A stretch of 64,000 nt of DNA, taken from contig NZ_CP118610.1 in NCBI RefSeq assembly GCF_028993555.1, positions 4,182,292 to 4,246,291 on the forward strand, written 5' to 3'. Shown in pieces: positions 1 to 64,000 of the stretch. Made by a program: the position numbers and the translations under genes. The notes beneath the pieces were generated by a model. It did no database searches. It worked only from the letters and a program-made list of their open reading frames with translations, and was not told the DNA's origin. The DNA is from Ensifer adhaerens (lineage in GTDB: Bacteria > Pseudomonadota > Alphaproteobacteria > Rhizobiales > Rhizobiaceae). Within the stretch, counting starts at the first letter, position 1. Every line of letters begins with the position of its first letter.

Positions 1-209
1 GCGGTCGCAGCGGCCGACTGATAAAGGCCCTTTGGCATGATGGGATCGGCCTATCGCTGTACGCGAAGCGGCTCGAGCGCGGCCGCTTCATTTGGCCGGC
101 GACGGAGGATGGTGCGATCGCGCTGACCGCCGGTCAGATGTCCTATCTGCTGGAGGGGATTGATTGGCGAAACCCGCAACAGACCTGGCGCCCGACCAGT
201 GCCGGGTGA
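1..209 (+). CDS. tnpB: IS66 accessory protein TnpB, 3' end
   Basis: This is the C-terminal part of the IS66 ORF2 product (frame 3 of the window, stop TGA at 207-209); the start lies before base 1. The visible 68 residues contain the family pattern of a Trp-His-Asp-Gly run followed by LSLYAKRLERGRF and a WP, matching the conserved end of TnpB. The protein is required for IS66 transposition, but its biochemical role is poorly defined. It is followed 78 bases later by tnpC, as usual. Confidence 0.85.
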   Translation, partial: GRSGRLIKALWHDGIGLSLYAKRLERGRFIWPATEDGAIALTAGQMSYLLEGIDWRNPQQTWRPTSAG

Positions 210-287
210 CCGTCTGAAGGGCGATTACTCCGCAACAAGTTCTTTGAAATGCTAGGCAAATCAGGGCTTCTGTGATTCACTTCGGGC

Positions 288-1940
288 ATGGAAAACAGCC
301 CCGATTTGCTTCCCGACGATGTTGCCGCCCTGCGAGCAGAGCTCATCGCGGCACGCGCCAAGGGCGCCCAGATCGAGGCTGAACTTGCCGTTGCCAAAGC
401 CAAAGCGTCCGACGATCTTGCTGTCATTGCCCGGCAGAAGCTGCGCATCGAAAAACTCGAGCGGCAGCTTTACGGCCCGAAGGCAGAGCGTCGCGCCCGG
501 CTGATCGATCAGATGGAGTTCCAACTGGCGGAGTTGGAGATGGCGGCGACCGAGGACGAACTCGCGGCCGAAATGGCGGTGGCGGCCACCGTCAATGTCG
601 CCGGCTTTACCCGCAACCGGCCGGTGAAGAAGCCTTTGCCCGAGCATCTTCCGCACGAACGCGTCGTCGTGCCCGGTCCCGTGAGCTGCCAGTGCTGTGG
701 TGGCGACCGACTGCGCAAGCTGGGCGAGGACATCACCGAGACCCTCGAGGTCGTTCCGCGCCAATGGAAGGTGATCCAGACGGTGCGCGAGAAGTTCACC
801 TGCCGCGATTGCGAAAAGATCAGCCAGGCGCCGGCCCCTTTCTATGCCATCCCGCGTGGATGGGCCGGCCCCAATCTCCTGGCGATGATCCTGTTCGACA
901 AGTTCGGCCAGCACCTGCCGCTCAACCGTCAGGTCGAGCGCTTCGAACGCGAAGGCGTTCCGCTCAGCCTGTCGACGGTGGCCGACAGCATCGGAGCTTG
1001 CTGTGCCGCACTCACTCCGCTCCTCAAACGGATCGAAGCCCATACGTTTGCGGCGGAGCGATTGCACGGTGACGACACGACGGTTCCGGTCCTGGCGGCA
1101 GGAAAGACCGATATTGCCCGAAGTTGGGTCTATGTCCGCGACGATCGCCCGTTCGGCGGCACGGCTGCACCATCGGCGATGTTCTACTATTCCCGTGACC
1201 GCGCGGGCGAGCACCCGCAGGCGCATCTCGCCGGCTATAGCAGCATTCTGCAGGCGGACGCCTATGGCGGATACACCAAGCTCTATCTTCCGGATCGACG
1301 GCCCGGCCCGATAACGGAAGCAGCCTGCTGGGTCCATGCGAGGCGGCCCTTCTACGCGATGGCCGACGTCGAGGCGAATGCGCGCCGACGAGCGCAGGGC
1401 AAGACGCCGGCTGTCATCTCGCCGATCGCCCTGGAGATGGTGCAGCGAATCGATGCCCTGTTCGACATCGAGCGCGACATCAACGGTCAGAGCGCGGAGT
1501 TCCGAAAGTCGGTTCGTCAGGAGCGCAGCAAACCCTTGGTCCTGGAGCTGGAAGCGTGGATGAAGGCTCAGCGTGCCAAGCTGTCGCGCGATCATGATCT
1601 CGCCAAGGCCTTCGATTACCTGCTGAACCGCTGGCCGGCCTTCACCCTCTTCCTCGATGACGGGCGTGTTTGCCTCTCGAACAATGCCGCCGAACGCGCC
1701 CTGCGCGGCATAGCTTTGGGCAGGAAATCGTGGTTATTCGCCGGATCGGACCGCGGTGGCCAGCGCGCCGCCGCCATGTACAGCTTGATTGTCTCGGCCA
1801 AGATGAACGGCGTCGATCCGCAAGCCTGGCTCGCCGACGTACTTCACCGCATCGCCGGTTATCCCGCGCATCGCATCGATGAGTTCTTGCCTTGGAATTG
1901 GAAGAGCGCGTCGCCAGCGGCGCACATGCACGCGGCCTGA
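288..1940 (+). CDS. tnpC: IS66-family transposase TnpC
   Basis: This 550-residue DDE transposase is close to the usual 500-550 residues of the family and appears intact. The N-terminal 80 residues form a Leu/Ala-rich coiled coil. A zinc-finger-like region follows (Cys134, Cys136/137 and Cys172, Cys175). The catalytic core has an Asp in LHGDDTT (about residues 262-263), a second Asp in QADAYGGY (324) and the Glu in NNAAERALRG near residue 475. It follows tnpB in the same orientation. A long open frame on the opposite strand is a codon-bias shadow. Since tnpC and the right end are intact, the element may still be active if the unseen left end is also intact. Confidence 0.93.
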   Translation: MENSPDLLPDDVAALRAELIAARAKGAQIEAELAVAKAKASDDLAVIARQKLRIEKLERQLYGPKAERRARLIDQMEFQLAELEMAATEDELAAEMAVAATVNVAGFTRNRPVKKPLPEHLPHERVVVPGPVSCQCCGGDRLRKLGEDITETLEVVPRQWKVIQTVREKFTCRDCEKISQAPAPFYAIPRGWAGPNLLAMILFDKFGQHLPLNRQVERFEREGVPLSLSTVADSIGACCAALTPLLKRIEAHTFAAERLHGDDTTVPVLAAGKTDIARSWVYVRDDRPFGGTAAPSAMFYYSRDRAGEHPQAHLAGYSSILQADAYGGYTKLYLPDRRPGPITEAACWVHARRPFYAMADVEANARRRAQGKTPAVISPIALEMVQRIDALFDIERDINGQSAEFRKSVRQERSKPLVLELEAWMKAQRAKLSRDHDLAKAFDYLLNRWPAFTLFLDDGRVCLSNNAAERALRGIALGRKSWLFAGSDRGGQRAAAMYSLIVSAKMNGVDPQAWLADVLHRIAGYPAHRIDEFLPWNWKSASPAAHMHAA

Positions 1941-2000
1941 AGATGCCGGCCATCCGGCCGCAACGCGGACCGCAAATCACGCCGAAAAATCCAAAAGCCT

Positions 2001-2459
2001 TCAGCCTGCGGCCTTCGCCGGATGCTTACCTCGTTTCGAGTGTCGAGCTACTTTGATCTGAACCGTTTGATCACGCCACGTAGCGTCGTAGTCCCGTGAC
2101 CCGGACCCCGCCTTCTTCAAACCGTAGTGGCGTATAGCTATAAACTCTCCAAAATCACCGAGTAGATTTCCGAGGCCAGCCCACCTGTATCGTCCATTGA
2201 CTTCTTTAAGCCGCTTCTGAAGGTGGAATATTTGAAGAATGTGCTGCTGCACGTCGGTACAAGCAGCATCGCAAACGTCCTGTTCACACATACGACCTAG
2301 CGTCTCCACGTTGCAAATGTGAATGGCTTCTAGTCGAAACTTTTCAAAGGACCCGTTAATTGCCTCGGCCGCTGGCCCAAATGGTTCTACCGGAGCGCCA
2401 AAATAGGTGCACGCTTTCCTTTGCGCAGCGGATAGGTCTTCACAACTGGTATTTCCCAA
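2001..2459 (-). pseudogene. PD-(D/E)XK-like (DUF6998-type) protein gene cut by IS66
   Basis: The native gene supplies codons 1-143 (2459 down to about 2030); the last residues and stop come from the IS66 end. The C-terminal half has GDFGEF (101-106, Glu105), then DYDA (Asp123/Asp125) and VQIK (133-136). This order of Glu, Asp and Q-x-K is what I associate with restriction-endonuclease-fold DUF6998 domains; the assignment is by eye. It probably starts at TTG 2459, three bases after the stop of the upstream gene, so translation is likely coupled. It is the third gene of an AT-richer operon (3438 to 2001). The original protein continued beyond the break, so function is probably impaired or lost. 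Confidence 0.6.
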
Positions 2460-2461
2460 GA

Positions 2462-2857
2462 TCAGTTCGAGTCGTCGGACTTAAGGAGGTCATCCAGCAC
2501 ACCCAGCTGATAAACATGCAAAGACTGCACTTTGTTGAACAACTCCCTAACTATCGGCATGCTCGGGGCAGTCGTTACTAAGTCTTCTCTGATCGGAGTC
2601 GTATGTTGATAAATCTCCAGAGAGTAATATGGGCCGTTCCATATATAATCGTTCGGTTCCTCGTCGTACCACTCCTGCCTTTGAACCTGCTTTAAAACAT
2701 ACCTATTCTTTTGGTGTTTAGCCTCATACGCCCTGTCCACCTTTTCATTGTTTACGTCATCGTATTCATGAGCTAATTCCCATTTAATTTGCTGCTTTGA
2801 CGTAAGCTCGGTCAGCTTCGAAACGGCTCTGATCCAGTCGTGTTGCGTGTAAACCAT
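2462..2857 (-). CDS. Hypothetical protein, 131 aa
   Basis: I do not recognise a family. The protein is acidic and rich in Trp, Tyr and Asn/Gln, with a Trp/Tyr-rich centre (EWYDEEPNDYIWNGPYY), no signal peptide and no membrane segment. Its ATG overlaps the stop of the upstream gene (TAATG at 2857), and the next gene begins three bases after its own stop, so the three form one translationally coupled operon. Base composition is clearly AT-richer than the chromosome to the right, which suggests recent acquisition. Being sandwiched between a membrane protein and a nuclease-like protein hints at a multi-protein complex, but no activity can be assigned. Confidence 0.7.
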   Translation of the reverse strand: MVYTQHDWIRAVSKLTELTSKQQIKWELAHEYDDVNNEKVDRAYEAKHQKNRYVLKQVQRQEWYDEEPNDYIWNGPYYSLEIYQHTTPIREDLVTTAPSMPIVRELFNKVQSLHVYQLGVLDDLLKSDDSN

Positions 2858-3438
2858 TATTTTGCTTTCTCTTCCTCAATCGAGGTGCTGACGTGCAGAC
2901 TGATCTCGTTCAGTTCTCTGAAAAGGTCCCACATCGCGTCACATTCGTTGAGCAGCGTGCCTGCTGATCGATTCGCAGAAAGCCACTTTGTGACTTTCCG
3001 ATTTTTAGAGATTATAGACTTAGCGAGCTTTCTATTTTTGAAGCCGTTCAACCGTCCGAGAGCGGCGATTTGTACCGACACTTCAGAAAATACTTGTGCC
3101 GTAATAGCCTGGTCGGCAGGCAATTCGGCGATATCCGCTAGTTGTGGGGCCAATTTATCAATTTTCCTGCGTAAATCAGGTAAGCGGACACGAGCGAAGT
3201 AGCGATCAGAAAGTCGCTTGACGCCCAGCGCAGCATACCCTGAGAATACGAGCCCTAGATATCCTATGAAAAAGGCAATGATAGACAGCCAATCTATCAG
3301 CCGATAGGTACCAAATTCTGGTGGCAGTGGTTTGCTAAGATACCAGGCTGTTAGAAACAGCGCTGGCGCAACCAAAAATGTAATGATGAATGCGGTCACT
3401 GCTCTTCCGAGGTTTTTAGCGGATCGATCTGCATACAC
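2857..3438 (-). CDS. Two-TM membrane protein with cytoplasmic C-terminal domain
   Basis: This 193-residue protein has two hydrophobic helices (about residues 12-34 and 50-73). A basic segment follows with the DLRRKIDKL helix, and a mostly helical hydrophilic C-terminal domain of about 115 residues. It is the first gene of the operon with the 131-aa protein and the truncated nuclease-like protein, sharing a TAATG junction with the former. I do not recognise the family. Small operons pairing a two-TM protein with a nuclease-like partner occur among anti-phage systems, but that is an analogy and not a family match. AT-rich composition supports foreign origin. Confidence 0.7.
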   Translation of the reverse strand: MYADRSAKNLGRAVTAFIITFLVAPALFLTAWYLSKPLPPEFGTYRLIDWLSIIAFFIGYLGLVFSGYAALGVKRLSDRYFARVRLPDLRRKIDKLAPQLADIAELPADQAITAQVFSEVSVQIAALGRLNGFKNRKLAKSIISKNRKVTKWLSANRSAGTLLNECDAMWDLFRELNEISLHVSTSIEEEKAK

Positions 3439-3514
3439 GCTATTTACAATAGAGTTACAACCTGGGAAAGACCGTGAGCAATGTCTTCATTTCCGTCGGA
3501 CAATACCCCCAGTG

Positions 3515-3709
3515 CCACTACCTGACTGAGCTTGGAGTGGCCACTATGAAGGCCCTACAAGAACTTGCGACCCCTGTAGTGGTCGAAAAACCCACCGATG
3601 AGGTATACCCTCGCGGACGCTTGCCATCGACGGCCAGATGGCGTCCGCAAGGGTTGTTACTTGCATCCGGACGCCTGAACCTCTGGATATGATCCAATCG
3701 GACAGTCCG
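3515..3709. repeat. Cluster of dyads upstream of the small serine recombinase
   Basis: The stretch between the divergent genes at 3438 and 3718 contains several inverted repeats. CCACTAC (3515-3521) faces GTAGTGG (3576-3582), with the palindrome AGTGGCCACT (3536-3545) between them. GCGGACGC (3613-3620) faces GCGTCCGC (3641-3648), with an inner GCCATC/GATGGC pair. TGGAT-ATCCA lies at 3684-3696. CGGAC-A-GTCCG (3699-3709) overlaps the ribosome binding site of the recombinase. Resolvases usually have their recombination site and operator directly upstream, so this may be a res-like site. No consensus is recognised. Confidence 0.4.
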
Positions 3710-3717
3710 GAGGACAC

Positions 3718-4350
3718 ATGCCCGTCATTTTCTATGCTCGCGTTTCCACCGCAGAACAGAATATTGATCACCAGACCGCCCAAGCTCGGGCGGCTGGTTT
3801 CGTCATCGACGAAATCATTGCCGATCACGGCATATCAGGTATCAGCACGTGTCTTGCTGATCGTCCCCAAGGAAAGCGGCTTTTCGACAAGCTTCGGACG
3901 GGCGATACCCTCGTTGTCCGTTGGGTGGACCGGCTTGGCCGCAATTACAGTGATGTGACAGACACAATCCGCCACTTCATCCGGCAGGGCGTTGTGATCC
4001 GGACAGTCATAAACGGCATGACATTCGATGGCTCGACTACAGACCCCATGCAGCAGGCGGTGCGGGATTCACTCATTTCGTTCATGGCTGCGATGGCACA
4101 GGCTCAGTCAGAGGTAACGAAGGAGGCTCAGAAGGCTGGGATCATGGCGGCGAAACGCGATAGCCGGAAGTACCCCGGCAAGAAGCCGAGCTACACCCGT
4201 CGCGATTTTGAAACGATCCAGGAGATGCTGATGGCTGGTTCCGGAGCGTCCTTCATAGCGAGGGAAACAGGTTTGACGAGGCAGACAATACTCCGGATCA
4301 AAACTGACCCAGTTGCGGCGGAAGCGGCCTTATCGCGATGGAGATTGTGA
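3718..4350 (+). CDS. Serine recombinase, resolvase/invertase family
   Basis: This 210-residue protein has the resolvase layout. The N-terminal catalytic domain shows YARVSTAEQ with nucleophile Ser10 and an Arg-rich active-site segment (RWVDRLGRN). A long helix follows, then a C-terminal helix-turn-helix (about residues 165-205, with ASFIARETGLTRQTI). It catalyses site-specific DNA inversion or cointegrate resolution at short dyad sites. The ATG at 3718 has GGAGG five bases upstream. It is divergent from the membrane-protein operon, and dyads in the shared intergenic region may be its site. Its role in the element could be multimer resolution, expected for a replicating circular form. It is much shorter than the 551-aa integrase at 11113-12768, so it is not the integrase. 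Confidence 0.9.
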   Translation: MPVIFYARVSTAEQNIDHQTAQARAAGFVIDEIIADHGISGISTCLADRPQGKRLFDKLRTGDTLVVRWVDRLGRNYSDVTDTIRHFIRQGVVIRTVINGMTFDGSTTDPMQQAVRDSLISFMAAMAQAQSEVTKEAQKAGIMAAKRDSRKYPGKKPSYTRRDFETIQEMLMAGSGASFIARETGLTRQTILRIKTDPVAAEAALSRWRL

Positions 4351-4477
4351 CCGGCCCAAGCGTCGGGAAATCGACCACCAGGGGAATTTTTGCCCTTGGG
4401 CCCCATCATGTCCGGTCATTTCTCATAAGTTGTCCTATGCAACGCGGGACGCGACCTTTCTCTCAAAGGAGATCGCG

Positions 4478-5248
4478 ATGCCGCAGCACCAGCTTACCCC
4501 CGCCCAGAAGTCCAAAATCAGGAAGCAAGAAGAACGTCGCGAACGCGAACGCCAGCGGCGCGAAGATGAATATCGCCGCCGTGTCGAGCGATTACGTCGC
4601 CAGATCGAGGAGGCGCGAAAGCGTCGCCAGCGCCTACTGCTCCTACTATTACTGGCATTGCTTGCAGCCCTGGAATCGACACGGCCAGCTTTTACGTTTC
4701 AGCATTGGCACGAACCACGTCCAGAACCGAAAGAAAAACCGAAAGAATGGGCCCCATCGCCGGAAAATGATTTCGCGCCCCGTCGCGGCCACGACGACTA
4801 TATCGACGGCTACTCCTATGAGCAGTGGACAAGACTGGCGGACGCTCGCGGCATCAGCCTAACGAGTAAAGCTGCGCTCAAACGGCGCTGGGAGGCGGAC
4901 CCGGAGCATGAGCTTTTTCCGCGCCGCTATAGAGATTGGGGCTATCGTCCAACCCTTCGCGAACTCATGTACGACCTAACCGCACCATATTGGCAAGCCG
5001 ATGCGTTCGCGGCGATCAAACTCATGTCCCCTGCCGAAACTCACCAATATTTGGACGAAGCATATGCGACTGACCTCGGCGATTTGTTGATGTGCCGTGC
5101 GGGTTCCAGCGACGAAATCACCAAAAATTTCCAGTCCGCTGCCGTCGGGTGGGAAATCCGCAAGCGCCGCGAAGCCGAAGAAGCAAAACGCGAACGGGAA
5201 TTATCGCGAAAAAACGACGGTGACCAAGGAATTCCCGAGCCAAATTGA
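4478..5248 (+). CDS. Hypothetical membrane-anchored protein with basic coiled coil
   Basis: The start at ATG 4478 has a strong AAAGGAG seven bases upstream; a longer frame beginning at 4313 overlaps the recombinase gene and is less likely. The 256-residue product begins with about 45 residues of highly charged Arg/Glu coiled coil. One hydrophobic helix follows (about 47-62, a run of Leu), then a Pro/Glu-rich linker. The C-terminal domain (about 95-235) contains YEQWTRLADARGI, an RRYRDWGYRP motif, and a charged tail. I do not recognise a family. It follows the recombinase in the same direction. The 3' end runs into the first arm of the repeats at 5222-5382. Confidence 0.7.
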   Translation: MPQHQLTPAQKSKIRKQEERRERERQRREDEYRRRVERLRRQIEEARKRRQRLLLLLLLALLAALESTRPAFTFQHWHEPRPEPKEKPKEWAPSPENDFAPRRGHDDYIDGYSYEQWTRLADARGISLTSKAALKRRWEADPEHELFPRRYRDWGYRPTLRELMYDLTAPYWQADAFAAIKLMSPAETHQYLDEAYATDLGDLLMCRAGSSDEITKNFQSAAVGWEIRKRREAEEAKRERELSRKNDGDQGIPEPN

Positions 5249-5382
5249 AGGGATTTTTCCGAGAATTCCTTGGTCGGAGACCTGGCAATTCTTCGTTGCA
5301 AGGAGTTTTCTCGAAAATTCGACCGCACCAAAGGAATTTGGAAGAAAATCATTTAATTTGATTTTTTAGAAGAATTCCTTTG
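5222..5382. repeat. Two tandem inverted-repeat pairs with AAGGAATT core
   Basis: GACCAAGGAATTC (5222-5234) faces GAATTCCTTGGTC (5263-5275), a perfect 13-bp inverted repeat. About 105 bases further, ACCAAAGGAATT (5328-5339) faces AATTCCTTTG (5373-5382), a degenerate second copy. The two pairs have almost the same size (54-56 bp), and AT-rich DNA lies in and after the second. The layout resembles paired binding sites for a recombinase or replication protein, or two similar RNA hairpins. The first arm overlaps the end of the gene at 4478-5248. Confidence 0.6.
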
Positions 5383-5455
5383 CTCAAAAAAACCATTTGA
5401 CGGAATAAATTTGCTCAACTACCTATTCGTCGTTCACAACGAAAAGGAGCTTGGC

Positions 5456-5722
5456 ATGATGAATACAATCTACATCTCTGCGGACGTGATCCAGAATTCG
5501 ATGCTCGACACGGGCGACGCGATTGCGGCTTTCAGCAATTGGAAGCCAAAGCCAGGGGAGGCCGTCTTCAGGTACGAGGCGGCAGACATCCGCATTACGG
5601 CTGCGGGCGGTGCGATCTACCTGATGTCTGAGGAGGAGACGACACAGCCGAAAATCCCGTTCACTCCTGTGCCCGCTGCCGAGATTGGTAAGCTCGTGCG
5701 GTCGTTAAATGGTGCCGCATAA
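5456..5722 (+). CDS. Small hypothetical protein, 88 aa
   Basis: The ATG at 5456 has AAAAGGAG eight bases upstream; a start at 5411 is open but lacks this site. The product is a small acidic protein with alternating hydrophobic stretches (ADIRITAAGGAIYLM) suggesting beta strands, and no signal peptide or membrane segment. The family is not recognised. Its TAA overlaps the ATG of the next gene (TAATG at 5719-5724), so the two are translationally coupled. It lies inside the mobile element between the small recombinase region and the mobilization operon, which runs the opposite way. Confidence 0.65.
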   Translation: MMNTIYISADVIQNSMLDTGDAIAAFSNWKPKPGEAVFRYEAADIRITAAGGAIYLMSEEETTQPKIPFTPVPAAEIGKLVRSLNGAA

Positions 5723-6024
5723 TGGCGGCGTTGCCACCAGACCATGACCTGTCAGGCGACGAGACTATTACCCAATTTCGGATGTATCGGAGCCGGTACC
5801 GGCGGTGCAGCCTTTGCGTCATACCGGCCATCATCAAAGGACAGATATTCGAAAAGTGGCATCAGGCCGCCACGGATGAGCAGCCGTTCACCGTGGCAGA
5901 CGTGAAGAGTATCATATCGAAGAGGTGCGGTGACTGCTCCTCGAAGGGATGGCCGAAAGTGTCGGTCGAGGGCAGCACCCTCTTCCTGCATGTCGCCAGT
6001 AGCGACCGGCGGAAGATGAAATGA
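5722..6024 (+). CDS. Small protein with two CxxC pairs
   Basis: This 100-residue basic protein overlaps the upstream gene by one base (TAATG). Cys29-x-x-Cys32 and Cys69-x-x-Cys72 form two CxxC pairs about 37 residues apart, the layout of a zinc ribbon or similar metal-binding fold; the region between is amphipathic. I cannot name a family. A DNA- or RNA-binding role is possible but unproven. Its 3' end faces the 3' end of the convergent mobilization operon at 6097. Confidence 0.6.
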   Translation: MAALPPDHDLSGDETITQFRMYRSRYRRCSLCVIPAIIKGQIFEKWHQAATDEQPFTVADVKSIISKRCGDCSSKGWPKVSVEGSTLFLHVASSDRRKMK

Positions 6025-6096
6025 TCGGTAGAGAAGATGATGCGGGGACGGCTCCATTCGCCCCCGCACCTCCCGCTCCGAGCCACAGAGCGGACA

Positions 6097-6489
6097 TTAG
6101 GAAATGGTGATTGACAGCACCAAATCCGAATACTCGCCGTCCTTCGTCGCCTTTATGGTGACGCTATAATTTCCCCGCTGCGCAGCGACACCAATGATTT
6201 TGCCGGTTGACGTATCGAGCATCAACCCCACAGGCAGCCGGTCTTTCGAATTGAATACATATCCGCCGACATCGCCGACAGGAGAGACTTTGACGACCGA
6301 TCCGGCGGCAACCCGGATCGGCGCATAATGAACGCCAAGTACCGGTTCCTCCGGTTCGGGTTCCGGCTGTGTTGGCGCTGAATCAGAAATAACTGCGATA
6401 GTGCCGGTGGTTGGCGACCTCCAGACTATTTCACCAGCCGAAGCGCTGGACGCGGATAGGATGACTGCGATTGAAAGTGCTTTAAGCAT
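6097..6489 (-). CDS. Secreted Ig-fold (putative Ig/cadherin-like) small protein
   Basis: This 130-residue protein begins with a clear signal peptide (about 1-18, ending ASA before GEIVW). A Pro/Glu spacer (about 38-48) follows. The C-terminal domain has the pattern LPVGLMLDTSTGKIIGVA, then a Tyr-x-Val-x-Ile strand, typical of putative Ig (He_PIG) domains. It should be periplasmic or exported. Its ATG overlaps the stop of the relaxase gene at 6489, so it is the last cistron of the mobilization operon. A secreted Ig-fold protein in such a place is unusual; a surface, entry-exclusion or adhesion role is only a guess. Confidence 0.7.
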   Translation of the reverse strand: MLKALSIAVILSASSASAGEIVWRSPTTGTIAVISDSAPTQPEPEPEEPVLGVHYAPIRVAAGSVVKVSPVGDVGGYVFNSKDRLPVGLMLDTSTGKIIGVAAQRGNYSVTIKATKDGEYSDLVLSITIS

Positions 6490-7742
6490 TACGTTTTTTC
6501 CTTTTTTTTGAGATCGGGTTTCAATACCAGTTTCGGACCCAGCGAGAGTTCCGGCGCGGAATGATCGGCAGCAGGCGATAGAATCGACCGCAGTCGATCA
6601 CGCTCGACGCCCGCCTTAAAGGCCGCATCTTTCGCCTCACGAGCTTGTTGCTCTGCTTCATAGCGCTGGCGCTCTGCTTCAAGCTGTCTGCGCTCGGCGT
6701 CTTTTGCCTTGTCGCGCCAACGGTCTATTTCACCTGAAAGGTCAGACCGGATTTGCTCGACTAGCTTTGATCTCCGAAATCCATCCCAGATGGCGCGGAT
6801 GCGACCGGCCCAGCCGCCGTATTTAACAGCGTCCGCCATTGCCGCTTTCGCCTGCTCCTGTTCTTGCCGGGCGCGATCCTGCGCAGCCAGAGCGGCAGCA
6901 GCGGCTTTGCGGGCAGCCTCCTGCGCGCGAGCAGCATCGGCGGCGATGTTGGCGGCATCGGCCTTCGTACGGCTTATGTAGGCCTCACCATCCGCCTTGA
7001 CTGCCTTCGCGCGCTGGACGACCTTTTGCAGTGATTTCGCTTGTACCTGTTCACGCTGCCACTCATCCCGCGTCAGGCGGCGACGTTGCGGGCCGAGTCG
7101 CGTAAGACCGGAGGGTACGGCAACCGCTACATGGTAGGAATCTTGCCATGCCCGCATTGTAGCCTTGTAGGCGGCATTGGCACGCTTCATGAGTGCCTTT
7201 TGATCCTCGCCTTCGGTTGAACCAGCATCCATTACGGACCGCTTCACGGTCGCGCCGGGGTGGTATTTCTGCGCTTTCAGCTCAGGATCGGAGATCGGCA
7301 CGACATAAGCGTGGATATGAAAATGGGACTCGTCTTCGTGACGGATCACGGATTTCAAATCGTCGCCATACTGGTGTCGCAACCATTCGACCGTCCGCTT
7401 CTCCCACGCTTCTGCCTCCCGGCGCTTGCCGGGATCGACGCGGATTTCGTCCATGGTGAGAGGATGCGAGGCGACAACCGTGTGAAGTGTCTTTTGATCG
7501 GTGCGGATTTTCCGGGTCTTGCCGCCCTTAACTGCGACAGTGGCGCTCGCCACGGCGGCGTCATGCATTTCCTGTACATCCTCAATACCGATGCCGAACA
7601 CGACGACAGGCGTCAAGGGAGCAGAAACATGCACCGAGACTTCAGGGCGACGAGATGCTTCACCGAAAATAAAATTCGTGTCCCGACCCTTCGCGTCCGC
7701 CTTGCGAGCATACCCCTCTAAATGGATAAACTGGTAGCCCAC
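6489..7742 (-). CDS. mob: MobV-type (Mob/Pre) relaxase
   Basis: This 417-residue protein would nick oriT and lead strand transfer during mobilization. Residues 135-144 read HEDESHFHIH, matching the metal-binding HxDExxPHxH motif of Mob/Pre (MobV) relaxases with Phe in place of Pro. The N-terminal half (1-230) is the relaxase domain. The C-terminal half (about 235-400) is a long Ala/Arg/Glu coiled coil, as is common in this family. The upstream 105-aa gene ends nine bases before its ATG, and the following secreted protein overlaps its stop, so the three are one operon. No coupling protein or type IV secretion genes are visible, so transfer would need helper functions. Confidence 0.88.
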   Translation of the reverse strand: MGYQFIHLEGYARKADAKGRDTNFIFGEASRRPEVSVHVSAPLTPVVVFGIGIEDVQEMHDAAVASATVAVKGGKTRKIRTDQKTLHTVVASHPLTMDEIRVDPGKRREAEAWEKRTVEWLRHQYGDDLKSVIRHEDESHFHIHAYVVPISDPELKAQKYHPGATVKRSVMDAGSTEGEDQKALMKRANAAYKATMRAWQDSYHVAVAVPSGLTRLGPQRRRLTRDEWQREQVQAKSLQKVVQRAKAVKADGEAYISRTKADAANIAADAARAQEAARKAAAAALAAQDRARQEQEQAKAAMADAVKYGGWAGRIRAIWDGFRRSKLVEQIRSDLSGEIDRWRDKAKDAERRQLEAERQRYEAEQQAREAKDAAFKAGVERDRLRSILSPAADHSAPELSLGPKLVLKPDLKKKEKT

Positions 7743-7751
7743 TGCATCACC

Positions 7752-8069
7752 TCAAGTCATGCGACGGCGCAACACTTCAGCACAAAGAACGTCATTAAGC
7801 TCATCCCAGTTGTCGCCAAACTCAGCAACAAGCTCATATTTCAGTTCGCAAGATCGGCCTTCGACATCCCACATCCACTCCGCGACCGGCCCGTATTGCG
7901 GATGCGTACGCAGATCGCGCCACTCGCCCAATTCAGGCGATTTCCAGATTTTCGCAAGCGCTGGATCATTTGCACGCACTGTGCGGTGCAACGCATGCAA
8001 AGTTGTTACTCGCACTATGTCTAGGTCGACAATTGCCGCGACTTTCGCCGAAATATCATCTTCAGTCAT
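7752..8069 (-). CDS. Hypothetical protein upstream of relaxase, 105 aa
   Basis: This small acidic protein starts at ATG 8069 and ends nine bases before the relaxase start, so it is the first gene of the mobilization operon. It is rich in Trp and charged residues (EWRDLRTHPQYG and EWMWDVEG) and has no membrane segment. Genes in this position often encode relaxase accessory or oriT-binding proteins, but no ribbon-helix-helix pattern is evident and the family is not recognised. Confidence 0.6.
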   Translation of the reverse strand: MTEDDISAKVAAIVDLDIVRVTTLHALHRTVRANDPALAKIWKSPELGEWRDLRTHPQYGPVAEWMWDVEGRSCELKYELVAEFGDNWDELNDVLCAEVLRRRMT

Positions 8070-8167
8070 TGCTTCGCTCCAAAGAATAGGAAATTACTCC
8101 TACAATGGTGCGGGCAAAAACAATGGGCGCAAAGCGGATTTTGGTACCGGAAACAAAGATATAGTGA

Positions 8168-8196
8168 CCGACTAGCACTATCTTCGATAGTGTCGG
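8168..8196. other. Hairpin upstream of the mobilization operon, candidate oriT
   Basis: A perfect 7-bp stem CACTATC (8176-8182) and GATAGTG (8186-8192) with loop TTC is extended, after a bulge, by CCGA (8168-8171) with TCGG (8193-8196). It lies about 100 bases upstream of the first mobilization gene, in the 8070-8430 stretch that otherwise has no gene. MobV relaxases act on hairpin-forming oriT sites close upstream of mob, so this is a reasonable candidate. No nic consensus was matched. Confidence 0.4.
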
Positions 8197-8398
8197 CTCT
8201 CCGAGGGGCCTTCAGCCGGACCACTTCATGGAGACAACGCCGTTGAGGGTCTGCCGACTGCCCCCTCATTCGCCGGGGAGGCGATCACTCTCAGGCCGCA
8301 TGGCCTCGTTGCCAGCCATTGGCCGACAAAGCGAAACGCTGGAAAATCAGCGTTCGTCACGAAGTGATGCGGTGTATGGTGTTTACCTTCCACGGGGT

Positions 8399-8419
8399 CC
8401 GGGGGGCTTTGTCCCCCGG
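8399..8419 (-). terminator. GC hairpin after the replication gene
   Basis: CCGGGGG (8399-8405) pairs with CCCCCGG (8413-8419), about 12 bases beyond the stop of the minus-strand replication gene. It lacks a T-run on the minus strand, so it may be a weak terminator or an mRNA-stabilising hairpin. A second small palindrome (GAAAATCATAATTTTC) lies at about 8426-8441. Confidence 0.45.
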
Positions 8420-8430
8420 TCATGGGAAAA

Positions 8431-9915
8431 TCATAATTTTCCTTGTCTTTGGCGCGCCTGCCGTGCCTCAGCCATAGCCTTGGAAATCTGCCCCGCCGAC
8501 ACATTGAAATGCGCTGCAAGGTCATCGCGACGCATGCCCTTCGTTGCTTGCAGATATAGCGCCATACCGCCCATCTCTAGTCGTGCCGCCTGTTGTACGC
8601 CCCGATCCTTCACGCCTCTGTCACGCCTCGACCTCTCCATGCGCTCGACGGAAAGTTCCCGTTTCCGGCCTTGATCAACCAACACCCGCAAACCTGCCGC
8701 GCGCTGTTCCGCCGGATCGATCCGAAGCCATTCGACAATGGTGCTGGCCTTCACCTGATAACGGCAATCGACCTCGCGACCGTTGAACGTAATCGTCTGT
8801 CCTGCCGCTGCCTGCCGCGCGCGCTTGATCACGGAGCACATGCGGGATTTCGTTTCGCTGTCGCGCCATCCCGCCGCCTCGTTCGCGAGCGATATGATTT
8901 CTCGACCAAGAACTTCCGCCGGAGAAATCCATGACATGGCAACGCCCGCCATGAACAGCCATGCGTCACGCTGGCCTTCCGGCAAATCGCCCTCTGGACA
9001 ACGATACGCCCGAAGTCGTTGGAGATCGGTCAGCACTGTTTCCCAATAGGTCGCCGCCGACAGATGTACCGCCGGGCCTGTCTGGTCCTTTCCCGCCGCC
9101 TTGCGCTTCGCCCGCTCAGCACGGAGAGAAATTAGCTCAGCATGGGTGACAGGTAGGACTTCATCTGCAAGCGTCCCAAAATCGTGGCGCGTCGGCGCTT
9201 CCGGCGACCCATGACACCACACCATCCCGACTTTGCACCTGTCCCGGTCTGCGCTGGAGTTCTCGCTTCCTGCAAGCCGAAAGACGCGGGCCGCGTCCAA
9301 TGCCCGCTTGTCCGCTCCGAACGGCTCTAGAACCGATCCTAGACGCTTCTGGACGGCATTCCACCGAGGTAGGACGGCACGAGGAAGCAATTCCGACAGC
9401 CAAACACAAACAAGACCTCGGCCCGTCGACAGGATATACGACGGATGTGGGATAATCGCTTCTTCCAGATGACCGAGAACGGCACTGGCTACATCGCTCG
9501 GAGCCTTCCCACGCCACCGAGCTACATTGTGATAGTCGAGGTCCGCATAGCAGGCCCCGATAGCCGTCAGTTGTGAAATAGATCGCCATTTCCAAAATGC
9601 GGCTTGCGAGACGTACAGGTCAGTCCGGTTTTCCTGCTGAAAAAGCCGTTCGGCCTCCATTATCGCGCCGCCGCCGACGGGAACCGTCCACTCTTTCCAT
9701 GGCTTTTCCTGCCCGCGCACACGCTGCGCAAAGCTGATTACGCCATTTCTCAGGCCGCTGCGTGAACTGTTTGGATGGAGATTTTCAATGTGCTGGCGCG
9801 CACCAAAAGCGCCGTAGTCGAAACCTTGAGGCCCCGAATTAATGTCAACATTTCTTTTTTGAAAATCGTCTGTCTGTGTGTTTTGGGCTGGGCTATGTGC
9901 CAGCCCCCCGGTCAC
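8431..9915 (-). CDS. Primase-polymerase-like plasmid replication protein
   Basis: This 494-residue protein is probably the replication initiator/primase of the element's circular form. It carries the order of motifs of archaeo-eukaryotic-type primase-polymerases: YADLDYHN with Asp125/Asp127, then STGRGLVCVW (163-172), then a DAARVFRLAGSEN segment (207-219). The C-terminal 70 residues are basic and end in a helix-turn-helix-like stretch (DDLAAHFNVSAGQISKAM). Proteins of this kind occur as RepB-like primases in mobilizable plasmids. The GTG start at 9915 has no clear ribosome binding site, and the true start could lie further in. A terminator and a structured AT/GC region lie upstream and may include the origin. 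Confidence 0.7.
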   Translation of the reverse strand: MTGGLAHSPAQNTQTDDFQKRNVDINSGPQGFDYGAFGARQHIENLHPNSSRSGLRNGVISFAQRVRGQEKPWKEWTVPVGGGAIMEAERLFQQENRTDLYVSQAAFWKWRSISQLTAIGACYADLDYHNVARWRGKAPSDVASAVLGHLEEAIIPHPSYILSTGRGLVCVWLSELLPRAVLPRWNAVQKRLGSVLEPFGADKRALDAARVFRLAGSENSSADRDRCKVGMVWCHGSPEAPTRHDFGTLADEVLPVTHAELISLRAERAKRKAAGKDQTGPAVHLSAATYWETVLTDLQRLRAYRCPEGDLPEGQRDAWLFMAGVAMSWISPAEVLGREIISLANEAAGWRDSETKSRMCSVIKRARQAAAGQTITFNGREVDCRYQVKASTIVEWLRIDPAEQRAAGLRVLVDQGRKRELSVERMERSRRDRGVKDRGVQQAARLEMGGMALYLQATKGMRRDDLAAHFNVSAGQISKAMAEARQARQRQGKL

Positions 9916-9979
9916 TCAGCCGTCAATGGCGGCTTTACAATGTCATAAAGATTGTTCATCATTATAAAACATTCCTACG

Positions 9980-10023
9980 AAAAACCGACCGAGGGCCGCT
10001 AACCCTATGACGTCGGTTTTTTT
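9980..10023 (-). terminator. Intrinsic terminator, usable on both strands
   Basis: AAAAACCGAC (9980-9989) pairs with GTCGGTTTTT (10012-10021), with an inner AGGG/CCCT pair in the loop. Read on the minus strand, it ends the transcript of the 112-aa gene at 10049-10387 before the replication gene; the T-run on both sides makes it bidirectional. Confidence 0.7.
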
Positions 10024-10048
10024 ATGCTCAGAGCAAAGATGATCGGCG

Positions 10049-10387
10049 TCAAGCGTTAACGCGATCCCGCCGAAGGATGACAGATGCAACGGCGGCAGCA
10101 TAATCATCATGTGCATACTCCAGGAGGTGCCACGCCTTGCCACCAGCAAGCTCATCCGCAAATCTGGAATAATCCGCAGCGTGAAGAATGGCCATGATAA
10201 GGGCGGTTTCACCTGATGATGCGGGAAAGCTCATCAGGCGTTCAACAAGCGCGCCCTCAGTCTTCTTATTCACTTGCTGAAAGTGCGCAGCAAACGCTGA
10301 CCAAGACGTCACGCCCATCAACGAAAGTCCGACCCGTTCGCAAAGGTTGCCCGCAGGTCCACCACGAAAATCACTAAATGCTAACAT
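10049..10387 (-). CDS. Hypothetical protein, 112 aa
   Basis: ATG 10387 is preceded by AAGGAGT, a strong ribosome binding site. The product is helical, Ala-rich and soluble, with segments such as ALIMAILHAADYSRFADEL, and has no recognised domain. It is transcribed alone: a terminator lies just after it (9980-10023), and nearly 500 bases without genes lie upstream. Its position beside the replication gene and a possible origin suggests a copy-control or partition-related role, but nothing in the sequence proves this. Confidence 0.6.
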   Translation of the reverse strand: MLAFSDFRGGPAGNLCERVGLSLMGVTSWSAFAAHFQQVNKKTEGALVERLMSFPASSGETALIMAILHAADYSRFADELAGGKAWHLLEYAHDDYAAAVASVILRRDRVNA

Positions 10388-10879
10388 GTCGCTTACTCCT
10401 TAAAAAACAGCCGACACGCCGCAGTTAGTGACATTTCTTGGGAATGTAAGAGAAAATCGTCGGCGATAGTCTCCCGGGGGCTTCGGCCCCCTGTCGCGGC
10501 CTTCCGGCCTTGCCCGCCCCCAACCTCATTGCCGGTGGGCTAGTCCGGACAGGGGCTAGCGGCCGTTGGCCTTCTGTCCCTGTCCGGTTGCCGTAGGATT
10601 GGGTCGCTCCGGTCAGTCAAGGGTTCGCTGCGCGCCGTCCTCGCCATGCGCGGCCTGCGGCCTGTGCGTGGCTCTGGGCGGCCCCCGTGACAGCCCTCCC
10701 GCTCCGCCTGGCACCCGAATAGGAGGTAAATGATTATCTCTCAAAACTATTAAAATCCGCTCAAATATGTTTACGAACCCTATCCCAAAGCCGTCATTTT
10801 TCCCGGGCACTGGATTCTCAATAATCGCGATTTTTGCTATATATTATGTAATAAAATCAATGAGAAAGCAGAGATTTCA
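10388..10879. other. Gene-free structured stretch, possible replication origin
   Basis: The first part (about 10470-10690) is GC-rich and full of hairpins. GGGGGC-TTCG-GCCCCC (10476-10491) has a UUCG tetraloop. GGCC-TTCC-GGCC follows at about 10498-10509. GCTAG...CTAGC lies at 10539-10560, and CCGGACAGGG (10545-10554) is inverted at CCCTGTCCGG (10578-10587). The second part (about 10735-10870) is strongly AT-rich, with TGCTATATATTATG just before the gene at 10880, probably its promoter. A structured GC block beside an AT-rich block, near a primase-like gene, resembles a plasmid origin. No iterons or DnaA boxes were recognised. Confidence 0.45.
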
Positions 10880-11116
10880 ATGCGCCAAACGATCACAAGA
10901 ATTCGAGGGCTGACGGTTAATATCGAAGTCGTCGAAGTCTGCCAGACAGACGCAAACGGCGGCATAATCTGGTATCACGCCGCGATCTACATCCAGCAGC
11001 ACGGAAGCAAGGAAAAGACGCTGGTCCGTAGGTCCCGTTTGCCTGGAGCGGCGGCGGAATTGAGGCGGGAGATTCAAAGAGATGGGATTCGAGCTTTCGA
11101 CCGGATCAAGGCTTAG
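10880..11116 (+). CDS. Small hypothetical protein, 78 aa
   Basis: This small basic protein has alternating beta-like segments in the first half (LTVNIEVVEV and WYHAAIYIQQ) and a basic helical end. It has no recognised family. An AT-rich promoter-like region precedes it. Its last four bases overlap the end of the convergent serine integrase gene. A regulatory role, such as a recombination directionality factor, is conceivable because of its place beside the integrase, but nothing specific supports it. Confidence 0.55.
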   Translation: MRQTITRIRGLTVNIEVVEVCQTDANGGIIWYHAAIYIQQHGSKEKTLVRRSRLPGAAAELRREIQRDGIRAFDRIKA

Positions 11117-12768
11117 TCCCAATCAAAGCTGGATCGAGGCACGCCAAAGAACGCCTCAAAGGCTTCGTCGGATGCGTTCTCTTCGAGCAGTACGATTGTA
11201 CCGATCCCCTGTCCGCCCTTCGTGAGATAGGTACCGTCTGTATCAATATGGAAGCGAGAGCGATTGGTAATCGTCATCTGTATCCCAGGCAGACGAGAAA
11301 ATTTGACATGATCGACTATCCCTCGAATAATCGCGTTCAACTTGACCTTCGTTGCCACAACCTTCTGTGTATCCACCGATTCGATATCGGCAAGCAAATC
11401 ATCCAACAACGCCTTGCGTGTTGCCGAGTCGTATTCAGACCTGACCATCTTCAGATCGGCCTTCGCCTTTTTCAGTTTTGCCTTTATTTCCTTTAATTCA
11501 GTTGCTGTTTGTTGGAACCGCTCATTTAACGCTTCGTCAAAGTCTGTTGTTTCCACAAGCCTCAGTAATTTATCGCGGACGCTCTCTTTGTCCGCCAGTT
11601 GTGCTTCCAAGGAAATGACTTCAGAGCCCTGGTTGGCTTCGTTTCGTTTGAAATCTATGTCTTCCGCGACAAGCTGGCTCAGCGCATGAAGCAATTTGCG
11701 CTCCGTCTCATCTACACGGTAATGTTTGGCGTTCTCGCAGCCCATCTTTCGCTTGGCGTTCTCGCAGACCAAATAAACGCCACCTTTTGGTTTCGGGCCT
11801 TTGTTGCTTATGTGCATGACGCTTTGGCATTCACCACATTTCGCCAAGCCTTTGAGGATATGCGCCCCTCTAACCCCGGTCCTTCCAGCCGATCCGTGCT
11901 GTCGGCTGGTTACGGCGGACTGCGCTTGCCAGAACATTTCCTCTTTTATGATGGGAGGGTAATAATCAAGTATTGGCTCGCCTTGAGGGGTGCGATTGCG
12001 AGCACTATGTCGACCAGCATGTGGCTGATACTCCCCAAGCACAGCTTTGCTGGATAAAATCTTAGCTATTGAGGATATTTGCCAGCCTTTTTTCCCGCGA
12101 AAGGCTGGAATTCCAAGCTCATTCATTCTCCTGGAAATAGCGCGCCGACCAAATCCGTCTATTGTTGCCTCGAAAATACGGTAAACAATCTTGGCTCTTT
12201 CCTCGTTTATTACAAATTTTCCGCCTTCGATGCTAAGCCATTCTGGGCACCGCTTCGTGATAGGAATTTTCTTAGATCGAGCCGCAGCTTTTTTCTGCTT
12301 CCAAGCCTCGCCAACTCGCTCGGATTTGATCCGCGATTCCTCGTGTGCGCGGGCCATTACAATCAATGAGAAGAGCAACGGCGTCCAATCTGTCCGCAGT
12401 CGCTCTTCCGAATACTCCTGTCCGTCGCTGAGCGTGACGACGATAATTCCAGCGCGAATGAGGTCGAAAAGCCGACTGGCGGCATCCATTACCGTTTCGC
12501 GCGAAATACGGTCGAGGCTTTCGACAATGAGATATGAACCCCGAACTACCTTTCCTGACTCGACCAACTGGAGGAAGGACCGTAAAGCGCCGGTGGTGCG
12601 GTTCGCTCCATGGTATGCGCTCACACCCAGGTCGCGAAGCGTGTCATCTAATTCAATGCCGCGTTCTTTGCACCAACTAGCGGCCTTCTCTGTTTGACGG
12701 CGAAGAGAGTCGCCGCGAGCCTGCTCAGGTGTCGAAAATCGAATGTAGGAGTAGGCTTTCGCGATCAT
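11113..12768 (-). CDS. int: Large serine recombinase (integrase) of the element
   Basis: This 551-residue protein would integrate and excise the element by attP x attB recombination. The N-terminal resolvase domain has YIRFSTPEQ with nucleophile Ser12 and SLDRISRE. The recombinase domain follows (about 150-270, containing SRRMNELGIPAFRGKKGW). A zinc ribbon comes next (about 305-345, CGECQS then CENAKRKMGC), then a coiled coil (about 370-470). This is the full layout of the large serine family and nothing is missing. The gene starts 37 bases from the point where comM coding sequence resumes. Integrases of this type sit beside their attachment site and often use conserved protein genes as targets, so comM is the inferred attB. 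Confidence 0.93.
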   Translation of the reverse strand: MIAKAYSYIRFSTPEQARGDSLRRQTEKAASWCKERGIELDDTLRDLGVSAYHGANRTTGALRSFLQLVESGKVVRGSYLIVESLDRISRETVMDAASRLFDLIRAGIIVVTLSDGQEYSEERLRTDWTPLLFSLIVMARAHEESRIKSERVGEAWKQKKAAARSKKIPITKRCPEWLSIEGGKFVINEERAKIVYRIFEATIDGFGRRAISRRMNELGIPAFRGKKGWQISSIAKILSSKAVLGEYQPHAGRHSARNRTPQGEPILDYYPPIIKEEMFWQAQSAVTSRQHGSAGRTGVRGAHILKGLAKCGECQSVMHISNKGPKPKGGVYLVCENAKRKMGCENAKHYRVDETERKLLHALSQLVAEDIDFKRNEANQGSEVISLEAQLADKESVRDKLLRLVETTDFDEALNERFQQTATELKEIKAKLKKAKADLKMVRSEYDSATRKALLDDLLADIESVDTQKVVATKVKLNAIIRGIVDHVKFSRLPGIQMTITNRSRFHIDTDGTYLTKGGQGIGTIVLLEENASDEAFEAFFGVPRSSFDWD

Positions 12769-12810
12769 GCAAACCTCATAGCATGGACTATGGGATTAAT
12801 GTAGCATAAC
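12769..12810. other. Right attachment junction of the element in comM
   Basis: Between the integrase start (12768) and comM codon H-N-L-L (from 12805) lie 36 bases with a CATAG...CTATG dyad (about 12777-12792). An in-frame TAG at 12802-12804 directly precedes the CAT codon of comM. The crossover should be within a few bases of 12800-12810. The exact core cannot be set without the left junction. Confidence 0.7.
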
Positions 12811-13707
12811 TTGCTGATGGTCGGACCGCCGGGATCAGGGAAATCCATGCTCGCCGCCCGCCTGCCGTCGATCCTGCCGCCGCTCAATCCGGCCGAACTG
12901 CTCGAAGTGTCGATGATCCATTCGATCGCCGGACAATTGCCGGGCGGCAAGCTCTCGGACCGCCGTCCCTTCCGCACGCCGCACCATTCCGCCACCATGG
13001 CCGCCATGGTCGGTGGCGGCTTGCGCGCCAAGCCCGGCGAGGCCTCGCTCGCGCATCACGGTGTGCTGTTCCTCGATGAGTTTCCGGAGTTTTCGCCCCA
13101 GGTGCTCGATGCGCTCCGTCAGCCGCTCGAAACCGCCGAGTGCATTATCGCCCGCGCCAATCATCGCGTCAGCTATCCTGCCGCCATCCAGCTGATCGCC
13201 GCCATGAACCCGTGCCGCTGCGGCATGGCGGGCGAGCCCGGCCGCACCTGCGCGCGCGGCCCGCGCTGCATGTCGGACTATCAGGCGCGCATCTCCGGCC
13301 CGTTGATGGATCGCATCGACATCCGCATCGACGTGCCGGCGGTCAGCGCCGCCGACCTGTTGAAGCCGGCGACAGCCGAAAGCAGCGAGGTCGTGGCCCG
13401 CCGGGTCGCCCGCGCCCGCGCCTTGCAAATCGATCGCTTCGCCGCCCTCGGCCATGCGGAGCTGACCAGCAATGCCCGGTGTTCGACCTCGATGATCGAG
13501 AAGATCGCCGAGCCCGACGCGGCGGGTCTGCAGCTTCTCCGAGACGCCGCCGAGAAGATGAAATTTTCCGCGCGCGGTTACCATCGTGTGCTGAAGGTCG
13601 CACGCACGCTCGCCGATCTCGACGGCGCGGCGACGGTCGGTCGTATTCATCTGGCCGAAGCGATTTCTTACCGAATTGCCGGCGAGAGGCTGCAGGCGGC
13701 GGCGTAA
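12805..13707 (+). pseudogene. comM: comM (YifB/Mg-chelatase-like helicase), 3' part, split by the element
   Basis: ComM is a hexameric AAA+ helicase that promotes branch migration during integration of transforming DNA. The visible 300 residues start HNLLMVGPPGSGKS, six codons before Walker A. They include the ATPase core (VLFLDEFPEF as Walker B), the AAMNPCRCG and Cys-rich segment, and the C-terminal Mg-chelatase domain with KMKFSARGYHRVLKVARTLADL. The family is usually about 500 residues, so the N-terminal Lon-like domain of about 200 residues is missing and must lie left of the element. A TAG stands in frame just before the first codon. TTG 12811 or ATG 12817 could start an internal product, but full ComM function is not expected while the element is integrated. 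Confidence 0.92.
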
Positions 13708-13721
13708 AGGTCCGTTCGAAA

Positions 13722-13749
13722 GAAAAGGGCGCCCGCAGGCGCCCTTTTC
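13722..13749. terminator. Bidirectional intrinsic terminator between comM and cysK
   Basis: A perfect 12-bp stem GAAAAGGGCGCC (13722-13733) and GGCGCCCTTTTC (13738-13749) with a four-base loop sits between the convergent ends of comM and cysK, with T-rich flanks on both strands. Confidence 0.9.
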
Positions 13750-13770
13750 GATTGCAGGAGAAGCCGTGAC

Positions 13771-14739
13771 TTAACCGCCAAGACCTTCAAACAGCGCTGT
13801 CGAGAGATAGCGTTCGGCAAAGGATGGAATGATCACGACGATCGTCTTGCCGGCGTTTTCCTCGCGCTGGCCGACCTCGATTGCCGCCGTCAGTGCGGCG
13901 CCGGCAGAGATGCCGACCGGCACGCCTTCGAGTCTCGCGACAAGGCGGGCAGCCTCGATCGCTTCGGCACTGTTGACGGTGACGATCTCGTCATAGATCG
14001 AGGTGTCGAGGATTGCAGGCGCAAAACCTGCGCCGATGCCCTGGATCTTGTGCGGGCCGGGGTTGCCGCCGGAGAGCACGGGAGATTCTTCCGGCTCGAC
14101 CGCGATCACCTTGATCGAGGGCTTGCGCGCCTTCAGCACCTGTCCCGCGCCGGTAATCGTGCCGCCGGTGCCGATGCCGGACACGAAAATGTCGACAGCA
14201 CCATCGGTATCGTTCCAGATTTCCTCGGCCGTCGTCTTGCGGTGGATTTCCGGGTTGGCCGGGTTTTCGAACTGCTGTGGAATGATGGCGTCAGGCAGGG
14301 TCTCGACCAGCTCCTGCGCCTTGGCGATCGCGCCCTTCATGCCCTTGGCACCTTCTGTCAGGACCAGCTCGGCACCGAAGAGCGCCAGCATCTTGCGGCG
14401 CTCGACCGACATCGTCTCCGGCATGGTGAGAATGAGCTTGTAGCCCTTGGCGGCGGCAACGAAGGCGAGCGCGATGCCGGTGTTGCCCGAGGTCGGTTCG
14501 ATCAGCGTCGTGCGGCCGGGAACGATCTTGCCCTGGGCTTCCAGGCTCTCGATCATCGCCACGCCGATGCGGTCCTTGACCGAGGCAATCGGGTTGAAGA
14601 ATTCAAGTTTGGCGAGCAGGTTTGCCTTGACGCCCTTTTCCCTGGCAAGCTTGTCCAGCCGCACGATGGGTGTGTCGCCGATCGTTTCGGTGATCGAGGA
14701 ATAGACGCGGCCGCGGCCGGGCTTGCGTGTATCGGACAT
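13771..14739 (-). CDS. cysK: Cysteine synthase A (O-acetylserine sulfhydrylase)
   Basis: This enzyme makes cysteine from O-acetylserine and sulfide with pyridoxal phosphate. The 322-residue protein has the PLP lysine in NPIASVKDR (Lys55), the TSGNTG substrate loop (83-88) and a GTGGT phosphate-binding loop near 185. The length is normal for the family. ATG 14739 has AAGGGAG upstream; an ATG 54 bases earlier lacks one. It is a single gene, convergent with comM across a strong terminator. The sequence does not exclude the close CysM/CBS relatives, but the motifs and size favour CysK. Confidence 0.92.
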
Positions 14740-14875
14740 GGGTTTCTCCCTTGGGCGTGAACTGTCAGCTATGAGAATAGGAACAACGGCCACTCAATTC
14801 CAGAACGACAAACACGGCGCGATGATCCGCCGGAGGAAAAAGCACCGGCGAAGTCGTTGTTCGGGAAAAGTTTTT

Positions 14876-15493
14876 TCAGCTTGCGCGGACGGCGATGTAG
14901 GCGGCCGTGCCGGCGAGCACACTGGCCGCAACCCGGTTCAGGGCCTTGAGTGCCTTGGGTTGCTTGAGCAGCAGGCGTGCCCGTGACGCGAGCAGCATGT
15001 AGGGCACCAGTACCGTCAGAAGCACCAGGAAGGTCGCCGTCAAAAGCAGGCCGTAGTCGCTGGGGCCGATTGCCTGAATGTCGATCAGCGTCGGAACAAG
15101 CGCGACGTAAAACAGCATCGTCTTCGGATTGCCGAGCGTGATCAGCAGGCCGGAGAGGAACGACATGGCGGCACTTGTCGACGGCTTCGCCTTGATGTCC
15201 TCCGGCAGCAATCCCGTACTCCAGAGCTTCCAGGCGATGTAGCCGAGATAGAGAACACCGGCGAACTTCACCACCAGAAAGACCGTGGTGAAGGTCTGGG
15301 CAATCAGCGCCAGCCCGAGAATGACGGCGGTCAGATAGACCATGTCGCCAAGCGCGATGCCGAGGCCCATGAAGAAGGTCTCGCGGAAACTGGAGCCGAG
15401 CGCACGGGCAACCAGCGCCGTCACGCCGGGACCCGGGATGGCCGCAGCGATGAAGAGAGCGCCGCTATAGGCGATGAGAGCCGCGAGCGTCAT
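14876..15493 (-). CDS. LysE/RhtB-family amino acid exporter
   Basis: This 205-residue inner-membrane protein has about six hydrophobic helices and the family N-terminal PGPGVTALVARAL segment (20-33), followed by GIALGD and a conserved NPKTMLFY motif. These proteins export amino acids or homoserine-type compounds by proton exchange; the substrate cannot be read from sequence. AAGGA precedes the ATG. It is divergent from a second LysE-type gene at 15668, so the two may share a control region. Confidence 0.88.
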   Translation of the reverse strand: MTLAALIAYSGALFIAAAIPGPGVTALVARALGSSFRETFFMGLGIALGDMVYLTAVILGLALIAQTFTTVFLVVKFAGVLYLGYIAWKLWSTGLLPEDIKAKPSTSAAMSFLSGLLITLGNPKTMLFYVALVPTLIDIQAIGPSDYGLLLTATFLVLLTVLVPYMLLASRARLLLKQPKALKALNRVAASVLAGTAAYIAVRAS

Positions 15494-15667
15494 GGACGGT
15501 CCTTCCGATGGTGATGCGAACTTTTAACGCAAACCGCCAACAAAAGGAACTCTCAGAACGACGGCACCTGGATGCCGCGCGACAAAATTGACCCGGTGAC
15601 AAGTCCAGGCATTGTGCGGCGATGCGAGATGCGTAGAGCTTGCGAAGACAAGCGAAAGGCGCCCCTC

Positions 15668-16300
15668 ATGCCCGAGTTGAAAGACCTCATCGGCTTTGCC
15701 CTCCTTGCCCTCGGCATGGTGCTGACGCCGGGGCCGAACATGATCTACCTGATCTCGCGCTCGATCAGCCAGGGGCCGGGCGCCGGATTGATCTCGCTTG
15801 GCGGCGTCGCGCTCGGCTTCGTCGTCTACATGCTCTCGGCCGCACTCGGCATCACCGCGCTGCTTCTGGCCGTGCCCTTTGCCTATGATGTGCTCCGCAT
15901 CGCCGGCGCCGGCTATCTTCTCTATCTCGCCTGGCAGGCAGTCAGGCCCGGCGGGCGTTCGCCGTTTCAGGTCCGTCATCTGCCGAAGGATGGGCCGAAG
16001 AAGCTGTTCGTCATGGGCTTTCTGACGAGCCTGCTCAATCCCAAGGTGGCGGTGCTCTATCTTTCGCTACTGCCGCAGTTCATTCGGCCCGAACTCGGCA
16101 ACGTGCTCGGTCAGTCGCTGGTGTTCGGGTCGATCCAGATCATGACCAGCGTTACCGTCAACGCAATGATCGCCGTTGCCGCCAGCGGCATCGCGGCCTT
16201 CCTCGCCGGGAGGCCGCTGTTCATGGTGGTGCAGCGCTGGGCCATGGGCACGGCGCTTTTCGGATTTGCCTTGAGCATGGCGTCGGAGGCGCGGCGTTAA
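15668..16300 (+). CDS. LysE-family translocator
   Basis: This 211-residue membrane protein has six predicted helices, PGPNMIYLISRSISQG (about 20-35) near the N-terminus, and the NPKVAVLYLSLLPQF motif in the middle, both hallmarks of the LysE/RhtB family. The ATG at 15668 begins MPELKDLIGF, where family homology starts; an upstream extension to 15572 is hydrophilic and unlikely. It is divergent from the paralogue at 14876-15493, with which it shares the fold but only limited identity. Substrate unknown. Confidence 0.87.
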   Translation: MPELKDLIGFALLALGMVLTPGPNMIYLISRSISQGPGAGLISLGGVALGFVVYMLSAALGITALLLAVPFAYDVLRIAGAGYLLYLAWQAVRPGGRSPFQVRHLPKDGPKKLFVMGFLTSLLNPKVAVLYLSLLPQFIRPELGNVLGQSLVFGSIQIMTSVTVNAMIAVAASGIAAFLAGRPLFMVVQRWAMGTALFGFALSMASEARR

Positions 16301-16385
16301 TCCGCGCTCGCGTTCTTTCCGGCGACACAATTCCGGATCGAAAACCTCCGGATCGAAAACTGCTTCACACTTTTCCGGGAATTGT

Positions 16386-16691
16386 TCACTCGAAAACCGG
16401 CCGCATGAAGCTGCGCTCGTAGCTGACGATACAGCGCGTCTTGTCCGCATAGGCGAAGGCTTCCTGGCACTCCGGGTCCTTGGCCATTTCCTGGCGGTAG
16501 CTCTCGTAGGCCGCAAGGCTTGGAAAGCTGAAGAGCGCGAGCGCTACGTTGTTCGCTCCCTCATGTGGCATGAAGTAGCCGTGATGGGCGCCACCCAGGC
16601 GATTGACGAGCGGGATCCAGAGCTTGGCGTAGTGCTCAAACTCGGCGGCCTTGTAGGGGTCGATGATGTATTTCAGGTAGCAGGTGATCAT
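16386..16691 (-). CDS. NIPSNAP-family protein
   Basis: This 101-residue soluble protein has the NIPSNAP pattern: a short beta strand at the start (ITCYLKYIID), a helix with WIPLVNRLGGAHHGYFMPHEG, and ALALFSFPSLAAYESYRQ. The family is a ferredoxin-like dimeric alpha/beta fold of unknown catalytic role. Its ATG overlaps the stop of the upstream DMT exporter gene (16688-16691), so the two are cotranscribed. Direct repeats of TCCGGATCGAAAAC lie just after its end (about 16333-16361). Confidence 0.82.
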   Translation of the reverse strand: MITCYLKYIIDPYKAAEFEHYAKLWIPLVNRLGGAHHGYFMPHEGANNVALALFSFPSLAAYESYRQEMAKDPECQEAFAYADKTRCIVSYERSFMRPVFE

Positions 16692-17602
16692 GCGGCTCTC
16701 CCTTCGCGTTCACGCTTGATAGAAGAGGGGAGGCGAAGTTTCCAGCCCAGATTCATGCCGGCGGCGGCCATAAGGATCGCGACCGAGCCAAGGATCTGGA
16801 TCGGCTGCAGCTGATGGCCGAAGGCGATGCGATCGACGACGATGGCGGCGATCGGGTAGATGAAGGAGAGCGCGCCGGTCATATGCGTCGGCAGCCGCTG
16901 GATCGCGCCGTAAAGCAGCACATACATCAGCCCGGTGTGGATGACGCCGACGGTGACGAGCATCGACCATTGCGCAGCACCTGACGGGGCGGAGCCAGCG
17001 AGCGCCATCGGCGCCAGCATCAGGGTTCCCGTGATCACCTGGATCAATGCGATCAGATGCGGCGGTGTGCCCTTGAGCAGCTTTGTCGCGATCGCGGCGA
17101 TCGCATAGAAGAAGGCGGCGCCGATCGAAAGCGCTACACCGATCAGATAGCTCTCCGGCGCGAAACCATGGCCGGGCTTGGCGGCGACAATCGCCAGCAT
17201 GCCGGCGAAGGAGACGGAGAGCCAGAAGATCTTCGTTGCCGTGATCTTCTCGCCGAGAAACACTGCGCCGAGCCCCAGAAGCATGAAGGGCTGGGTGTTG
17301 TAGACCATGGTCGCGATCGAGATCGATGCGTGGGAATAGGCGGCAAAGAGCAGCAGCCAGTTGACGACGATCGCGATCCCGCCCACGACCGACAGCAGCA
17401 GCATGCGGCGGCTGAAATGCTTCCGGTCGAGCAGGCCGAAGAACCAGGCGATGGCAACGAGCGTGATTGCGCCGAAGACACACCGCCAGAACACCACGCT
17501 GGTCACCGGCTGGCCCGACATCAACACGAACCAACCGATGGTGCCTGAGATCAGCATCGCCGCCGTCATCTCGATGCTGCCGCGCCTGAGTTCCGAGTTC
17601 AT
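16688..17602 (-). CDS. DMT/EamA-family transporter
   Basis: This inner-membrane permease of 304 residues has ten hydrophobic helices in two EamA repeats. The start at ATG 17602 (MNSELRRGS) with GGGGTGG upstream is favoured over 17659. EamA proteins export metabolites or amino acids; the substrate is unknown. The gene is divergent from an Lrp-type regulator at 17735 across 132 bases. That arrangement is typical of a regulator controlling its neighbour, so a role in amino acid efflux is a fair inference. The NIPSNAP gene overlaps its stop. Confidence 0.87.
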   Translation of the reverse strand: MNSELRRGSIEMTAAMLISGTIGWFVLMSGQPVTSVVFWRCVFGAITLVAIAWFFGLLDRKHFSRRMLLLSVVGGIAIVVNWLLLFAAYSHASISIATMVYNTQPFMLLGLGAVFLGEKITATKIFWLSVSFAGMLAIVAAKPGHGFAPESYLIGVALSIGAAFFYAIAAIATKLLKGTPPHLIALIQVITGTLMLAPMALAGSAPSGAAQWSMLVTVGVIHTGLMYVLLYGAIQRLPTHMTGALSFIYPIAAIVVDRIAFGHQLQPIQILGSVAILMAAAGMNLGWKLRLPSSIKREREGRAA

Positions 17603-17734
17603 AGTCGCCACCCCCTGGTTGATGATCCGAGAATAGCCGGCCGGTTCCGCATTTTCCATGGATTGGAAAAGGTGATTGTGCGATAATGCCTAATCTTCGA
17701 AGTTATACTTGTTGTTTCGGCTTACGGTGGCGCG

Positions 17735-18172
17735 ATGTTGGATGAGATCGACCGACGAATCCTCGACATTCTGGCAGCCAATGCGCGGGTGTCTCTGAAG
17801 GAGCTGGCGCAGGAGGCGGGCCTGTCCTCGCCGAGTGCGGCCGATCGGCTGCGCAAGCTGGAAGAGCGCGGCATCCTCGATGGTTTCACGATAGCGCTGA
17901 ACCCGCTGAAGCTCGGCTATCCCCTGCAGGCAGTGATCCGCGTGCGCCCGATGCCGGGCATGCTGCACATCGTCGAACGGCTGATCCAGGATACACCCGA
18001 GATCGTCGAATGCGACAAGGTCACCGGCGACGATTGTTTCATCGCCAAGCTCTTCGTTCGCGACATGACGCAACTCGATACGATCCTCGACCGCATCGCC
18101 GAGAAGGCGCAGACCAACACTTCGATCGTCAAGTCGTCACCGGTCAGGCGCCGGCTGCCGCCCTTGATCTAG
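17735..18172 (+). CDS. Lrp/AsnC-family transcriptional regulator
   Basis: This 145-residue regulator has an N-terminal helix-turn-helix (about 1-60, MLDEIDRRILDILAANARVS then AADRLRKLEERGI) and a C-terminal RAM/AsnC ligand domain (about 65-140). It should sense an amino acid and form dimers or octamers. It is divergent from the DMT exporter at 16688-17602, which is its likely target, and would also control itself through the 17603-17734 intergenic stretch. Confidence 0.9.
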   Translation: MLDEIDRRILDILAANARVSLKELAQEAGLSSPSAADRLRKLEERGILDGFTIALNPLKLGYPLQAVIRVRPMPGMLHIVERLIQDTPEIVECDKVTGDDCFIAKLFVRDMTQLDTILDRIAEKAQTNTSIVKSSPVRRRLPPLI

Positions 18173-18190
18173 TTTTTAGAACTGGGGATC

Positions 18191-18664
18191 TCAGACCCCG
18201 GTCGAGCCGAAGCCACCGGCCCCGCGCGTCGTCTCGCTGGCATTGTCGCTCTCGCGGACCGTGGCTTGCGTAACCGGCGCGATCACCATCTGCGCGATGC
18301 GCATGTCGCGCTCGATGATGAAGTCCTCGTCGCCGAGATTGACCAGCAGAACCTTCACTTCGCCGCGATAGTCGCTGTCGATGGTGCCGGGTGTGTTGAG
18401 GCAGGTGATGCCGTGCTTGAAGGCGAGGCCCGAGCGCGGGCGGATCTGGGCTTCATAGCCTGCGGGCACTTCGAAGATGAAGCCCGTTGGAACGAGAGCG
18501 CGTTTGCCCGGGGTGAGCATGAGGGGCCGATCGGCGAGGACGGCCGCGCGCAGATCCATGCCGGCGGCGCCCGCCGTCTCGTAGGCGGGCAGCTCGAGGC
18601 CTTCGCCATGCGGCAGCCGAACGAGGTTGAGGGTCGGGCGGGATTCGGAAGGGTGCGTGCTCAT
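18191..18664 (-). CDS. dut: dUTP diphosphatase
   Basis: This enzyme hydrolyses dUTP to dUMP and keeps uracil out of DNA. The 157-residue protein has the five trimeric dUTPase motifs: AGMDLRA, the PRSGLA loop, [10 protein letters not shown] with the catalytic Asp, [10 protein letters not shown], and the C-terminal [10 protein letters not shown] arm. The ATG at 18664 is favoured over an upstream extension. It is divergent from prfC. Confidence 0.94.
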
Positions 18665-18755
18665 GACCGCATAAGCCGGGCGGCAGACGCCTCGGTCAAT
18701 TGCATAATCGGGGCCGAGCCTGTAAAGGACGCGGCAACTCACAGGATTTTACGAC

Positions 18756-20339
18756 ATGGCTGAAACTCTCACCGAGGCGGTTTCCCGCCGCCGCACGTTT
18801 GCGATCATTGCCCACCCGGATGCCGGTAAGACCACGCTCACCGAAAAGTTGCTGCTGTTCGGCGGCGCCATCCAGCTCGCCGGTGAAGTCAAGGCCAAGA
18901 AGGACCGCATCCAGACCCGTTCGGACTGGATGAAGATCGAGCGCGAACGCGGCATCTCGGTCGTCACCTCGGTGATGACCTTCGAATATGGCGGCAACGT
19001 CTTCAACATCCTCGACACGCCCGGCCACGAAGACTTCGCCGATGACACCTACCGCACGCTGACGGCGGTGGATGCCGCAGTCATGGTCATCGACGCCGCC
19101 AAGGGTATCGAGCCGCGCACGCTGAAGCTCTTCGAAGTCTGCCGCATGCGCGACATCCCGATCATTACCTTCGTCAACAAGATGGACCGCGAGAGCCGCG
19201 ATCCCTTCGAGATCCTCGACGAGGTCGAAGAAAAGCTGGCGCTCGACTGCGCGCCGGTCACCTGGCCGATCGGCCGCTCGAAGACCTTCTGCGGTTCCTA
19301 TCACCTCGCCAACAACACCGTGCGCGGCTCCGACACGCAGGAAATCCCGACCAAGGTCAACGGCCCGGAAATGGCCTCCCATCGCCTGCCGGAAAACGAG
19401 CGCGACGCCTTTACCGACGAGCTGTCGCTGGCGATCGAGGCCTGCAAGCCCTTCGACAAGAAGGCTTTCCTCGAAGGTCACCTCACGCCGGTGTTCTTCG
19501 GCTCGGCGCTGCGCAACTTCGGTGTGCGCGATCTCATCAACGCGCTCGGCGACATCGCGCCGCCGCCGCGCGACCAGGTGGCCGATATCCGCACGGTGCA
19601 CGCGACCGACGACAAGATGACGGCCTTCGTCTTCAAGATCCAGGCCAATATGGATCCGAACCATCGCGACCGCATCGCCTTTGCCCGCGTCTGCTCCGGC
19701 AAGCTGGAGCGCGGCATGAAGGCACGCCTATCGCGCACCGGCAAGCAGCTGGGCCTGAGTGCCCCGCAGTTCTTCTTCGCCTCGCAGCGCCAGCTCGCCG
19801 ACACGGCTTACGCCGGCGACGTCGTCGGCATTCCCAACCACGGCACGCTCCGGATCGGTGACACGCTGACCGAGGGCGAACCGCTGGTGTTTCAAGGCGT
19901 TCCGAACTTCTCGCCGGAAATCCTGCGCCGCGTGCGGCTCGAGGACGCGATGAAGGCGAAGAAGCTGAAGGAAGCGCTGCAGCAGATGGCCGAAGAAGGC
20001 GTCGTCCAGCTGTTCTCGCCCGAGGATGGCTCCCCGGCGATCGTCGGCGTTGTCGGCGCGCTGCAGCTCGACGTCTTGAAGGAGCGCCTCAGCGCCGAAT
20101 ACGGCTTGCCGGTGTCCTTCGAAATGTCGCGCTTCTCCGTCTGCCGCTGGATTTCGTCCGATCAGCCGGCCGAACTCGACAAGTTCGTGACGGCCCGCCG
20201 CGGCGACATCGCCCGCGACCTCGATGGCGACCCGGTCTTCCTGGCGCAGGACAGCTTCTCGCTGCGCTACGAGGCGGAACGCTATCCGGCGATCAAGATG
20301 GTCGCGATCAAGGAGTATCACGTCGCCAAGGCGGCCTGA
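18756..20339 (+). CDS. prfC: Peptide chain release factor 3
   Basis: RF3 is a GTPase that recycles RF1/RF2 from the ribosome after termination. The 527-residue protein has G1 AHPDAGKT (19-26), the switch segment RERGISVVTSV, G3 DTPGHEDF and G4 NKMD, followed by the beta-barrel and the RF3 C-terminal domain (CRWISSDQPAELDKF). The length matches the family. A GC hairpin without a T-run follows the stop (about 20351-20376). Confidence 0.95.
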   Translation: MAETLTEAVSRRRTFAIIAHPDAGKTTLTEKLLLFGGAIQLAGEVKAKKDRIQTRSDWMKIERERGISVVTSVMTFEYGGNVFNILDTPGHEDFADDTYRTLTAVDAAVMVIDAAKGIEPRTLKLFEVCRMRDIPIITFVNKMDRESRDPFEILDEVEEKLALDCAPVTWPIGRSKTFCGSYHLANNTVRGSDTQEIPTKVNGPEMASHRLPENERDAFTDELSLAIEACKPFDKKAFLEGHLTPVFFGSALRNFGVRDLINALGDIAPPPRDQVADIRTVHATDDKMTAFVFKIQANMDPNHRDRIAFARVCSGKLERGMKARLSRTGKQLGLSAPQFFFASQRQLADTAYAGDVVGIPNHGTLRIGDTLTEGEPLVFQGVPNFSPEILRRVRLEDAMKAKKLKEALQQMAEEGVVQLFSPEDGSPAIVGVVGALQLDVLKERLSAEYGLPVSFEMSRFSVCRWISSDQPAELDKFVTARRGDIARDLDGDPVFLAQDSFSLRYEAERYPAIKMVAIKEYHVAKAA

Positions 20340-20408
20340 TTGCTTTCAGTCCGGCCGGCGCCCAAGCGTCGGCCGGCTTCCGGCATCTCAGGTGTTGGAC
20401 CTAAGTCT

Positions 20409-21107
20409 TTACGTCGAAAAGTCGAAACGCGGTGACGAGCGATCGAGCATGGCCATGCTCGGGCGAACGCCCCAGGCTGCCGTCGTCGCTTCATGAAGCA
20501 CGGTCATCAAACGCTCGATATCCTCGACTGCCGTCTCGTGCAGGGCCTCGGCCACAATCAGCGCATGTGTCGTCTGCGGCCGGATCGCCGAATGGCCGCT
20601 CTGCCGGTTGGTCCAGCGTCGGGCATGTGCCCGTCCGTCGGCATCCGCAAAGATCACCTCGCCGAATTCCGGATTTTCCGTTTCCCCCGCGAAGGTCAGA
20701 TAGGTCTCGCTGCCGAGCGCCCGGCGGACATGCAGAAAACCGCTGACGCGTGAGAGGTCGAAGACCGCGATCGGAATGGCGAAGGCGAGCGATGCGGCAT
20801 TGCAGAGATCGATCAGCGGATGGATCGCCGGCAGATTGCCTTCCTTCCTGAAACGTCTGAGCAACGCCTCGGAGGCCGACCGATACTGTGTCGGCTTCAT
20901 CCCCATCTTGGCAAAGGCCCGGCGCCATGCCTGGATTTCCGGCAGATCGCTTTCCGATCCGGCGTCGAGGCGGTCGCCGGCAATCGTCTGGAACTGGCGA
21001 ACATGGTCCCCGAGCGAAACATCGCCGCGTACGCCATCGATGAAGAGCGCGCCGGCGCTGAGTTCCGGAAAATCGCGCCAGATATCGTTTGCGTGCTGGA
21101 AGTGCAT
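20409..21107 (-). CDS. B3/B4 tRNA-binding domain protein
   Basis: This stand-alone protein of 232 residues resembles the B3/B4 editing region of phenylalanyl-tRNA synthetase beta, with the segments PEIQAWRRAFAKMGMKPTQYRSASEAL and HPLIDLCNAASLAFAIPIAV. ATG 21107 has GGAGG upstream. Free-standing B3/B4 proteins are widespread and may edit or bind misacylated tRNA, but the substrate is not established. It is followed at short distance upstream by an EamA exporter in the same direction. Confidence 0.83.
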   Translation of the reverse strand: MHFQHANDIWRDFPELSAGALFIDGVRGDVSLGDHVRQFQTIAGDRLDAGSESDLPEIQAWRRAFAKMGMKPTQYRSASEALLRRFRKEGNLPAIHPLIDLCNAASLAFAIPIAVFDLSRVSGFLHVRRALGSETYLTFAGETENPEFGEVIFADADGRAHARRWTNRQSGHSAIRPQTTHALIVAEALHETAVEDIERLMTVLHEATTAAWGVRPSMAMLDRSSPRFDFST

Positions 21108-21140
21108 GGAGGTCCTCCAAATTGGTGGGGTCATTCTGGC

Positions 21141-22058
21141 TCAAGCCCTCCTGGTGGGTAAGGCGCGCGCTGTTCTTCTACCGGCGCGGATCTGCGGTAC
21201 GGTGAGGCCAAGCACGGCGGCAAGCACGCAGCCGATCCCGAGCAACTGGTGGTCCCCGATCGGCTCGTCGAGCAAAAGAAAGGCGAAGAGCACGGCCGAG
21301 ACCGGCGCCAGTGCCGTGAAGACGGAAGCCTCGGTGCCACTCACTTTTGCCGATCCAGCATACCAGAGCAGGAAGCCGGCAACGGTAGGGATGAGGGCAT
21401 AGTAGACAACCGCAACGATCGCGCCCTGGTCGATCTCTTCAGTCGCATGTGTCTCGAAGAGGGCGGGGATGAGTGACACCGCGAACCCGAGCCCGGCCAT
21501 CAGTGTCGAGAGGGCGAGTGGGGAGACCTCGGCCTTCACGCGTTTGTTGAGAAGGATGAACAGGCCCTCGCAGATGACGGCGCCGAAAATCAACGCGATG
21601 CCGAGCGCAGAATGGCCGCCGCCGTCGCCGGGCTTGAAGATGATCGTGAGCACGCCGAAGGCGGCAAGCGCGATCGCCGCAAGCATCCGGCGGTCGGGGC
21701 GCTCTCCGAGAAGCAGGAAGGCGATCGCTGCGGAAACGACGGGGAGAGTGCCGATCACGACGCCCGCGTTGGCCGCAGATGTCAGGCTCAGCCCGGCAAT
21801 CAGCAGCGTCGTGTAGCCGACGCTGCCGGCTCCTGCCTGGGCGATGAGGATCATCCAGTCGTGCGACCCGAGTTTCGGCCACTGTGTTTTGGTTAGCCGC
21901 ATCAGCAGCAGGAAAAGCGGAAAGGCGATGGCGAAACGCATGGCCGTCGCTGTGAAGGGGGCGAAGCCGGCGGCAATGATCTTGCTGGCGATCACCGTGC
22001 TGCCGACGAGGATCATCGCCAGCGACAGATAGAGGTAGCCCTGAAATTTTTCCGACAT
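21141..22058 (-). CDS. DMT/EamA-family transporter
   Basis: This 305-residue membrane protein has ten hydrophobic helices in two EamA repeats, beginning FQGYLYLSLAMILVGSTVIAS. GGAGA lies upstream of the ATG. It sits between an AraC-type regulator and the B3/B4 gene, all on the minus strand; the regulator ends about 90 bases before it and may control it. Such AraC-EamA pairs often concern efflux of a small metabolite, but the compound is unknown. Confidence 0.87.
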   Translation of the reverse strand: MSEKFQGYLYLSLAMILVGSTVIASKIIAAGFAPFTATAMRFAIAFPLFLLLMRLTKTQWPKLGSHDWMILIAQAGAGSVGYTTLLIAGLSLTSAANAGVVIGTLPVVSAAIAFLLLGERPDRRMLAAIALAAFGVLTIIFKPGDGGGHSALGIALIFGAVICEGLFILLNKRVKAEVSPLALSTLMAGLGFAVSLIPALFETHATEEIDQGAIVAVVYYALIPTVAGFLLWYAGSAKVSGTEASVFTALAPVSAVLFAFLLLDEPIGDHQLLGIGCVLAAVLGLTVPQIRAGRRTARALPTRRA

Positions 22059-22149
22059 GTCCGTTCTCCGTTGCAGTGCCGCGCTTGCCTATGCGCAAAG
22101 TGAGCAATGCGCCGGAGGGGGAGGCGGGTCTTGAACGGAATTGCGGGTG

Positions 22150-23004
22150 CTACTTCCTTGCCTCGGCATAAGCGCCGGGCGAGAGACCGTACTTGCTGAC
22201 GAACACGCGCGTCATGTGGCTCTGGTCGGCGAAGCCGGCGGCGACTGCCGCTTCTGCCAGCGGTGTGCCCTTGCCGATCAGGCGGCGGGCGAGATCGATG
22301 CGGCGCTGCACGATATAGGCATGCGGTGTCAGGCCGACCGATTTCGCGAAGTTGCGCACAAGTTGAAAGCGGCTGAGCCTTGCCTCCGCAGCGAGATCCG
22401 CAAGGGTGATTGCCGCCGTCGGATCGTCGTCGATCATCGTTTTTGCGGCGGAGACTGTGGCCGGTTTTTCGCATCGTTCCGGCCGGCCGGTGGCAAGAAC
22501 GCTTGCGAGCAGCAACAGAAGCCGCTCTTCGCGCCGGATCGTCTCGTCCTTGGCTGTAGGGTCTGTGATTGCCGCAAACAGCATCCGGAACTGATTTGCT
22601 GCCTCCGCATCCGTAAAAGCCGGCGATGCAAACTCGCCGGCGTCCGACCGGCCCTGGCTGATATCTTCGGCGGCGGTGGAGATGACGGAAGGATCGAAAT
22701 ACAGCATGCGCCAGGAGCGCCCGGCATCGCCGATCGGCGCGCCATCATGCACCTCGCCAGGATTGACGGTGATCATGTCGCCGGCGCCGGCCTCGATCAT
22801 GCCGCGGCCGCTGAGCGACTTCTGGGCGCCCTGGTAGATGAGGCCGATGCCGAATTGGTCATGGGTATGGCGGGCGAAGGAATGGCGCGTCTCCGCCTCG
22901 ACCGCGTCTATGCCCGCGGTCGCGCTCTGCAGCATCCTGAATTGACCCCTTGGCATCCGTGCGCCGATCCTTTGCTCAAAGACTTCTACATCCTTCGGGT
23001 GCAT
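22150..23004 (-). CDS. AraC-family transcriptional regulator
   Basis: The product of about 284 residues has an N-terminal cupin-type sensing domain (FARHTHDQFGIGLIYQG, then VNPGEVHDG). The C-terminal AraC DNA-binding domain (about 175-280) has two helix-turn-helices, ITLADLAAEARLSRFQLVRNF and LAEAAVAAGFADQSHMTRVF. The start is uncertain: ATG 23004 is chosen, but 23034 or a later ATG is possible because ribosome binding sites are weak. It is likely to control the adjacent EamA exporter. It is divergent from nasT. Confidence 0.88.
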   Translation of the reverse strand: MHPKDVEVFEQRIGARMPRGQFRMLQSATAGIDAVEAETRHSFARHTHDQFGIGLIYQGAQKSLSGRGMIEAGAGDMITVNPGEVHDGAPIGDAGRSWRMLYFDPSVISTAAEDISQGRSDAGEFASPAFTDAEAANQFRMLFAAITDPTAKDETIRREERLLLLLASVLATGRPERCEKPATVSAAKTMIDDDPTAAITLADLAAEARLSRFQLVRNFAKSVGLTPHAYIVQRRIDLARRLIGKGTPLAEAAVAAGFADQSHMTRVFVSKYGLSPGAYAEARK

Positions 23005-23130
23005 CCCGCCATCGTCCTGACTTCGCCCATTCATTTGGCGATGTGAGTAGAAATTATGCAAAATATAAGTTTGTTGAAACATTAGGCAAAATCTGTTGCG
23101 GAATTTGCTGCGCTGCATCATGATCGAGCC

Positions 23131-23718
23131 ATGACGCACCGGGACCTCACCATTCTCGTGATCGACGAGAACGCCATCCGCGCCTCGATCATCGAGGAGG
23201 GCTTGCATGAGGCCGGCCATCGCAAGGTCACGGTCATCCACGAGGTCCAGCGCATGGCCCGCACCATCGAGAGGCTGAGGCCCGATGTCATCGTCATCGA
23301 TATCGAAAACCCCAACCGCGACATGATGGAGCATTTGTTTCAGCTCACCCGCACCGTTGGGCGGCCGATCGCCATGTTTGTCGACCGTTCCGACACGGCC
23401 TCGATCGAGGCGGCGGTGGAGGCCGGCGTTTCCGCCTATGTCGTCGATGGGCTGAAGAAGGAGCGCGTCAAGCCGATCCTCGACATGGCTGTCAGCCGCT
23501 TCAACGCCTTCAGTCGGCTCCAGCGCGAACTCGCCGATGCCAAGTCGGCGCTGGAGGAGCGCAAGGTGATCGAACGCGCCAAGGGCATCCTGATGAAGAT
23601 GCGCGGTCTCTCCGAGGATGAGGCCTTCGCGCTGCTGCGCCAGACGGCGATGAACGAAAAGAAGAAGATGTCGGAGATCGCGCAAAGCGTAGTGACGGCA
23701 GCGGGCCTGCTGATGTGA
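23131..23718 (+). CDS. nasT: NasT, ANTAR-domain response regulator (nitrate antiterminator)
   Basis: NasT binds leader RNA and prevents premature transcription termination of nitrate assimilation genes; in other bacteria it is held inactive by NasS when nitrate is absent. The 195-residue protein has a receiver-like domain (1-120, with VIVIDIENP around the phosphoacceptor position) and a C-terminal ANTAR domain (about 130-190, with RAKGILMKMRGLSEDEAFALLR). The stop overlaps the first codons of nasS, implying coupling. The leader at 25241-25408 contains an RNA element that fits its expected target. Confidence 0.92.
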   Translation: MTHRDLTILVIDENAIRASIIEEGLHEAGHRKVTVIHEVQRMARTIERLRPDVIVIDIENPNRDMMEHLFQLTRTVGRPIAMFVDRSDTASIEAAVEAGVSAYVVDGLKKERVKPILDMAVSRFNAFSRLQRELADAKSALEERKVIERAKGILMKMRGLSEDEAFALLRQTAMNEKKKMSEIAQSVVTAAGLLM

Positions 23719-23759
23719 TGCGTGCGCTGGCGGCCGAGCGGTCGGAAGGAGACAGTGGA

Positions 23760-25061
23760 GTGAACGTCATGACGACCATCGACAACTCGCGGCCCGGCGC
23801 GGCGATGGGCGAAGGGTTGCCTGCGCCCGTGCGGCTCAGCGGCGAAGGGGCGCGTACGATCCGCGCCGGCTTCATTCCGCTGGTCGATGCCTCCGTGCTG
23901 ATCGCAGCGGCGGAACTCGGTTTCGCCCGCAAGGAGGGGCTGACGCTCGATCTCGTCAAGGACGTTTCCTGGGCCAATGTGCGCGACCGCCTTGCCTTTC
24001 GTCAGTTCGATATCGCCCACATGCTGTCGCCAATGCCGGTTGCAGCCATGCTTGGCCTCGGCTCCAATCCCTCGCCGACGGTCGCCCCGTTCTCGCTCGG
24101 GCGCGGCGGCAATGCGATAACGCTTTCCAACCGGCTCTTCGCCCGCATGCAGGAGGAAGGTGGCCTTGGCAAGCCAGAGGATGCGCTCGCCTATGCGCGT
24201 GCGCTCGCAGCGGTGCTTGCCCACATGCGCAAAAGCGGTGAAGCGCCGCCGACACTCGGCGTCACCTATCCCTTTTCCTCGCACAATTACGAGTTTCGCT
24301 ATTGGCTGGCCGCCGGTGGCATCGATCCCGACCGCGACGTCAGGCTCGTCGTCGTGCCGCCGCCGCTGACTTCGGATGCACTGGCCGCCGGCGCCATCGA
24401 CGGTTTCTGCGTCGGCGCGCCCTGGAACATGGTGGCCTCCGAGCGTGGCCTCGGACGTATCGTCGCCGCCAAGCAGGACATCTGGCCATCCGCGCCGGAA
24501 AAGGTGATCGGCATGCGGCCCGAATGGGCCGAGAGTAACGCCGAAACGGTGTCGCATCTGATCCTGGCGTTCGATCGGGCAGCACGCTGGTGCGACGAGC
24601 CGGATAATCGCGGCACGCTTGCCGAACTGCTCGCCGCCCCCCGCTACATCGGTGCCCCGGTCGAAATCATCCGCCGGGTCCTCGCCGGAGAGTTCACCAT
24701 CGATGCGGCCGGCAACAGGCGTGTAATCGACGACTACTTCGTCTTTCACCGAGACCACGCCAACTATCCACGTCCCGGCCAGGCGTTGTGGATCTACAGC
24801 CAGATGGCCCGCTGGGGGCAGGTGCGGCTGTCGCCCGGGATGCAGGCGATTGCGGCTGCCGCCTATCGCCCCGACCTCTATCGTCGGGCGCTCGGCGAGG
24901 CAGCTGCTCCCGCCGATGCGGATGTTCGTATCGAGGGCGACAGACCAGGCGAGCGCTTCATGGATGGACACGTTTTCGATCCCGCTGACGTCGAGACCTA
25001 TGTCCGTTCCTTCCCGGTCCGCGCTTCGGCAGAAGCCGCTCCCGTCGAGGCGGAGGGCTGA
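23760..25061 (+). CDS. nasS: NasS, cytoplasmic nitrate sensor
   Basis: This 433-residue protein is homologous to the nitrate-binding protein NrtA further on (shared FRYWLAAGGIDPD and DGFCVGAPWN motifs) but has no signal peptide. This marks it as the cytoplasmic sensor that sequesters NasT until nitrate binds. The GTG at 23760 has AAGGAG seven bases upstream and is preferred to ATG 23769 or the overlapping 23715. It is cotranscribed with nasT and precedes the regulated operon. Confidence 0.88.
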   Translation: MNVMTTIDNSRPGAAMGEGLPAPVRLSGEGARTIRAGFIPLVDASVLIAAAELGFARKEGLTLDLVKDVSWANVRDRLAFRQFDIAHMLSPMPVAAMLGLGSNPSPTVAPFSLGRGGNAITLSNRLFARMQEEGGLGKPEDALAYARALAAVLAHMRKSGEAPPTLGVTYPFSSHNYEFRYWLAAGGIDPDRDVRLVVVPPPLTSDALAAGAIDGFCVGAPWNMVASERGLGRIVAAKQDIWPSAPEKVIGMRPEWAESNAETVSHLILAFDRAARWCDEPDNRGTLAELLAAPRYIGAPVEIIRRVLAGEFTIDAAGNRRVIDDYFVFHRDHANYPRPGQALWIYSQMARWGQVRLSPGMQAIAAAAYRPDLYRRALGEAAAPADADVRIEGDRPGERFMDGHVFDPADVETYVRSFPVRASAEAAPVEAEG

Positions 25062-25067
25062 CGATGG

Positions 25068-25230
25068 CGCACCATGTTTGTGCAGAGTCCGGGCGTGAAA
25101 TATGTGCGTCGCACAATAATTCAGCAGATTCTACAATAGCCGCATTTGTGGGCGCCGCATCCGCATCCGCAAATTACGTTTTGAATTCAATCCACTAAGG
25201 CCGCGCAGGCGAACTGGCACGGCCCTTGCT
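25068..25230 (+). promoter_or_regulatory. NtrC-like site and sigma-54 promoter of the nitrate operon
   Basis: TGGCACGGCCCTTGCT (25215-25230) is an exact -24/-12 sigma-54 promoter, with GG (25216-25217) and GC (25228-25229) ten bases apart. About 150 bases upstream, CGCACC-ATGTT-TGTGCA (25068-25084) matches the NtrC dyad TGCACC-N5-GGTGCA at 10 of 12 positions. A further dyad TGTGCG-T-CGCACA lies at 25103-25115. The layout implies activation by NtrC under nitrogen limitation. Confidence 0.85.
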
Positions 25231-25240
25231 TTTCTAGAAA

Positions 25241-25408
25241 TGCTCCGGTCAACGGCGATCGAAGCGAGCTCAAACGCCAGATCGCGTTTGCCAACGACAC
25301 CGACGTCGCAAGGTTTTTGTTCCCGTGGGTTCCTCCCGATCCCGGACGCAATCACCGAGCGGCGTTTTTTTATGTCCGGTTTTTCGACCCGAGCAGAGGG
25401 ACCTGCGC
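25241..25408 (+). ncRNA. Nitrate-operon leader RNA with ANTAR-type antiterminator
   Basis: The transcript from the sigma-54 promoter would carry about 168 bases before nrtA. CAAACGC (25271-25277) and GCGTTTG (25284-25290) form a hairpin with a six-base loop. Four bases later CGAC-ACCGAC-GTCG (25295-25308) forms a hairpin whose hexaloop has A1 and G4, the ANTAR-recognition signature. GACGTCGC (25302-25309) can instead pair, with two G-U pairs, with GCGGCGTT (25359-25366), directly followed by Ts to 25371, forming a terminator. The two structures exclude each other. The first loop (CAGATC) does not show A1/G4. Confidence 0.75.
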
Positions 25409-26701
25409 ATGACCAAGTTTTTGACCGGCGGTCTGACCCGCCGAAACCTGCTGAAGACCACGGCAACCGCCGCCCTGTTCGGCGCGGTCAAGTCGGCCTT
25501 CCCATCCGGTGCCCTTGCGCAAGCCTCCGGGCCGGAAACCACGAAGGCCGTACTCGGCTTCATCGCGCTCACCGACTCCGCACCGCTGATCATCGCCAAG
25601 GAGAAAGGCCTCTTCGACAAGTACGGCATGACCGAAGTCGAGGTGGTCAAGCAGGCCTCCTGGGGCACGACGCGTGACAACCTGGTGCTCGGCTCCGCCG
25701 GTGCCGGCATCGATGGCGCCCATATCCTGACGCCGATGCCCTACCTGATCTCGACCGGCAAGGTCACTCAGAACAACCAGCCGCTGCCGATGGCAATCCT
25801 CGCCCGCCTCAATCTCGATGCGCAGGCGATCTCGGTCGGCCAGGCCTATGCCGATCTCAAGGTCGGGATCGACGCCGCCGCCCTCAAGGAAGCCTTCGCC
25901 AAAAAGAAGGCGGAAGGTGCCGCCGCCAAGGTGGCGATGACCTTCCCCGGCGGCACCCATGATCTCTGGATCCGCTACTGGCTCGCTGCCGGCGGGATCG
26001 ACCCGGATACGGACGTCGAAACCATCGTCGTCCCGCCGCCGCAGATGGTCGCCAACATGAAAGTCGGCACCATGGACTGTTTCTGCGTCGGCGAGCCCTG
26101 GAACGAGCAACTCGTCAACCAGAAGATCGGCTACACCGCCGTCAACACCGCCGAGATCTGGAACGAGCATCCGGAAAAATCCTTCGCCATGCGGGCCGAC
26201 TGGGTGGAGAAAAACCCGCGTGCTGCCAAGGCGCTCACCATGGCGATCCAGGAGGCGGCGCAATGGTGCGACGACATGGCCAACAAGGACGAGCTGGCGA
26301 AAATCGTCGGCAAACGTAGCTGGTTCAACGTGCCGCCGAAGGACATCGTCGATCGGCTCAAGGGTGAATACGTCTACGGCAACGGCAAGGTCGTCGAACA
26401 GAGCCCGCACTTCATGAAGTTCTGGCGCGACCACGCCTCCTATCCGTTCCAGAGCCACGACACCTGGTTCCTGACCGAGAACATCCGCTGGGGCAAGTTC
26501 GCGCCCGATACCGACATCAAGGCGCTCGTTGCAAAGGTCAATCGCGAGGATATCTGGCGTGAGGCCGCCAAGGATCTGGGCATCACCGACGTGCCGGCAT
26601 CCACCTCGCGCGGCATCGAAAAATTCTTCGACGGCAAGGTCTTCGATCCCGCGGATCCGCAAGCCTACCTCAAGAGCCTTTCCATCTCGCGTGTCGCCTG
26701 A
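25409..26701 (+). CDS. nrtA: Nitrate ABC transporter substrate-binding protein
   Basis: This periplasmic nitrate-binding protein of 430 residues begins with a twin-arginine signal (TRRNLLKTTATAALF, about 10-24, ending near ALAQ). GAGGGA precedes ATG 25409; an open extension upstream would read through the leader terminator. The mature part has the NrtA/SsuA-like fold and shares IRYWLAAGGIDPD and DCFCVGEPWN with NasS. It is the first gene of nrtABC-nirBD-nasA-cysG, all in one direction. Confidence 0.93.
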   Translation: MTKFLTGGLTRRNLLKTTATAALFGAVKSAFPSGALAQASGPETTKAVLGFIALTDSAPLIIAKEKGLFDKYGMTEVEVVKQASWGTTRDNLVLGSAGAGIDGAHILTPMPYLISTGKVTQNNQPLPMAILARLNLDAQAISVGQAYADLKVGIDAAALKEAFAKKKAEGAAAKVAMTFPGGTHDLWIRYWLAAGGIDPDTDVETIVVPPPQMVANMKVGTMDCFCVGEPWNEQLVNQKIGYTAVNTAEIWNEHPEKSFAMRADWVEKNPRAAKALTMAIQEAAQWCDDMANKDELAKIVGKRSWFNVPPKDIVDRLKGEYVYGNGKVVEQSPHFMKFWRDHASYPFQSHDTWFLTENIRWGKFAPDTDIKALVAKVNREDIWREAAKDLGITDVPASTSRGIEKFFDGKVFDPADPQAYLKSLSISRVA

Positions 26702-26763
26702 CCACTGCCGATGCTGGCCGGCGTGACGGCCAGCTACCGCTTACGAATTCCAAGGAGAACGGC

Positions 26764-27657
26764 ATGACCGTCACCAATCTCAAACTCAAGGAGCAGCCGG
26801 CACCACGACCCGCCGCCCGGGTGATTGCCTTTACCCGGTCGGCGAAGCCCGGAAGCAGCCGTCCGTTGCTCGCAAGGCTCGCTGCCGGCGCCGCAAACAT
26901 CGCGCCGCTCATCGTCACGCTTTCTCTGATCCTGATTGCCTGGCAGATCCTCTGTTCCGCGCCCGATTCCAGCCTGCCGTCGCCGACGCGTGTGATGGAA
27001 GAAAGCTGGGAACTGATCGCCCATCCCTTCTATGTCGGCCAGGGCGTGGACCAGGGCCTGTTCTGGCACATCGCGGCGAGCCTGCAGCGCGTTGCGGTCG
27101 GCTATGCGCTCGCGGCTGTGGTCGGCATTGCCCTCGGCGCGCTGGTCGGCCAGAGCCAGCTTGCCATGCGCGGCCTCGATCCGATCTTCCAGGTGTTGCG
27201 CACCGTGCCGCCGCTCGCCTGGCTGCCCTTGTCGCTCGCCGCCTTCCAGGACGGCAACCCGTCGGCGATCTTCGTGATCTTCATCACCGCCATCTGGCCG
27301 ATCATCATCAACACTGCCGTTGGCATCCGCAACATTCCGCAGGATTACCAGAACGTCGCCAGGGTGCTGCGCCTCAACGCCTTCGAGTACTTTTCGAAGA
27401 TCATGCTGCCGGCCGCCGCCCCCTACATCTTCACCGGCCTGCGCATCGGCATCGGTCTCTCGTGGCTGGCGATCGTTGCCGCTGAAATGCTGATCGGCGG
27501 CGTCGGCATCGGCTTCTTCATCTGGGATGCGTGGAACTCCTCGCTGATCAGCGACATCATCGTCGCGCTTCTCTATGTCGGCATCGTCGGCTTCCTGCTC
27601 GATCGCCTCATCGCACTCGTTGGCCGCGTCGTCACCCGCGGCACCGCAACCGCTTGA
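26764..27657 (+). CDS. nrtB: Nitrate ABC transporter permease
   Basis: This 297-residue inner-membrane permease of the NrtB/SsuC family has about six helices after a 45-residue cytoplasmic start. The EAA-type loop that docks on the ATPase reads NVARVLRLNAFEYFSKIMLP. AAGGAG precedes the ATG. It lies 62 bases after nrtA and 14 bases before nrtC, consistent with one transporter unit importing nitrate. Confidence 0.92.
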   Translation: MTVTNLKLKEQPAPRPAARVIAFTRSAKPGSSRPLLARLAAGAANIAPLIVTLSLILIAWQILCSAPDSSLPSPTRVMEESWELIAHPFYVGQGVDQGLFWHIAASLQRVAVGYALAAVVGIALGALVGQSQLAMRGLDPIFQVLRTVPPLAWLPLSLAAFQDGNPSAIFVIFITAIWPIIINTAVGIRNIPQDYQNVARVLRLNAFEYFSKIMLPAAAPYIFTGLRIGIGLSWLAIVAAEMLIGGVGIGFFIWDAWNSSLISDIIVALLYVGIVGFLLDRLIALVGRVVTRGTATA

Positions 27658-27671
27658 GAGAGGCCAAAGCC

Positions 27672-28472
27672 ATGACCAAAAGCTATCTTTCGCTCGAACT
27701 GATCGACAAGAGTTTTGAACGCGGCGGCGTGCGGACGGAAGTCCTGAACCAAGTGTCGCTGTCTGTCGACAGAGGCGAGTTCATCTCGATCATCGGCCAT
27801 TCCGGCTGCGGCAAGTCCACCCTGCTCAACATCGTCGCCGGCCTGACACTGGCGACCACCGGCGTCGTTTTGCTCGACGGCCGCGTTGCCGACGAGCCGG
27901 GGCCGGACCGCGCCGTCGTCTTCCAGAACCACTCGCTGCTGCCCTGGCTGACGGTCTACGAGAACGTCCGCCTCGGCGTCGACAAGGTCTTCTCGGCAAC
28001 GAAGAGCAAGGCCGAGAGGCATGACTGGACGATGCGCAATCTCGAACTGGTGCAGATGGCGCACGCGGTCGAGAAGCGCCCTTCCGAAATCTCCGGCGGC
28101 ATGAAGCAGCGTGTCGGAATCGCCCGTGCGCTCGCCATGGAACCCAAGGTGCTGCTGCTCGATGAGCCCTTCGGCGCGCTCGACGCGCTGACCCGGGCGC
28201 ATCTGCAGGATCAGGTGATGCAGATCCACGGCGAGCTCGGCAACACCGTGCTGATGATCACCCACGATGTCGACGAGGCCGTGCTGCTTTCCGATCGCAT
28301 CGTCATGATGACCAACGGGCCATCGGCTCGCATCGGCGAAATCCTCGAGGTGCCGCTCGCCCGCCCGCGCCGGCGCATCGAGCTTGCCGGCGACCGGACC
28401 TATCTCAAATGCCGCGAAGCCGTGCTCAAGTTCCTCTACGAGCGCCACCGCTTCGTCGAAGCTGCGGAGTGA
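27672..28472 (+). CDS. nrtC: Nitrate ABC transporter ATP-binding protein
   Basis: This 266-residue ABC ATPase has Walker A GHSGCGKS, the signature SGGMKQRVGIARAL and Walker B VLLLDEPFGALD. It corresponds to the short NrtD/NrtC-type ATPase, without the extra substrate-binding domain that cyanobacterial NrtC carries. The start at ATG 27672 (GAGAGG upstream) is preferred over an upstream out-of-context extension. nirB follows five bases after the stop. Confidence 0.92.
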   Translation: MTKSYLSLELIDKSFERGGVRTEVLNQVSLSVDRGEFISIIGHSGCGKSTLLNIVAGLTLATTGVVLLDGRVADEPGPDRAVVFQNHSLLPWLTVYENVRLGVDKVFSATKSKAERHDWTMRNLELVQMAHAVEKRPSEISGGMKQRVGIARALAMEPKVLLLDEPFGALDALTRAHLQDQVMQIHGELGNTVLMITHDVDEAVLLSDRIVMMTNGPSARIGEILEVPLARPRRRIELAGDRTYLKCREAVLKFLYERHRFVEAAE

Positions 28473-28477
28473 TCCCC

Positions 28478-30937
28478 ATGGCTCATCAGACACCTGAGAA
28501 ACTCGTGATCATCGGCAACGGCATGGCGCCGGGCCGTATGCTCGAGGAACTGTTCGAAAAGGCGCTTGGCCGCTACGAAGTGACGATCTTCAACGCCGAG
28601 CCGCGCGTCAATTACGACCGGATCATGCTGTCGCCGGTGCTTTCGGGCGAGAAGGCCTATGAGGACATCGTCATCCATGGCGACGCCTGGTACGAGGCGC
28701 ACGGCGTAACCCTGCACAAGGGCGCAAAGGTCAGCCACATCGACCGCACAGCCCGCACGGTGACCTCGGAAAGCGGCATCACGGTCGGCTACGACAAGCT
28801 GGTGATTGCCACCGGCTCCAGCCCGTTCATCATCCCGGTTCCCGGCCATGACCTGCCCGGCGTGCTCGCCTATCGCGATCTCGACGACGTCGAGAAGATG
28901 CTCACCGCCAGCCGCAAGGGCGGCCGTGCCATCGTCATCGGCGCCGGCCTGCTCGGCCTCGAGGCCGCTTACGGCCTGAAGCGCCAGGGCATGGATGTTA
29001 CCGTGATTCACCTGATGCCGACAATCATGGAGCGCCAGCTCGATCCGGCCGCCGCTTATCTTCTGGAAAAGGCGCTGACCGAACGCGGCATCGACATCAT
29101 CACCAAGGCCAACACCAGGCGCATCCTCGGCGAGGACAAGGTCGAGGGCATCGAACTCGAGGACGGCCGGATCATTGAAGGCTCGATCGTCGTCATGGCC
29201 GTCGGCATTCGTCCGGCCTCCGGTCTCGCCAAGGAAGCCGGTATCGCCGTCAACCGCGGCATCGTCGTCGACGACGGCATGATGACCTCCGACGCCTCGG
29301 TCTTTGCGCTTGGCGAATGTGCCGAACATCGCGGCATGTGCTACGGCCTGGTCGCCCCCCTCTACGAAAGCGCCAAGGTGCTCGCCGACCGGCTGGCTGG
29401 AGGCGACGCGGAGTATCACGGCTCGGTCACCAATACGAAGCTCAAGGTCACCGGCATCAACCTTTTTTCGGCGGGCGACTTCGCCGATGGCGAGGGGCGC
29501 GAGGAGATTGTGCTGCGCGACGCCACCGCCGGTGTCTACAAGCGCCTGGTTCTCAAGGACAACCGTATCATCGGCGCGGTGCTCTACGGCGAGACTTCGG
29601 ACGGTTCCTGGTTCTTCGACCTGATGAAGAAGGCGGCCGATATCACCGCCATGCGCGAAACCCTGATCTTCGGCCAAGCCTACCAGGGAGGATCGCCGCT
29701 GGACCCTATGGCGGCCGTTGCAGCCTTGCCGGATGATGCGGAGATCTGCGGCTGCAACGGCGTCTGCAAGGGTAAGATTATCCAGACGATTGGTGCGAAG
29801 GGCCTGACCTCGCTTGACGACGTGCGTGCCCATACCAAGGCGTCCGCCTCCTGTGGCTCCTGCACCGGACTTGTCGAGCAACTGATGACGCTGACGCTCG
29901 GCGACACCTACAATCCGGCCGCCGTGCAGCCGATGTGCACCTGCACCGAACTCGGCCACGACGATGTGCGCCGGCTGATCAAGGCCAAGGGTCTGAAGAC
30001 CATTCCGGCCGTCATGCAGGAGCTGGAGTGGAAGACCTCCTGCGGCTGCGCCAAGTGCCGACCGGCGCTCAACTACTACCTCGTCTGCGACTGGCCGGAC
30101 GAATATGCCGACGACTACCAGTCGCGGTTCATCAACGAGCGCGTCCATGCCAACATCCAGAAGGACGGCACCTATTCGGTCGTGCCGCGCATGTGGGGCG
30201 GCGTCACCAATTCCGGCGAGTTGCGGGCGATCGCCGATGTGGTCGACAAGTTCGAGATCCCGCTCGTCAAGGTGACGGGCGGCCAGCGCATCGACCTGCT
30301 CGGCATCGAGAAGGAAGACCTGCCGGCCGTCTGGGCCGATCTCGGCAAGGCCGGCTTCGTTTCCGGTCAGGCCTATGCCAAGGGCCTGCGCACGGTGAAG
30401 ACCTGCGTCGGCTCCGACTGGTGCCGCTTCGGCACGCAGGATTCGACCGGTCTCGGCATTCGCATCGAAAAGTTCATGTGGGGTTCCTGGACGCCCGCCA
30501 AGCTGAAGATGGCGGTCTCCGGCTGTCCGCGCAATTGCGCGGAAGCGACCTGCAAGGACATCGGCGTCATCTGCGTCGACTCGGGCTTCGAGATCCATTT
30601 TGCCGGTGCCGCCGGTCTCGACATCAAGGGCACGGAAGTTCTCGGGCTGGTGAAGACCGAGGACGAGGCGCTGGAGCACATCGTGGCGCTGACGCAGATG
30701 TATCGCGAACAGGCCCGCTATCTCGAGCGCATCTACAAATGGGCCAAACGCGTCGGTCTCGACGAAATCCGCCGCCAGATCATGGGTGATGCGGGCAAGC
30801 GCAAGGCCTATTTCGATCGCTTCGTCTTCAGTCAGAAGTTCGCCCAGGTCGATCCCTGGTCGGAGCGCGTCTCCGGCAAGGACAAGCACGAGTTCCGGCC
30901 GATGGCATCGGTCGGCTTTTCTCAAGCCGCGGAGTGA
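28478..30937 (+). CDS. nirB: Assimilatory nitrite reductase large subunit
   Basis: NirB reduces nitrite to ammonia with NAD(P)H. The 819-residue protein has an N-terminal FAD/NAD(P)H pyridine-nucleotide reductase (GNGMAPG near 13-19; second GXGXXG in IGAGLLGLEAAYGLK). A BFD-like [2Fe-2S] region follows (about 424-470, CGCNGVCKG then CGSC). The C-terminal sulfite/nitrite reductase domain has the siroheme/[4Fe-4S] cysteines in TCVGSDWC (about 643-649) and SGCPRNC (about 682-688). The length is usual. The siroheme it needs is made by cysG at the end of this operon. Confidence 0.95.
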   Translation: MAHQTPEKLVIIGNGMAPGRMLEELFEKALGRYEVTIFNAEPRVNYDRIMLSPVLSGEKAYEDIVIHGDAWYEAHGVTLHKGAKVSHIDRTARTVTSESGITVGYDKLVIATGSSPFIIPVPGHDLPGVLAYRDLDDVEKMLTASRKGGRAIVIGAGLLGLEAAYGLKRQGMDVTVIHLMPTIMERQLDPAAAYLLEKALTERGIDIITKANTRRILGEDKVEGIELEDGRIIEGSIVVMAVGIRPASGLAKEAGIAVNRGIVVDDGMMTSDASVFALGECAEHRGMCYGLVAPLYESAKVLADRLAGGDAEYHGSVTNTKLKVTGINLFSAGDFADGEGREEIVLRDATAGVYKRLVLKDNRIIGAVLYGETSDGSWFFDLMKKAADITAMRETLIFGQAYQGGSPLDPMAAVAALPDDAEICGCNGVCKGKIIQTIGAKGLTSLDDVRAHTKASASCGSCTGLVEQLMTLTLGDTYNPAAVQPMCTCTELGHDDVRRLIKAKGLKTIPAVMQELEWKTSCGCAKCRPALNYYLVCDWPDEYADDYQSRFINERVHANIQKDGTYSVVPRMWGGVTNSGELRAIADVVDKFEIPLVKVTGGQRIDLLGIEKEDLPAVWADLGKAGFVSGQAYAKGLRTVKTCVGSDWCRFGTQDSTGLGIRIEKFMWGSWTPAKLKMAVSGCPRNCAEATCKDIGVICVDSGFEIHFAGAAGLDIKGTEVLGLVKTEDEALEHIVALTQMYREQARYLERIYKWAKRVGLDEIRRQIMGDAGKRKAYFDRFVFSQKFAQVDPWSERVSGKDKHEFRPMASVGFSQAAE

Positions 30938-30948
30938 GAGGAATGGAT

Positions 30949-31293
30949 ATGAACTGGTCGAACGAAACCTGGCATCCGATCGGCGATATCTCGGACATAC
31001 CGTTGAGGGGCGCGCGTTGCGTGAAGACGCCACAGGGCAAGATTGCCGTGTTCCGCACCGCCGAAAGCGAGGTCTTCGCCATCGAGGATCACTGCCCGCA
31101 CAAGGGCGGACCGTTGTCGCAGGGCATCGTCCACGGCACGGCGGTGACCTGCCCCTTGCACAACTGGGTGATTTCGCTCGAAACCGGCAAGGCGCTCGGC
31201 GCCGACGAGGGCGCGGTGCGCACGATCCCGGTGCGCAATGACGGCGGCGCGCTGTTCATCGCGCTCGAAAGCCTGCTGATCGCGGCGGAATAG
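30949..31293 (+). CDS. nirD: Nitrite reductase small subunit (Rieske-type)
   Basis: This 114-residue partner of NirB has a Rieske-like domain with CPHKGG and CPLHNW, so the four [2Fe-2S] ligands (two Cys, two His) are all present. The start is taken at ATG 30949 (MNWSNETWHP) with GAGAGGA six bases upstream; GTG 30934 and ATG 30943 are also in frame and nearer or overlapping nirB. The next gene starts two bases after its stop. Confidence 0.92.
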   Translation: MNWSNETWHPIGDISDIPLRGARCVKTPQGKIAVFRTAESEVFAIEDHCPHKGGPLSQGIVHGTAVTCPLHNWVISLETGKALGADEGAVRTIPVRNDGGALFIALESLLIAAE

Positions 31294-31295
31294 CC

Positions 31296-33953
31296 ATGGA
31301 GCGGGAGGTCAAGACCACCTGTCCCTATTGCGGCGTCGGCTGCGGCGTGATCGCAAAGGTCACTGACGACGGCGTCGTCTCCGTTCGCGGCGACGCCGAT
31401 CATCCCGCCAATTTCGGCAGGCTTTGCTCCAAGGGCTCGGCGTTGGCCGAGACCCTCGACCACGATGGCAGGCTTCTGCATCCCGAGGTCGACGGAAAGC
31501 AGATCGACTGGGACGAGGCGCTCGATCTCGTCGCCACGCGCTTCGCGAAGACGATTGCCGAACACGGGGCGGATTCGGTCGCCTTCTATGTCTCCGGGCA
31601 GTTGCTGACCGAAGACTATTATGTCGCCAACAAGCTGATGAAGGGCTTCATCGGCTCGGCCAATATCGACACCAATTCGCGGCTCTGCATGTCATCGTCG
31701 GTTGCCGGCCATCGCCGTGCCTTCGGCTCGGACACGGTTCCCGGTTGCTACGAGGATCTGGAACTCGCCGACCTCGTGGTGCTGACCGGCTCCAATCTCG
31801 CCTGGTGCCATCCCGTGCTCTACCAGCGTCTTGCGGCAGCCAAGGCCGCCCGCCCCGACATGAAAGTCGTGGTGATCGATCCCCGCCGCACCATGACCGC
31901 CGATATCGCCGACCTGCATCTGGCGATCCGCCCCGATGGCGATGTGGCACTCTTCAATGGTCTGTTCGCCCATCTCGCGGCGAGCCCTGCCGTCGACCAG
32001 TCCTACGTCGGCGCGCACACCAGCGGCTTCGCGGAGGCTTTCGCTGCGGCAAGCGCCCTCGACGAGGCCGCTCTGGTGCGGGCGACCGGACTGACGTCAT
32101 CGGAAATCGCCGCCTTCTTTCATCTGTTCGAAGCGACGGAAAAAGTCGTCACCTGCTACAGCCAGGGCGTCAACCAGTCCTCCTCCGGCACCGACAAGGT
32201 CAACGCCATCATCAACTGTCATCTGGCGACCGGCCGTATCGGCCGGCTGGGCATGGGACCGTTCTCGCTCACCGGTCAGCCCAATGCCATGGGCGGCCGC
32301 GAAGTCGGTGGCCTCGCCAACATGCTCGCCGCTCATATGGATATCGAGAAGGCCGGGCATCGTGATCAGGTGCGCCGTTTCTGGGGCGCGCCATCGATCG
32401 CCAGCAAGGCGGGCCTGAAGGCCGTCGATATGTTTCGCGCGGTCGCTGACGGCCGGATCAAGGCCATCTGGATCATGGCGACCAATCCCGTCGTCTCCAT
32501 GCCGGACGCCGATGCGGTTGCAGCAGCGCTGAAAGCCTGTCCCTTCGTCGTCGTTTCCGACGTGCTAAGGGAAACCGACACCACCCGCTACGCCCATGTG
32601 CTGCTACCCTCTCTCGGTTGGGGTGAGAAGGACGGCACCGTCACCAATTCCGAGCGCCGCATTTCCCGCCAGCGCGGCTTTCTCGCTTCCCCCGGCAAGG
32701 CTTGCGCCGACTGGTGGCAGCTGAAGGAAGTGGCGCGCCGCATGGGTTATGCGGGTGCTTTCGCCTTCACGTCGCCCGCAGAGATTTTCGCCGAACATGC
32801 CGGCCTCTCGGCCTTCGAGAATTCCGGCCGCCGCGATTTCGACATCGGCGCCCATGCGGAGATCGATGCCGCGACCTATGACGCCCTGGCCCCGTTCCAA
32901 TGGCCGCAGCCGCAGGGGACGCCTACGGGCGAGACCCGCTTCTTTGCCGATGGTGGCTTCTTCCACGCAGATGGGCGCGCCCGCTTCATGGCGGTTGCGG
33001 GCGCCGTGCCGGATCGCGTCAACGGCGACTATCCCTTCACCTTGAACACCGGCCGTGTGCGCGACCACTGGCACACGATGACGCGCACCGGAAAGAGCGC
33101 GCGGCTCTCGGCTCATCTCGCCGAACCTTTCGTCGAGATCCACCCGCGTGACGCGATGGACTTGCACATCGCTCCCGCCGATCTCGTCGCGCTCGCCAGC
33201 CCGAACGGTTCGGCGATCGTCCGTGCACTCATCACCGAGCGCCAGGCGCGCGGCAATCTCTACGTGCCGATGCACTGGAGCGACCAGTTCGCCGCCAAGG
33301 CACGAATTGATGCGCTGGTCCCGCCGATCACCGATCCGGTCTCCGGCCAGCCGGCTTCCAAAAATGTCGCCGTTGCGATCCGCCGCTTTTCCGCCTCGAC
33401 CTACGGCTTCGCGGTCAGCGTGTCGAAACCCTCAGGTCTCGATCTCGGTTACTGGGCCGTCGCCAAGGCCAGGGGCGGTTGGCGTCTGGAGCTTGCGACA
33501 GAGGAGATACCGGCCGACTGGACCGTCTGGTGCCGCGAGACCTTCGGCCTTGCCGAGGACATTGAGCCGATCGGTTATGCAGACGGTCCTTCCGGTCAAC
33601 GGCGCCTTGCTTTCTTTGAGGGAGACCGACTGCTGCTGGCACTCTTTCTCGCGCCCGAGCCCGTGGCTGTTGCCCGCAACTGGGCCGTCGAGCAGCTGAG
33701 CGCCTCGCATGCTGACCTGCGCATGCGCTTTGCACTTGTTGCCGGCCGGCCCGGTGCCGACCGGCCGGACCCGGGTGCCACCGTCTGTTCCTGCTTCAAT
33801 GTCGGCGTCAACCAGATCGTCGCTGCTGTCCGCAGCGGTTGCCGCTCGGTCGAAGCGGTCGGGCAGGCGCTGAGTGCCGGAACCAATTGCGGCTCCTGCC
33901 GCGCCGAGATCAGGGGGATCGTCGATGGATGCCTTGCAGCCGCTGCGGAATGA
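31296..33953 (+). CDS. nasA: Assimilatory nitrate reductase, molybdopterin subunit
   Basis: This enzyme reduces nitrate to nitrite in the cytoplasm. The 885-residue protein opens with the [4Fe-4S] cysteines Cys9, Cys12, Cys16 and Cys44 (CPYCGVGCG then RLCSKG). The molybdopterin oxidoreductase domain and the dinucleotide-binding domain (ARGNLYVPMHWSDQFA) follow. It ends with a BFD-like [2Fe-2S] domain (about 830-880, TVCSCFNVG then CGSC). The C-terminal iron-sulfur domain is common in NasA/NarB of proteobacteria. No separate NasB electron-transfer subunit is present, so the electron donor may be another flavoprotein or ferredoxin. Confidence 0.94.
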   Translation: MEREVKTTCPYCGVGCGVIAKVTDDGVVSVRGDADHPANFGRLCSKGSALAETLDHDGRLLHPEVDGKQIDWDEALDLVATRFAKTIAEHGADSVAFYVSGQLLTEDYYVANKLMKGFIGSANIDTNSRLCMSSSVAGHRRAFGSDTVPGCYEDLELADLVVLTGSNLAWCHPVLYQRLAAAKAARPDMKVVVIDPRRTMTADIADLHLAIRPDGDVALFNGLFAHLAASPAVDQSYVGAHTSGFAEAFAAASALDEAALVRATGLTSSEIAAFFHLFEATEKVVTCYSQGVNQSSSGTDKVNAIINCHLATGRIGRLGMGPFSLTGQPNAMGGREVGGLANMLAAHMDIEKAGHRDQVRRFWGAPSIASKAGLKAVDMFRAVADGRIKAIWIMATNPVVSMPDADAVAAALKACPFVVVSDVLRETDTTRYAHVLLPSLGWGEKDGTVTNSERRISRQRGFLASPGKACADWWQLKEVARRMGYAGAFAFTSPAEIFAEHAGLSAFENSGRRDFDIGAHAEIDAATYDALAPFQWPQPQGTPTGETRFFADGGFFHADGRARFMAVAGAVPDRVNGDYPFTLNTGRVRDHWHTMTRTGKSARLSAHLAEPFVEIHPRDAMDLHIAPADLVALASPNGSAIVRALITERQARGNLYVPMHWSDQFAAKARIDALVPPITDPVSGQPASKNVAVAIRRFSASTYGFAVSVSKPSGLDLGYWAVAKARGGWRLELATEEIPADWTVWCRETFGLAEDIEPIGYADGPSGQRRLAFFEGDRLLLALFLAPEPVAVARNWAVEQLSASHADLRMRFALVAGRPGADRPDPGATVCSCFNVGVNQIVAAVRSGCRSVEAVGQALSAGTNCGSCRAEIRGIVDGCLAAAAE

Positions 33954-35427
33954 AACGAAGTCTCGTGCCGAACCGGCACGCATGGCGGCGCTTGCCAAGC
34001 TGCCGGTCTTCTGGTCGCTCGAAGGCAAGCGTGTCATCGTGGCGGGCGGCAGCGACGCCGCGGCCTGGAAGGCGGAGCTGCTGGCCGCCTGCGGCGCCGA
34101 GGTTCACCTCTATGCGCCGGCTGACGAGATTGGCGAGGTCTGCTCTGCGCTGATCACCAGGGATCCCGCTCATCCCTCCGGCTGCCTCATTCATCACCGC
34201 GAGGCCTGGCAGGTGGATGCGCTGGCCGGAGCGGCACTCGCGGTCGCCGATTGCGAAAGCGACGAGGATGCGCGGGCCTTCTTCGCGGCGGCCCAGCAGG
34301 CCGGAGTGCCGGTCAACGTCATCGACAAGCCCGCCTTCTGCCAGTTTCAGTTCGGTTCCATCGTCAACCGCTCGCCGGTCGTCGTCTCGATCTCGACCGA
34401 TGGCGCAGCACCCATTCTTGCCCAGGCGATCCGCCGGCGCATCGAGACGCTGCTGCCGCCGGTGCTGAAGGATTGGGCGGTTCTGGCGCAGATTTTGCGG
34501 GACAAGGTCAATGCCCGGCTCAAGCCCGGCGCGCCGCGCCGCGCCTTCTGGGAGCGGTTTGTCGATCTCGCTTTTCAGGCGACACCGGAGGAGGGTGTCG
34601 AGACGCGGCTGGTGGGGGAAATGGAGCGCCTGTCGGCGAACCATGCCGCCACCGGCCGCGTGACGCTTGTCGGCGCCGGTCCCGGCGACAGTGAGTATCT
34701 GACGCTGAAGGCCGTGCGGGCTCTGCAGGCGGCCGACGTCATTCTGTTCGACGATCTGGTTTCGAACGAGGTTCTGGAACTCGCCCGCCGCGAAGCCCGA
34801 CGCATGCTGGTCGGCAAGCGCGGCGGTCGCGAGAGCTGCCGCCAGGAGGACATCAACGAAATGATGGTGTCGCTGGCACGCGCCGGTAAGCGCGTCGTCC
34901 GGCTGAAGGCCGGCGATCCCATGATCTTCGGCCGTGCCGGTGAAGAAATCGCCCGTCTCGAAGAGGAGGGTATCCCGGTCGATGTCGTGCCTGGCATCAC
35001 GGCAGCGAGCGCGATGGCCGCCCGTCTCGGTCTGTCGCTCACCCATCGCGACCACGCCCAGGCGGTGCGTTTCGTCACCGGCCACTCCCGCCATGGCGGC
35101 CTTCCCGCCGACATGGACTGGCGCGCTTTGGCCGCCCCGAAGACCACGACGGTCTTCTACATGGGTGGACGCACCGCGCCCGCCATCGCGACCCGTCTTC
35201 TTGCCGAGGGATTGTCCGGCGAAACCCCGGCGGTCATCTCGGCCAATGTCAGCCGCGACAGCGAGCGGAACTGGCAGGGTAGCCTGCGCGAGCTTGCCGC
35301 CGGCATCGCCGTGATCGGCTACGACGATCCGGTGCTGATCGGCATCGGCGCCGCCTTCGGCGCAAGACGGATGCCGATGGGCACCAAAGTGCCAGTGCCC
35401 TTGGCCACGACTGCGCTTGCGGGCTAG
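33925..35427 (+). CDS. cysG: Siroheme synthase
   Basis: This enzyme makes siroheme, the cofactor of NirB, from uroporphyrinogen III. The 500-residue protein has the N-terminal dehydrogenase/ferrochelatase part (about 1-215, GKRVIVAGGSDAAAWKAEL) and the C-terminal uroporphyrinogen methyltransferase (about 228-480, VTLVGAGPGDSEYLTLKA, then GDPMIFGRAGEE). ATG 33925 with AGGGGGAT upstream overlaps the end of nasA by 29 bases, so coupling is expected. The typical nucleotide motif GGGxVA is altered to GGSDAA at the N-terminus, which may weaken NAD binding. Confidence 0.93.
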   Translation: MDALQPLRNETKSRAEPARMAALAKLPVFWSLEGKRVIVAGGSDAAAWKAELLAACGAEVHLYAPADEIGEVCSALITRDPAHPSGCLIHHREAWQVDALAGAALAVADCESDEDARAFFAAAQQAGVPVNVIDKPAFCQFQFGSIVNRSPVVVSISTDGAAPILAQAIRRRIETLLPPVLKDWAVLAQILRDKVNARLKPGAPRRAFWERFVDLAFQATPEEGVETRLVGEMERLSANHAATGRVTLVGAGPGDSEYLTLKAVRALQAADVILFDDLVSNEVLELARREARRMLVGKRGGRESCRQEDINEMMVSLARAGKRVVRLKAGDPMIFGRAGEEIARLEEEGIPVDVVPGITAASAMAARLGLSLTHRDHAQAVRFVTGHSRHGGLPADMDWRALAAPKTTTVFYMGGRTAPAIATRLLAEGLSGETPAVISANVSRDSERNWQGSLRELAAGIAVIGYDDPVLIGIGAAFGARRMPMGTKVPVPLATTALAG

Positions 35428-35573
35428 GGCGGCTCGAAGAAAGGTGCAGATCGCTCTCCCGTTCCGAAGCGCGCCTGTTCAAACAGATGGAACCTTTTAC
35501 CTGTCCGGCGTTGCATTCGCGGACCGCATGCTTACCTTGCGGCGTCAAACGATGCTGACGACCGGAGGCTGGA

Positions 35574-36269
35574 ATGCTGGATTTGCGCGTTCATTTTCTT
35601 GAAGCGGACGGATCGCTCGCCCCTTGGCGCGAGCGCATCCTGCAAGACGTGAGGGAGACGGCCGAACGGGTCGGCGCTCGTGTTTCTGCCCCGGACAGTG
35701 CCGCTCCGATCGATATCGCCATCGAAAACAGGCCGGGAGAGACCATTCCCGAACTGGGTGTTGCCGGCGCCTGCTATCGCAGGGGGTTGGTCTGCCTCAC
35801 GCTCGACCCAGGCAACGAGAACTTCCATGCCAGCCTTGCCACCGGCGAATTGCGGAGAATGCTGACGCATGAGCTGCATCATTCCTTCCGCCACGCGACC
35901 TGTGGCTATGGCTCCAAGCTCGGCGAAGCTCTGGTCACCGAAGGCCTTGCAGACGCCTTCGATGTCGAGATCAATGGCGGCGACGGCCATCCTTGGAACC
36001 ACGCGATTGACGCAGGCGATTGGGCAGATTTGCTGGACCGCGCCGAGCGGGAATTCTGGGCGGAAAGCTATGATCATGCCGGCTGGTTCTATGGCTGCGA
36101 TCGCGCGCTGCCGCGTTGGGCCGGCTATACGATCGGCTATCACCTTGTGAAGACCTATCTCGCAGCGAATCCCGATGCACGCCCGTCGCAGATGACGTCG
36201 ATGCCCGCATCTGTCGTCATCGGCGAAGCCTGGGCGCCGTTGAAGCAGGGCCTGTCGGCCGCCGCTTGA
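35574..36269 (+). CDS. DUF2268-type putative zinc metalloprotease
   Basis: This 231-residue soluble protein has an HExxH zinc site (His99, Glu100, His103 in LTHELHHSFRH) and a downstream TEGLADAF segment that probably gives the third ligand. This matches the DUF2268 family of predicted Zn-dependent proteases. No signal peptide is present. GGAGG precedes the ATG. It stands alone after the nitrate operon, and its substrate is unknown. The assignment rests on motif order and not on a search. Confidence 0.8.
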   Translation: MLDLRVHFLEADGSLAPWRERILQDVRETAERVGARVSAPDSAAPIDIAIENRPGETIPELGVAGACYRRGLVCLTLDPGNENFHASLATGELRRMLTHELHHSFRHATCGYGSKLGEALVTEGLADAFDVEINGGDGHPWNHAIDAGDWADLLDRAEREFWAESYDHAGWFYGCDRALPRWAGYTIGYHLVKTYLAANPDARPSQMTSMPASVVIGEAWAPLKQGLSAAA

Positions 36270-36273
36270 GCGA

Positions 36274-36693
36274 TTAAGCGTAGGGCGCCTCGTCGCAGTC
36301 GCGGCCGGGCAACTTCCTGACGTCGCCGATCCAGGGCAGTGCCGAAGAACACCAGATCTGTGATCTTGGCCTGAGATCCCGGCGCTGGTTGATCGTGCCA
36401 ACCCGGATGCCGACTTCCAGCGCGTCCTCGTCGGTGCCGGTGGTATAGATCGGGGAGCCGCAATTCGGGCAGAAGAACTGCAGCCGCTGGCGTCCATTAG
36501 CACCGATCTTCGTGTAGAGCTTCGGTTCACCGCCAGTTAGCCGGAAGTTCTCGCGCGCGGTGCCGGCGGTCACGCGATAGGCGGATCCCGTCAGTTGCTG
36601 GCAATCGGTGCAATGGCAGATCGCGACGTCGGCCGGGTCGATCTCGGCCTCATAGGTCACAAAGCCGCAGTGGCATTGCCCGTCGATGTGCAT
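36274..36693 (-). CDS. GFA-family (glutathione-dependent formaldehyde-activating-like) protein
   Basis: This 139-residue protein has the zinc-binding pattern of the GFA/CENP-V family: GQCHCG (Cys7 and Cys9), ICHCTDC (about 26-32) and FFCPNCGSPIY. The ATG at 36693 has GGGAGG upstream; a longer frame to 37170 runs through iolB and is not real. Some members speed formaldehyde-glutathione adduct formation, but many have no known role. It lies after iolB in the same direction, separated by about 155 bases with a GCGGAA...TTCCGC hairpin. Confidence 0.87.
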   Translation of the reverse strand: MHIDGQCHCGFVTYEAEIDPADVAICHCTDCQQLTGSAYRVTAGTARENFRLTGGEPKLYTKIGANGRQRLQFFCPNCGSPIYTTGTDEDALEVGIRVGTINQRRDLRPRSQIWCSSALPWIGDVRKLPGRDCDEAPYA

Positions 36694-36850
36694 GGAGACC
36701 TCCCTGAAAGCAGGGAAGCTAGCGCGGAACGGCGAAAAGTGTATGCCGCTTTTCCGCGTTTGAGTTTTTGAACGGCTCGCGCTCTCGACGACCGGCGCCA
36801 CAGATTGCCTCGACTGAAACATGGTGGCGGTTTGATGTGTAAGTGAGAGC

Positions 36851-37651
36851 TTACACGCCTGTGAAGAGCCACTCGTGTTCGCGGGCGTTGTGGAACTTCC
36901 AGATACGCTTCGGTCCGGCCATGACGTTGAGATAATAGACGTCGTAACCATGTACGGCGGCAACCGGGTGATAGCCCCTCGGTACCAGCGCCACGTCGCC
37001 ATCTTCGACGGCCATGGTCTCGTCGAGCGAGCGGTCGTCTGTGTAGACACGCTGCATGGCAAAACCCTGCGGCGGATTGATCCGGTGATAATAGGTCTCT
37101 TCCAGGTAGCTTTCGGCCGGCAGGTCGTCCTGGTCGTGTTTGTGCGGCGGGTAGGACGAGGTGTGGCCACCGGGCGTGATCACTTCGACGACGAGCAGCG
37201 ACTGCGCCGAGCCGTCGTCTTCCGGCATGATATTGGTGACGTAGCGGGTGTTGGTGCCCTTGCCGCGCGTCATCTGCGGATGCGTGCCCGGCGCGATCAC
37301 CTTCGCCTTGAACCCGTCGCCGCCTGGCGCCGAGCAGATGGCGAGGTCGAGATCGGAGGTTGCCGTCGCCTGCCAGCGGCTGCCCTTCGGCACATAGACG
37401 GCATAGGGCTGCCCCTCGAACGGCGTCATGCGCTCGCCGAGTTCGCCGAAGCTTTCGCCATTGACCGCAACTTTCGCCTTGCCGGAGACCAGCACCAGGC
37501 AGACTTCCTTGTCGCCGGTCTCGCCCTCGGTCGTCTCGCCTGATTTCAGTCGTTCGAGCGCAAAGCCGACATAGGTCCAGCCGGCGCTCTCCGGCGTCAC
37601 GTTTTGCATGAGGCCGGACTTGGCCTTCGGTTTGACGAGCAGCTTGGACAT
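36851..37651 (-). CDS. iolB: 5-deoxy-glucuronate isomerase
   Basis: IolB converts 5-deoxy-glucuronate to 2-deoxy-5-keto-gluconate in myo-inositol breakdown. The 266-residue protein is a bicupin of normal length, with the metal-ligand stretch SSYPPHKHDQDD and a second conserved stretch RGYHPVAAVHGYDVYYLNVMAG. An AGGAG precedes the ATG. It is the last gene of the iolC-D-E-B series, separated from iolE by a 250-base stretch with palindromes. Confidence 0.93.
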   Translation of the reverse strand: MSKLLVKPKAKSGLMQNVTPESAGWTYVGFALERLKSGETTEGETGDKEVCLVLVSGKAKVAVNGESFGELGERMTPFEGQPYAVYVPKGSRWQATATSDLDLAICSAPGGDGFKAKVIAPGTHPQMTRGKGTNTRYVTNIMPEDDGSAQSLLVVEVITPGGHTSSYPPHKHDQDDLPAESYLEETYYHRINPPQGFAMQRVYTDDRSLDETMAVEDGDVALVPRGYHPVAAVHGYDVYYLNVMAGPKRIWKFHNAREHEWLFTGV

Positions 37652-37704
37652 TGACGGTCTCCTGACTTAGTTCATTGAGCGCCGGTGGTGCGCTTCGCCC
37701 CTCT

Positions 37705-37850
37705 CCTCGGGTTCAACCCGAGGACTAACCCTCTCCCCGCAGGCGGGGAGAGGGGATTGTCGAGTTCGCCGCCTGCTTCTCCACCTCACCTCACGAGGGA
37801 TCGGAGAGCGAGCAGCATATCATCCCTTCTCCCCGCTTGCGGGGAGAAGG
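37705..37850. repeat. Rhizobial intergenic palindromes between iolE and iolB
   Basis: Three hairpins lie in the 250-base gap. CCTCGGG/CCCGAGG is at 37705-37723. CCCTCTCCCCGC/GCGGGGAGAGGG (37729-37754) and CCTTCTCCCCGC/GCGGGGAGAAGG (37825-37850) are near copies with a two-base loop. The last is followed by TGGCGGCAGCCGGATGAGGG. This resembles the RIME-type intergenic mosaic repeats of rhizobia. In the transcript they could stabilise or partly terminate the iol mRNA. Confidence 0.8.
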
Positions 37851-37902
37851 TGGCGGCAGCCGGATGAGGGGCACGCTCTCACCCAATCCGGCAAGCGGTG
37901 GC

Positions 37903-38802
37903 TTACTTGTCGAGTCCGGCTTCCTTGGCGAAGGCCTTCAGCGACTTCAGCCCGAGCGACTGGTATTCGAACGGGTTGCGCACGGCCGAATCCTGTTCGG
38001 CCTCGATCACCAGCCAGCCGGAATAGTTGTGTTCCGCGGCGATCTTCAGCACGGGCAGGAAGTCGACGCCGCCCTCGCTGTCGCCGGGCACCGTGAAGAC
38101 GCCACGGCGCACGCCTTCGAGGAAGGAGAGGCCCTCGCCCTCGACGACCTTGCGCACGGCGGGGCGCACATTCTTGCAATGAATGTGGCGGACGCGGTGC
38201 ATGTATTTCTTCGCGACCTCAGCCGGATCCGAGCCGCCGAACCACGCGTGACCGGTATCCAGCAGGAGCTTGGTCGCCGGGCCGGTGTTCTGCATCAGCA
38301 GATCGATCTCTTCGCCGGTCTGGACGATCGTGCCCATGTGGTGGTGGTAGACGAGATCGATGCCCTGGTCGGCGCAATATTGAGCGATCGCCTCGAGATC
38401 GGCGCCGAACTTCTTCCACTGGTCGGCCGGCAGCACCGGCTTGTCGTTTGCGACCGACTTGGTGTCGTCGCCGTGAATGGCGTTCGAGGTTTCGCAGACG
38501 ATCGCCACCTTGCAGCCATTGTGCTTCAGGAGGTCGAGATGCGGCTGGATCGCCTTCTTCTCGGCTTCGACGTCATGGGTCAGCAGGTTGGTCGAGTGCC
38601 AGCCGGAAACGAAGACGAGATCGTAGGAGCCGAGCTTCTGCTTCAGCGCCTCCGGATCAGCGGGCATCTTGTGGCCCTTCTCGATGCCGTCGAAGCCGAT
38701 CTTCTGGCAATCGGACAGGCAGTCGTCGAGGGTCAGATGCGCGCCGATCGAATGATCGTCGTCATTGCTCCAGGCGATCGGGTTGGTTCCGTAGCGGATC
38801 AT
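37903..38802 (-). CDS. iolE: myo-Inosose-2 dehydratase
   Basis: IolE removes water from 2-keto-myo-inositol in inositol catabolism. The 299-residue protein is an AP-endonuclease-2-type TIM barrel with conserved segments [45 protein letters not shown] and [10 protein letters not shown]. The ATG 38802 is used; a GTG nine bases earlier is possible. Both have only a weak GAAAG site. A terminator-like hairpin separates it from iolD upstream. Confidence 0.93.
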
Positions 38803-38863
38803 GTCTTTCACTTTCTGATGCCATCCGTGGAAGGCGGATGCTCTGTGACCATAAACGGGAAAA

Positions 38864-38888
38864 GCGCCCGCGCGGAAAACGCGGGCGC
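38864..38888 (-). terminator. Hairpin between iolD and iolE
   Basis: GCGCCCGCG (38864-38872) pairs with CGCGGGCGC (38880-38888). On the minus strand the stem is followed by TTTTCCCGTTT, so it can act as a partial terminator between iolD and iolE and lower the amount of downstream transcript. Confidence 0.6.
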
Positions 38889-38901
38889 CGAAGGGGTGTT
38901 C

Positions 38902-40755
38902 TTAGCCGAAGCGCTGGGCGGTGAGGGCCTTCTCATAGCCCTTGCGTGCATCGTTGACTTGGCTGCGGTCCGAGACCTCTGGCACCGCGACATCCCACCA
39001 GTGGCCGCCGGCCTGCGTGGTGATCAGCGGGTCGGTGTCGATGACGATGACGGTCGTGCGCGTTTCGCCGGCCGTCTCCTTGAGCGCCGTTTCGAGCTCG
39101 GAGATCGAGCCGACCTTGCGGGTAACCGCGCCCATGGCGCCGGCATGCGCCGCAAAGTCGATCTGCGGCAGTTCGACGTGGTGCGTGTCCTTCAGGAGAT
39201 TGTTGAAGTTGGCACCGCCGGTGCCCATCTGCAGCCGGTTGATGCAGCCGTAGCCGGCATTGTCGAGCAGCACGATGGTGAATTTGGCGCCGAGCATGAT
39301 CGAGGAGGCGATTTCCGAGTTCAGCATCATGTAGCTGCCGTCGCCGACCATGACGATCACGTCGCTTTCGGGCTTGGCAAGCTTGACCCCGAGACCGCCG
39401 GCAACCTCGTAGCCCATGGTCGAGAAGCCGTACTCCATGTGATAGCCGCCAGGCTCTTCTGCCTGCCACAGCTTGTGCAATTCGCCCGGCAGACCGCCTG
39501 CCGCGCAGACGAGCGTCGTGTTCTTGCCACCGCGGGCGCGCTGGACGGCGCCGATCACCTGGGCGTCGGAGGGAAGGGCGGCATTGGTCGTGGCCGTGGC
39601 CTTGTCGGCCGCCGCCAGCCATTCGGCCTTGCCGGTCTTCGCCTTGGCGGTCCAGCTCGGGTCGGCTTTGTAACCGCCGAGGCCGCCTGAGATGCGGTTG
39701 AGACCAGCACGGGCGTCGGCAATCAGCGGCAGGCCATTGTGCTTGCCGGCATCGAACGGCTGGACGTTGAGGCCGATGATCTTCAGGCCTTCGTTCTTGA
39801 AGAGCGCCCAGGAACCGGTGGTGAAGTCCTGCAGTCGCGAGCCGACGGCGAGAACCACATCGGCCTCTTCGGCAAGCGCGTTGGAGGCGGAGGTACCGGT
39901 AACGCCGACCGAACCCATGTTGAGCGTATGCGAGTGCGGCAGCGCCGACTTGCCGGCCTGTGTCTCGACGACGGGAATGCCGTGCCGTTCGGCAAAGTCG
40001 CCGAGTTCCTTGGTCGCTTCCGAATAGAGCACGCCGCCGCCGGCGATGATGATCGGCTTCTTCGCTGCTTTGAGCGCTGCGATCGCGGTTGCCAGTTCGT
40101 CGAGATCAGGTTCGATGCGGCGCGGCACCCAGACCTTCTCGTCGAAGAAGTTCTCCGGATAGTCATAGGCTTCAGCCTGGACGTCCTGGCAGAGCGACAG
40201 CGTCACCGGGCCGCAATCGGCGGGATCCGTCAGCACCTGCATGGCGCGCCGCAGCGCCGGAATGATCTGCTCGGGCCGAGTGATGCGGTCGAAATAGCGC
40301 GACACCGGGCGGAAGCAGTCGTTGGCCGAGATCGTGCCGTCGCCGAAGCTTTCGACCTGCTGTAGCACCGGATCGGGGCGACGGTTGGCAAAAACGTCGC
40401 CGGGCAGGAACAGCACCGGCAGGCGGTTGACGTGCGCCAACGCCGCCGAGGTCACCATATTGAGCGCGCCGGGGCCGATCGAGGTGGTGCAGGCCATGAA
40501 ACGGCGGCGGAAGCTCGCCTTGGCAAAGGCGATCGCCGCATTCGCCATGCCCTGCTCGTTCTGGGCGCGATAGGTCGGCAGCGTGTCCTTGATCGCGTGC
40601 AGCGCCTCGCCGACACCGGCGACGTTGCCGTGGCCGAAGATGGCGAAGACGCCACCGAAGATCGGCACCTTCTTGCCATCGATGACGGTCATCTGGCGGG
40701 TCAGGAACCGCGCCACGGCCTGGGCCATGGTCAGGCGCACGGTCTTCTGGCTCAT
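38902..40755 (-). CDS. iolD: 3D-(3,5/4)-trihydroxycyclohexane-1,2-dione hydrolase
   Basis: IolD opens the ring of diketo-inositol to 5-deoxy-glucuronate and uses thiamine diphosphate. The 617-residue protein has the three-domain layout of the acetolactate-synthase family: an N-terminal domain with the catalytic Glu in NEQGMANAAIAFAKA, a central domain, and a C-terminal ThDP motif beginning MVGDGSYMMLNSEI. AGGAGGAGA precedes ATG 40755. It lies 73 bases after iolC in the same direction. Confidence 0.94.
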   Translation of the reverse strand: MSQKTVRLTMAQAVARFLTRQMTVIDGKKVPIFGGVFAIFGHGNVAGVGEALHAIKDTLPTYRAQNEQGMANAAIAFAKASFRRRFMACTTSIGPGALNMVTSAALAHVNRLPVLFLPGDVFANRRPDPVLQQVESFGDGTISANDCFRPVSRYFDRITRPEQIIPALRRAMQVLTDPADCGPVTLSLCQDVQAEAYDYPENFFDEKVWVPRRIEPDLDELATAIAALKAAKKPIIIAGGGVLYSEATKELGDFAERHGIPVVETQAGKSALPHSHTLNMGSVGVTGTSASNALAEEADVVLAVGSRLQDFTTGSWALFKNEGLKIIGLNVQPFDAGKHNGLPLIADARAGLNRISGGLGGYKADPSWTAKAKTGKAEWLAAADKATATTNAALPSDAQVIGAVQRARGGKNTTLVCAAGGLPGELHKLWQAEEPGGYHMEYGFSTMGYEVAGGLGVKLAKPESDVIVMVGDGSYMMLNSEIASSIMLGAKFTIVLLDNAGYGCINRLQMGTGGANFNNLLKDTHHVELPQIDFAAHAGAMGAVTRKVGSISELETALKETAGETRTTVIVIDTDPLITTQAGGHWWDVAVPEVSDRSQVNDARKGYEKALTAQRFG

Positions 40756-40828
40756 AGTCTGTCTCCTCCTCGTGGCGAAACCGTCCCGTTTCGCCCTTTC
40801 TGCCGCATGGTCAACGATTGCGTCGATC

Positions 40829-42766
40829 CTATGCCGCCTTTGTTTCACCCAGTTGCAGCCAGAGATCGACCAACGCCTTGAACTTGCCGGCCATGTCGGC
40901 GATCGCCTGGTCGTCTGTCATCGTCCCGCCGAGCCAGGCCTTGCCGGCATCGGCGAAGATCGTGCGGCCAACGGCGAAGCCCTTGACCGTCTTCGAGGTG
41001 CGGGCTGCCGCAAAGCCGTCCTTCAACTGCTCATAGGGCGCTTCGAGGCCGAGCAGCACCACGCCGCGGCAGAGTGGATCGCGCGCCTCGATGACGGCGT
41101 CTATCGCCGCCCAGGCGCCGCGGCTTGCCTGCGGCTCGAGCTTCCACCAGTCGGGCTTGAGGCCGGCGTCATAGAGCTCGTTGAGGGCGCGCGGAATGGT
41201 CTGGTCGTCGAGCTTGCCGTGCTTGCCGGCGATGATCTCGATCAGGATTTCGCGGCCGACCTTGCGCGCCGCCTCGAAAGCCGAGCGCAGCTTTACCACC
41301 TGTTGGGCTTTCAGTTCAGCCGGATCGTCCGGATGGTAGAAGGAGAGCACCTTGATGCAATGGTCGACCGGCCAGTCGATGAGGCGGCTGCCGAGATCCT
41401 GGCTGAATTCGAACTGCAGCGGACGCGAGCCCGGCAGCTCGATCGGCTTGCCGATCCAGAAGTCGCGATGGGCTCCGGTGGCGTAGAGTGCATCGCGGCC
41501 ATACTTGTCGTCGATCAGCATACCGAAGCCCGGCCGTCCGGCCGCAACCTGGGCTGCGGCCTTGACCGCCAGAACCTTGAAGGCGGGAATGCGGGCGAGC
41601 AGCGCGGGATCGCCGGCGGCGATGTCTTCGAGCTGGCTGCGATGGTCGATTGCGAGCGCCATCAGAAGCGGAATGTCGCGGCGGCGGGTGGTCGCCCAGT
41701 GCACGTGGTTGATCGCCTCGTCCTTGCGCAGCGCCCGTTCCTTGCTGCCTTTTTCCAGGAAGAACTGCAGTTCGGTCCAGGTTGGGATCTCAGGGGCGCA
41801 GAGCAGGCGCGAAACGGCAAACGCTCCGCAGGCATTGGCCCAGGTGGCGGACGTTGCATGCGGCTCGTTCTTCAGCCAGCCGCGGAGGAACCCGGACATG
41901 AAGGCGTCGCCGGCGCCAAGCACGTTGTAGACCTCGATGGGGAAGCCCTTGCCGACGATGCCGTCTTCAAGATTGTCGGAGATCGAACCGTCATAGACGA
42001 TGCAGCCCATCGGCCCGCGCTTGAGCACGATCGTCGCCTTGGAAAGCGAGCGGATCGTCTTCAGCGCCTGGAGCAGGTCGCTTTCGCCCGATGCGATCAG
42101 CACTTCCTCTTCCGTGCCAACGATCAGGTCGCAATCGGCAAGCACGGTCTTGAGATGCGCCGAGACACGGTCCGAGGCGATGTAGCGGCTTTCGCCGGCG
42201 TCATGGCCGGCAAGGCCCCACAGGTTCGGGCGATAGTCGATGTCGAAGACGATCCTGGCGCCGTTTTCCTTGGCAAGGCGCATCGCCTTGCGTTGAGCGG
42301 CATCGGTGTTCGGCTTGGAGAAATGGGTGCCGGATACGAGGATCGCGCGGGCGGAGCGGATGAACTCTTCCGAGACGTCGTCTTCGCAAAGCGCGTTGTC
42401 GGCGCAGTTGTCGCGGTAAAAGAGTAGCGGAAAGGACTTGTCGTTTTCGACGGCGAGGATGGCAAGCGCCGTCAGCCGTTCCGGGTCGGTGACGATGCCG
42501 CGGGTTTCGACACCCTCGCGGGCGAGCTGCTCGCGGATGAAGCGGCCCATCTGTTCGTCGCCGACGCGGGTGAGCAACGCCGACTTGAGGCCGAGGCGTG
42601 CGGTGCCGACCGAAATGTTGCAGGGGCAGCCGCCGACCGACTTGGCAAAACTCGAAACATCTTCAAGCCGAGTGCCGATCTGCTGGCCGTAAAGATCGAC
42701 CGAGGCCCGGCCGATGGTGATCAGGTCGAGCGGCTTTGCTCCCTGTGCCGAAACGTTCTGGCTCAC
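40829..42766 (-). CDS. iolC: 5-dehydro-2-deoxygluconokinase fused to DUF2090 domain
   Basis: This 645-residue protein joins two steps. Residues 1 to about 340 are a PfkB/ribokinase-type sugar kinase (GRASVDLYGQQIG at 19-31, GAGDAF at 284-289 with catalytic Asp287) that phosphorylates 2-deoxy-5-keto-gluconate. The rest is a DUF2090 TIM-barrel domain (from MALAIDHRSQLE), thought to act as the next aldolase (IolJ-like). The fusion is common in rhizobia. It is the first gene of iolCDEB, and an IolR-like motif lies just upstream at 42853-42874. Confidence 0.93.
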   Translation of the reverse strand: MSQNVSAQGAKPLDLITIGRASVDLYGQQIGTRLEDVSSFAKSVGGCPCNISVGTARLGLKSALLTRVGDEQMGRFIREQLAREGVETRGIVTDPERLTALAILAVENDKSFPLLFYRDNCADNALCEDDVSEEFIRSARAILVSGTHFSKPNTDAAQRKAMRLAKENGARIVFDIDYRPNLWGLAGHDAGESRYIASDRVSAHLKTVLADCDLIVGTEEEVLIASGESDLLQALKTIRSLSKATIVLKRGPMGCIVYDGSISDNLEDGIVGKGFPIEVYNVLGAGDAFMSGFLRGWLKNEPHATSATWANACGAFAVSRLLCAPEIPTWTELQFFLEKGSKERALRKDEAINHVHWATTRRRDIPLLMALAIDHRSQLEDIAAGDPALLARIPAFKVLAVKAAAQVAAGRPGFGMLIDDKYGRDALYATGAHRDFWIGKPIELPGSRPLQFEFSQDLGSRLIDWPVDHCIKVLSFYHPDDPAELKAQQVVKLRSAFEAARKVGREILIEIIAGKHGKLDDQTIPRALNELYDAGLKPDWWKLEPQASRGAWAAIDAVIEARDPLCRGVVLLGLEAPYEQLKDGFAAARTSKTVKGFAVGRTIFADAGKAWLGGTMTDDQAIADMAGKFKALVDLWLQLGETKAA

Positions 42767-42852
42767 TGCTTCCTCCCCGCGGACACCTTGGCGGGCCCGA
42801 CCATTTTCGTACTGTGGGTGATGGCGGTATGAAACATAAATTCCGACGTTTC

Positions 42853-42874
42853 GTCAATATGGAATTTTCATTCT
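42853..42874. promoter_or_regulatory. Candidate IolR operator before iolC
   Basis: GTCAATATGGAAT begins at 42853 and continues as GGAA-TTTTCA-TTCT (42861-42874), close to a GGAA-N6-TTCC dyad that I recall being linked to rhizobial IolR. The 13-base core recurs exactly before the dehydrogenase gene at 45094. It lies about 90 bases upstream of the iolC start. Confidence 0.65.
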
Positions 42875-42890
42875 ATTCGTTCCGTTTCGC

Positions 42891-43745
42891 TTATTCGCCC
42901 TCCGCGAGCCTCTGGCGCTTCTCGGCAATGGCGACCGTGAGTGCCATGGCAAACGCCATGCTGGCGGAGAGCGAACGGAAACCGGCGTGGTCGGCCTCTA
43001 CCAGTTCGAACCAGACCTTCGAGGATTCCGCCAGTGGCGAGAAGGCCGAGTCCGTCAGCGATACGACCGGCACTTTGCGCTCGGCGAGCAGGCGCGCCTG
43101 GGCCGCACTTTCGGAGGCGTAGGGCGAAAAGCTGACGGCAAAGGCCGCGTCGTTGCTCGTCGCCATCGCCAGAATGTCCTCGTCGATGCCGGCGGCCGTG
43201 CCGACGAGTTGGTACTTTACCTTCAGCTTGCCGAAGGCGTAGGCCATGTAGCTCGATATCGGGTAGGAGCGGCGCTTGGCGATCAGATAGACCGTATCGG
43301 CCTTGGCGAGAATGTCGACGGCGCGCTCGAAGGCTTCGGGATCGACCGAAGAGGCGATGTTGTCGAGCGAACGGTGGGCGGCGGCGACGAAGCCGTTGAA
43401 GATCGAACCGCTTTCGAGCTTGCTGTGATCGTTGGCGCTCAGCGCCTTCAACCGGTCTTCGTAACCGGGCGTTCTCTCACGCAAGCGCGCACGAAAAATC
43501 TGCTGCAGGCTGGAGAAGCCCTCGAAGCCGAAATGCTGCGCGAAGCGCACCAGCGTCGATGGCTGCACCTCGGCGGAGGTGGCGATGCTTGCCGCCGTGC
43601 CGAAGGCGATCTCGTCGGGATTGTCGAGCGAATAGGCGGCTACCTGGCGCAGCCGTTTCGGCAGTTGCGCCTTGCGTTCCAGAATGGCGGCCTTCAGCGC
43701 CTCGAAATCCTGCGGCACCTCTGCGGTCGTTTCCGGCATGGCCAT
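42891..43745 (-). CDS. iolR: RpiR-family repressor of inositol genes
   Basis: This 284-residue regulator has an N-terminal RpiR helix-turn-helix (about 1-85, with LPKRLRQVAAYSLDNPDEIAF and EVQPSTLVRFAQHFGFEGFSSL) and a C-terminal SIS sugar-phosphate domain (about 125-260). Its place beside iolCDEB and the shared motif upstream of iolC and of the dehydrogenase point to IolR, which in rhizobia represses inositol catabolism until an intermediate is present. It is separated from iolC by 124 bases holding the operator and promoter. Confidence 0.9.
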   Translation of the reverse strand: MAMPETTAEVPQDFEALKAAILERKAQLPKRLRQVAAYSLDNPDEIAFGTAASIATSAEVQPSTLVRFAQHFGFEGFSSLQQIFRARLRERTPGYEDRLKALSANDHSKLESGSIFNGFVAAAHRSLDNIASSVDPEAFERAVDILAKADTVYLIAKRRSYPISSYMAYAFGKLKVKYQLVGTAAGIDEDILAMATSNDAAFAVSFSPYASESAAQARLLAERKVPVVSLTDSAFSPLAESSKVWFELVEADHAGFRSLSASMAFAMALTVAIAEKRQRLAEGE

Positions 43746-43901
43746 GTCTCGCTCGTCTCCCTCGATGTCAGTCTGGTTTGCGACCTCACCCTAATCGATT
43801 AGTCGGGAACGGGATAGAACAGGCGTTCCATTTTTCTCGGAGCGTTTCCAGCATAAAGTGCGTAGCGGTTTTGCGTCCGGAAATGCGCAGCGCGGAACCG
43901 C

Positions 43902-45029
43902 TTAGATGTGCACCCACTCGTTGGTCTTCGCCGATTGATAGGTCGCCGAAAGCACCTTCTGTACCTCAAAACCTTCGCGGAAATCGGTCGAGGGCGACTT
44001 TCCTCCGGCGATGGCGTCGAGGAACTCCTTGACCTCGATCGCCTTCAGGTCGTTGAAGCCGATCTGGTGACCGGGGGCGACGCAGAAGGCGCCATAGGGC
44101 GGATGCTCAGGCCCCGCCCAGATGGTGCGGAAGCCGCGGGTGCGGATGTCGTCGCCGGTCTTGTAGAGGCGGATCTCGTTCAGCCGCTCCTGGGTGAAGA
44201 CGATACTGCCCTTCGAGCCGTAGATTTCGAAATCGTGTTGCATCTTGCGGCCCGTGGCGATCCAGCTTGCCTCGAGGCTGCCGGTGGCGCCGTTCTCGAA
44301 CCGCACGAAGGCGCGGGTGATGTCGTCCACTTCGACCGCGCGCATCTCGCTGGAGCCTTGGGTGATCGGGCGTCCCGGAATCTGGATGATCGTCTCGGCG
44401 AGCACCGACTTGATCGGTCCGACGAGGTGGCGCATGGAGGCGATGATGTGGCTGCCGATATCGGCGAGCGCGCCGCCGCCGCTGGCCGGGTTCAGGCGCC
44501 AGCCCCACGGAACCTGCGCGTCGGCCATGAAATCTTCCGCATGGATGCCGCGCATCGAGCGAATCTCGCCGATCTCGCCGCTTTCAATGATGTCCTTGGC
44601 AAGGAAGATCAGCGGGTTCTTGAGATAGTTGAAGCCGACCTGGGTGACGACGCCGGCTTTTTCCGCCGCCTCGACCATCTCGCGGCATTCGGCAACCGTC
44701 GGCGCCAGCGGCTTCTCGCAATAGACGTGCTTGCCGTGAGTAATCGCCGCCAGCGCCATCTCCTTATGCAGCAGGTTCGGCGTGGTGATGTCGATGATGT
44801 CGATATCGGGATCGGTCAACAGTTCGCGCCAGTCGGCGGTCGCCTTGCGAAAGCCGAGCTGGCCGCGTGCACGCTCCGCGCTCTCGACGGTCACATCGGC
44901 GACCGAAACGAGATCAAGATCGAAGGGCAGGTCGAAGACCCGTGCCGCGATCGTAAAGCCGAGCGCATGGGCCTTGCCCATGAAGCCCGTGCCGATGAGC
45001 CCGATCCCGAGTTTGCGCTTGCTGCCCAT
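43902..45029 (-). CDS. Gfo/Idh/MocA-family dehydrogenase
   Basis: This 375-residue NAD(P)-dependent oxidoreductase has an N-terminal Rossmann fold (GIGLIGTGFMGKAHALG), the conserved EKPLAPTVAE motif and a C-terminal catalytic domain (WGWRLNPASGGGALADIGSH). ATG 45029 has GGAGGAG upstream. Its position next to iolR and a matching operator-like motif 65 bases upstream suggest inositol-related substrates, for example another inositol stereoisomer or an inosose. The exact sugar cannot be read from the sequence. Confidence 0.88.
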   Translation of the reverse strand: MGSKRKLGIGLIGTGFMGKAHALGFTIAARVFDLPFDLDLVSVADVTVESAERARGQLGFRKATADWRELLTDPDIDIIDITTPNLLHKEMALAAITHGKHVYCEKPLAPTVAECREMVEAAEKAGVVTQVGFNYLKNPLIFLAKDIIESGEIGEIRSMRGIHAEDFMADAQVPWGWRLNPASGGGALADIGSHIIASMRHLVGPIKSVLAETIIQIPGRPITQGSSEMRAVEVDDITRAFVRFENGATGSLEASWIATGRKMQHDFEIYGSKGSIVFTQERLNEIRLYKTGDDIRTRGFRTIWAGPEHPPYGAFCVAPGHQIGFNDLKAIEVKEFLDAIAGGKSPSTDFREGFEVQKVLSATYQSAKTNEWVHI

Positions 45030-45093
45030 GTTGAACTCCTCCGTCGCCGACGCTGCCGTATTGGCTCGAAATGAAATATTTTGTGCATGATTT

Positions 45094-45115
45094 GTCAATA
45101 TGGAATATTTGTTCG
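45094..45115. promoter_or_regulatory. Second candidate IolR operator
   Basis: GTCAATATGGAAT (45094-45106) repeats the core found before iolC, and GGAA-TATTTG-TTCG (45102-45115) again gives a GGAA-N6-TTC dyad. It sits in AT-rich DNA about 65 bases upstream of the dehydrogenase. The rest of the 45030-45301 gap is the promoter region shared with the divergent amidotransferase gene. Confidence 0.65.
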
Positions 45116-45301
45116 AAATATGGTGGTGGGATTGGATCAGTGCCGATGGAAACAGCCAAAACTGTGTGTTCCGGCTAGGTGGATCTTGACGAAGGGGGAA
45201 TGTGTTAACGCATTTTTACCATGTTCCGTTGGAACATCGCACTTCGTCATGGTTAACGAATCGCTCCGACGACAACGGGGCGGAGCTGGAGTGAAATCAG
45301 C

Positions 45302-46108
45302 ATGTGCCGCTGGGCAGCCTATCGCGGGGAGCCGCTCTATCTCGAGGAACTGGTAACCTCTCCGGCGCACTCGCTGATCGAACAGTCCCATTGCGCGACA
45401 CGGGCGAAGACCGCCACCAATGGCGATGGCTTCGGCGTTGCCTGGTACGGCGATCACCCGGAACCGGGCCGCTATCGCGACATCCTGCCCGCCTGGTCCG
45501 ATTGCAACCTGAAGAGCATCGCCCGCCAGATCCGTTCGCCGCTTTTCCTCGCCCATGTGCGCGCTGCCACCGGCGGCGGCACAAGGCGCGACAACTGTCA
45601 TCCCTTCGTCTTCGGCCGCTGGTCCTTCATGCACAACGGCCAAATCGGCGACTTCGAACATCTGCGCCGACCGATGGAGAGCATGCTCGACAACGATCTC
45701 TATTCGGCGCGTACCGGCACGACGGATTCGGAGCTTCTGTTCCTGCTTGCCATGCAGTTCGGGCTCGACCGCGATCCGCTCGGCGCGATCGCCGAAGCGC
45801 TCGCCTTCATCGAGCAACTGGCCGAACACCTGGAACGCCAGGTTCTGGTTCGCTTCACCGCCGCCTTTTCCGACGGTCACGATCTCTATGCCGTGCGTTA
45901 TGCCTCCGACTGGAAGGCGCCGACGCTTTATGCGGCGCCCATGGGTCCAAGCGGCGGCTATTGCCTCGTCTCCGAGCCACTCAACGACGATGACAACGCC
46001 TGGGTCGAAATCCCCGACGGCACGGCGGTCATCGTGGGCGAAAACGGCGTCGATGTTCGGCTGTTCTCGACAAAGGGAGCACCGGTCAGGACTCGCCAAC
46101 TGGCCTGA
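45302..46108 (+). CDS. Class II glutamine amidotransferase (YafJ type)
   Basis: This 268-residue protein starts MCRWAAYRG, so Cys2 would be the N-terminal nucleophile after Met removal. NGDGFGVAWYG, FLAHVRAATGG and SFMHNGQIGDF complete the glutaminase site. It is a stand-alone amidotransferase domain like YafJ/EgtC; no synthase domain follows. No egt genes are seen nearby, so a hercynine role is not supported. The acceptor is unknown. Confidence 0.9.
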   Translation: MCRWAAYRGEPLYLEELVTSPAHSLIEQSHCATRAKTATNGDGFGVAWYGDHPEPGRYRDILPAWSDCNLKSIARQIRSPLFLAHVRAATGGGTRRDNCHPFVFGRWSFMHNGQIGDFEHLRRPMESMLDNDLYSARTGTTDSELLFLLAMQFGLDRDPLGAIAEALAFIEQLAEHLERQVLVRFTAAFSDGHDLYAVRYASDWKAPTLYAAPMGPSGGYCLVSEPLNDDDNAWVEIPDGTAVIVGENGVDVRLFSTKGAPVRTRQLA

Positions 46109-46129
46109 CCCAACCGCTCGTGGCTGCGA

Positions 46130-47344
46130 TCAGCCCTTCAGCGCCAGTTGCTCGGCAACCATTGCTGCCAGCTTTTCCGCCACAGCGTCCTTGTCCATTT
46201 CAGGCCAGTCGTCGTTACCGGCAGCCGAGATCAGCTTCACCTTGTTGCGGTCGCCGCCCATGATGCCGGTCGAAGGCGAGACGTCGTTGGCGAGGATGAA
46301 GTCGGCGCCCTTGCGCTCGAGCTTGGCGCGGCCGTTGTCGGCGACATTCTCGGTCTCGGCGGCAAAGCCGATGACGAGCTTTGGCCGCTTGGCATGGTGC
46401 CCGACGGTCTTCAGGATGTCGGGGTTTTCCGCAAGCTGCAGCGGTGGCGGGGCCTCGCCCGGCTTCTTCTTGATCTTGTTGCCGGCAGCCGTCGCCACCC
46501 GCCAGTCGGCAACGGCCGCGACCATCACGGCGACGTCGGCGGGCAGGGCGGTTAGCACCGCGTCGCGCATTTCTTCGGCCCGCTCCACATGCACGACCTT
46601 CACACCTGCCGGATCCGGGATCGTCACCGGACCGGAGACGAGCGTGACGTCGGCGCCAAGTTTCGCGAGCGCTGCGGCGATCGCATGACCCTGCTTGCCG
46701 GAGGAGCGATTGGCGATGTAGCGCACCGGGTCGATCGGCTCATGCGTCGGGCCGGAGGTCACGATGACGCTGCGTCCGGCAAGCGGCTTCGACGCGCCAC
46801 CGAGAAGATCCTCGACCGCCGCAACGATCGCAAGCGGCTCGCTCATGCGGCCTTCGCCGGCCTCGCCACTTTCGGCCATCTCGCCGGCTTCGGGGCCGAT
46901 GAAGCGGATGCCGTCCTTGGCAAGCGTTGCCCGGTTGCGGCGCGTTGCCGGATGCGCCCACATCTTCGGGTTCATTGCGGGTGCGACCAGCACCGGCCGG
47001 TCGGTCGCGAGCAGGATGGTGGAGGCGAGGTCGTCCGCATGGCCGTTCGCCATCTTCGCCATCAGGTCGGCGGTTGCAGGTGCCACTACGATCAGGTCGC
47101 ATTCGCGCGCCAGCCGGATATGGCCGACATCCTGTTCGTCCTCGCGCGAAAAAAGATCGAGATAGACGTGCGAGGCCGAAAGCGCACCGACGGCAAGCGG
47201 CGTCACGAATTGTTGCGCGCCCGCGGTCATGACCGGCCGTACGCTCGCCCCGCGCTCGCGCAGGCGCCGAATGAGATCGAGGCTCTTATAGGCGGCGATG
47301 CCGCCGGAGATGATCAGGAGAATACGCTTGCCCGACAGTGTCAT
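46130..47344 (-). CDS. coaBC: Bifunctional phosphopantothenoylcysteine decarboxylase / phosphopantothenate-cysteine ligase
   Basis: This enzyme carries out two steps of coenzyme A synthesis. The 404-residue protein has an N-terminal FMN flavoprotein decarboxylase domain (ILLIISGGIAAYKSLDLI, and PAMNPKMWAHPATRRN with the conserved PXMNXXMW) and a C-terminal ligase domain (VIVTSGPTHEPIDPVRYIAN, then SSGKQGHAIA). The length matches Dfp/CoaBC. It is convergent with the amidotransferase. Confidence 0.95.
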   Translation of the reverse strand: MTLSGKRILLIISGGIAAYKSLDLIRRLRERGASVRPVMTAGAQQFVTPLAVGALSASHVYLDLFSREDEQDVGHIRLARECDLIVVAPATADLMAKMANGHADDLASTILLATDRPVLVAPAMNPKMWAHPATRRNRATLAKDGIRFIGPEAGEMAESGEAGEGRMSEPLAIVAAVEDLLGGASKPLAGRSVIVTSGPTHEPIDPVRYIANRSSGKQGHAIAAALAKLGADVTLVSGPVTIPDPAGVKVVHVERAEEMRDAVLTALPADVAVMVAAVADWRVATAAGNKIKKKPGEAPPPLQLAENPDILKTVGHHAKRPKLVIGFAAETENVADNGRAKLERKGADFILANDVSPSTGIMGGDRNKVKLISAAGNDDWPEMDKDAVAEKLAAMVAEQLALKG

Positions 47345-47642
47345 TTGCTACCGGCCTTTCGGCCGTCCTCTTGCCCGGCATGGGCCGCCGAGCCTACGCG
47401 ATACCGGAACAATCCCATCGGCTGGCCTCGCCAGCGTCTTCCAGGTCGAACCTACTTGAGCGATCTGTCGGGCGCAACGTGTCCCGGCTGGGCTGGCCTG
47501 TGCAGATATCGACGATTGCTCCGCTCCGTAGTGTGCGATGGAACAAAAGCCGCTTCGTCCGCTTCAACTTGTTCTGGGCCTGTTGCCGAAGCCTGATAAT
47601 GCGGTTAATCCGCTCTCAATGCGCGGGGGCTAGGCTTCTACC

Positions 47643-49454
47643 ATGCGAATAAATGCGATCACCAACTGGGCCTATGGCGTGACCGTGCTTCTGACGGGGC
47701 TTTCGGGCGCGGCCTTCATTCTGTCGACGGACAGCGCGATCAGGGAACGACAGGCGGTCGAGCAGCATCTGGTGCTCGATACGCTCGGCGAAGAGCTTGC
47801 GCTCGGAGCGGAAGTGCGGACCGACGAGGCGCGCCTTTACGTGATGCGCAGCGACGAGCGCCATCTCGAAGCCTTCCATCGCGCGGAGGAAGAGGAGCGC
47901 AAGCGCGAAGAGGCGATCAAGACGGCCACGAGTTTCGGCGCGTCCCAGGCCGAGATCGCAGCCCTTCAGGAGATCATGCGCGAGGCCGAAGCACTCGACA
48001 AGATCGAGGTTGCCGCGATCGAAGCCTATCAGAAGGGCGATCGCACCAGCGCCCAGGAGAAGCTGTTCGGCCCCGAGCACGAGCGCCTGCAGACAGCACT
48101 TCTGGATACGGTCTCGCGGTTTCGCGACCTGACCAATGCTCGCACGGGCGGGACGCTCAACGAGGCGCAGGAGCGCAGCGACTGGTACGCCGTCGCCGCC
48201 AAGACGATGCTCGGCATCACCGCTGCCCTGTTCTTGAGTGTGCTCTATTTCATTCTCAAACGCCGTGTCGCCATGCCGCTCACCCGCATGAGCGGCATCG
48301 TCACACGCCTGGCAGAGCAGGATTACGCCGTGGAGGTGCCGCTCGATCGGCGTCGCGACGAGATCGGTGAAATGAACCAGGCGATCCATATCTTCCGCGA
48401 GAATGGCTTGGAACGCGACCGGCTCGATGCCGAACGGCGGCTGGACCAGCAGACCAAGGACCTGATCCTGCAGATGATGCACCGGCTGCAGGCCTGCCAG
48501 GGCCAGGACGAACTGGCCGAGGTCGTCGCTCGCTTTGCGCCGCAGGTCTTTCCCAATCTCGCCGGCCATCTCTACGTCTTGAACGACAGCCGGACGCTCT
48601 TGACCCGCGTCGGCACCTGGCTCGATCCGCAGCATTCCGCGCCGTCCTTCCCGTCCAGCGCCTGCTGGGGACTTCGCCGCGGCCGGCCGCATGTCAGCAA
48701 CCGCGGTCATAGCGACATCGCCTGCCAGCATCTCGACGACGGTGGCACGGTCGGCCTCTGCGTGCCGCTGACGGCCCAGGGGGATACGATCGGCCTTCTC
48801 TATTTCGAAGAACGCTCTGACGAAACATTCGCGGTCGAAGCGTCGCGCCTCTATCTCGAATTGATCGCCGAAAACATCGGGCTTGCCGTCGCCAATCTTC
48901 AGTTGCGCGAGAAGCTCACCAATCTGGCGGTGCGCGACGCGCTGACGGGGCTGCTCAACCGCCGCTGCCTCGATGAGGCGCTGAACCGGCAGCCGCGCGG
49001 GCAGGGCGGCAAACCGCTCACCTGCCTGATGATCGACATCGACCATTTCAAGCGCTTCAATGACGAGTTCGGCCACGACGCGGGCGACGTCGTCATGCAG
49101 TATGTGGCGCAGATCATCGTCGATACGGTGTCCGATGCCGGCAGCGCCTACCGCTTCGGCGGAGAGGAATTCACGGTGCTGCTGCCGGAGGCTGGCGAAG
49201 CCTCGGGCTATGAGCTTGCCGAGCGGCTCAGGACCCGGATCGGCACCACACCGTTGTCGCATCGTGGTCGGATCCTCGGTACGGTTTCGGTTTCGATCGG
49301 CATCGCTTCGGCCCCGAACGACGGGCCTGTCGCCACGCTGCTCACCCGCGCCGACGCGGCCCTTCTCGACGCCAAGAACCATGGCAGAAACCGCAGCGTC
49401 TGCGCCTCCGGACTGAGCTTCGGTGATGGCGCGGAACGGCGCAGTCTGGCCTGA
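47643..49454 (+). CDS. Membrane-bound diguanylate cyclase (HAMP-GAF-GGDEF)
   Basis: This 603-residue signalling protein has a first membrane helix (about 8-28), a helical periplasmic domain to about 185, a second helix (about 186-206), HAMP (about 207-262), a GAF-like domain (about 285-420) and a C-terminal GGDEF domain (about 425-590). The active-site motif is GGEEF (506-510), which supports c-di-GMP synthesis. The usual RxxD inhibitory site five residues before it is absent (SDAG), so product inhibition may be lacking. It is a single gene; the periplasmic signal is unknown. Confidence 0.92.
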   Translation: MRINAITNWAYGVTVLLTGLSGAAFILSTDSAIRERQAVEQHLVLDTLGEELALGAEVRTDEARLYVMRSDERHLEAFHRAEEEERKREEAIKTATSFGASQAEIAALQEIMREAEALDKIEVAAIEAYQKGDRTSAQEKLFGPEHERLQTALLDTVSRFRDLTNARTGGTLNEAQERSDWYAVAAKTMLGITAALFLSVLYFILKRRVAMPLTRMSGIVTRLAEQDYAVEVPLDRRRDEIGEMNQAIHIFRENGLERDRLDAERRLDQQTKDLILQMMHRLQACQGQDELAEVVARFAPQVFPNLAGHLYVLNDSRTLLTRVGTWLDPQHSAPSFPSSACWGLRRGRPHVSNRGHSDIACQHLDDGGTVGLCVPLTAQGDTIGLLYFEERSDETFAVEASRLYLELIAENIGLAVANLQLREKLTNLAVRDALTGLLNRRCLDEALNRQPRGQGGKPLTCLMIDIDHFKRFNDEFGHDAGDVVMQYVAQIIVDTVSDAGSAYRFGGEEFTVLLPEAGEASGYELAERLRTRIGTTPLSHRGRILGTVSVSIGIASAPNDGPVATLLTRADAALLDAKNHGRNRSVCASGLSFGDGAERRSLA

Positions 49455-49614
49455 CAGCACCGCCCTCACAGAGCCCCAGCGAATGTCCGCCTTGAAACGG
49501 GCGCATTCGATGCTATCTATTGCCGCGATAGAAATTTGAACAGGATACACGCATCGATGGATTTCACCCTGAACGCCAAGCCGAACCGTCTTGCCATCAG
49601 GGAAAACCGTATCC

Positions 49615-51195
49615 ATGCCTGCTTCAATTTCACTCTCCCAGCTTTCGTGGTCCACGCCTGAGGGCCGAAGCCTCTTTTCCAATCTCGACCTGACCTTTGG
49701 TCCTGTTCGTACCGGCCTTGTCGGCCGCAACGGGGTGGGGAAATCCACGCTGCTGCGCCTGATCGAGGGCGCGCTCGCGCCGCAGGCCGGTAAGGTCGCC
49801 GTCGTCGGCAGCCTCGGCGTGTTGAGCCAGACCGTCCAGGTCACCGCCGACGAGACCGTCGCTGATCTCTTCGGCGCTGCCGATGCGCTTGCCGTCCTCA
49901 AGCGGGCGGAAGAGGGATTGGCCAGCATGAACGAGCTTGCCACCGCCGACTGGACGCTCGAATCCCGGCTGGAGGGGGCACTTGCCCGCGTCGGTCTGGA
50001 TGCGTCGGCTGGGACGCGCTTAGCAGCCCTTTCCGGCGGGCAGATGACCCGCGTGAAGCTTGCTGCCCTTGTCTTCAAGGAGCCGGATTTCATTCTGCTC
50101 GACGAGCCCACCAACAATCTCGACCGGGAAGGACGCGCGGCCGTTGCCGCGCTGATGGCGGGTTGGCGCGGCGGCGCCATCGTCGTCAGCCATGACCGCG
50201 TACTTTTGGAGACGATGGACGCGATCGTCGAGCTGACGACGCTGGGCGCCACCACCTATGGCGGCAACTGGAGCCACTACCGCGAGCGCAAGGCGATCGA
50301 GCTGGCCTCGGCCCGCCACGATCTCGTCGATGCCGAGCGGCGTCTGGCCGAGGTCGAGCGCAAGACCCAGGAGATGGCCGAACGCAAGGCGCGCAAGGAC
50401 GCGGCCGGCCGCCGCAAGCGCGCCAAGGGCGATGCGCCGCTGCTGCTGCTGGATGCAAGGAAGGAGCGCAGCGAGAAGACCGGTGGCGACAACGCCCGGC
50501 TGGCGGATCGCCGGCGCGATTCTGCCATCGGTGATCTGGCCGAAGCGCGCGAACGCATCGAGATCCTGCAGCCGCTGACCGTCCGCCTGCCTTCAACCGG
50601 CCTTCCCACCGGCCGCAGCGTGCTGCAGGTCGATGATGCCGGCGTTGGCTATCAGCCGGGGAAGCCGGTGATCGACCGGCTGTCACTGTCGATTGTCGGC
50701 CCGGAGCGCGTGGCACTCACCGGCCGCAACGGCTCGGGCAAGACGACGCTACTGGCGCTGCTGACCGGTGACCTCAAGCCCTGGTCAGGCAGCGTGCGCA
50801 TCCTGGTCGATCACGCCATGCTCGACCAGCAGGTGAGCCTGCTCGATCCCCGTCTTTCGATCCGCGACAATTTCCGGCAGCTCAATCCTGAAGCCAGCGA
50901 GAACGACTGCCGCGCGGCACTCGCCCGTTTCATGTTCCGGGCGGACGCAGCCTTGCAGGTCGTTTCGAGCCTCAGTGGCGGTCAGATGCTGCGCGCCGGG
51001 CTTGCGTGCGTACTCGGCGGCCGCAACCCGCCGCAACTGCTGATCCTCGACGAGCCGACCAACCATCTGGACATCGATTCGATCGAGGCGGTCGAGGCGG
51101 GGCTGCGCGCCTATGACGGGGCGCTGCTTGTCGTCAGCCACGACCGCGCCTTCCTGGAGGCGATCGGCATCAACAGGCGGATCGAGCTTTCCTGA
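49615..51195 (+). CDS. ABC-F family ATPase
   Basis: This 526-residue cytoplasmic protein has two ABC domains and no membrane segments. Walker A motifs are GRNGVGKS (37-44) and GRNGSGKT, with signatures LSGGQMTRVKLA and LSGGQMLRAGLA and Walker B motifs ILLDEPTNNLD and LILDEPTNHLD. The charged linker between them (ERKTQEMAERKARKDAAGRRKR) is the ribosome-contacting P-site tether of ABC-F proteins. It should act on the ribosome during translation. The start at 49615 lacks a strong ribosome binding site, and a short frame overlaps it upstream (49557-49661). Confidence 0.9.
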   Translation: MPASISLSQLSWSTPEGRSLFSNLDLTFGPVRTGLVGRNGVGKSTLLRLIEGALAPQAGKVAVVGSLGVLSQTVQVTADETVADLFGAADALAVLKRAEEGLASMNELATADWTLESRLEGALARVGLDASAGTRLAALSGGQMTRVKLAALVFKEPDFILLDEPTNNLDREGRAAVAALMAGWRGGAIVVSHDRVLLETMDAIVELTTLGATTYGGNWSHYRERKAIELASARHDLVDAERRLAEVERKTQEMAERKARKDAAGRRKRAKGDAPLLLLDARKERSEKTGGDNARLADRRRDSAIGDLAEARERIEILQPLTVRLPSTGLPTGRSVLQVDDAGVGYQPGKPVIDRLSLSIVGPERVALTGRNGSGKTTLLALLTGDLKPWSGSVRILVDHAMLDQQVSLLDPRLSIRDNFRQLNPEASENDCRAALARFMFRADAALQVVSSLSGGQMLRAGLACVLGGRNPPQLLILDEPTNHLDIDSIEAVEAGLRAYDGALLVVSHDRAFLEAIGINRRIELS

Positions 51196-51202
51196 TGGAG
51201 GA

Positions 51203-52105
51203 TCACTCCGCCCAGCGCGCTTCACCGGTAAAGGCGATCGTCAGCCAGCGGTCTTGGCCGGGATCGCCGATCTCCTCGCCGACCTCGGCGCGGATCCGGT
51301 CGAGTTCGGCGAGCGTGCCGACCTTGGTTTCCGGCGTTCCGATCAGATAGACCTCGATCGTCCTGGAACGCCCGACCTTGGCGACATAGGTGCGATAGTC
51401 GACAAAGCCGTGGCGGGCGACTGCATTTGCAGCCGCCTGGCGCACGCGCTCGTCGAGCTCGGCAGGCGCGACCAGGAAGATCTCCTTCAAGGCCTGGAAC
51501 ACCGTGCGGATCGGCAGCGGGATAAGGCAGAGCGTCAGCACGATCAGGATCGCCGGGTCGACATAGGGCGTCCAGTGTTCGTAGGCCGTACCCTTCAATG
51601 CCGCGGCGATCACGAAGGCGACGAGCAGGGCCGAGGTGATCGCGCCGGACATCGCCCAGGCACGCACGTCGAGCGCCAGGAACTCCGAGCCGATCGGCCG
51701 GTTCGCCCGGCGTATGTAGAAAAACATAACGAGGCAGATCACCACGACGACGGCCGCATAGGCAATGGCCCAGTCGAAGGCGAGGTGGTTGCCACCCGAC
51801 AAGAGCGATCCGACGGCGTTAACCATCGCGTAGAAGGAAAGCAGCGTCAGCAACCCGGCATTGAACAGCAGCACCATGGGTTCGATGTGCCAAAACCCCA
51901 TCTGGAACCGCTTGCTCTGCTTCGGGATCAATTGCGTCACGCCGAGCGCAAGCACGGTCATGGAGGCGTCGACCGCGGAGAAGACACCGTCGAAGACGAT
52001 GGAAACCGAGCCCGAAAGCAGACCGAAGATAACGCCCGTCATCCCGACGACGACGGTGGCCGCGATCGATTGCTTGAGGACTGTCTGTTCGGTTTGGGCG
52101 GCCAT
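51203..52105 (-). CDS. Cation diffusion facilitator family transporter
   Basis: This 300-residue inner-membrane protein has about six helices and the CDF pattern: a metal-site Asp in IVFDGVFSAVDASMTV (helix II), HIEP in the loop, and ALDVRAWAMSGAIT in helix V, followed by a soluble C-terminal domain (about 210-295). It would export divalent metals (Zn, Fe, Mn or Co) by proton exchange. The canonical HxxxD of helix V appears as DVRAW-type, so metal choice may differ. It is convergent with the ABC-F gene. Confidence 0.85.
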   Translation of the reverse strand: MAAQTEQTVLKQSIAATVVVGMTGVIFGLLSGSVSIVFDGVFSAVDASMTVLALGVTQLIPKQSKRFQMGFWHIEPMVLLFNAGLLTLLSFYAMVNAVGSLLSGGNHLAFDWAIAYAAVVVVICLVMFFYIRRANRPIGSEFLALDVRAWAMSGAITSALLVAFVIAAALKGTAYEHWTPYVDPAILIVLTLCLIPLPIRTVFQALKEIFLVAPAELDERVRQAAANAVARHGFVDYRTYVAKVGRSRTIEVYLIGTPETKVGTLAELDRIRAEVGEEIGDPGQDRWLTIAFTGEARWAE

Positions 52106-52301
52106 GATGTTGTTTTTACTCCTGTTTCGGCGCGGTGCTTAGGGGTTGGCGGTGTCGAAATGGTGGCAACGGCCGCAAACATAGCGGTTTGCCTGCGCGC
52201 AAGACAGCTGTTGCGTGCATCCGCTAATAAAGCGAGGCGTTGTATTTCGGGGTCTCTACGCTCAGAATTGCCGGCAGTATCGGCGACCGGCGGAGGGGAA
52301 A

Positions 52302-53081
52302 ATGATCGTCGAGATATTGCTCGGTGCCCTCTTCATTTTCGGCACGGTCGCCCTGACGCTCGCCGCCTATTTCCTGATGCGGTTGATCATGGGGGGCGAG
52401 GCGGAAGGCGATGAAAAGGAACTTGCGAGCTCCATTATCTTCCGGGTTGCTGCGCTGCACGGCCTGATCCTCGCGCTCGTCTTCGCGCAGGAGATGGTCG
52501 AGTACCAGCAACTCAAATACACGATGGCCATCGAAGCCGGCGCCATCGCCGACATCTACTTCGATGCCGGGCGCTACGGCGAGGATTTCAAGGCGCCGAT
52601 CCAGCAGGCGATCTCCGCCTATGCGGCTGAGGTGATCGACGGCGAATGGCAGTCGTTGGGGAACAAGGGACGTCTTTCACCAGAGGCTTGGGTTCGTTGG
52701 GATGAAGCCTATCAGCAGGTGCTGAACCTTTCGCCGGCCGACAAGCGCCAGGAGAGCCTGCGCAGCCAGATGCTGGAGCGTCTGCACGACATCTCGCTAA
52801 GCCGGACCAAGCGGGAAAGCAATGTCGCGGATTCGATCGACAGCATCTTCTGGTTCGCGGCGCTTGCGGGCGTCATCTTCATCGCGCTCGCCTATTATTC
52901 CTTCCCGCCGATGCGGCGCAATCTGCTGCTGCTTTGCCTCTTCGGCGCCTATACCGGCATCATTCTCTTCCTGATCTACGCCTTTTCCAATCCGTACGAG
53001 CCGCCAGCGGCGCTGGCACCTGGCCCGCTCGAACGGGTGCAGCAACAGATCAGTGCATCGTCACCTGCGAGCGGCGGGTAG
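52302..53081 (+). CDS. DUF4239-type (bestrophin-like) membrane protein
   Basis: This 259-residue protein has two helices near the start (about 5-25 and 45-65) and two near the end (about 183-205 and 212-235), with a soluble middle of about 110 residues. That layout, and the second helix sequence HGLILALVFAQEMVEYQQL, match bacterial DUF4239 proteins related to bestrophin-like channels. GGAGGGG precedes ATG 52302. Its function is unknown. Confidence 0.78.
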   Translation: MIVEILLGALFIFGTVALTLAAYFLMRLIMGGEAEGDEKELASSIIFRVAALHGLILALVFAQEMVEYQQLKYTMAIEAGAIADIYFDAGRYGEDFKAPIQQAISAYAAEVIDGEWQSLGNKGRLSPEAWVRWDEAYQQVLNLSPADKRQESLRSQMLERLHDISLSRTKRESNVADSIDSIFWFAALAGVIFIALAYYSFPPMRRNLLLLCLFGAYTGIILFLIYAFSNPYEPPAALAPGPLERVQQQISASSPASGG

Positions 53082-53090
53082 CGCTCAGTC

Positions 53091-54359
53091 CTAGGCGAAC
53101 TGCTCCAACCGCAGGAGATCGCCGCCAATGGCGACGCGCTCGGACGTATCGGCGCGCGCGGCCTTGGGGCGTGGCGGCGGCATGGAGTGGCCGATCGCAA
53201 ACAGAAGCGCGCTTGCCGCTGAAAGCAGCCCGAACAGCAGGAACATGCCGGCGCCGCCGACGGTGCCAAGTGCCAGGCCGCCGATGAGCGGCCCGAGGAA
53301 GTTTCCGACAGTCGAGAGCGAATGGGCGCCGAAATAGGTGCCGCGATTGCCGGCATTCGAAATGCCGTCGACCAGCACATATTCCGAGGGCACGACGAGC
53401 ACCTCGCCGATGGTGAAGAGGATCATCGAGGCGACCAGCATTTCCATTCCGGACGAGGCTGCAAAACCGACTTCGCCGACCAGAAACAACAGGCAGCCGA
53501 GCGACAGCGCCGGCAGCGCACCGATCCTTTCGATCACGAAGCGGGCAGGCGTGCTCGCGATCAGCACCGTAGCGGCATTGGTCGAAACCAGGAGCGCAAA
53601 GAGCGTGACACCATCCTCGAACGCGGTGTTGAGATACTGTGACAGGGTCACCGACCACTGACCATGGACGGCGAGCAGCAATGTGCCGCCGACGACGAAG
53701 AAGACCAGCCTTCGGTCGCTAAGCGCGGCGACAAGCCCGCGCCAGCCACCGCCGGCCCGGGATGCCCCCTTGGTCTGGAGCATCTGCCTGTTGCCGGCTT
53801 CGGGCACCGTCAGGAAGAGCACCAGGCCGAAGACCGCGTGTATGACGCCGGCACTGATGAACAGCGTCGAATAGGCAGCGCCGACCCAGACGCCGATCAG
53901 CGGTCCGATGGCCCAGCCGGCATTGATGGCGAGATAGCGCCAGGAGAAAATCTTGAGGCGCAGATGCTCAGGCGCGGCATCGCTCATCAAGGCACGCGCA
54001 ACCGGCTCATAGACGGCGGCTGCGACGGCGGAAACGATGTGCGCCAGCGCGAAGGCGGCGATCGATTGCGCCAGCCCGAGCCCCGCCAACGCCAGCCCGG
54101 CCATGAAAAGCGCTGCGGTCAGCACACCTTTTCGGCCGACCCGGTCGGACAGCGTGCCGGCAAAGGGGCTGACGACGGCGCCAAGCAATGGGCCGGCACC
54201 GATCAGGGCGCCGATGCCGGCGGGGCTGAGGCCAAAATCGCGCTGCAGGCGGATCGCGAGGAAGGTCAGGCTCATGCCCTTGGCAATCGTCACCACGCCG
54301 GAGCCTGCTATGAGAAGCAGAGCAACACGGCGGCCAGCGTCTTCGGAGTAGGCATTCAT
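53091..54359 (-). CDS. Major facilitator superfamily transporter
   Basis: This 422-residue permease has twelve predicted helices and the MFS motif A in GTLSDRVGRKGVL (about 66-78). The start at ATG 54359 (MNAYSEDAG) is preferred to 54419. It resembles drug or metabolite efflux pumps; the substrate is unknown. Upstream, 54360-54622 holds no gene. Confidence 0.88.
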   Translation of the reverse strand: MNAYSEDAGRRVALLLIAGSGVVTIAKGMSLTFLAIRLQRDFGLSPAGIGALIGAGPLLGAVVSPFAGTLSDRVGRKGVLTAALFMAGLALAGLGLAQSIAAFALAHIVSAVAAAVYEPVARALMSDAAPEHLRLKIFSWRYLAINAGWAIGPLIGVWVGAAYSTLFISAGVIHAVFGLVLFLTVPEAGNRQMLQTKGASRAGGGWRGLVAALSDRRLVFFVVGGTLLLAVHGQWSVTLSQYLNTAFEDGVTLFALLVSTNAATVLIASTPARFVIERIGALPALSLGCLLFLVGEVGFAASSGMEMLVASMILFTIGEVLVVPSEYVLVDGISNAGNRGTYFGAHSLSTVGNFLGPLIGGLALGTVGGAGMFLLFGLLSAASALLFAIGHSMPPPRPKAARADTSERVAIGGDLLRLEQFA

Positions 54360-54622
54360 CGCAGGCACCTGCAGGCTGGGCGGGCGCTCGGTTTCCGTGC
54401 GGATGTCGAGCGGCCACAAGAGGGAAAGAGACTCCTCTTGCGATTACATCCGTCGCGTGTGCTCGGCAAGGGTGCAGCGATCCGGCGACAATCGGCCGCT
54501 GCGGGGCGAAGGCATGTCCCATGCGGCCGTGATCTGAACGAAAAAGAAAAGCGGTCACAGGTCATGGCGGCCTCAGAACGGTCTCGCAATGTCTGCGCCT
54601 GGCTCTGGCGTCGGGCTGCCGG

Positions 54623-55093
54623 CTAGTCCTTCCCCTGCCGTTCCTGCCAGGTCATGTAGAGTGATTTCGGCTCGGCATCGTCGACCGGCACGTGCCGAAA
54701 ACGCATGGCCTGCTCGGCAAGTGGTTTTGCCAGTTCTGCGTAGATCGCTGCGGTCGACAGGCCGAAGGGTTCGGCATCGGCGTTCGAATGCGCATAGGCG
54801 ATCTCGGTGATCCCGGCCATGCGCATGGCTGCAAGGCACATCGGGCAGGGCTGGCCGCTGGCGTAGACCGATGCGCCTTCGAGCCGCGGCGAGCGGAGTG
54901 TGCGGGCGGCGGCACGCAAGGCGTTGAGTTCCGCATGCGAAGTCGGGTCGCCGGTCGACAGCATCTCGTTGACGCCGCGGCCGACGATCTCACCGTCCTT
55001 GACGACGACCGCGCCAAAGGGGCGACCGTCTTTCTCGATGTTGCGGCGAGCGAGCGCTACGGCCTCTGCCAGATAGGTCTGTTCCTGGTTCAT
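54623..55093 (-). CDS. Nucleoside/guanine deaminase-family zinc enzyme
   Basis: This 156-residue cytidine-deaminase-fold protein has the zinc site HAE (53-55, with catalytic Glu55) and PCPMC (82-86). The FGAVVVKDGEIVGRGVN segment and overall length fit guanine deaminase or tRNA-adenosine-deaminase relatives. TadA usually has additional basic RNA-contact residues not evident here, so a free base or nucleoside is more likely. It starts 12 bases after the ankyrin gene ends, so the two may be cotranscribed. Confidence 0.87.
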   Translation of the reverse strand: MNQEQTYLAEAVALARRNIEKDGRPFGAVVVKDGEIVGRGVNEMLSTGDPTSHAELNALRAAARTLRSPRLEGASVYASGQPCPMCLAAMRMAGITEIAYAHSNADAEPFGLSTAAIYAELAKPLAEQAMRFRHVPVDDAEPKSLYMTWQERQGKD

Positions 55094-55104
55094 CGGAGTT
55101 CTTT

Positions 55105-55779
55105 CTAACGCGCGCCGGCGTCGACCAGCAGTTTCTCGATCTGACTGTGGCCGCGCTGGCGCGCATGGGTGAGCGGGCTCACGCCTTCGCCATCGGCAAG
55201 GTTTACGTCAGCGCCGGCCTTGATCAGCAGCCGCACGATCTCGGTGTGTTTTTCGCCGCCGGTGCCAAGGATGATCGCCTCAAGCAGCGCCGTCCAGCCG
55301 AGGCGATTGACGTGGTCGACATCGACGCCCGCCTTAATCAGCGTCTTGACGGTCTCGACATGGCCGCGCTCGGAAGCTGGAATGAGCGCCGTGCCGCCAT
55401 AGCGGTTCGTGCTCTTGAGGTCGGCGCCATGCGCAAGCGTCAGCTTCAGGATTTGGAGATGGCCACGTGCGCCGGCGTAGAGGTAAGGACTGTCCTGGAT
55501 CTTGTCCTTGGCATTGACGTCGGCGCCGGCCTCGATCAGCGCGCGCGCCGCATCGACGCGGTTTTCGTGGGTGGCGACGAGAAGGGCCGTGGCGCCGCTG
55601 GCATCGCGGGTCTCGACGCTTGCGCCCTGTTGCAGCAGCGACTTGATCTTGTCCGCATCCCCGGCCTCGGCAGCGGAAATCAGTTGGTTTTCGAGCATGG
55701 AGGCCCCCACAGGTGCGGGTGAAAGGCTGAAGACGGCGATCGATGCGCCGACCAGCGAGCCGAAAAGTCTTGGTCGCAT
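55105..55779 (-). CDS. Secreted ankyrin-repeat protein
   Basis: This 224-residue protein has a signal peptide (about 1-26, ending VGA-SM) and about five ankyrin repeats (for example GATALLVATHENRVDAARALI, then GADVNAKD). It should be periplasmic and bind a protein partner. Bacterial ankyrin proteins of this size often work with catalases or peroxidases, but none is nearby. ATG 55779 is used; an in-frame extension to 55926 lacks a leader-like start. Confidence 0.85.
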   Translation of the reverse strand: MRPRLFGSLVGASIAVFSLSPAPVGASMLENQLISAAEAGDADKIKSLLQQGASVETRDASGATALLVATHENRVDAARALIEAGADVNAKDKIQDSPYLYAGARGHLQILKLTLAHGADLKSTNRYGGTALIPASERGHVETVKTLIKAGVDVDHVNRLGWTALLEAIILGTGGEKHTEIVRLLIKAGADVNLADGEGVSPLTHARQRGHSQIEKLLVDAGAR

Positions 55780-56223
55780 TCCATCTTTCCGATCATGCCA
55801 CCGGTCGAACAGGCCGGTCTCAGTGGTTCCGGTTGAGGCGAGACGTGGAAACCCGGAAGTGGCGGTGCCTTCGTCCTCGCTCGTGGCGTTCTCGTGCTTA
55901 CTTGAACAGGTCCGCAACCTTTTCAAGGGCGCTGGACACGCGTCTTCACCGAACGTGTTGCCCGCCCGGCAATGGCCCCTCGTCGCGGACCATAGGAGTC
56001 GCAGCGCCTATTCGGAAATTAAATGTACGAATGATCACGAGTGGAAAAATGAATGAATAACCCTTCGACTGCGCCTGCCCAGAGATCTCGGAATCGCGGC
56101 GGAGCACGGGGGCTCTACCGCGTCGACCGCCAGCGGAAAAGCGGTGGCGGCCAAAGCGAAACGGGCGTGATGCGACCGTTGGCGATCACCCAATCCCGTG
56201 AGCGCGCCTGGGTCGACGTCGTG
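55780..56223. other. Gene-free stretch of 444 bases
   Basis: I find no convincing gene or RNA here. An AT-rich portion around 56015-56060 (TTAAATGTACGAATGATCAC and following) could hold a promoter for either direction, but no clear -35/-10 pair was identified. Confidence 0.4.
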
Positions 56224-57003
56224 TCAGAGCATCGAGCGGCTGAGACCGCCGTCGACCGGCAACGCGACGCCGGTGATGTAGCTTGCCTGGCGGCTGGCGA
56301 GGAAAGCCGCGGCTGCCCCGAATTCCGCCGGTGTGCCGTAGCGTCCGAGCGGAATCTCCTGCTGGCTGCGTGCTGCGACCGTCGCGATATCGACGCCTTC
56401 GCTTTCCGCATCCATGCGGTCGAAGCTCAGCGTGCGGTCGGTGGCAAGCCGACCCGGCAGAAGCAGGTTGACGGTCACGCCGTCGGCTGCGACCTCGCCG
56501 GCAAGTGTCTTCAGCCAGCCGGCGACCGCACTTCTGAGGGCATTCGAGGCGGTAAGCCCGACGATCGGCTCGCGGATGCTGGTGGAGGCGACGGCGATGA
56601 TCCGTCCGAACTGCTGCTCCCGCATGCGAGGCAGCAACCGGCCGGTAATGCGCATCCCGGCCAGCACCATGGTTTCGAACTGCGCGCGCCAGAAATCGGG
56701 CTCGATCGCCGAGGCAGGCGAGGGCGGCGGCCCGCCGCCGTTCAGGACGAGAATGTCGATCGCGCCGAAATCGGCTGCGAGCTGATCGAGCAGGCCGTCG
56801 AGCGTGTCGGGTTTCGAAAGGTCGAGCGCGTAGCCCCGCGCCGATGGGCCGATGTCGCTGGCCACCATGGACGCTGATGCCGCATCGCGACCGGTCAGGG
56901 CAACGGTGACGCCTTCGTTTGCCAGTGCCTCGGCGATGCCGCGGCCTAGCCCCTTGCTGCCGCCGAGCACCAGTGCACGTTTTCCAGCGATGCCAAGATC
57001 CAT
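56224..57003 (-). CDS. SDR-family oxidoreductase with altered catalytic residues
   Basis: This 259-residue Rossmann-fold protein has the cofactor motif GGSKGLG (14-20) and the NGGG segment. The usual SDR catalytic Tyr-x-x-x-Lys is missing: the aligned stretch reads GLTASNALR, with Leu150 and Asn154 in those positions. A subgroup of FabG-like proteins with an SNALR or SNSLR stretch is known, so this is probably a natural variant and not decay. Substrate and even redox activity are uncertain. Confidence 0.87.
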   Translation of the reverse strand: MDLGIAGKRALVLGGSKGLGRGIAEALANEGVTVALTGRDAASASMVASDIGPSARGYALDLSKPDTLDGLLDQLAADFGAIDILVLNGGGPPPSPASAIEPDFWRAQFETMVLAGMRITGRLLPRMREQQFGRIIAVASTSIREPIVGLTASNALRSAVAGWLKTLAGEVAADGVTVNLLLPGRLATDRTLSFDRMDAESEGVDIATVAARSQQEIPLGRYGTPAEFGAAAAFLASRQASYITGVALPVDGGLSRSML

Positions 57004-57115
57004 GACCGGTTCTCCTCGATGTCGAATTCAGAATGACCAGGATCTGGAGCTACTACAGTTTTGCTCGAAGCGGAATCGAATTGACGTCGGCGAACGGCGA
57101 GGCAGGCCCAATAAG

Positions 57116-57145
57116 AAAGCCCGGTCGGAAAACCGACCGGGCTTT
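57116..57145 (-). terminator. Intrinsic terminator after the small exported protein
   Basis: AAAGCCCGGTCGG (57116-57128) pairs with CCGACCGGGCTTT (57133-57145) around a four-A loop, 25 bases beyond the stop of the minus-strand gene at 57170. T-rich flanks occur on both sides, so it can also work for plus-strand transcription. Confidence 0.85.
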
Positions 57146-57169
57146 TCCCCCCGCCCTTGTTGCGACGGA

Positions 57170-57430
57170 TCAGCGGCAGATGCGAATTTTCTTGAAGTAC
57201 AGGTTGCCGTAGTGGTCGTAGCGCTTGACCTTCTTGATGAAGCAGTACGGTTCGTCTTCGTAATAGTACGGCCCGCCGTAGTAGTCGCCGACATAGCCGA
57301 CCTGTCCACCCCAGCCATGGCCGTAGTGCCCATTGCTGAAGCCGATCGAGAAACCGCCGGCCTGCGACGGGGCGGCAAAGGAGATGGCGGCGGTAACGGC
57401 AACAGCGGCTGCGATGATGATCTTGCGCAT
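57170..57430 (-). CDS. Small exported Gly/Tyr-rich protein
   Basis: This 86-residue protein has a signal peptide (about 1-23, ending SQA). The mature part is rich in Gly and Tyr (GHYGHGWGGQVGYVGDYYGG) with two cysteines near the C-terminus (Cys62 and the penultimate Cys). Such small exported proteins are common in rhizobia and have no assigned function. GAGGAGAG precedes ATG 57430. It is a single gene with its own terminator. Confidence 0.75.
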   Translation of the reverse strand: MRKIIIAAAVAVTAAISFAAPSQAGGFSIGFSNGHYGHGWGGQVGYVGDYYGGPYYYEDEPYCFIKKVKRYDHYGNLYFKKIRICR

Positions 57431-57603
57431 GATGTTCTCTCCTCTGGGTTGGTTGGGATGAGCCTTCGTCATCCATGAGGGAAAGATCGCATCGAACGGA
57501 TATATTCGCAGTTCCGGATGGAACAGGGTGTAGCCGGCGGTTGCGCAAGAGTGCGAGCCGCCGGCCGTTGCGGTTATTGGCTGCCGAAGCTCGGGATCTT
57601 CCG

Positions 57604-58131
57604 CTAGGCGGCCGGCGCCGCTGGAGCGCGGATACGCGCCATGGCGAAAACATCCGCAAGCACGCCGCTTCTGAGCGCATAGGCCCGGTGCGTGCCCTCC
57701 ATCTCGAAGCCTGTCTTCCGGTAGAGTGCGATGGCAGGCTCGTTGTCGGTGAAGACAGTGAGCTCGATGCGGCTGATGCCCAGCCAGTTGTCGGCAGCAT
57801 CGATCAAGGCCGTAAGCAGTGCCTTACCAATCCCTTCGCCACGGTGCTTGTCGTCGACGCTGATGCCAAGGGCGGCTGAATGGTGGCGCCGTCCCTTGCT
57901 GCGGTGCAGGCCGGCCATGCCGACGATCCGGCCATCGCGTTCGGCAACGATGACAGTGTCGTCGTCCGATCGTGTCTCCATCCACTTGCGCGTCTGTTCC
58001 GGCGTGGAAAAGGGCAATCGGAGTGTTCCGGATCGGATGCCCGGCTGGCTCATCAGGGCGGCGACCGCCTCCCAGTCGACAATGCGCGCCGCGCGGATCT
58101 TGGTTTCGGGAGGAGCGTGCGTCTCAGTCAT
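57604..58131 (-). CDS. GNAT-family N-acetyltransferase
   Basis: This 175-residue protein has the GNAT acetyl-CoA site (ALGISVDDKHRGEGIGKALL, with the R/Q-x-x-G-x-G/A pattern as RGEGIG) and the C-terminal ALYRKTGFEMEG segment. The start at ATG 58131 with GAGGAAA upstream is preferred over a long extension. It resembles the L-amino acid or polyamine acetyltransferase groups (YhhY/SpeG-like). Substrate unknown. Confidence 0.88.
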   Translation of the reverse strand: MTETHAPPETKIRAARIVDWEAVAALMSQPGIRSGTLRLPFSTPEQTRKWMETRSDDDTVIVAERDGRIVGMAGLHRSKGRRHHSAALGISVDDKHRGEGIGKALLTALIDAADNWLGISRIELTVFTDNEPAIALYRKTGFEMEGTHRAYALRSGVLADVFAMARIRAPAAPAA

Positions 58132-58355
58132 TGTTTCCTCTCTTTGCTCCGAGGAAACAGGACCCAACCCTGCTCGCCTCGGCAGGGTTGGTGGGGGACA
58201 TTTTTCGCTCAATTCAGCGCAACAGGTCTCCCGCACACCCCTGGGGTATGCGTGCAAAGCACCATTGCGAGAATCGAACGATTGTCCATGCCGCGAGGAT
58301 AGCAAGCGAAGGTAGAAAGGCAAGCCCGCCGCGCCGGTCAAGGCGCGGGCGGAGA

Positions 58356-59930
58356 TCAGGTCACCTGCCAGGCGATGTAGACGAGCGTGGCGGCGATCAG
58401 CCAGAGCGCAATGCGGCCGGAGCGCGTGTGTCTGGCCTCCGCCTTGCCGATCGCATGGGCGGTCTCCGCGTCGAAGCGCAGGCCGTTTTCGCTCATGGCC
58501 ATGATCTCGCTCGAGAACTTTTCAGTGCGCGCGGCTATTTCGGGGGCGGCTTCTGCAAGCCTGAGCGCCGCGTGCAGGCCATCGCGAAGATCGCCGACGA
58601 TACGCTTGGGCCCGAGATTGTCGCGAATCCACTTGCCGACGACCGGCTCGGACGCTTTCCACATGTTGAAGCGCGGATTGAGCGTGCGGGCCACACCTTC
58701 GACGACCACCATCGTCTTCTGCAGCATGACAAGCTCGGGACGGGTCTGCATGTCGAAGAGTTCAGTAACTTCGAACAGCAGGGTCAGGAGCTTTGCCATC
58801 GAGATGGTCTCGGCCGGCTGGCCGTGGATCGGCTCGCCGATCGCGCGGATTGCCTGGGCAAAGCTCGCGGCGTCGTGATGCGAGGGCACGTAACCCGCCT
58901 CGAAATGCACGTCGGCGACGCGCTGGTAGTCGCGGGTAATGAAACCGAATAGGATCTCGGCCAGGAACCGGCGCTCTTTCTTTCCGAGCCGGCCGACGAT
59001 GCCCATGTCAACGGCGACGATATGGCCGGCGTCATCGACGAAGAGATTGCCCTGATGCATGTCGGCGTGGAAGAAGCCGTCGCGCAGCGTGTGGCGCAGG
59101 AAGGACTGGATCAGGGTTTCGGCGAGCTGGTTGAGGTCATGGCCGGCAGCCTTGAGCCCCTCGATATCCGACATCTTGACGCCGTCGATCCACTCCATGG
59201 TGACGACGTCGCGTCCGGTCCGTTCCCAGTCGACCTTCGGCACGCGAAAGCCGGAATCATCCTTGGTGTTCTCGCCGAGCTCGGAAAGCGCTGCTGCCTC
59301 CAACCGAAGATCCATTTCGATCTTGGTCGTCTGCTCCAGCGTCTTGGTGACTTCGACCGGCTTCAGCCGGCGCGTATAGGGCAGGAAGCGCTCCTGCATA
59401 TGGCTGACAAGATACATCGCCTCGATGTCGGAGGCGAAGCGCTGGCGAACACCGGGGCGGATGACCTTGACCGCCACTTTCTCCGGCTTGCCGTCGCGCA
59501 GCACGATGGCCGGATGTACCTGGGCGATCGAGGCGGCGGCCATCGGCTCGGAAAACTCCTGGTAGAGGTCGTCGACTGTCCGGCCGAGCGAGCCCTCGAT
59601 CGCGGCTTTCGCCTCGCTCTGAGGGAAGGTCGCCATGCTGTCCTGCAGCAGCGACAGGTCGGCGGCGAACTCCGCGCCGACGACGTCAGGCCGCGTCGCC
59701 AGGAACTGGCCGATCTTCACATAGGAAGGGCCGAGGCGGGCGACGGCGCGCGACAACCGGTCGCTGCGCTCCTCACCCGGTACCCGGCGGCGCGCCAAGA
59801 GCCCCGCCGCCTTCTGGGCGAAACGGGCGAAAGGCGGCAGGTGCTCGGTTGGAACGGCGGAGACGACGCCTTCGCGCACGAGAACCCAGCCGATCCGCGC
59901 GAGGCGGACATATGCTCCAGGCGTGCTCAT
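58356..59930 (-). CDS. ubiB: Ubiquinone biosynthesis protein UbiB
   Basis: UbiB is an atypical kinase-like ATPase needed for ubiquinone synthesis. The 524-residue protein has the ABC1/ADCK motif KxGQ in VKIGQFLATRPD, an Ala-rich nucleotide loop (EPMAAASIAQVHPA), the HADMHQGNLFV catalytic-loop equivalent and one or two C-terminal membrane helices (SGRIALWLIAATLVYIAW). It starts five bases after ubiE ends, so the two are cotranscribed. Confidence 0.94.
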   Translation of the reverse strand: MSTPGAYVRLARIGWVLVREGVVSAVPTEHLPPFARFAQKAAGLLARRRVPGEERSDRLSRAVARLGPSYVKIGQFLATRPDVVGAEFAADLSLLQDSMATFPQSEAKAAIEGSLGRTVDDLYQEFSEPMAAASIAQVHPAIVLRDGKPEKVAVKVIRPGVRQRFASDIEAMYLVSHMQERFLPYTRRLKPVEVTKTLEQTTKIEMDLRLEAAALSELGENTKDDSGFRVPKVDWERTGRDVVTMEWIDGVKMSDIEGLKAAGHDLNQLAETLIQSFLRHTLRDGFFHADMHQGNLFVDDAGHIVAVDMGIVGRLGKKERRFLAEILFGFITRDYQRVADVHFEAGYVPSHHDAASFAQAIRAIGEPIHGQPAETISMAKLLTLLFEVTELFDMQTRPELVMLQKTMVVVEGVARTLNPRFNMWKASEPVVGKWIRDNLGPKRIVGDLRDGLHAALRLAEAAPEIAARTEKFSSEIMAMSENGLRFDAETAHAIGKAEARHTRSGRIALWLIAATLVYIAWQVT

Positions 59931-59935
59931 GAGGA

Positions 59936-60712
59936 TCAGATTTTCCAGCCGGAATGCAGCGCTGCGATGCCGCCGGTGTAGTTGGTGAAGGAGACACGGG
60001 AGAATCCGGCCTCCTTGATCATGGTCGCGAAGTCGCGCTGGTTCGGGAACTTGCGGATCGATTCCACCAGATACTGGTAGGGCGCCTCGTCGCCGGTGAT
60101 CAGCTTGCCGAACTTCGGGATCGCGTTGAACGACCAGGCATCATAGAAGCGATCGAGCAGCGGCATCTCCACTTCGGAGAACTCCAGCACGAGCAGGCGG
60201 CCGCCGCGCTTCAGCACCCGGTGCGCCTCCTTCAGCGCCACGTCGATGCGCGGCACGTTACGGATGCCGAAGGCGATCGTATAGGCGTCGAAGGTATTTG
60301 CTTCGAACGGCAGTTCCTCGGCATTGGCCTCGACGAATTCGAGATTGGCGGAAAGCTTCTTCTTTTCCGCCCTCTCGGCGCCGACGGCAAGCATCGAGCC
60401 GTTGATGTCGAGCACGGTCGCATGCGCCTTGCGGTCGGAGGCCTCGATGATGCGGAAGGCGATGTCGCCAGTGCCACCGGCAACGTCCAGCACTTTATAG
60501 TCTTCGCGGCGCGGCGGGTTGAGCGCGGCAATCATCGCGTCTTTCCAGGCGCGGTGCAGGCCGGCTGACATCACGTCGTTCATGATGTCGTAGCGCTTGG
60601 CCACCTTATGGAAGACGTCGTTGACGAGCGGCTGCTTTTCGCCGGCGTCGACATTGCGGAAACCGAACGATGTTTCCATGCCGCCATCGGCCGATACGCG
60701 CTGATCCGTCAT
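59936..60712 (-). CDS. ubiE: Ubiquinone/menaquinone C-methyltransferase
   Basis: UbiE methylates the quinone ring using S-adenosylmethionine. The 258-residue class I methyltransferase has the SAM motif [14 protein letters not shown] and the family signatures [18 protein letters not shown] and [23 protein letters not shown] 60712 has GGAG upstream; a longer frame overlaps the divergent mutM start. It is the first gene of ubiE-ubiB. Confidence 0.95.
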
Positions 60713-60885
60713 ACGAAGAACTCCATCTGAACCAATTTTTCCGGCACCATAGCGAAAAGGCCCCATCCGCGCTATCTCGTGGACGGGACCGCGCCTGCGG
60801 CATAGCGCACTCCCTATAGGATAAGAAGGCCGCCAAGGAAATGCCATCGGCCGCATCCGGTGGCCGAGATCGCAGGAGTGCATTT

Positions 60886-61776
60886 ATGCCGGAGTTGCCC
60901 GAGGTCGAAACCGTCAAGCGCGGCCTGGCGCCGACCATGGAGGGCGCGCTGATCGTCAACGCGGAACTGCGCCGGCCGGACCTGCGCTTTCCGTTTCCGG
61001 AGAATTTTTCCGCAACCGTTGCCGGCCAGCGCATCGTCTCGCTGTCGCGCCGGGCGAAGTATCTGATGATCGATCTGGAGGCGGGCGACGTCATCATCGC
61101 CCATCTCGGCATGTCCGGCTCCTTCCGCATCGAGGCGGGGCCGGCGGCGGCGACGCCGGGCGAGTTTCACCATCCGCGCGGCAAGGACGAGAAGCACGAT
61201 CACGTCATCTTTCATCTAGACGGCGCCGACGGCCCCGTGCGGGTGATCTACAACGACCCACGCCGCTTCGGCTTCATGGACCTTGCCCGCCGCGAAACGG
61301 TGGCAAGCCACGCCTATTTCCGGGCACTCGGCGAGGAGCCGACAGGCAACCTGCTCGATGCCACCTATCTTGCGGCGCGGTTTTCCGGAAAGGCGCAGCC
61401 GCTGAAGGCAGCCTTGCTCGACCAGAAGAACATTGCCGGGCTCGGCAATATCTATGTCTGCGAGGCGCTGTGGCGCTCGCATCTGACGCCGGTGAAACCC
61501 GCCGGCGAACTCGTCGACAAGCGTGGCAAGCCGAAGGACGGGCTGCTGCGGCTGACGGACGCGATCCGCGAGGTCATCGCCGATGCCATCGCCGCCGGCG
61601 GCTCGTCGCTCAAGGACCATATCCAGGCCGACGGCTCGCTCGGTTATTTCCAGCACTCCTTCTCCGTCTACGACCGCGAAGGAGAGGCTTGCCGCACGTC
61701 GGGCTGCAACGGTACGGTCGCCCGGATCGTGCAGGCGGGCCGTTCGACCTTCTATTGCCCGCACTGCCAGAAATGA
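60886..61776 (+). CDS. mutM: Formamidopyrimidine-DNA glycosylase
   Basis: MutM removes oxidised purines such as 8-oxoguanine and cuts the strand. The 296-residue protein begins [13 protein letters not shown], giving the catalytic Pro and Glu. The conserved Lys lies in the [12 protein letters not shown] region, and the zinc finger at the end has CRTSGCNG and CPHCQK. The ATG 60886 is fixed by the need for N-terminal Pro. It is divergent from ubiE. Confidence 0.96.
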
Positions 61777-61827
61777 ACGCCGGGCCATTCGCGGTCTGGC
61801 GTCTAAGATAAACCGGAGGAAACAGGA

Positions 61828-62601
61828 ATGACCTACGAAACGCTGCTGGTCGAGACACGCGGCCGCGTCGGCCTCGTGACGCTCAATCGTCCGCAGGCGC
61901 TGAATGCGCTGAACTCGACCGTGATGCGCGAGCTTGCCGCAGCGCTGAAGGCCTTCGATGCCGACAAGGAGATCGGTGCCGTCGTCGTCACCGGCTCGGA
62001 GAAGGCCTTTGCCGCCGGCGCCGACATCAAGGAGATGCAGGAGCTCGATTTCGTCGACAGCTATCTCGGTGATTTCATCGGCGGCTGGGACCAGGTGGCA
62101 GCGGCCCGCAAGCCGGTGATCGCTGCCGTTTCCGGCTACGCGCTCGGCGGCGGCTGCGAGCTGGCGATGATGTGCGACTTCATCATCGCGTCCGAGACCG
62201 CGAAATTCGGCCAGCCCGAAATCACCCTCGGCGTCATTCCAGGCATGGGTGGCTCGCAGCGCCTGACGCGTGCTGTCGGCAAGGCGAAGGCGATGGACCT
62301 GGTTCTGACCGGGCGCATGATGGACGCGGCGGAGGCGGAACGCGCAGGACTCGTTTCGCGTGTGGTGGTGCCGGAGAAACTGATGGAGGAAGCGCTGGCC
62401 GCGGCCGAGAAGATTGCATCCTTCTCGCTGCCGGCGGTCATGATGGCGAAGGAGGCGGTGAGCCGCTCTCTCGAACTGACGCTCGCCGAAGGCCTTCGTT
62501 TCGAACGCCGGCTCTTCCATTCGCTCTTTGCGACCGAAGACCAGAAGGAGGGCATGGCCGCCTTCGTCGCCAAGCGCAAGCCGGAGTTCAAACATCGCTA
62601 G
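61828..62601 (+). CDS. Enoyl-CoA hydratase
   Basis: This 257-residue crotonase-fold enzyme hydrates 2-trans-enoyl-CoA in beta-oxidation. It has the oxyanion segments [18 protein letters not shown] and [17 protein letters not shown], plus the catalytic Glu in [30 protein letters not shown] precedes the ATG. It follows mutM by 51 bases and may be cotranscribed. The exact chain-length preference is not readable. Confidence 0.93.
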
Positions 62602-62791
62602 CCCAGAGCACGGCGCGCAGATTCTGGAAAATGCGCGTTGACGGGGCGGCTGTTTCCCGCTATACGCCGCCCTCAGTTTGGAACGCCACTCTGGGCTTTC
62701 CGGAAATACTCCCGAATTGCTTTGATGACAGGTCGCAGTGACCCGGCACGGCGAGGGCGGAGTTCATGTCAGTTTTCGAAGAGAGGCACCA

Positions 62792-63058
62792 ATGGCCAAT
62801 ACAACTTCGGCGAAAAAGGCGACCCGCAAGATCGCACGCCGCACCGCAGTGAACAAGGCCCGTCGTTCGCGCGTTCGTAACTTCATCCGCAAGGTCGAAG
62901 AAGCGATCGCTACCGGCGACCAGGCAGTTGCAGCCGCAGCGCTCAAGGCAGCTCAGCCCGAGTTGATGCGCGCAGCCACCAAGGGCGTCCTGCACGCCAA
63001 CACTGCATCGCGCAAGGTTTCGCGCCTCGCGCAGCGCGTGAAGTCGCTTTCGGCCTAA
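62792..63058 (+). CDS. rpsT: 30S ribosomal protein S20
   Basis: This 88-residue basic protein starts [20 protein letters not shown] and is a full-length S20, which binds 16S rRNA early in 30S assembly. GAGAGG precedes ATG 62792. It stands alone, with about 190 bases of promoter region before it and a strong terminator after it. In rhizobia rpsT is followed by dnaA. Confidence 0.96.
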
Positions 63059-63082
63059 TCCGGCTAAGAAAAATCTGTTAAT

Positions 63083-63112
63083 GAAAAGCCCGGCCCTTGC
63101 GCCGGGCTTTTC
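63083..63112 (+). terminator. rpsT: Intrinsic terminator of rpsT
   Basis: A perfect 12-bp stem GAAAAGCCCGGC (63083-63094) and GCCGGGCTTTTC (63101-63112) with a six-base loop lies 24 bases after the rpsT stop. Confidence 0.9.
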
Positions 63113-63949
63113 GGATTCATACTTCTGTCATCGCGATGGTTAATCCGGCAGTATTACGTTGTGTCAATGCGATGACAAAATTTTTGAAATAAATTCAATG
63201 ACTTACCGGAGGTCCTTATCAAAAGGATGTCTCTGGCCGGGGGTCTCCTGACCCCGAAATGAGTCAAGCAAATTTTTATTTTTTTTCTTTTTCGCCAGCT
63301 AAGCAAAGGGCGAAAATTCAAAACCCTTGATTCAACAGCGATTCTTCGCGGACTCGGATTGCGGCAAGCAAAAGGCAGACTGAGAGTCAACGGTCAGTGC
63401 TTAAGGTTGCTTAAAAATCGCGATTGATCTTGCCCATCGATCCTGCCTAAATGCCCTCCACAGGGGACACAGACCACATCTGTAAAGGAAGCAGAAGACG
63501 CCATTTCGAAGAAATGGTTTCGATGTTTCTGTCCTTTGTATCAGGGCGGCTCCGCGTCGTTCAATCAGACAAGTCGAAGGTGAAAAAACCGGATGGTTCG
63601 TTCCACTCCGGAAGAGAAGCTTTCGTCTTATGGTTGTGGGGCGGTGCTTAGGTCATGACGGTGGGTGCAAGCGGCGCCTGTCGGCAGACAAAAGTCCAAC
63701 GCGCGGCTCATCGCTTCGTACGAGGGTGCGGAGAGCTGTTGACGAGGAGGAGGATCCGAGGCGGTGCGGGAGCGCACCGAAGGATTGTTGACAAGAGGCG
63801 CGAGGGGACATTCTCCGGCCACATGTGGCGGGTGGATGCGCGTAGCGCGCAGCGAGGCGGGAGATGAGGAGCCCGGTGTCGACTGCGACTGTGACGTTCG
63901 ACGTGTGCGGCATGGCCTTTCGAGGCGCCGCGGGCGACGGACATAAGAG
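63113..63949. promoter_or_regulatory. Long leader region with clustered GANTC sites, probably upstream of dnaA
   Basis: About 840 bases hold no convincing gene. The first part is AT-rich. GANTC motifs, the target of the alphaproteobacterial CcrM methylase, occur at 63114, 63261, 63329, 63340, 63351 and 63384; the three from 63329 are exactly 11 bases apart. A GGGGTC...GACCCC dyad lies near 63240-63256. The second part (63650-63940) is GC-rich without a believable codon pattern on either strand. No perfect DnaA box (TTATCCACA) was found. Confidence 0.55.
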
Positions 63950-64000
63950 ATGACGCCGGCAGCGATGACGGCATCTGAACATGAATCGGAAGGCGGCAAA
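63950..64000 (+). CDS. dnaA: Possible start of dnaA (partial)
   Basis: An ATG at 63950 opens a frame that runs to the last base (17 codons, MTPAAMTASEHESEGGK). In rhizobia dnaA follows rpsT after a long gap, so this could be its variable N-terminus. The ribosome binding site is weak (AAGAG), and the conserved DnaA sequence is not reached, so the start could equally lie beyond the window. Confidence 0.35.
   Translation, partial: MTPAAMTASEHESEGGK

Follow-up and report, generated by a model that had tools for sequence, protein, structure and literature searches.

A 20-kb element encoding a large serine integrase splits comM just before the Walker A motif in Ensifer adhaerens

RESULTS

Organization of the interrupted comM locus

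The window analysed here, a stretch of 64,000 nucleotides, is C1:4182292-4246291 of a 7.77-Mb Ensifer adhaerens genome in four contigs. Over 62-67% of its length, a 12-kb stretch of the second contig has 84-87% identity to plasmids of Ensifer canadensis and E. adhaerens in the eight best records listed, in keeping with an Ensifer-like host. Its left end carries the right part of an inserted element, followed by the 3' part of comM, with the following features (window coordinates, strand where there is one):

1..12813, right 12.8 kb of a 20,067-bp element, delimited by the junction coordinates
288..1940, plus strand, IS66 transposase inside the element (Pfam DDE_Tnp_IS66, 1.4e-87; NCBIfam IS66 over cut-off)
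2001..2459, minus strand, small protein DUF6998 (Pfam PF22522, 2.1e-9)
3718..4350, plus strand, small serine resolvase of 210 aa (Pfam Resolvase, 3.3e-28, and HTH_7)
6489..7742, minus strand, MobV-like relaxase, a weak match (NCBIfam MobV, 8.9e-14, 52 bits against a cut-off of 100)
8431..9915, minus strand, 494-aa protein that resembles replication/primase proteins by eye only and matches no Pfam or NCBIfam family
10880..11116, plus strand, small ORF of 78 aa whose stop overlaps the integrase stop, with tblastn homologs near some integrases
11113..12768, minus strand, large serine integrase of 551 aa (Pfam PF00239, PF07508, PF13408), start codon facing comM
12784..12844, attR, composed of the attP left arm (12784-12813), CT (12814-12815) and the attB right arm
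12814..13707, plus strand, 3' part of comM, beginning at the exchange CT and including Walker A and the stop codon (Pfam Mg_chelatase, 3e-81; Mg_chelatase_C, 7.4e-29)

A preliminary description of this window proposed that a serine-integrase element had split comM just before Walker A, with the 5' part of the gene lying left of the window and more than 12.8 kb separating the halves. The search for that 5' part had been set in advance as the test that could refute the insertion, and we found it at C1:4174399-4175037 (L004:2400-3038), ending 7.25 kb before the window begins. Its last bases are GGC AAC CAC AAT CTT CT, after which the sequence diverges; the element spans 20,067 bp between the two CT positions, with a comM half at either side, its left 7.25 kb lying with the comM 5' half outside the window, in L004. 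On the right, a TAG at 12802-12804 directly precedes CAT AAC TTG CTG ATG (HNLLM...), as the description had it, and the comM 3' part that follows has 90-98% identity to 15 other genomes of the genus. The orientation of the integrase had been misread, however: it is the start codon, not the end of the gene, that faces comM, and the gene reads away from the junction. Joining the two flanks in silico yields an uninterrupted comM of 510 codons, in line with the suggestion that the gene is restorable, and excision would give back the exact frame.

comM is thus disrupted in this genome. A genome search with each half returned one N-half and one C-half match, so no intact second copy was found. The frames that hold two weaker ChlI-domain matches, of 827 and 504 aa, are probably Lon and RadA. 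Relatives with an intact gene, which the description had proposed to look for, are the rule: in 14 of the 15 other genus genomes the comM frame runs uninterrupted across the site (446-576 aa). The remaining one, G123, has comM split at the same site by a different element of about 10 kb; the recombinase of that element, 564 aa long, shares the three domains and matches the comM integrases of L057 and L012 at 48-49%.

The junctions and the integrase

The left junction reads CAC AAT CTT CTA ACG and the right junction CAT AAC TTG CTG ATG, with CA, AA and CT as the runs they have in common in register. Mirror symmetry of the arms singles out CT, the short shared repeat whose existence had been anticipated: 16 of 20 bases beside CT in the attR arm match the reverse complement of the attL-side arm, compared with 7 when the arms are centred on CA and 2 on AA. 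Near-symmetric element arms around one common CT are the mark of a serine-integrase attP, here an imperfect dyad around a two-base exchange point, with an attB that is unlike it. The exchange lies within the leucine codon before M215.

The integrase has the Resolvase, Recombinase and Zn-ribbon domains, each with a Pfam match over the cut-off, and is related to others found in comM. The residues R10, S12, R87 and R90 are invariant among 26 aligned integrase sequences, Ser12 lying in the catalytic domain, and both the catalytic serine and the arginines are therefore present. The best NCBIfam match is CcrB, at 80 bits far below the curated cut-off of 900; Ccr proteins are the large serine recombinases of SCC elements, which likewise use one conserved gene, a different target from comM. 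The serine recombinases of the element also give weak IS607 matches, below cut-off.

The 78-aa ORF was considered as a directionality factor and rejected. It has tblastn homologs in L128, L132, L150, L291 and L302, and matches in 6 of 121 genomes sampled from the host family, but four of those six are without any integrase match, so it is not specific to comM elements. No directionality factor was identified in the element.

Cargo of this and other comM elements

Several proteins of the element recur in its relatives. Homologs of the 494-aa protein (tblastn, 56-59%) lie directly after the integrase in L129 and L133, and proteins 45-48% identical to the MobV-like protein, which matches Pfam Mob_Pre below cut-off, are present in the comM elements L301, L291 and L132. 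In its part outside the window, the element has genes for a type IIG restriction-methylation enzyme (PADLOC PDLC03599, 1,396 bits) and, at L004:6472-9416, for a SIR2 protein (PADLOC, 7.6e-55) that adjoins HerA (1.4e-171) as expected of a SIR2-HerA pair, although NCBIfam anti-phage models match these two below cut-off. The part of the element's ORFs that was scanned yielded no conjugation apparatus and no Tn7-like transposase genes, the sole transposase family match among the scanned proteins being IS66; immediately beyond the left edge of the window, two small ORFs resemble IS66 partners by eye. With its putative relaxase, the element would probably be an integrative mobilizable one with defence cargo.

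The element in G123 carries a C5 methylase, a Cfr10I/Bse634I restriction enzyme and a Rep_1 protein (Pfam, selected proteins). A PADLOC scan of 30 selected proteins from eight other comM elements gave a match at or below 1e-5 in seven of them (G054, G628, G008, G109, G435, G701 and G777); the one protein scanned from the G468 element gave none. Some of these matches, such as a helicase in G777, may be to non-defence genes.

Association of the integrase family with comM

The genome set held one genome per species. In an even sample of the host family (121 genomes, 118 with the comM C-half), comM is split at the Walker A site in 12 of the 118 (G000, G002, G008, G022, G023, G054, G078, G088, G100, G103, G109 and G112), and all 12 have an integrase match below 1e-60; among the remaining 106, such a match occurs in G057 alone, where comM is intact. 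Six genomes with a broken or cut comM but no family integrase (G012, G039, G083, G089, G102 and G114) are outside the count of site splits, and some of these broken frames are contig ends or frameshifts. At the level of the order, an integrase match of at least 1e-40 quality is present in 20 of 397 genomes, and a comM half is near the integrase in 18 of these 20 loci (1.3 kb away in L054), the exceptions being L062 and L069.

A scan of named genomes gave 467 integrase relatives, of which the best 80 were analysed. In 67 of the 80, no more than 1.5 kb separates the integrase from a comM end, and in three more the comM break is at the same sites, 2-4.4 kb away; the stretches around the other 10 contain no comM (L131, L143, L150, L165, L168, L191, L196, L198, L199 and L201). 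The comM-associated relatives come from Hyphomicrobiales and other Alphaproteobacteria, from Paraburkholderia and Undibacterium, from Pseudomonas, Marinobacter, Microbulbifer and Vreelandella, and from deltaproteobacterial lineages. Over the 93 loci from all sources with the integrase within 1.5 kb, 87 integrases have their start toward comM and 6 their end, and 58 lie next to the 3' half as against 35 next to the 5' half.

The integrase family is nonetheless not a single comM-only clade, since loci with and without comM are interleaved in a tree of 133 integrases (84 at the Walker A site, 11 at a second comM site described below, and 38 labelled other, a label that means only a stretch without visible comM and that was wrongly given to L015, which does not figure in the later tree). 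The tree requires 21 label changes, fewer than any of 200 shuffles but well above the minimum of 2. Neither phages nor plasmids emerged as a home for the family: among the best 80 of 418 viral-contig relatives only L217 abuts comM, and plasmid and phage matches are below 60% identity.

A common exchange position

Of 36 genomes examined, 30 are split, and 20 of these could be read at both ends; G008 was left out because its 3' half is in two frames, G468 and G701 because the 3' end was missing from the comparison, and G002, G078, G100, G406, G475, G635 and G643 because the halves are on different contigs. All 20 elements show arm symmetry of 11-18 of 20 bases at one and the same comM position, and none of 700 comparisons at other offsets in these elements reaches 11. 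Swapped arms of different elements are also similar (mean 9.0 of 20, with 111 of 380 reaching 11), so the symmetry derives in part from shared ancestry of the arms.

The exchange dinucleotide is CT at both ends in 15 of the 20 and TT at both ends in one, while four (G123, G343, G435 and G586) have a C/T mismatch, which is not predicted by a strict two-base overlap; demanding an identical dinucleotide moves the best position in these four, and allowing C/T restores the common one. Because TTG and CTG leucine codons are both found at the site in intact comM genes, a mismatch-tolerant overlap or later mutation could explain the mismatches.

Two sites within comM

Insertions in comM are found at two places: site A at about codon 214, before Walker A, and site B, where the gene is broken at codons 27-35, near codon 32. 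Labels assigned by rule to the 93 loci gave 78 A, 10 B and 5 unclear. We set by hand to A the five unclear loci (L014, L053, L054, L138 and L151), L132, which the rule had missed, and L140 and L163, where the comM break is 2-4 kb away. Site B comprises 12 loci, the ten labelled by rule together with L157, assigned by eye from its translated upstream DNA, and L160, whose integrase is 4.4 kb from the break; one of the 12, L016, was too short for trees. Comparing the attL of L016 with the attR of L169, from different genomes, suggests that the site B exchange is most likely at CA in the codon before IVGLPD, which aligns with the CT before MVGPPG at site A.

A tree of 40 integrases (29 A, 11 B) implies six changes between A and B, five when L013 is omitted and four when both L013 and L159 are. 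L013 is doubtful; in its genome, G078, comM 1-35 and 212-509 lie on separate contigs, and the part in between could not be located. A single B clade is rejected by an AU test, which was run after seeing the tree and includes L013.

We also compared the two sites directly. In 13 genomes of or near the genus (of 15; L043 and L045 were dropped with one site unreadable), site B is identical to site A at 12-19 of 30 bases, and on the two strands of 64 kb of host DNA 7 to 7,450 windows match site A at least that well. Plain identity, a crude measure of integrase specificity, hence gives no support to the view that site B is the genome's best pseudo-site. That site B is not outstanding in this respect suggests, rather than proves, that the gene itself is favoured.

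Sequence change on the comM lineage

The comM lineage of the host has accumulated 58 synonymous and 2 amino-acid changes, and that of the nearest intact relative, L036, 51 and 4 (outgroup L047; Fisher p 0.42). Six further intact relatives give p values of 0.10-0.66, and the split comM of G123 compared with seven relatives gives 0.36-1.0. The host gene shows no visible decay, with which a recent insertion and repeated restoration are both compatible.

DISCUSSION

The element of about 20 kb very probably entered by attP x attB recombination in comM, at the leucine codon before MVGPPGSGKS, and its own integrase is the likely agent, judging from the junctions, the arms, the preserved frame and the related integrases at the same spot. 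comM is presumably inactive, since its N-terminal domain is separated from Walker A and the remaining ATPase. A plausible advantage to the element is that ComM-dependent recombination, by which an empty site could be swapped in, would be lowered, and excision with a directionality factor may restore the gene.

Insertion into this gene is well known. In work on regulated gene integrity, Mageeney et al. in 2020 reportedly listed yifB (= comM) among the genes that integrative elements split and that are restored on excision. Diverse large serine recombinases have been described to target one magnesium chelatase/ATP-dependent protease gene cluster, which accounts for 12.4% of predicted site-specific integrases, with DNA competence genes enriched (Durrant 2022, PMC10083194). 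This target cluster is in all likelihood comM/yifB, as its annotation fits, even though neither name occurs in the main text of that paper; the integrase described here resembles those in being a serine integrase inserted in a comM/yifB-type gene, whereas base-level sites and two-site switching in comM are not mentioned in the passages compared. Elements in comM have been noted in Aggregatibacter, Acinetobacter, Mannheimia, Francisella and Pseudomonas, with the hypothesis that they thereby escape removal by transformation (Croucher 2016, PMC4774983). In A. baumannii, comM is inactivated in 22% of 496 strains, the insertions being AbaR and elements that carry systems such as CBASS or Zorya (PMC11472951), and curing AbaR from comM raised transformation about 300- and 1,000-fold in two strains (PMC7508600). 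The AbaR, Tn6022 and Tsy islands are similar to the present element in splitting comM, and often carry defence or resistance genes where this one has defence cargo; transformation falls where they insert (PMC10293859, PMC7508600, PMC11472951). They differ in their Tn7-like or tyrosine-recombinase machinery, which is TnsF-guided to the Walker B region, Tn6022 and Tsy targeting comM near Walker B (PMC10293859), in contrast to the serine integrase and the codon just before Walker A seen here. Serine-integrase targeting of comM is thus already published, and this element is a well-documented new example, although no title among the matches listed, a set without subscription papers and supplements, describes a serine-integrase element in comM of rhizobia. 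What we have not met in the literature compared, as far as those texts extend, is the common base-level exchange position together with repeated switching between sites A and B; alternation between two spots in comM seems less explored.

Why the family favours comM is a separate question from how the element entered. It is quite possible, if short of probable, that the Walker A codons are merely convenient, conserved but dispensable DNA that aids spread across species, with loss of ComM bringing no benefit. The target does encode a conserved motif, the comM C-half is present in 383 of 394 family genomes, and occasional insertions occur at look-alike DNA elsewhere, as in L150, where the flank resembles the comM attB. 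Such convenience sits less easily with the four to six switches between two sites of one gene despite 7 to 7,450 equally similar windows, an argument that is suggestive only, or with the targeting of comM by the unrelated machineries of Tn6022 and Tsy (PMC10293859). We therefore tentatively raise the possibility, which we hold to be somewhat on the improbable side, that the family conserves largely the gene and not the site, moving repeatedly between A and B, and that selection acts for the loss of ComM and not for an easy place to land. This reading would span Alpha-, Beta-, Gamma- and deltaproteobacterial lineages, with members mostly within comM.

The present state of the element bears on two further explanations. 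That it is a dead relic, an immobile island with comM permanently lost, we regard as unlikely; an IS66 insertion lies inside it, and shrunken related inserts exist, such as one of 2.76 kb containing little besides its integrase (G103), but the integrase here is full-length and keeps the family-invariant residues, and both att half-sites look intact. Distinctly less probable is a switch in which regulated leaving and returning of the element toggles comM, in the manner of the phage in comK of Listeria. The exact restoration of the frame when the flanks are joined is in its favor, as is the substitution pattern of the host comM relative to L036; a recent one-off insertion explains the missing decay equally well, however, the scan of the element gave no directionality factor, no circle or empty site of the same strain was seen in a genome set with one genome per species, and in at least one relative the 3' half of comM has decayed and its frame is split (G008).

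The inserted element described here is a case resolved to the base within a wide family that time and again disrupts the gene for a recombination helicase, a gene that two other published recombination machineries break too, and the two-site pattern provides a natural test of selection on mobile elements to disable ComM. If such selection is real, loss of ComM would be selected even in bacteria without known natural transformation, and ComM would be a threat to integrated elements whenever incoming DNA recombines, whatever its way into the cell. By title, no paper among the matches listed is on natural transformation in Sinorhizobium. We note that ComEC is present in the host genome, and a host with ComEC, whether or not it is transformable, makes the role of ComM in rhizobia directly testable.

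Integrase relatives outside comM

The integrase of Rhizobium calliandrae CCGE524 (L150:536-735, within one of the DNA stretches compared) has the highest best-segment identity (67%), and is not located in comM. Its location has DNA similar to the empty comM target, attB (GCCGGCGGTCACAAC), and the adjoining frame resembles, by eye, an outer-membrane efflux protein; this insertion point is likely a secondary site. The integrase of Bosea sp. 12-68-7 (L201) is a near-match to that of L202, but adjoins a frame of stomatin-type appearance (by eye), unlike its L202 counterpart, which lies in comM.

Atypical comM loci

Four loci (L175, L177, L190, and L188), whose bins are deltaproteobacterial or Bacillota, have an integration module with a different layout: the comM 5′ half is faced by the end of the integrase rather than by its start. 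In genome G100, comM and the integrase are both in pieces, spread over contigs C12, C13, and C24; those of comM comprise 2-35 and 131-216 as well as the 3′ part. This distribution suggests that elements occupy both sites of a single comM, around codon 214 (site A) and at codons 27-35 (site B). In genome G078, comM codons 1-35 and 212-509 are on separate contigs (L317:4949-5053; L013/L115) and the middle of the gene, between codons 35 and 212, was not found; this gap possibly reflects a deletion from site B to site A, or else an assembly gap.

The exchange dinucleotide differs (C/T) between the left and right element junctions, attL and attR, in four genomes (G123, G343, G435, and G586), a mismatch that is not expected under a strict two-base overlap.

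The 2.76-kb insert in comM of G103 (L288) carries the integrase and hardly anything more, and is an element that is either minimal or shrunken. In G022, approximately 103 kb lies between the comM halves (G022:C4:3365161-3468086), and in the tree the integrase of this genome has a row identical to the one for Fulvimarina pelagi HTCC2506 (L195).
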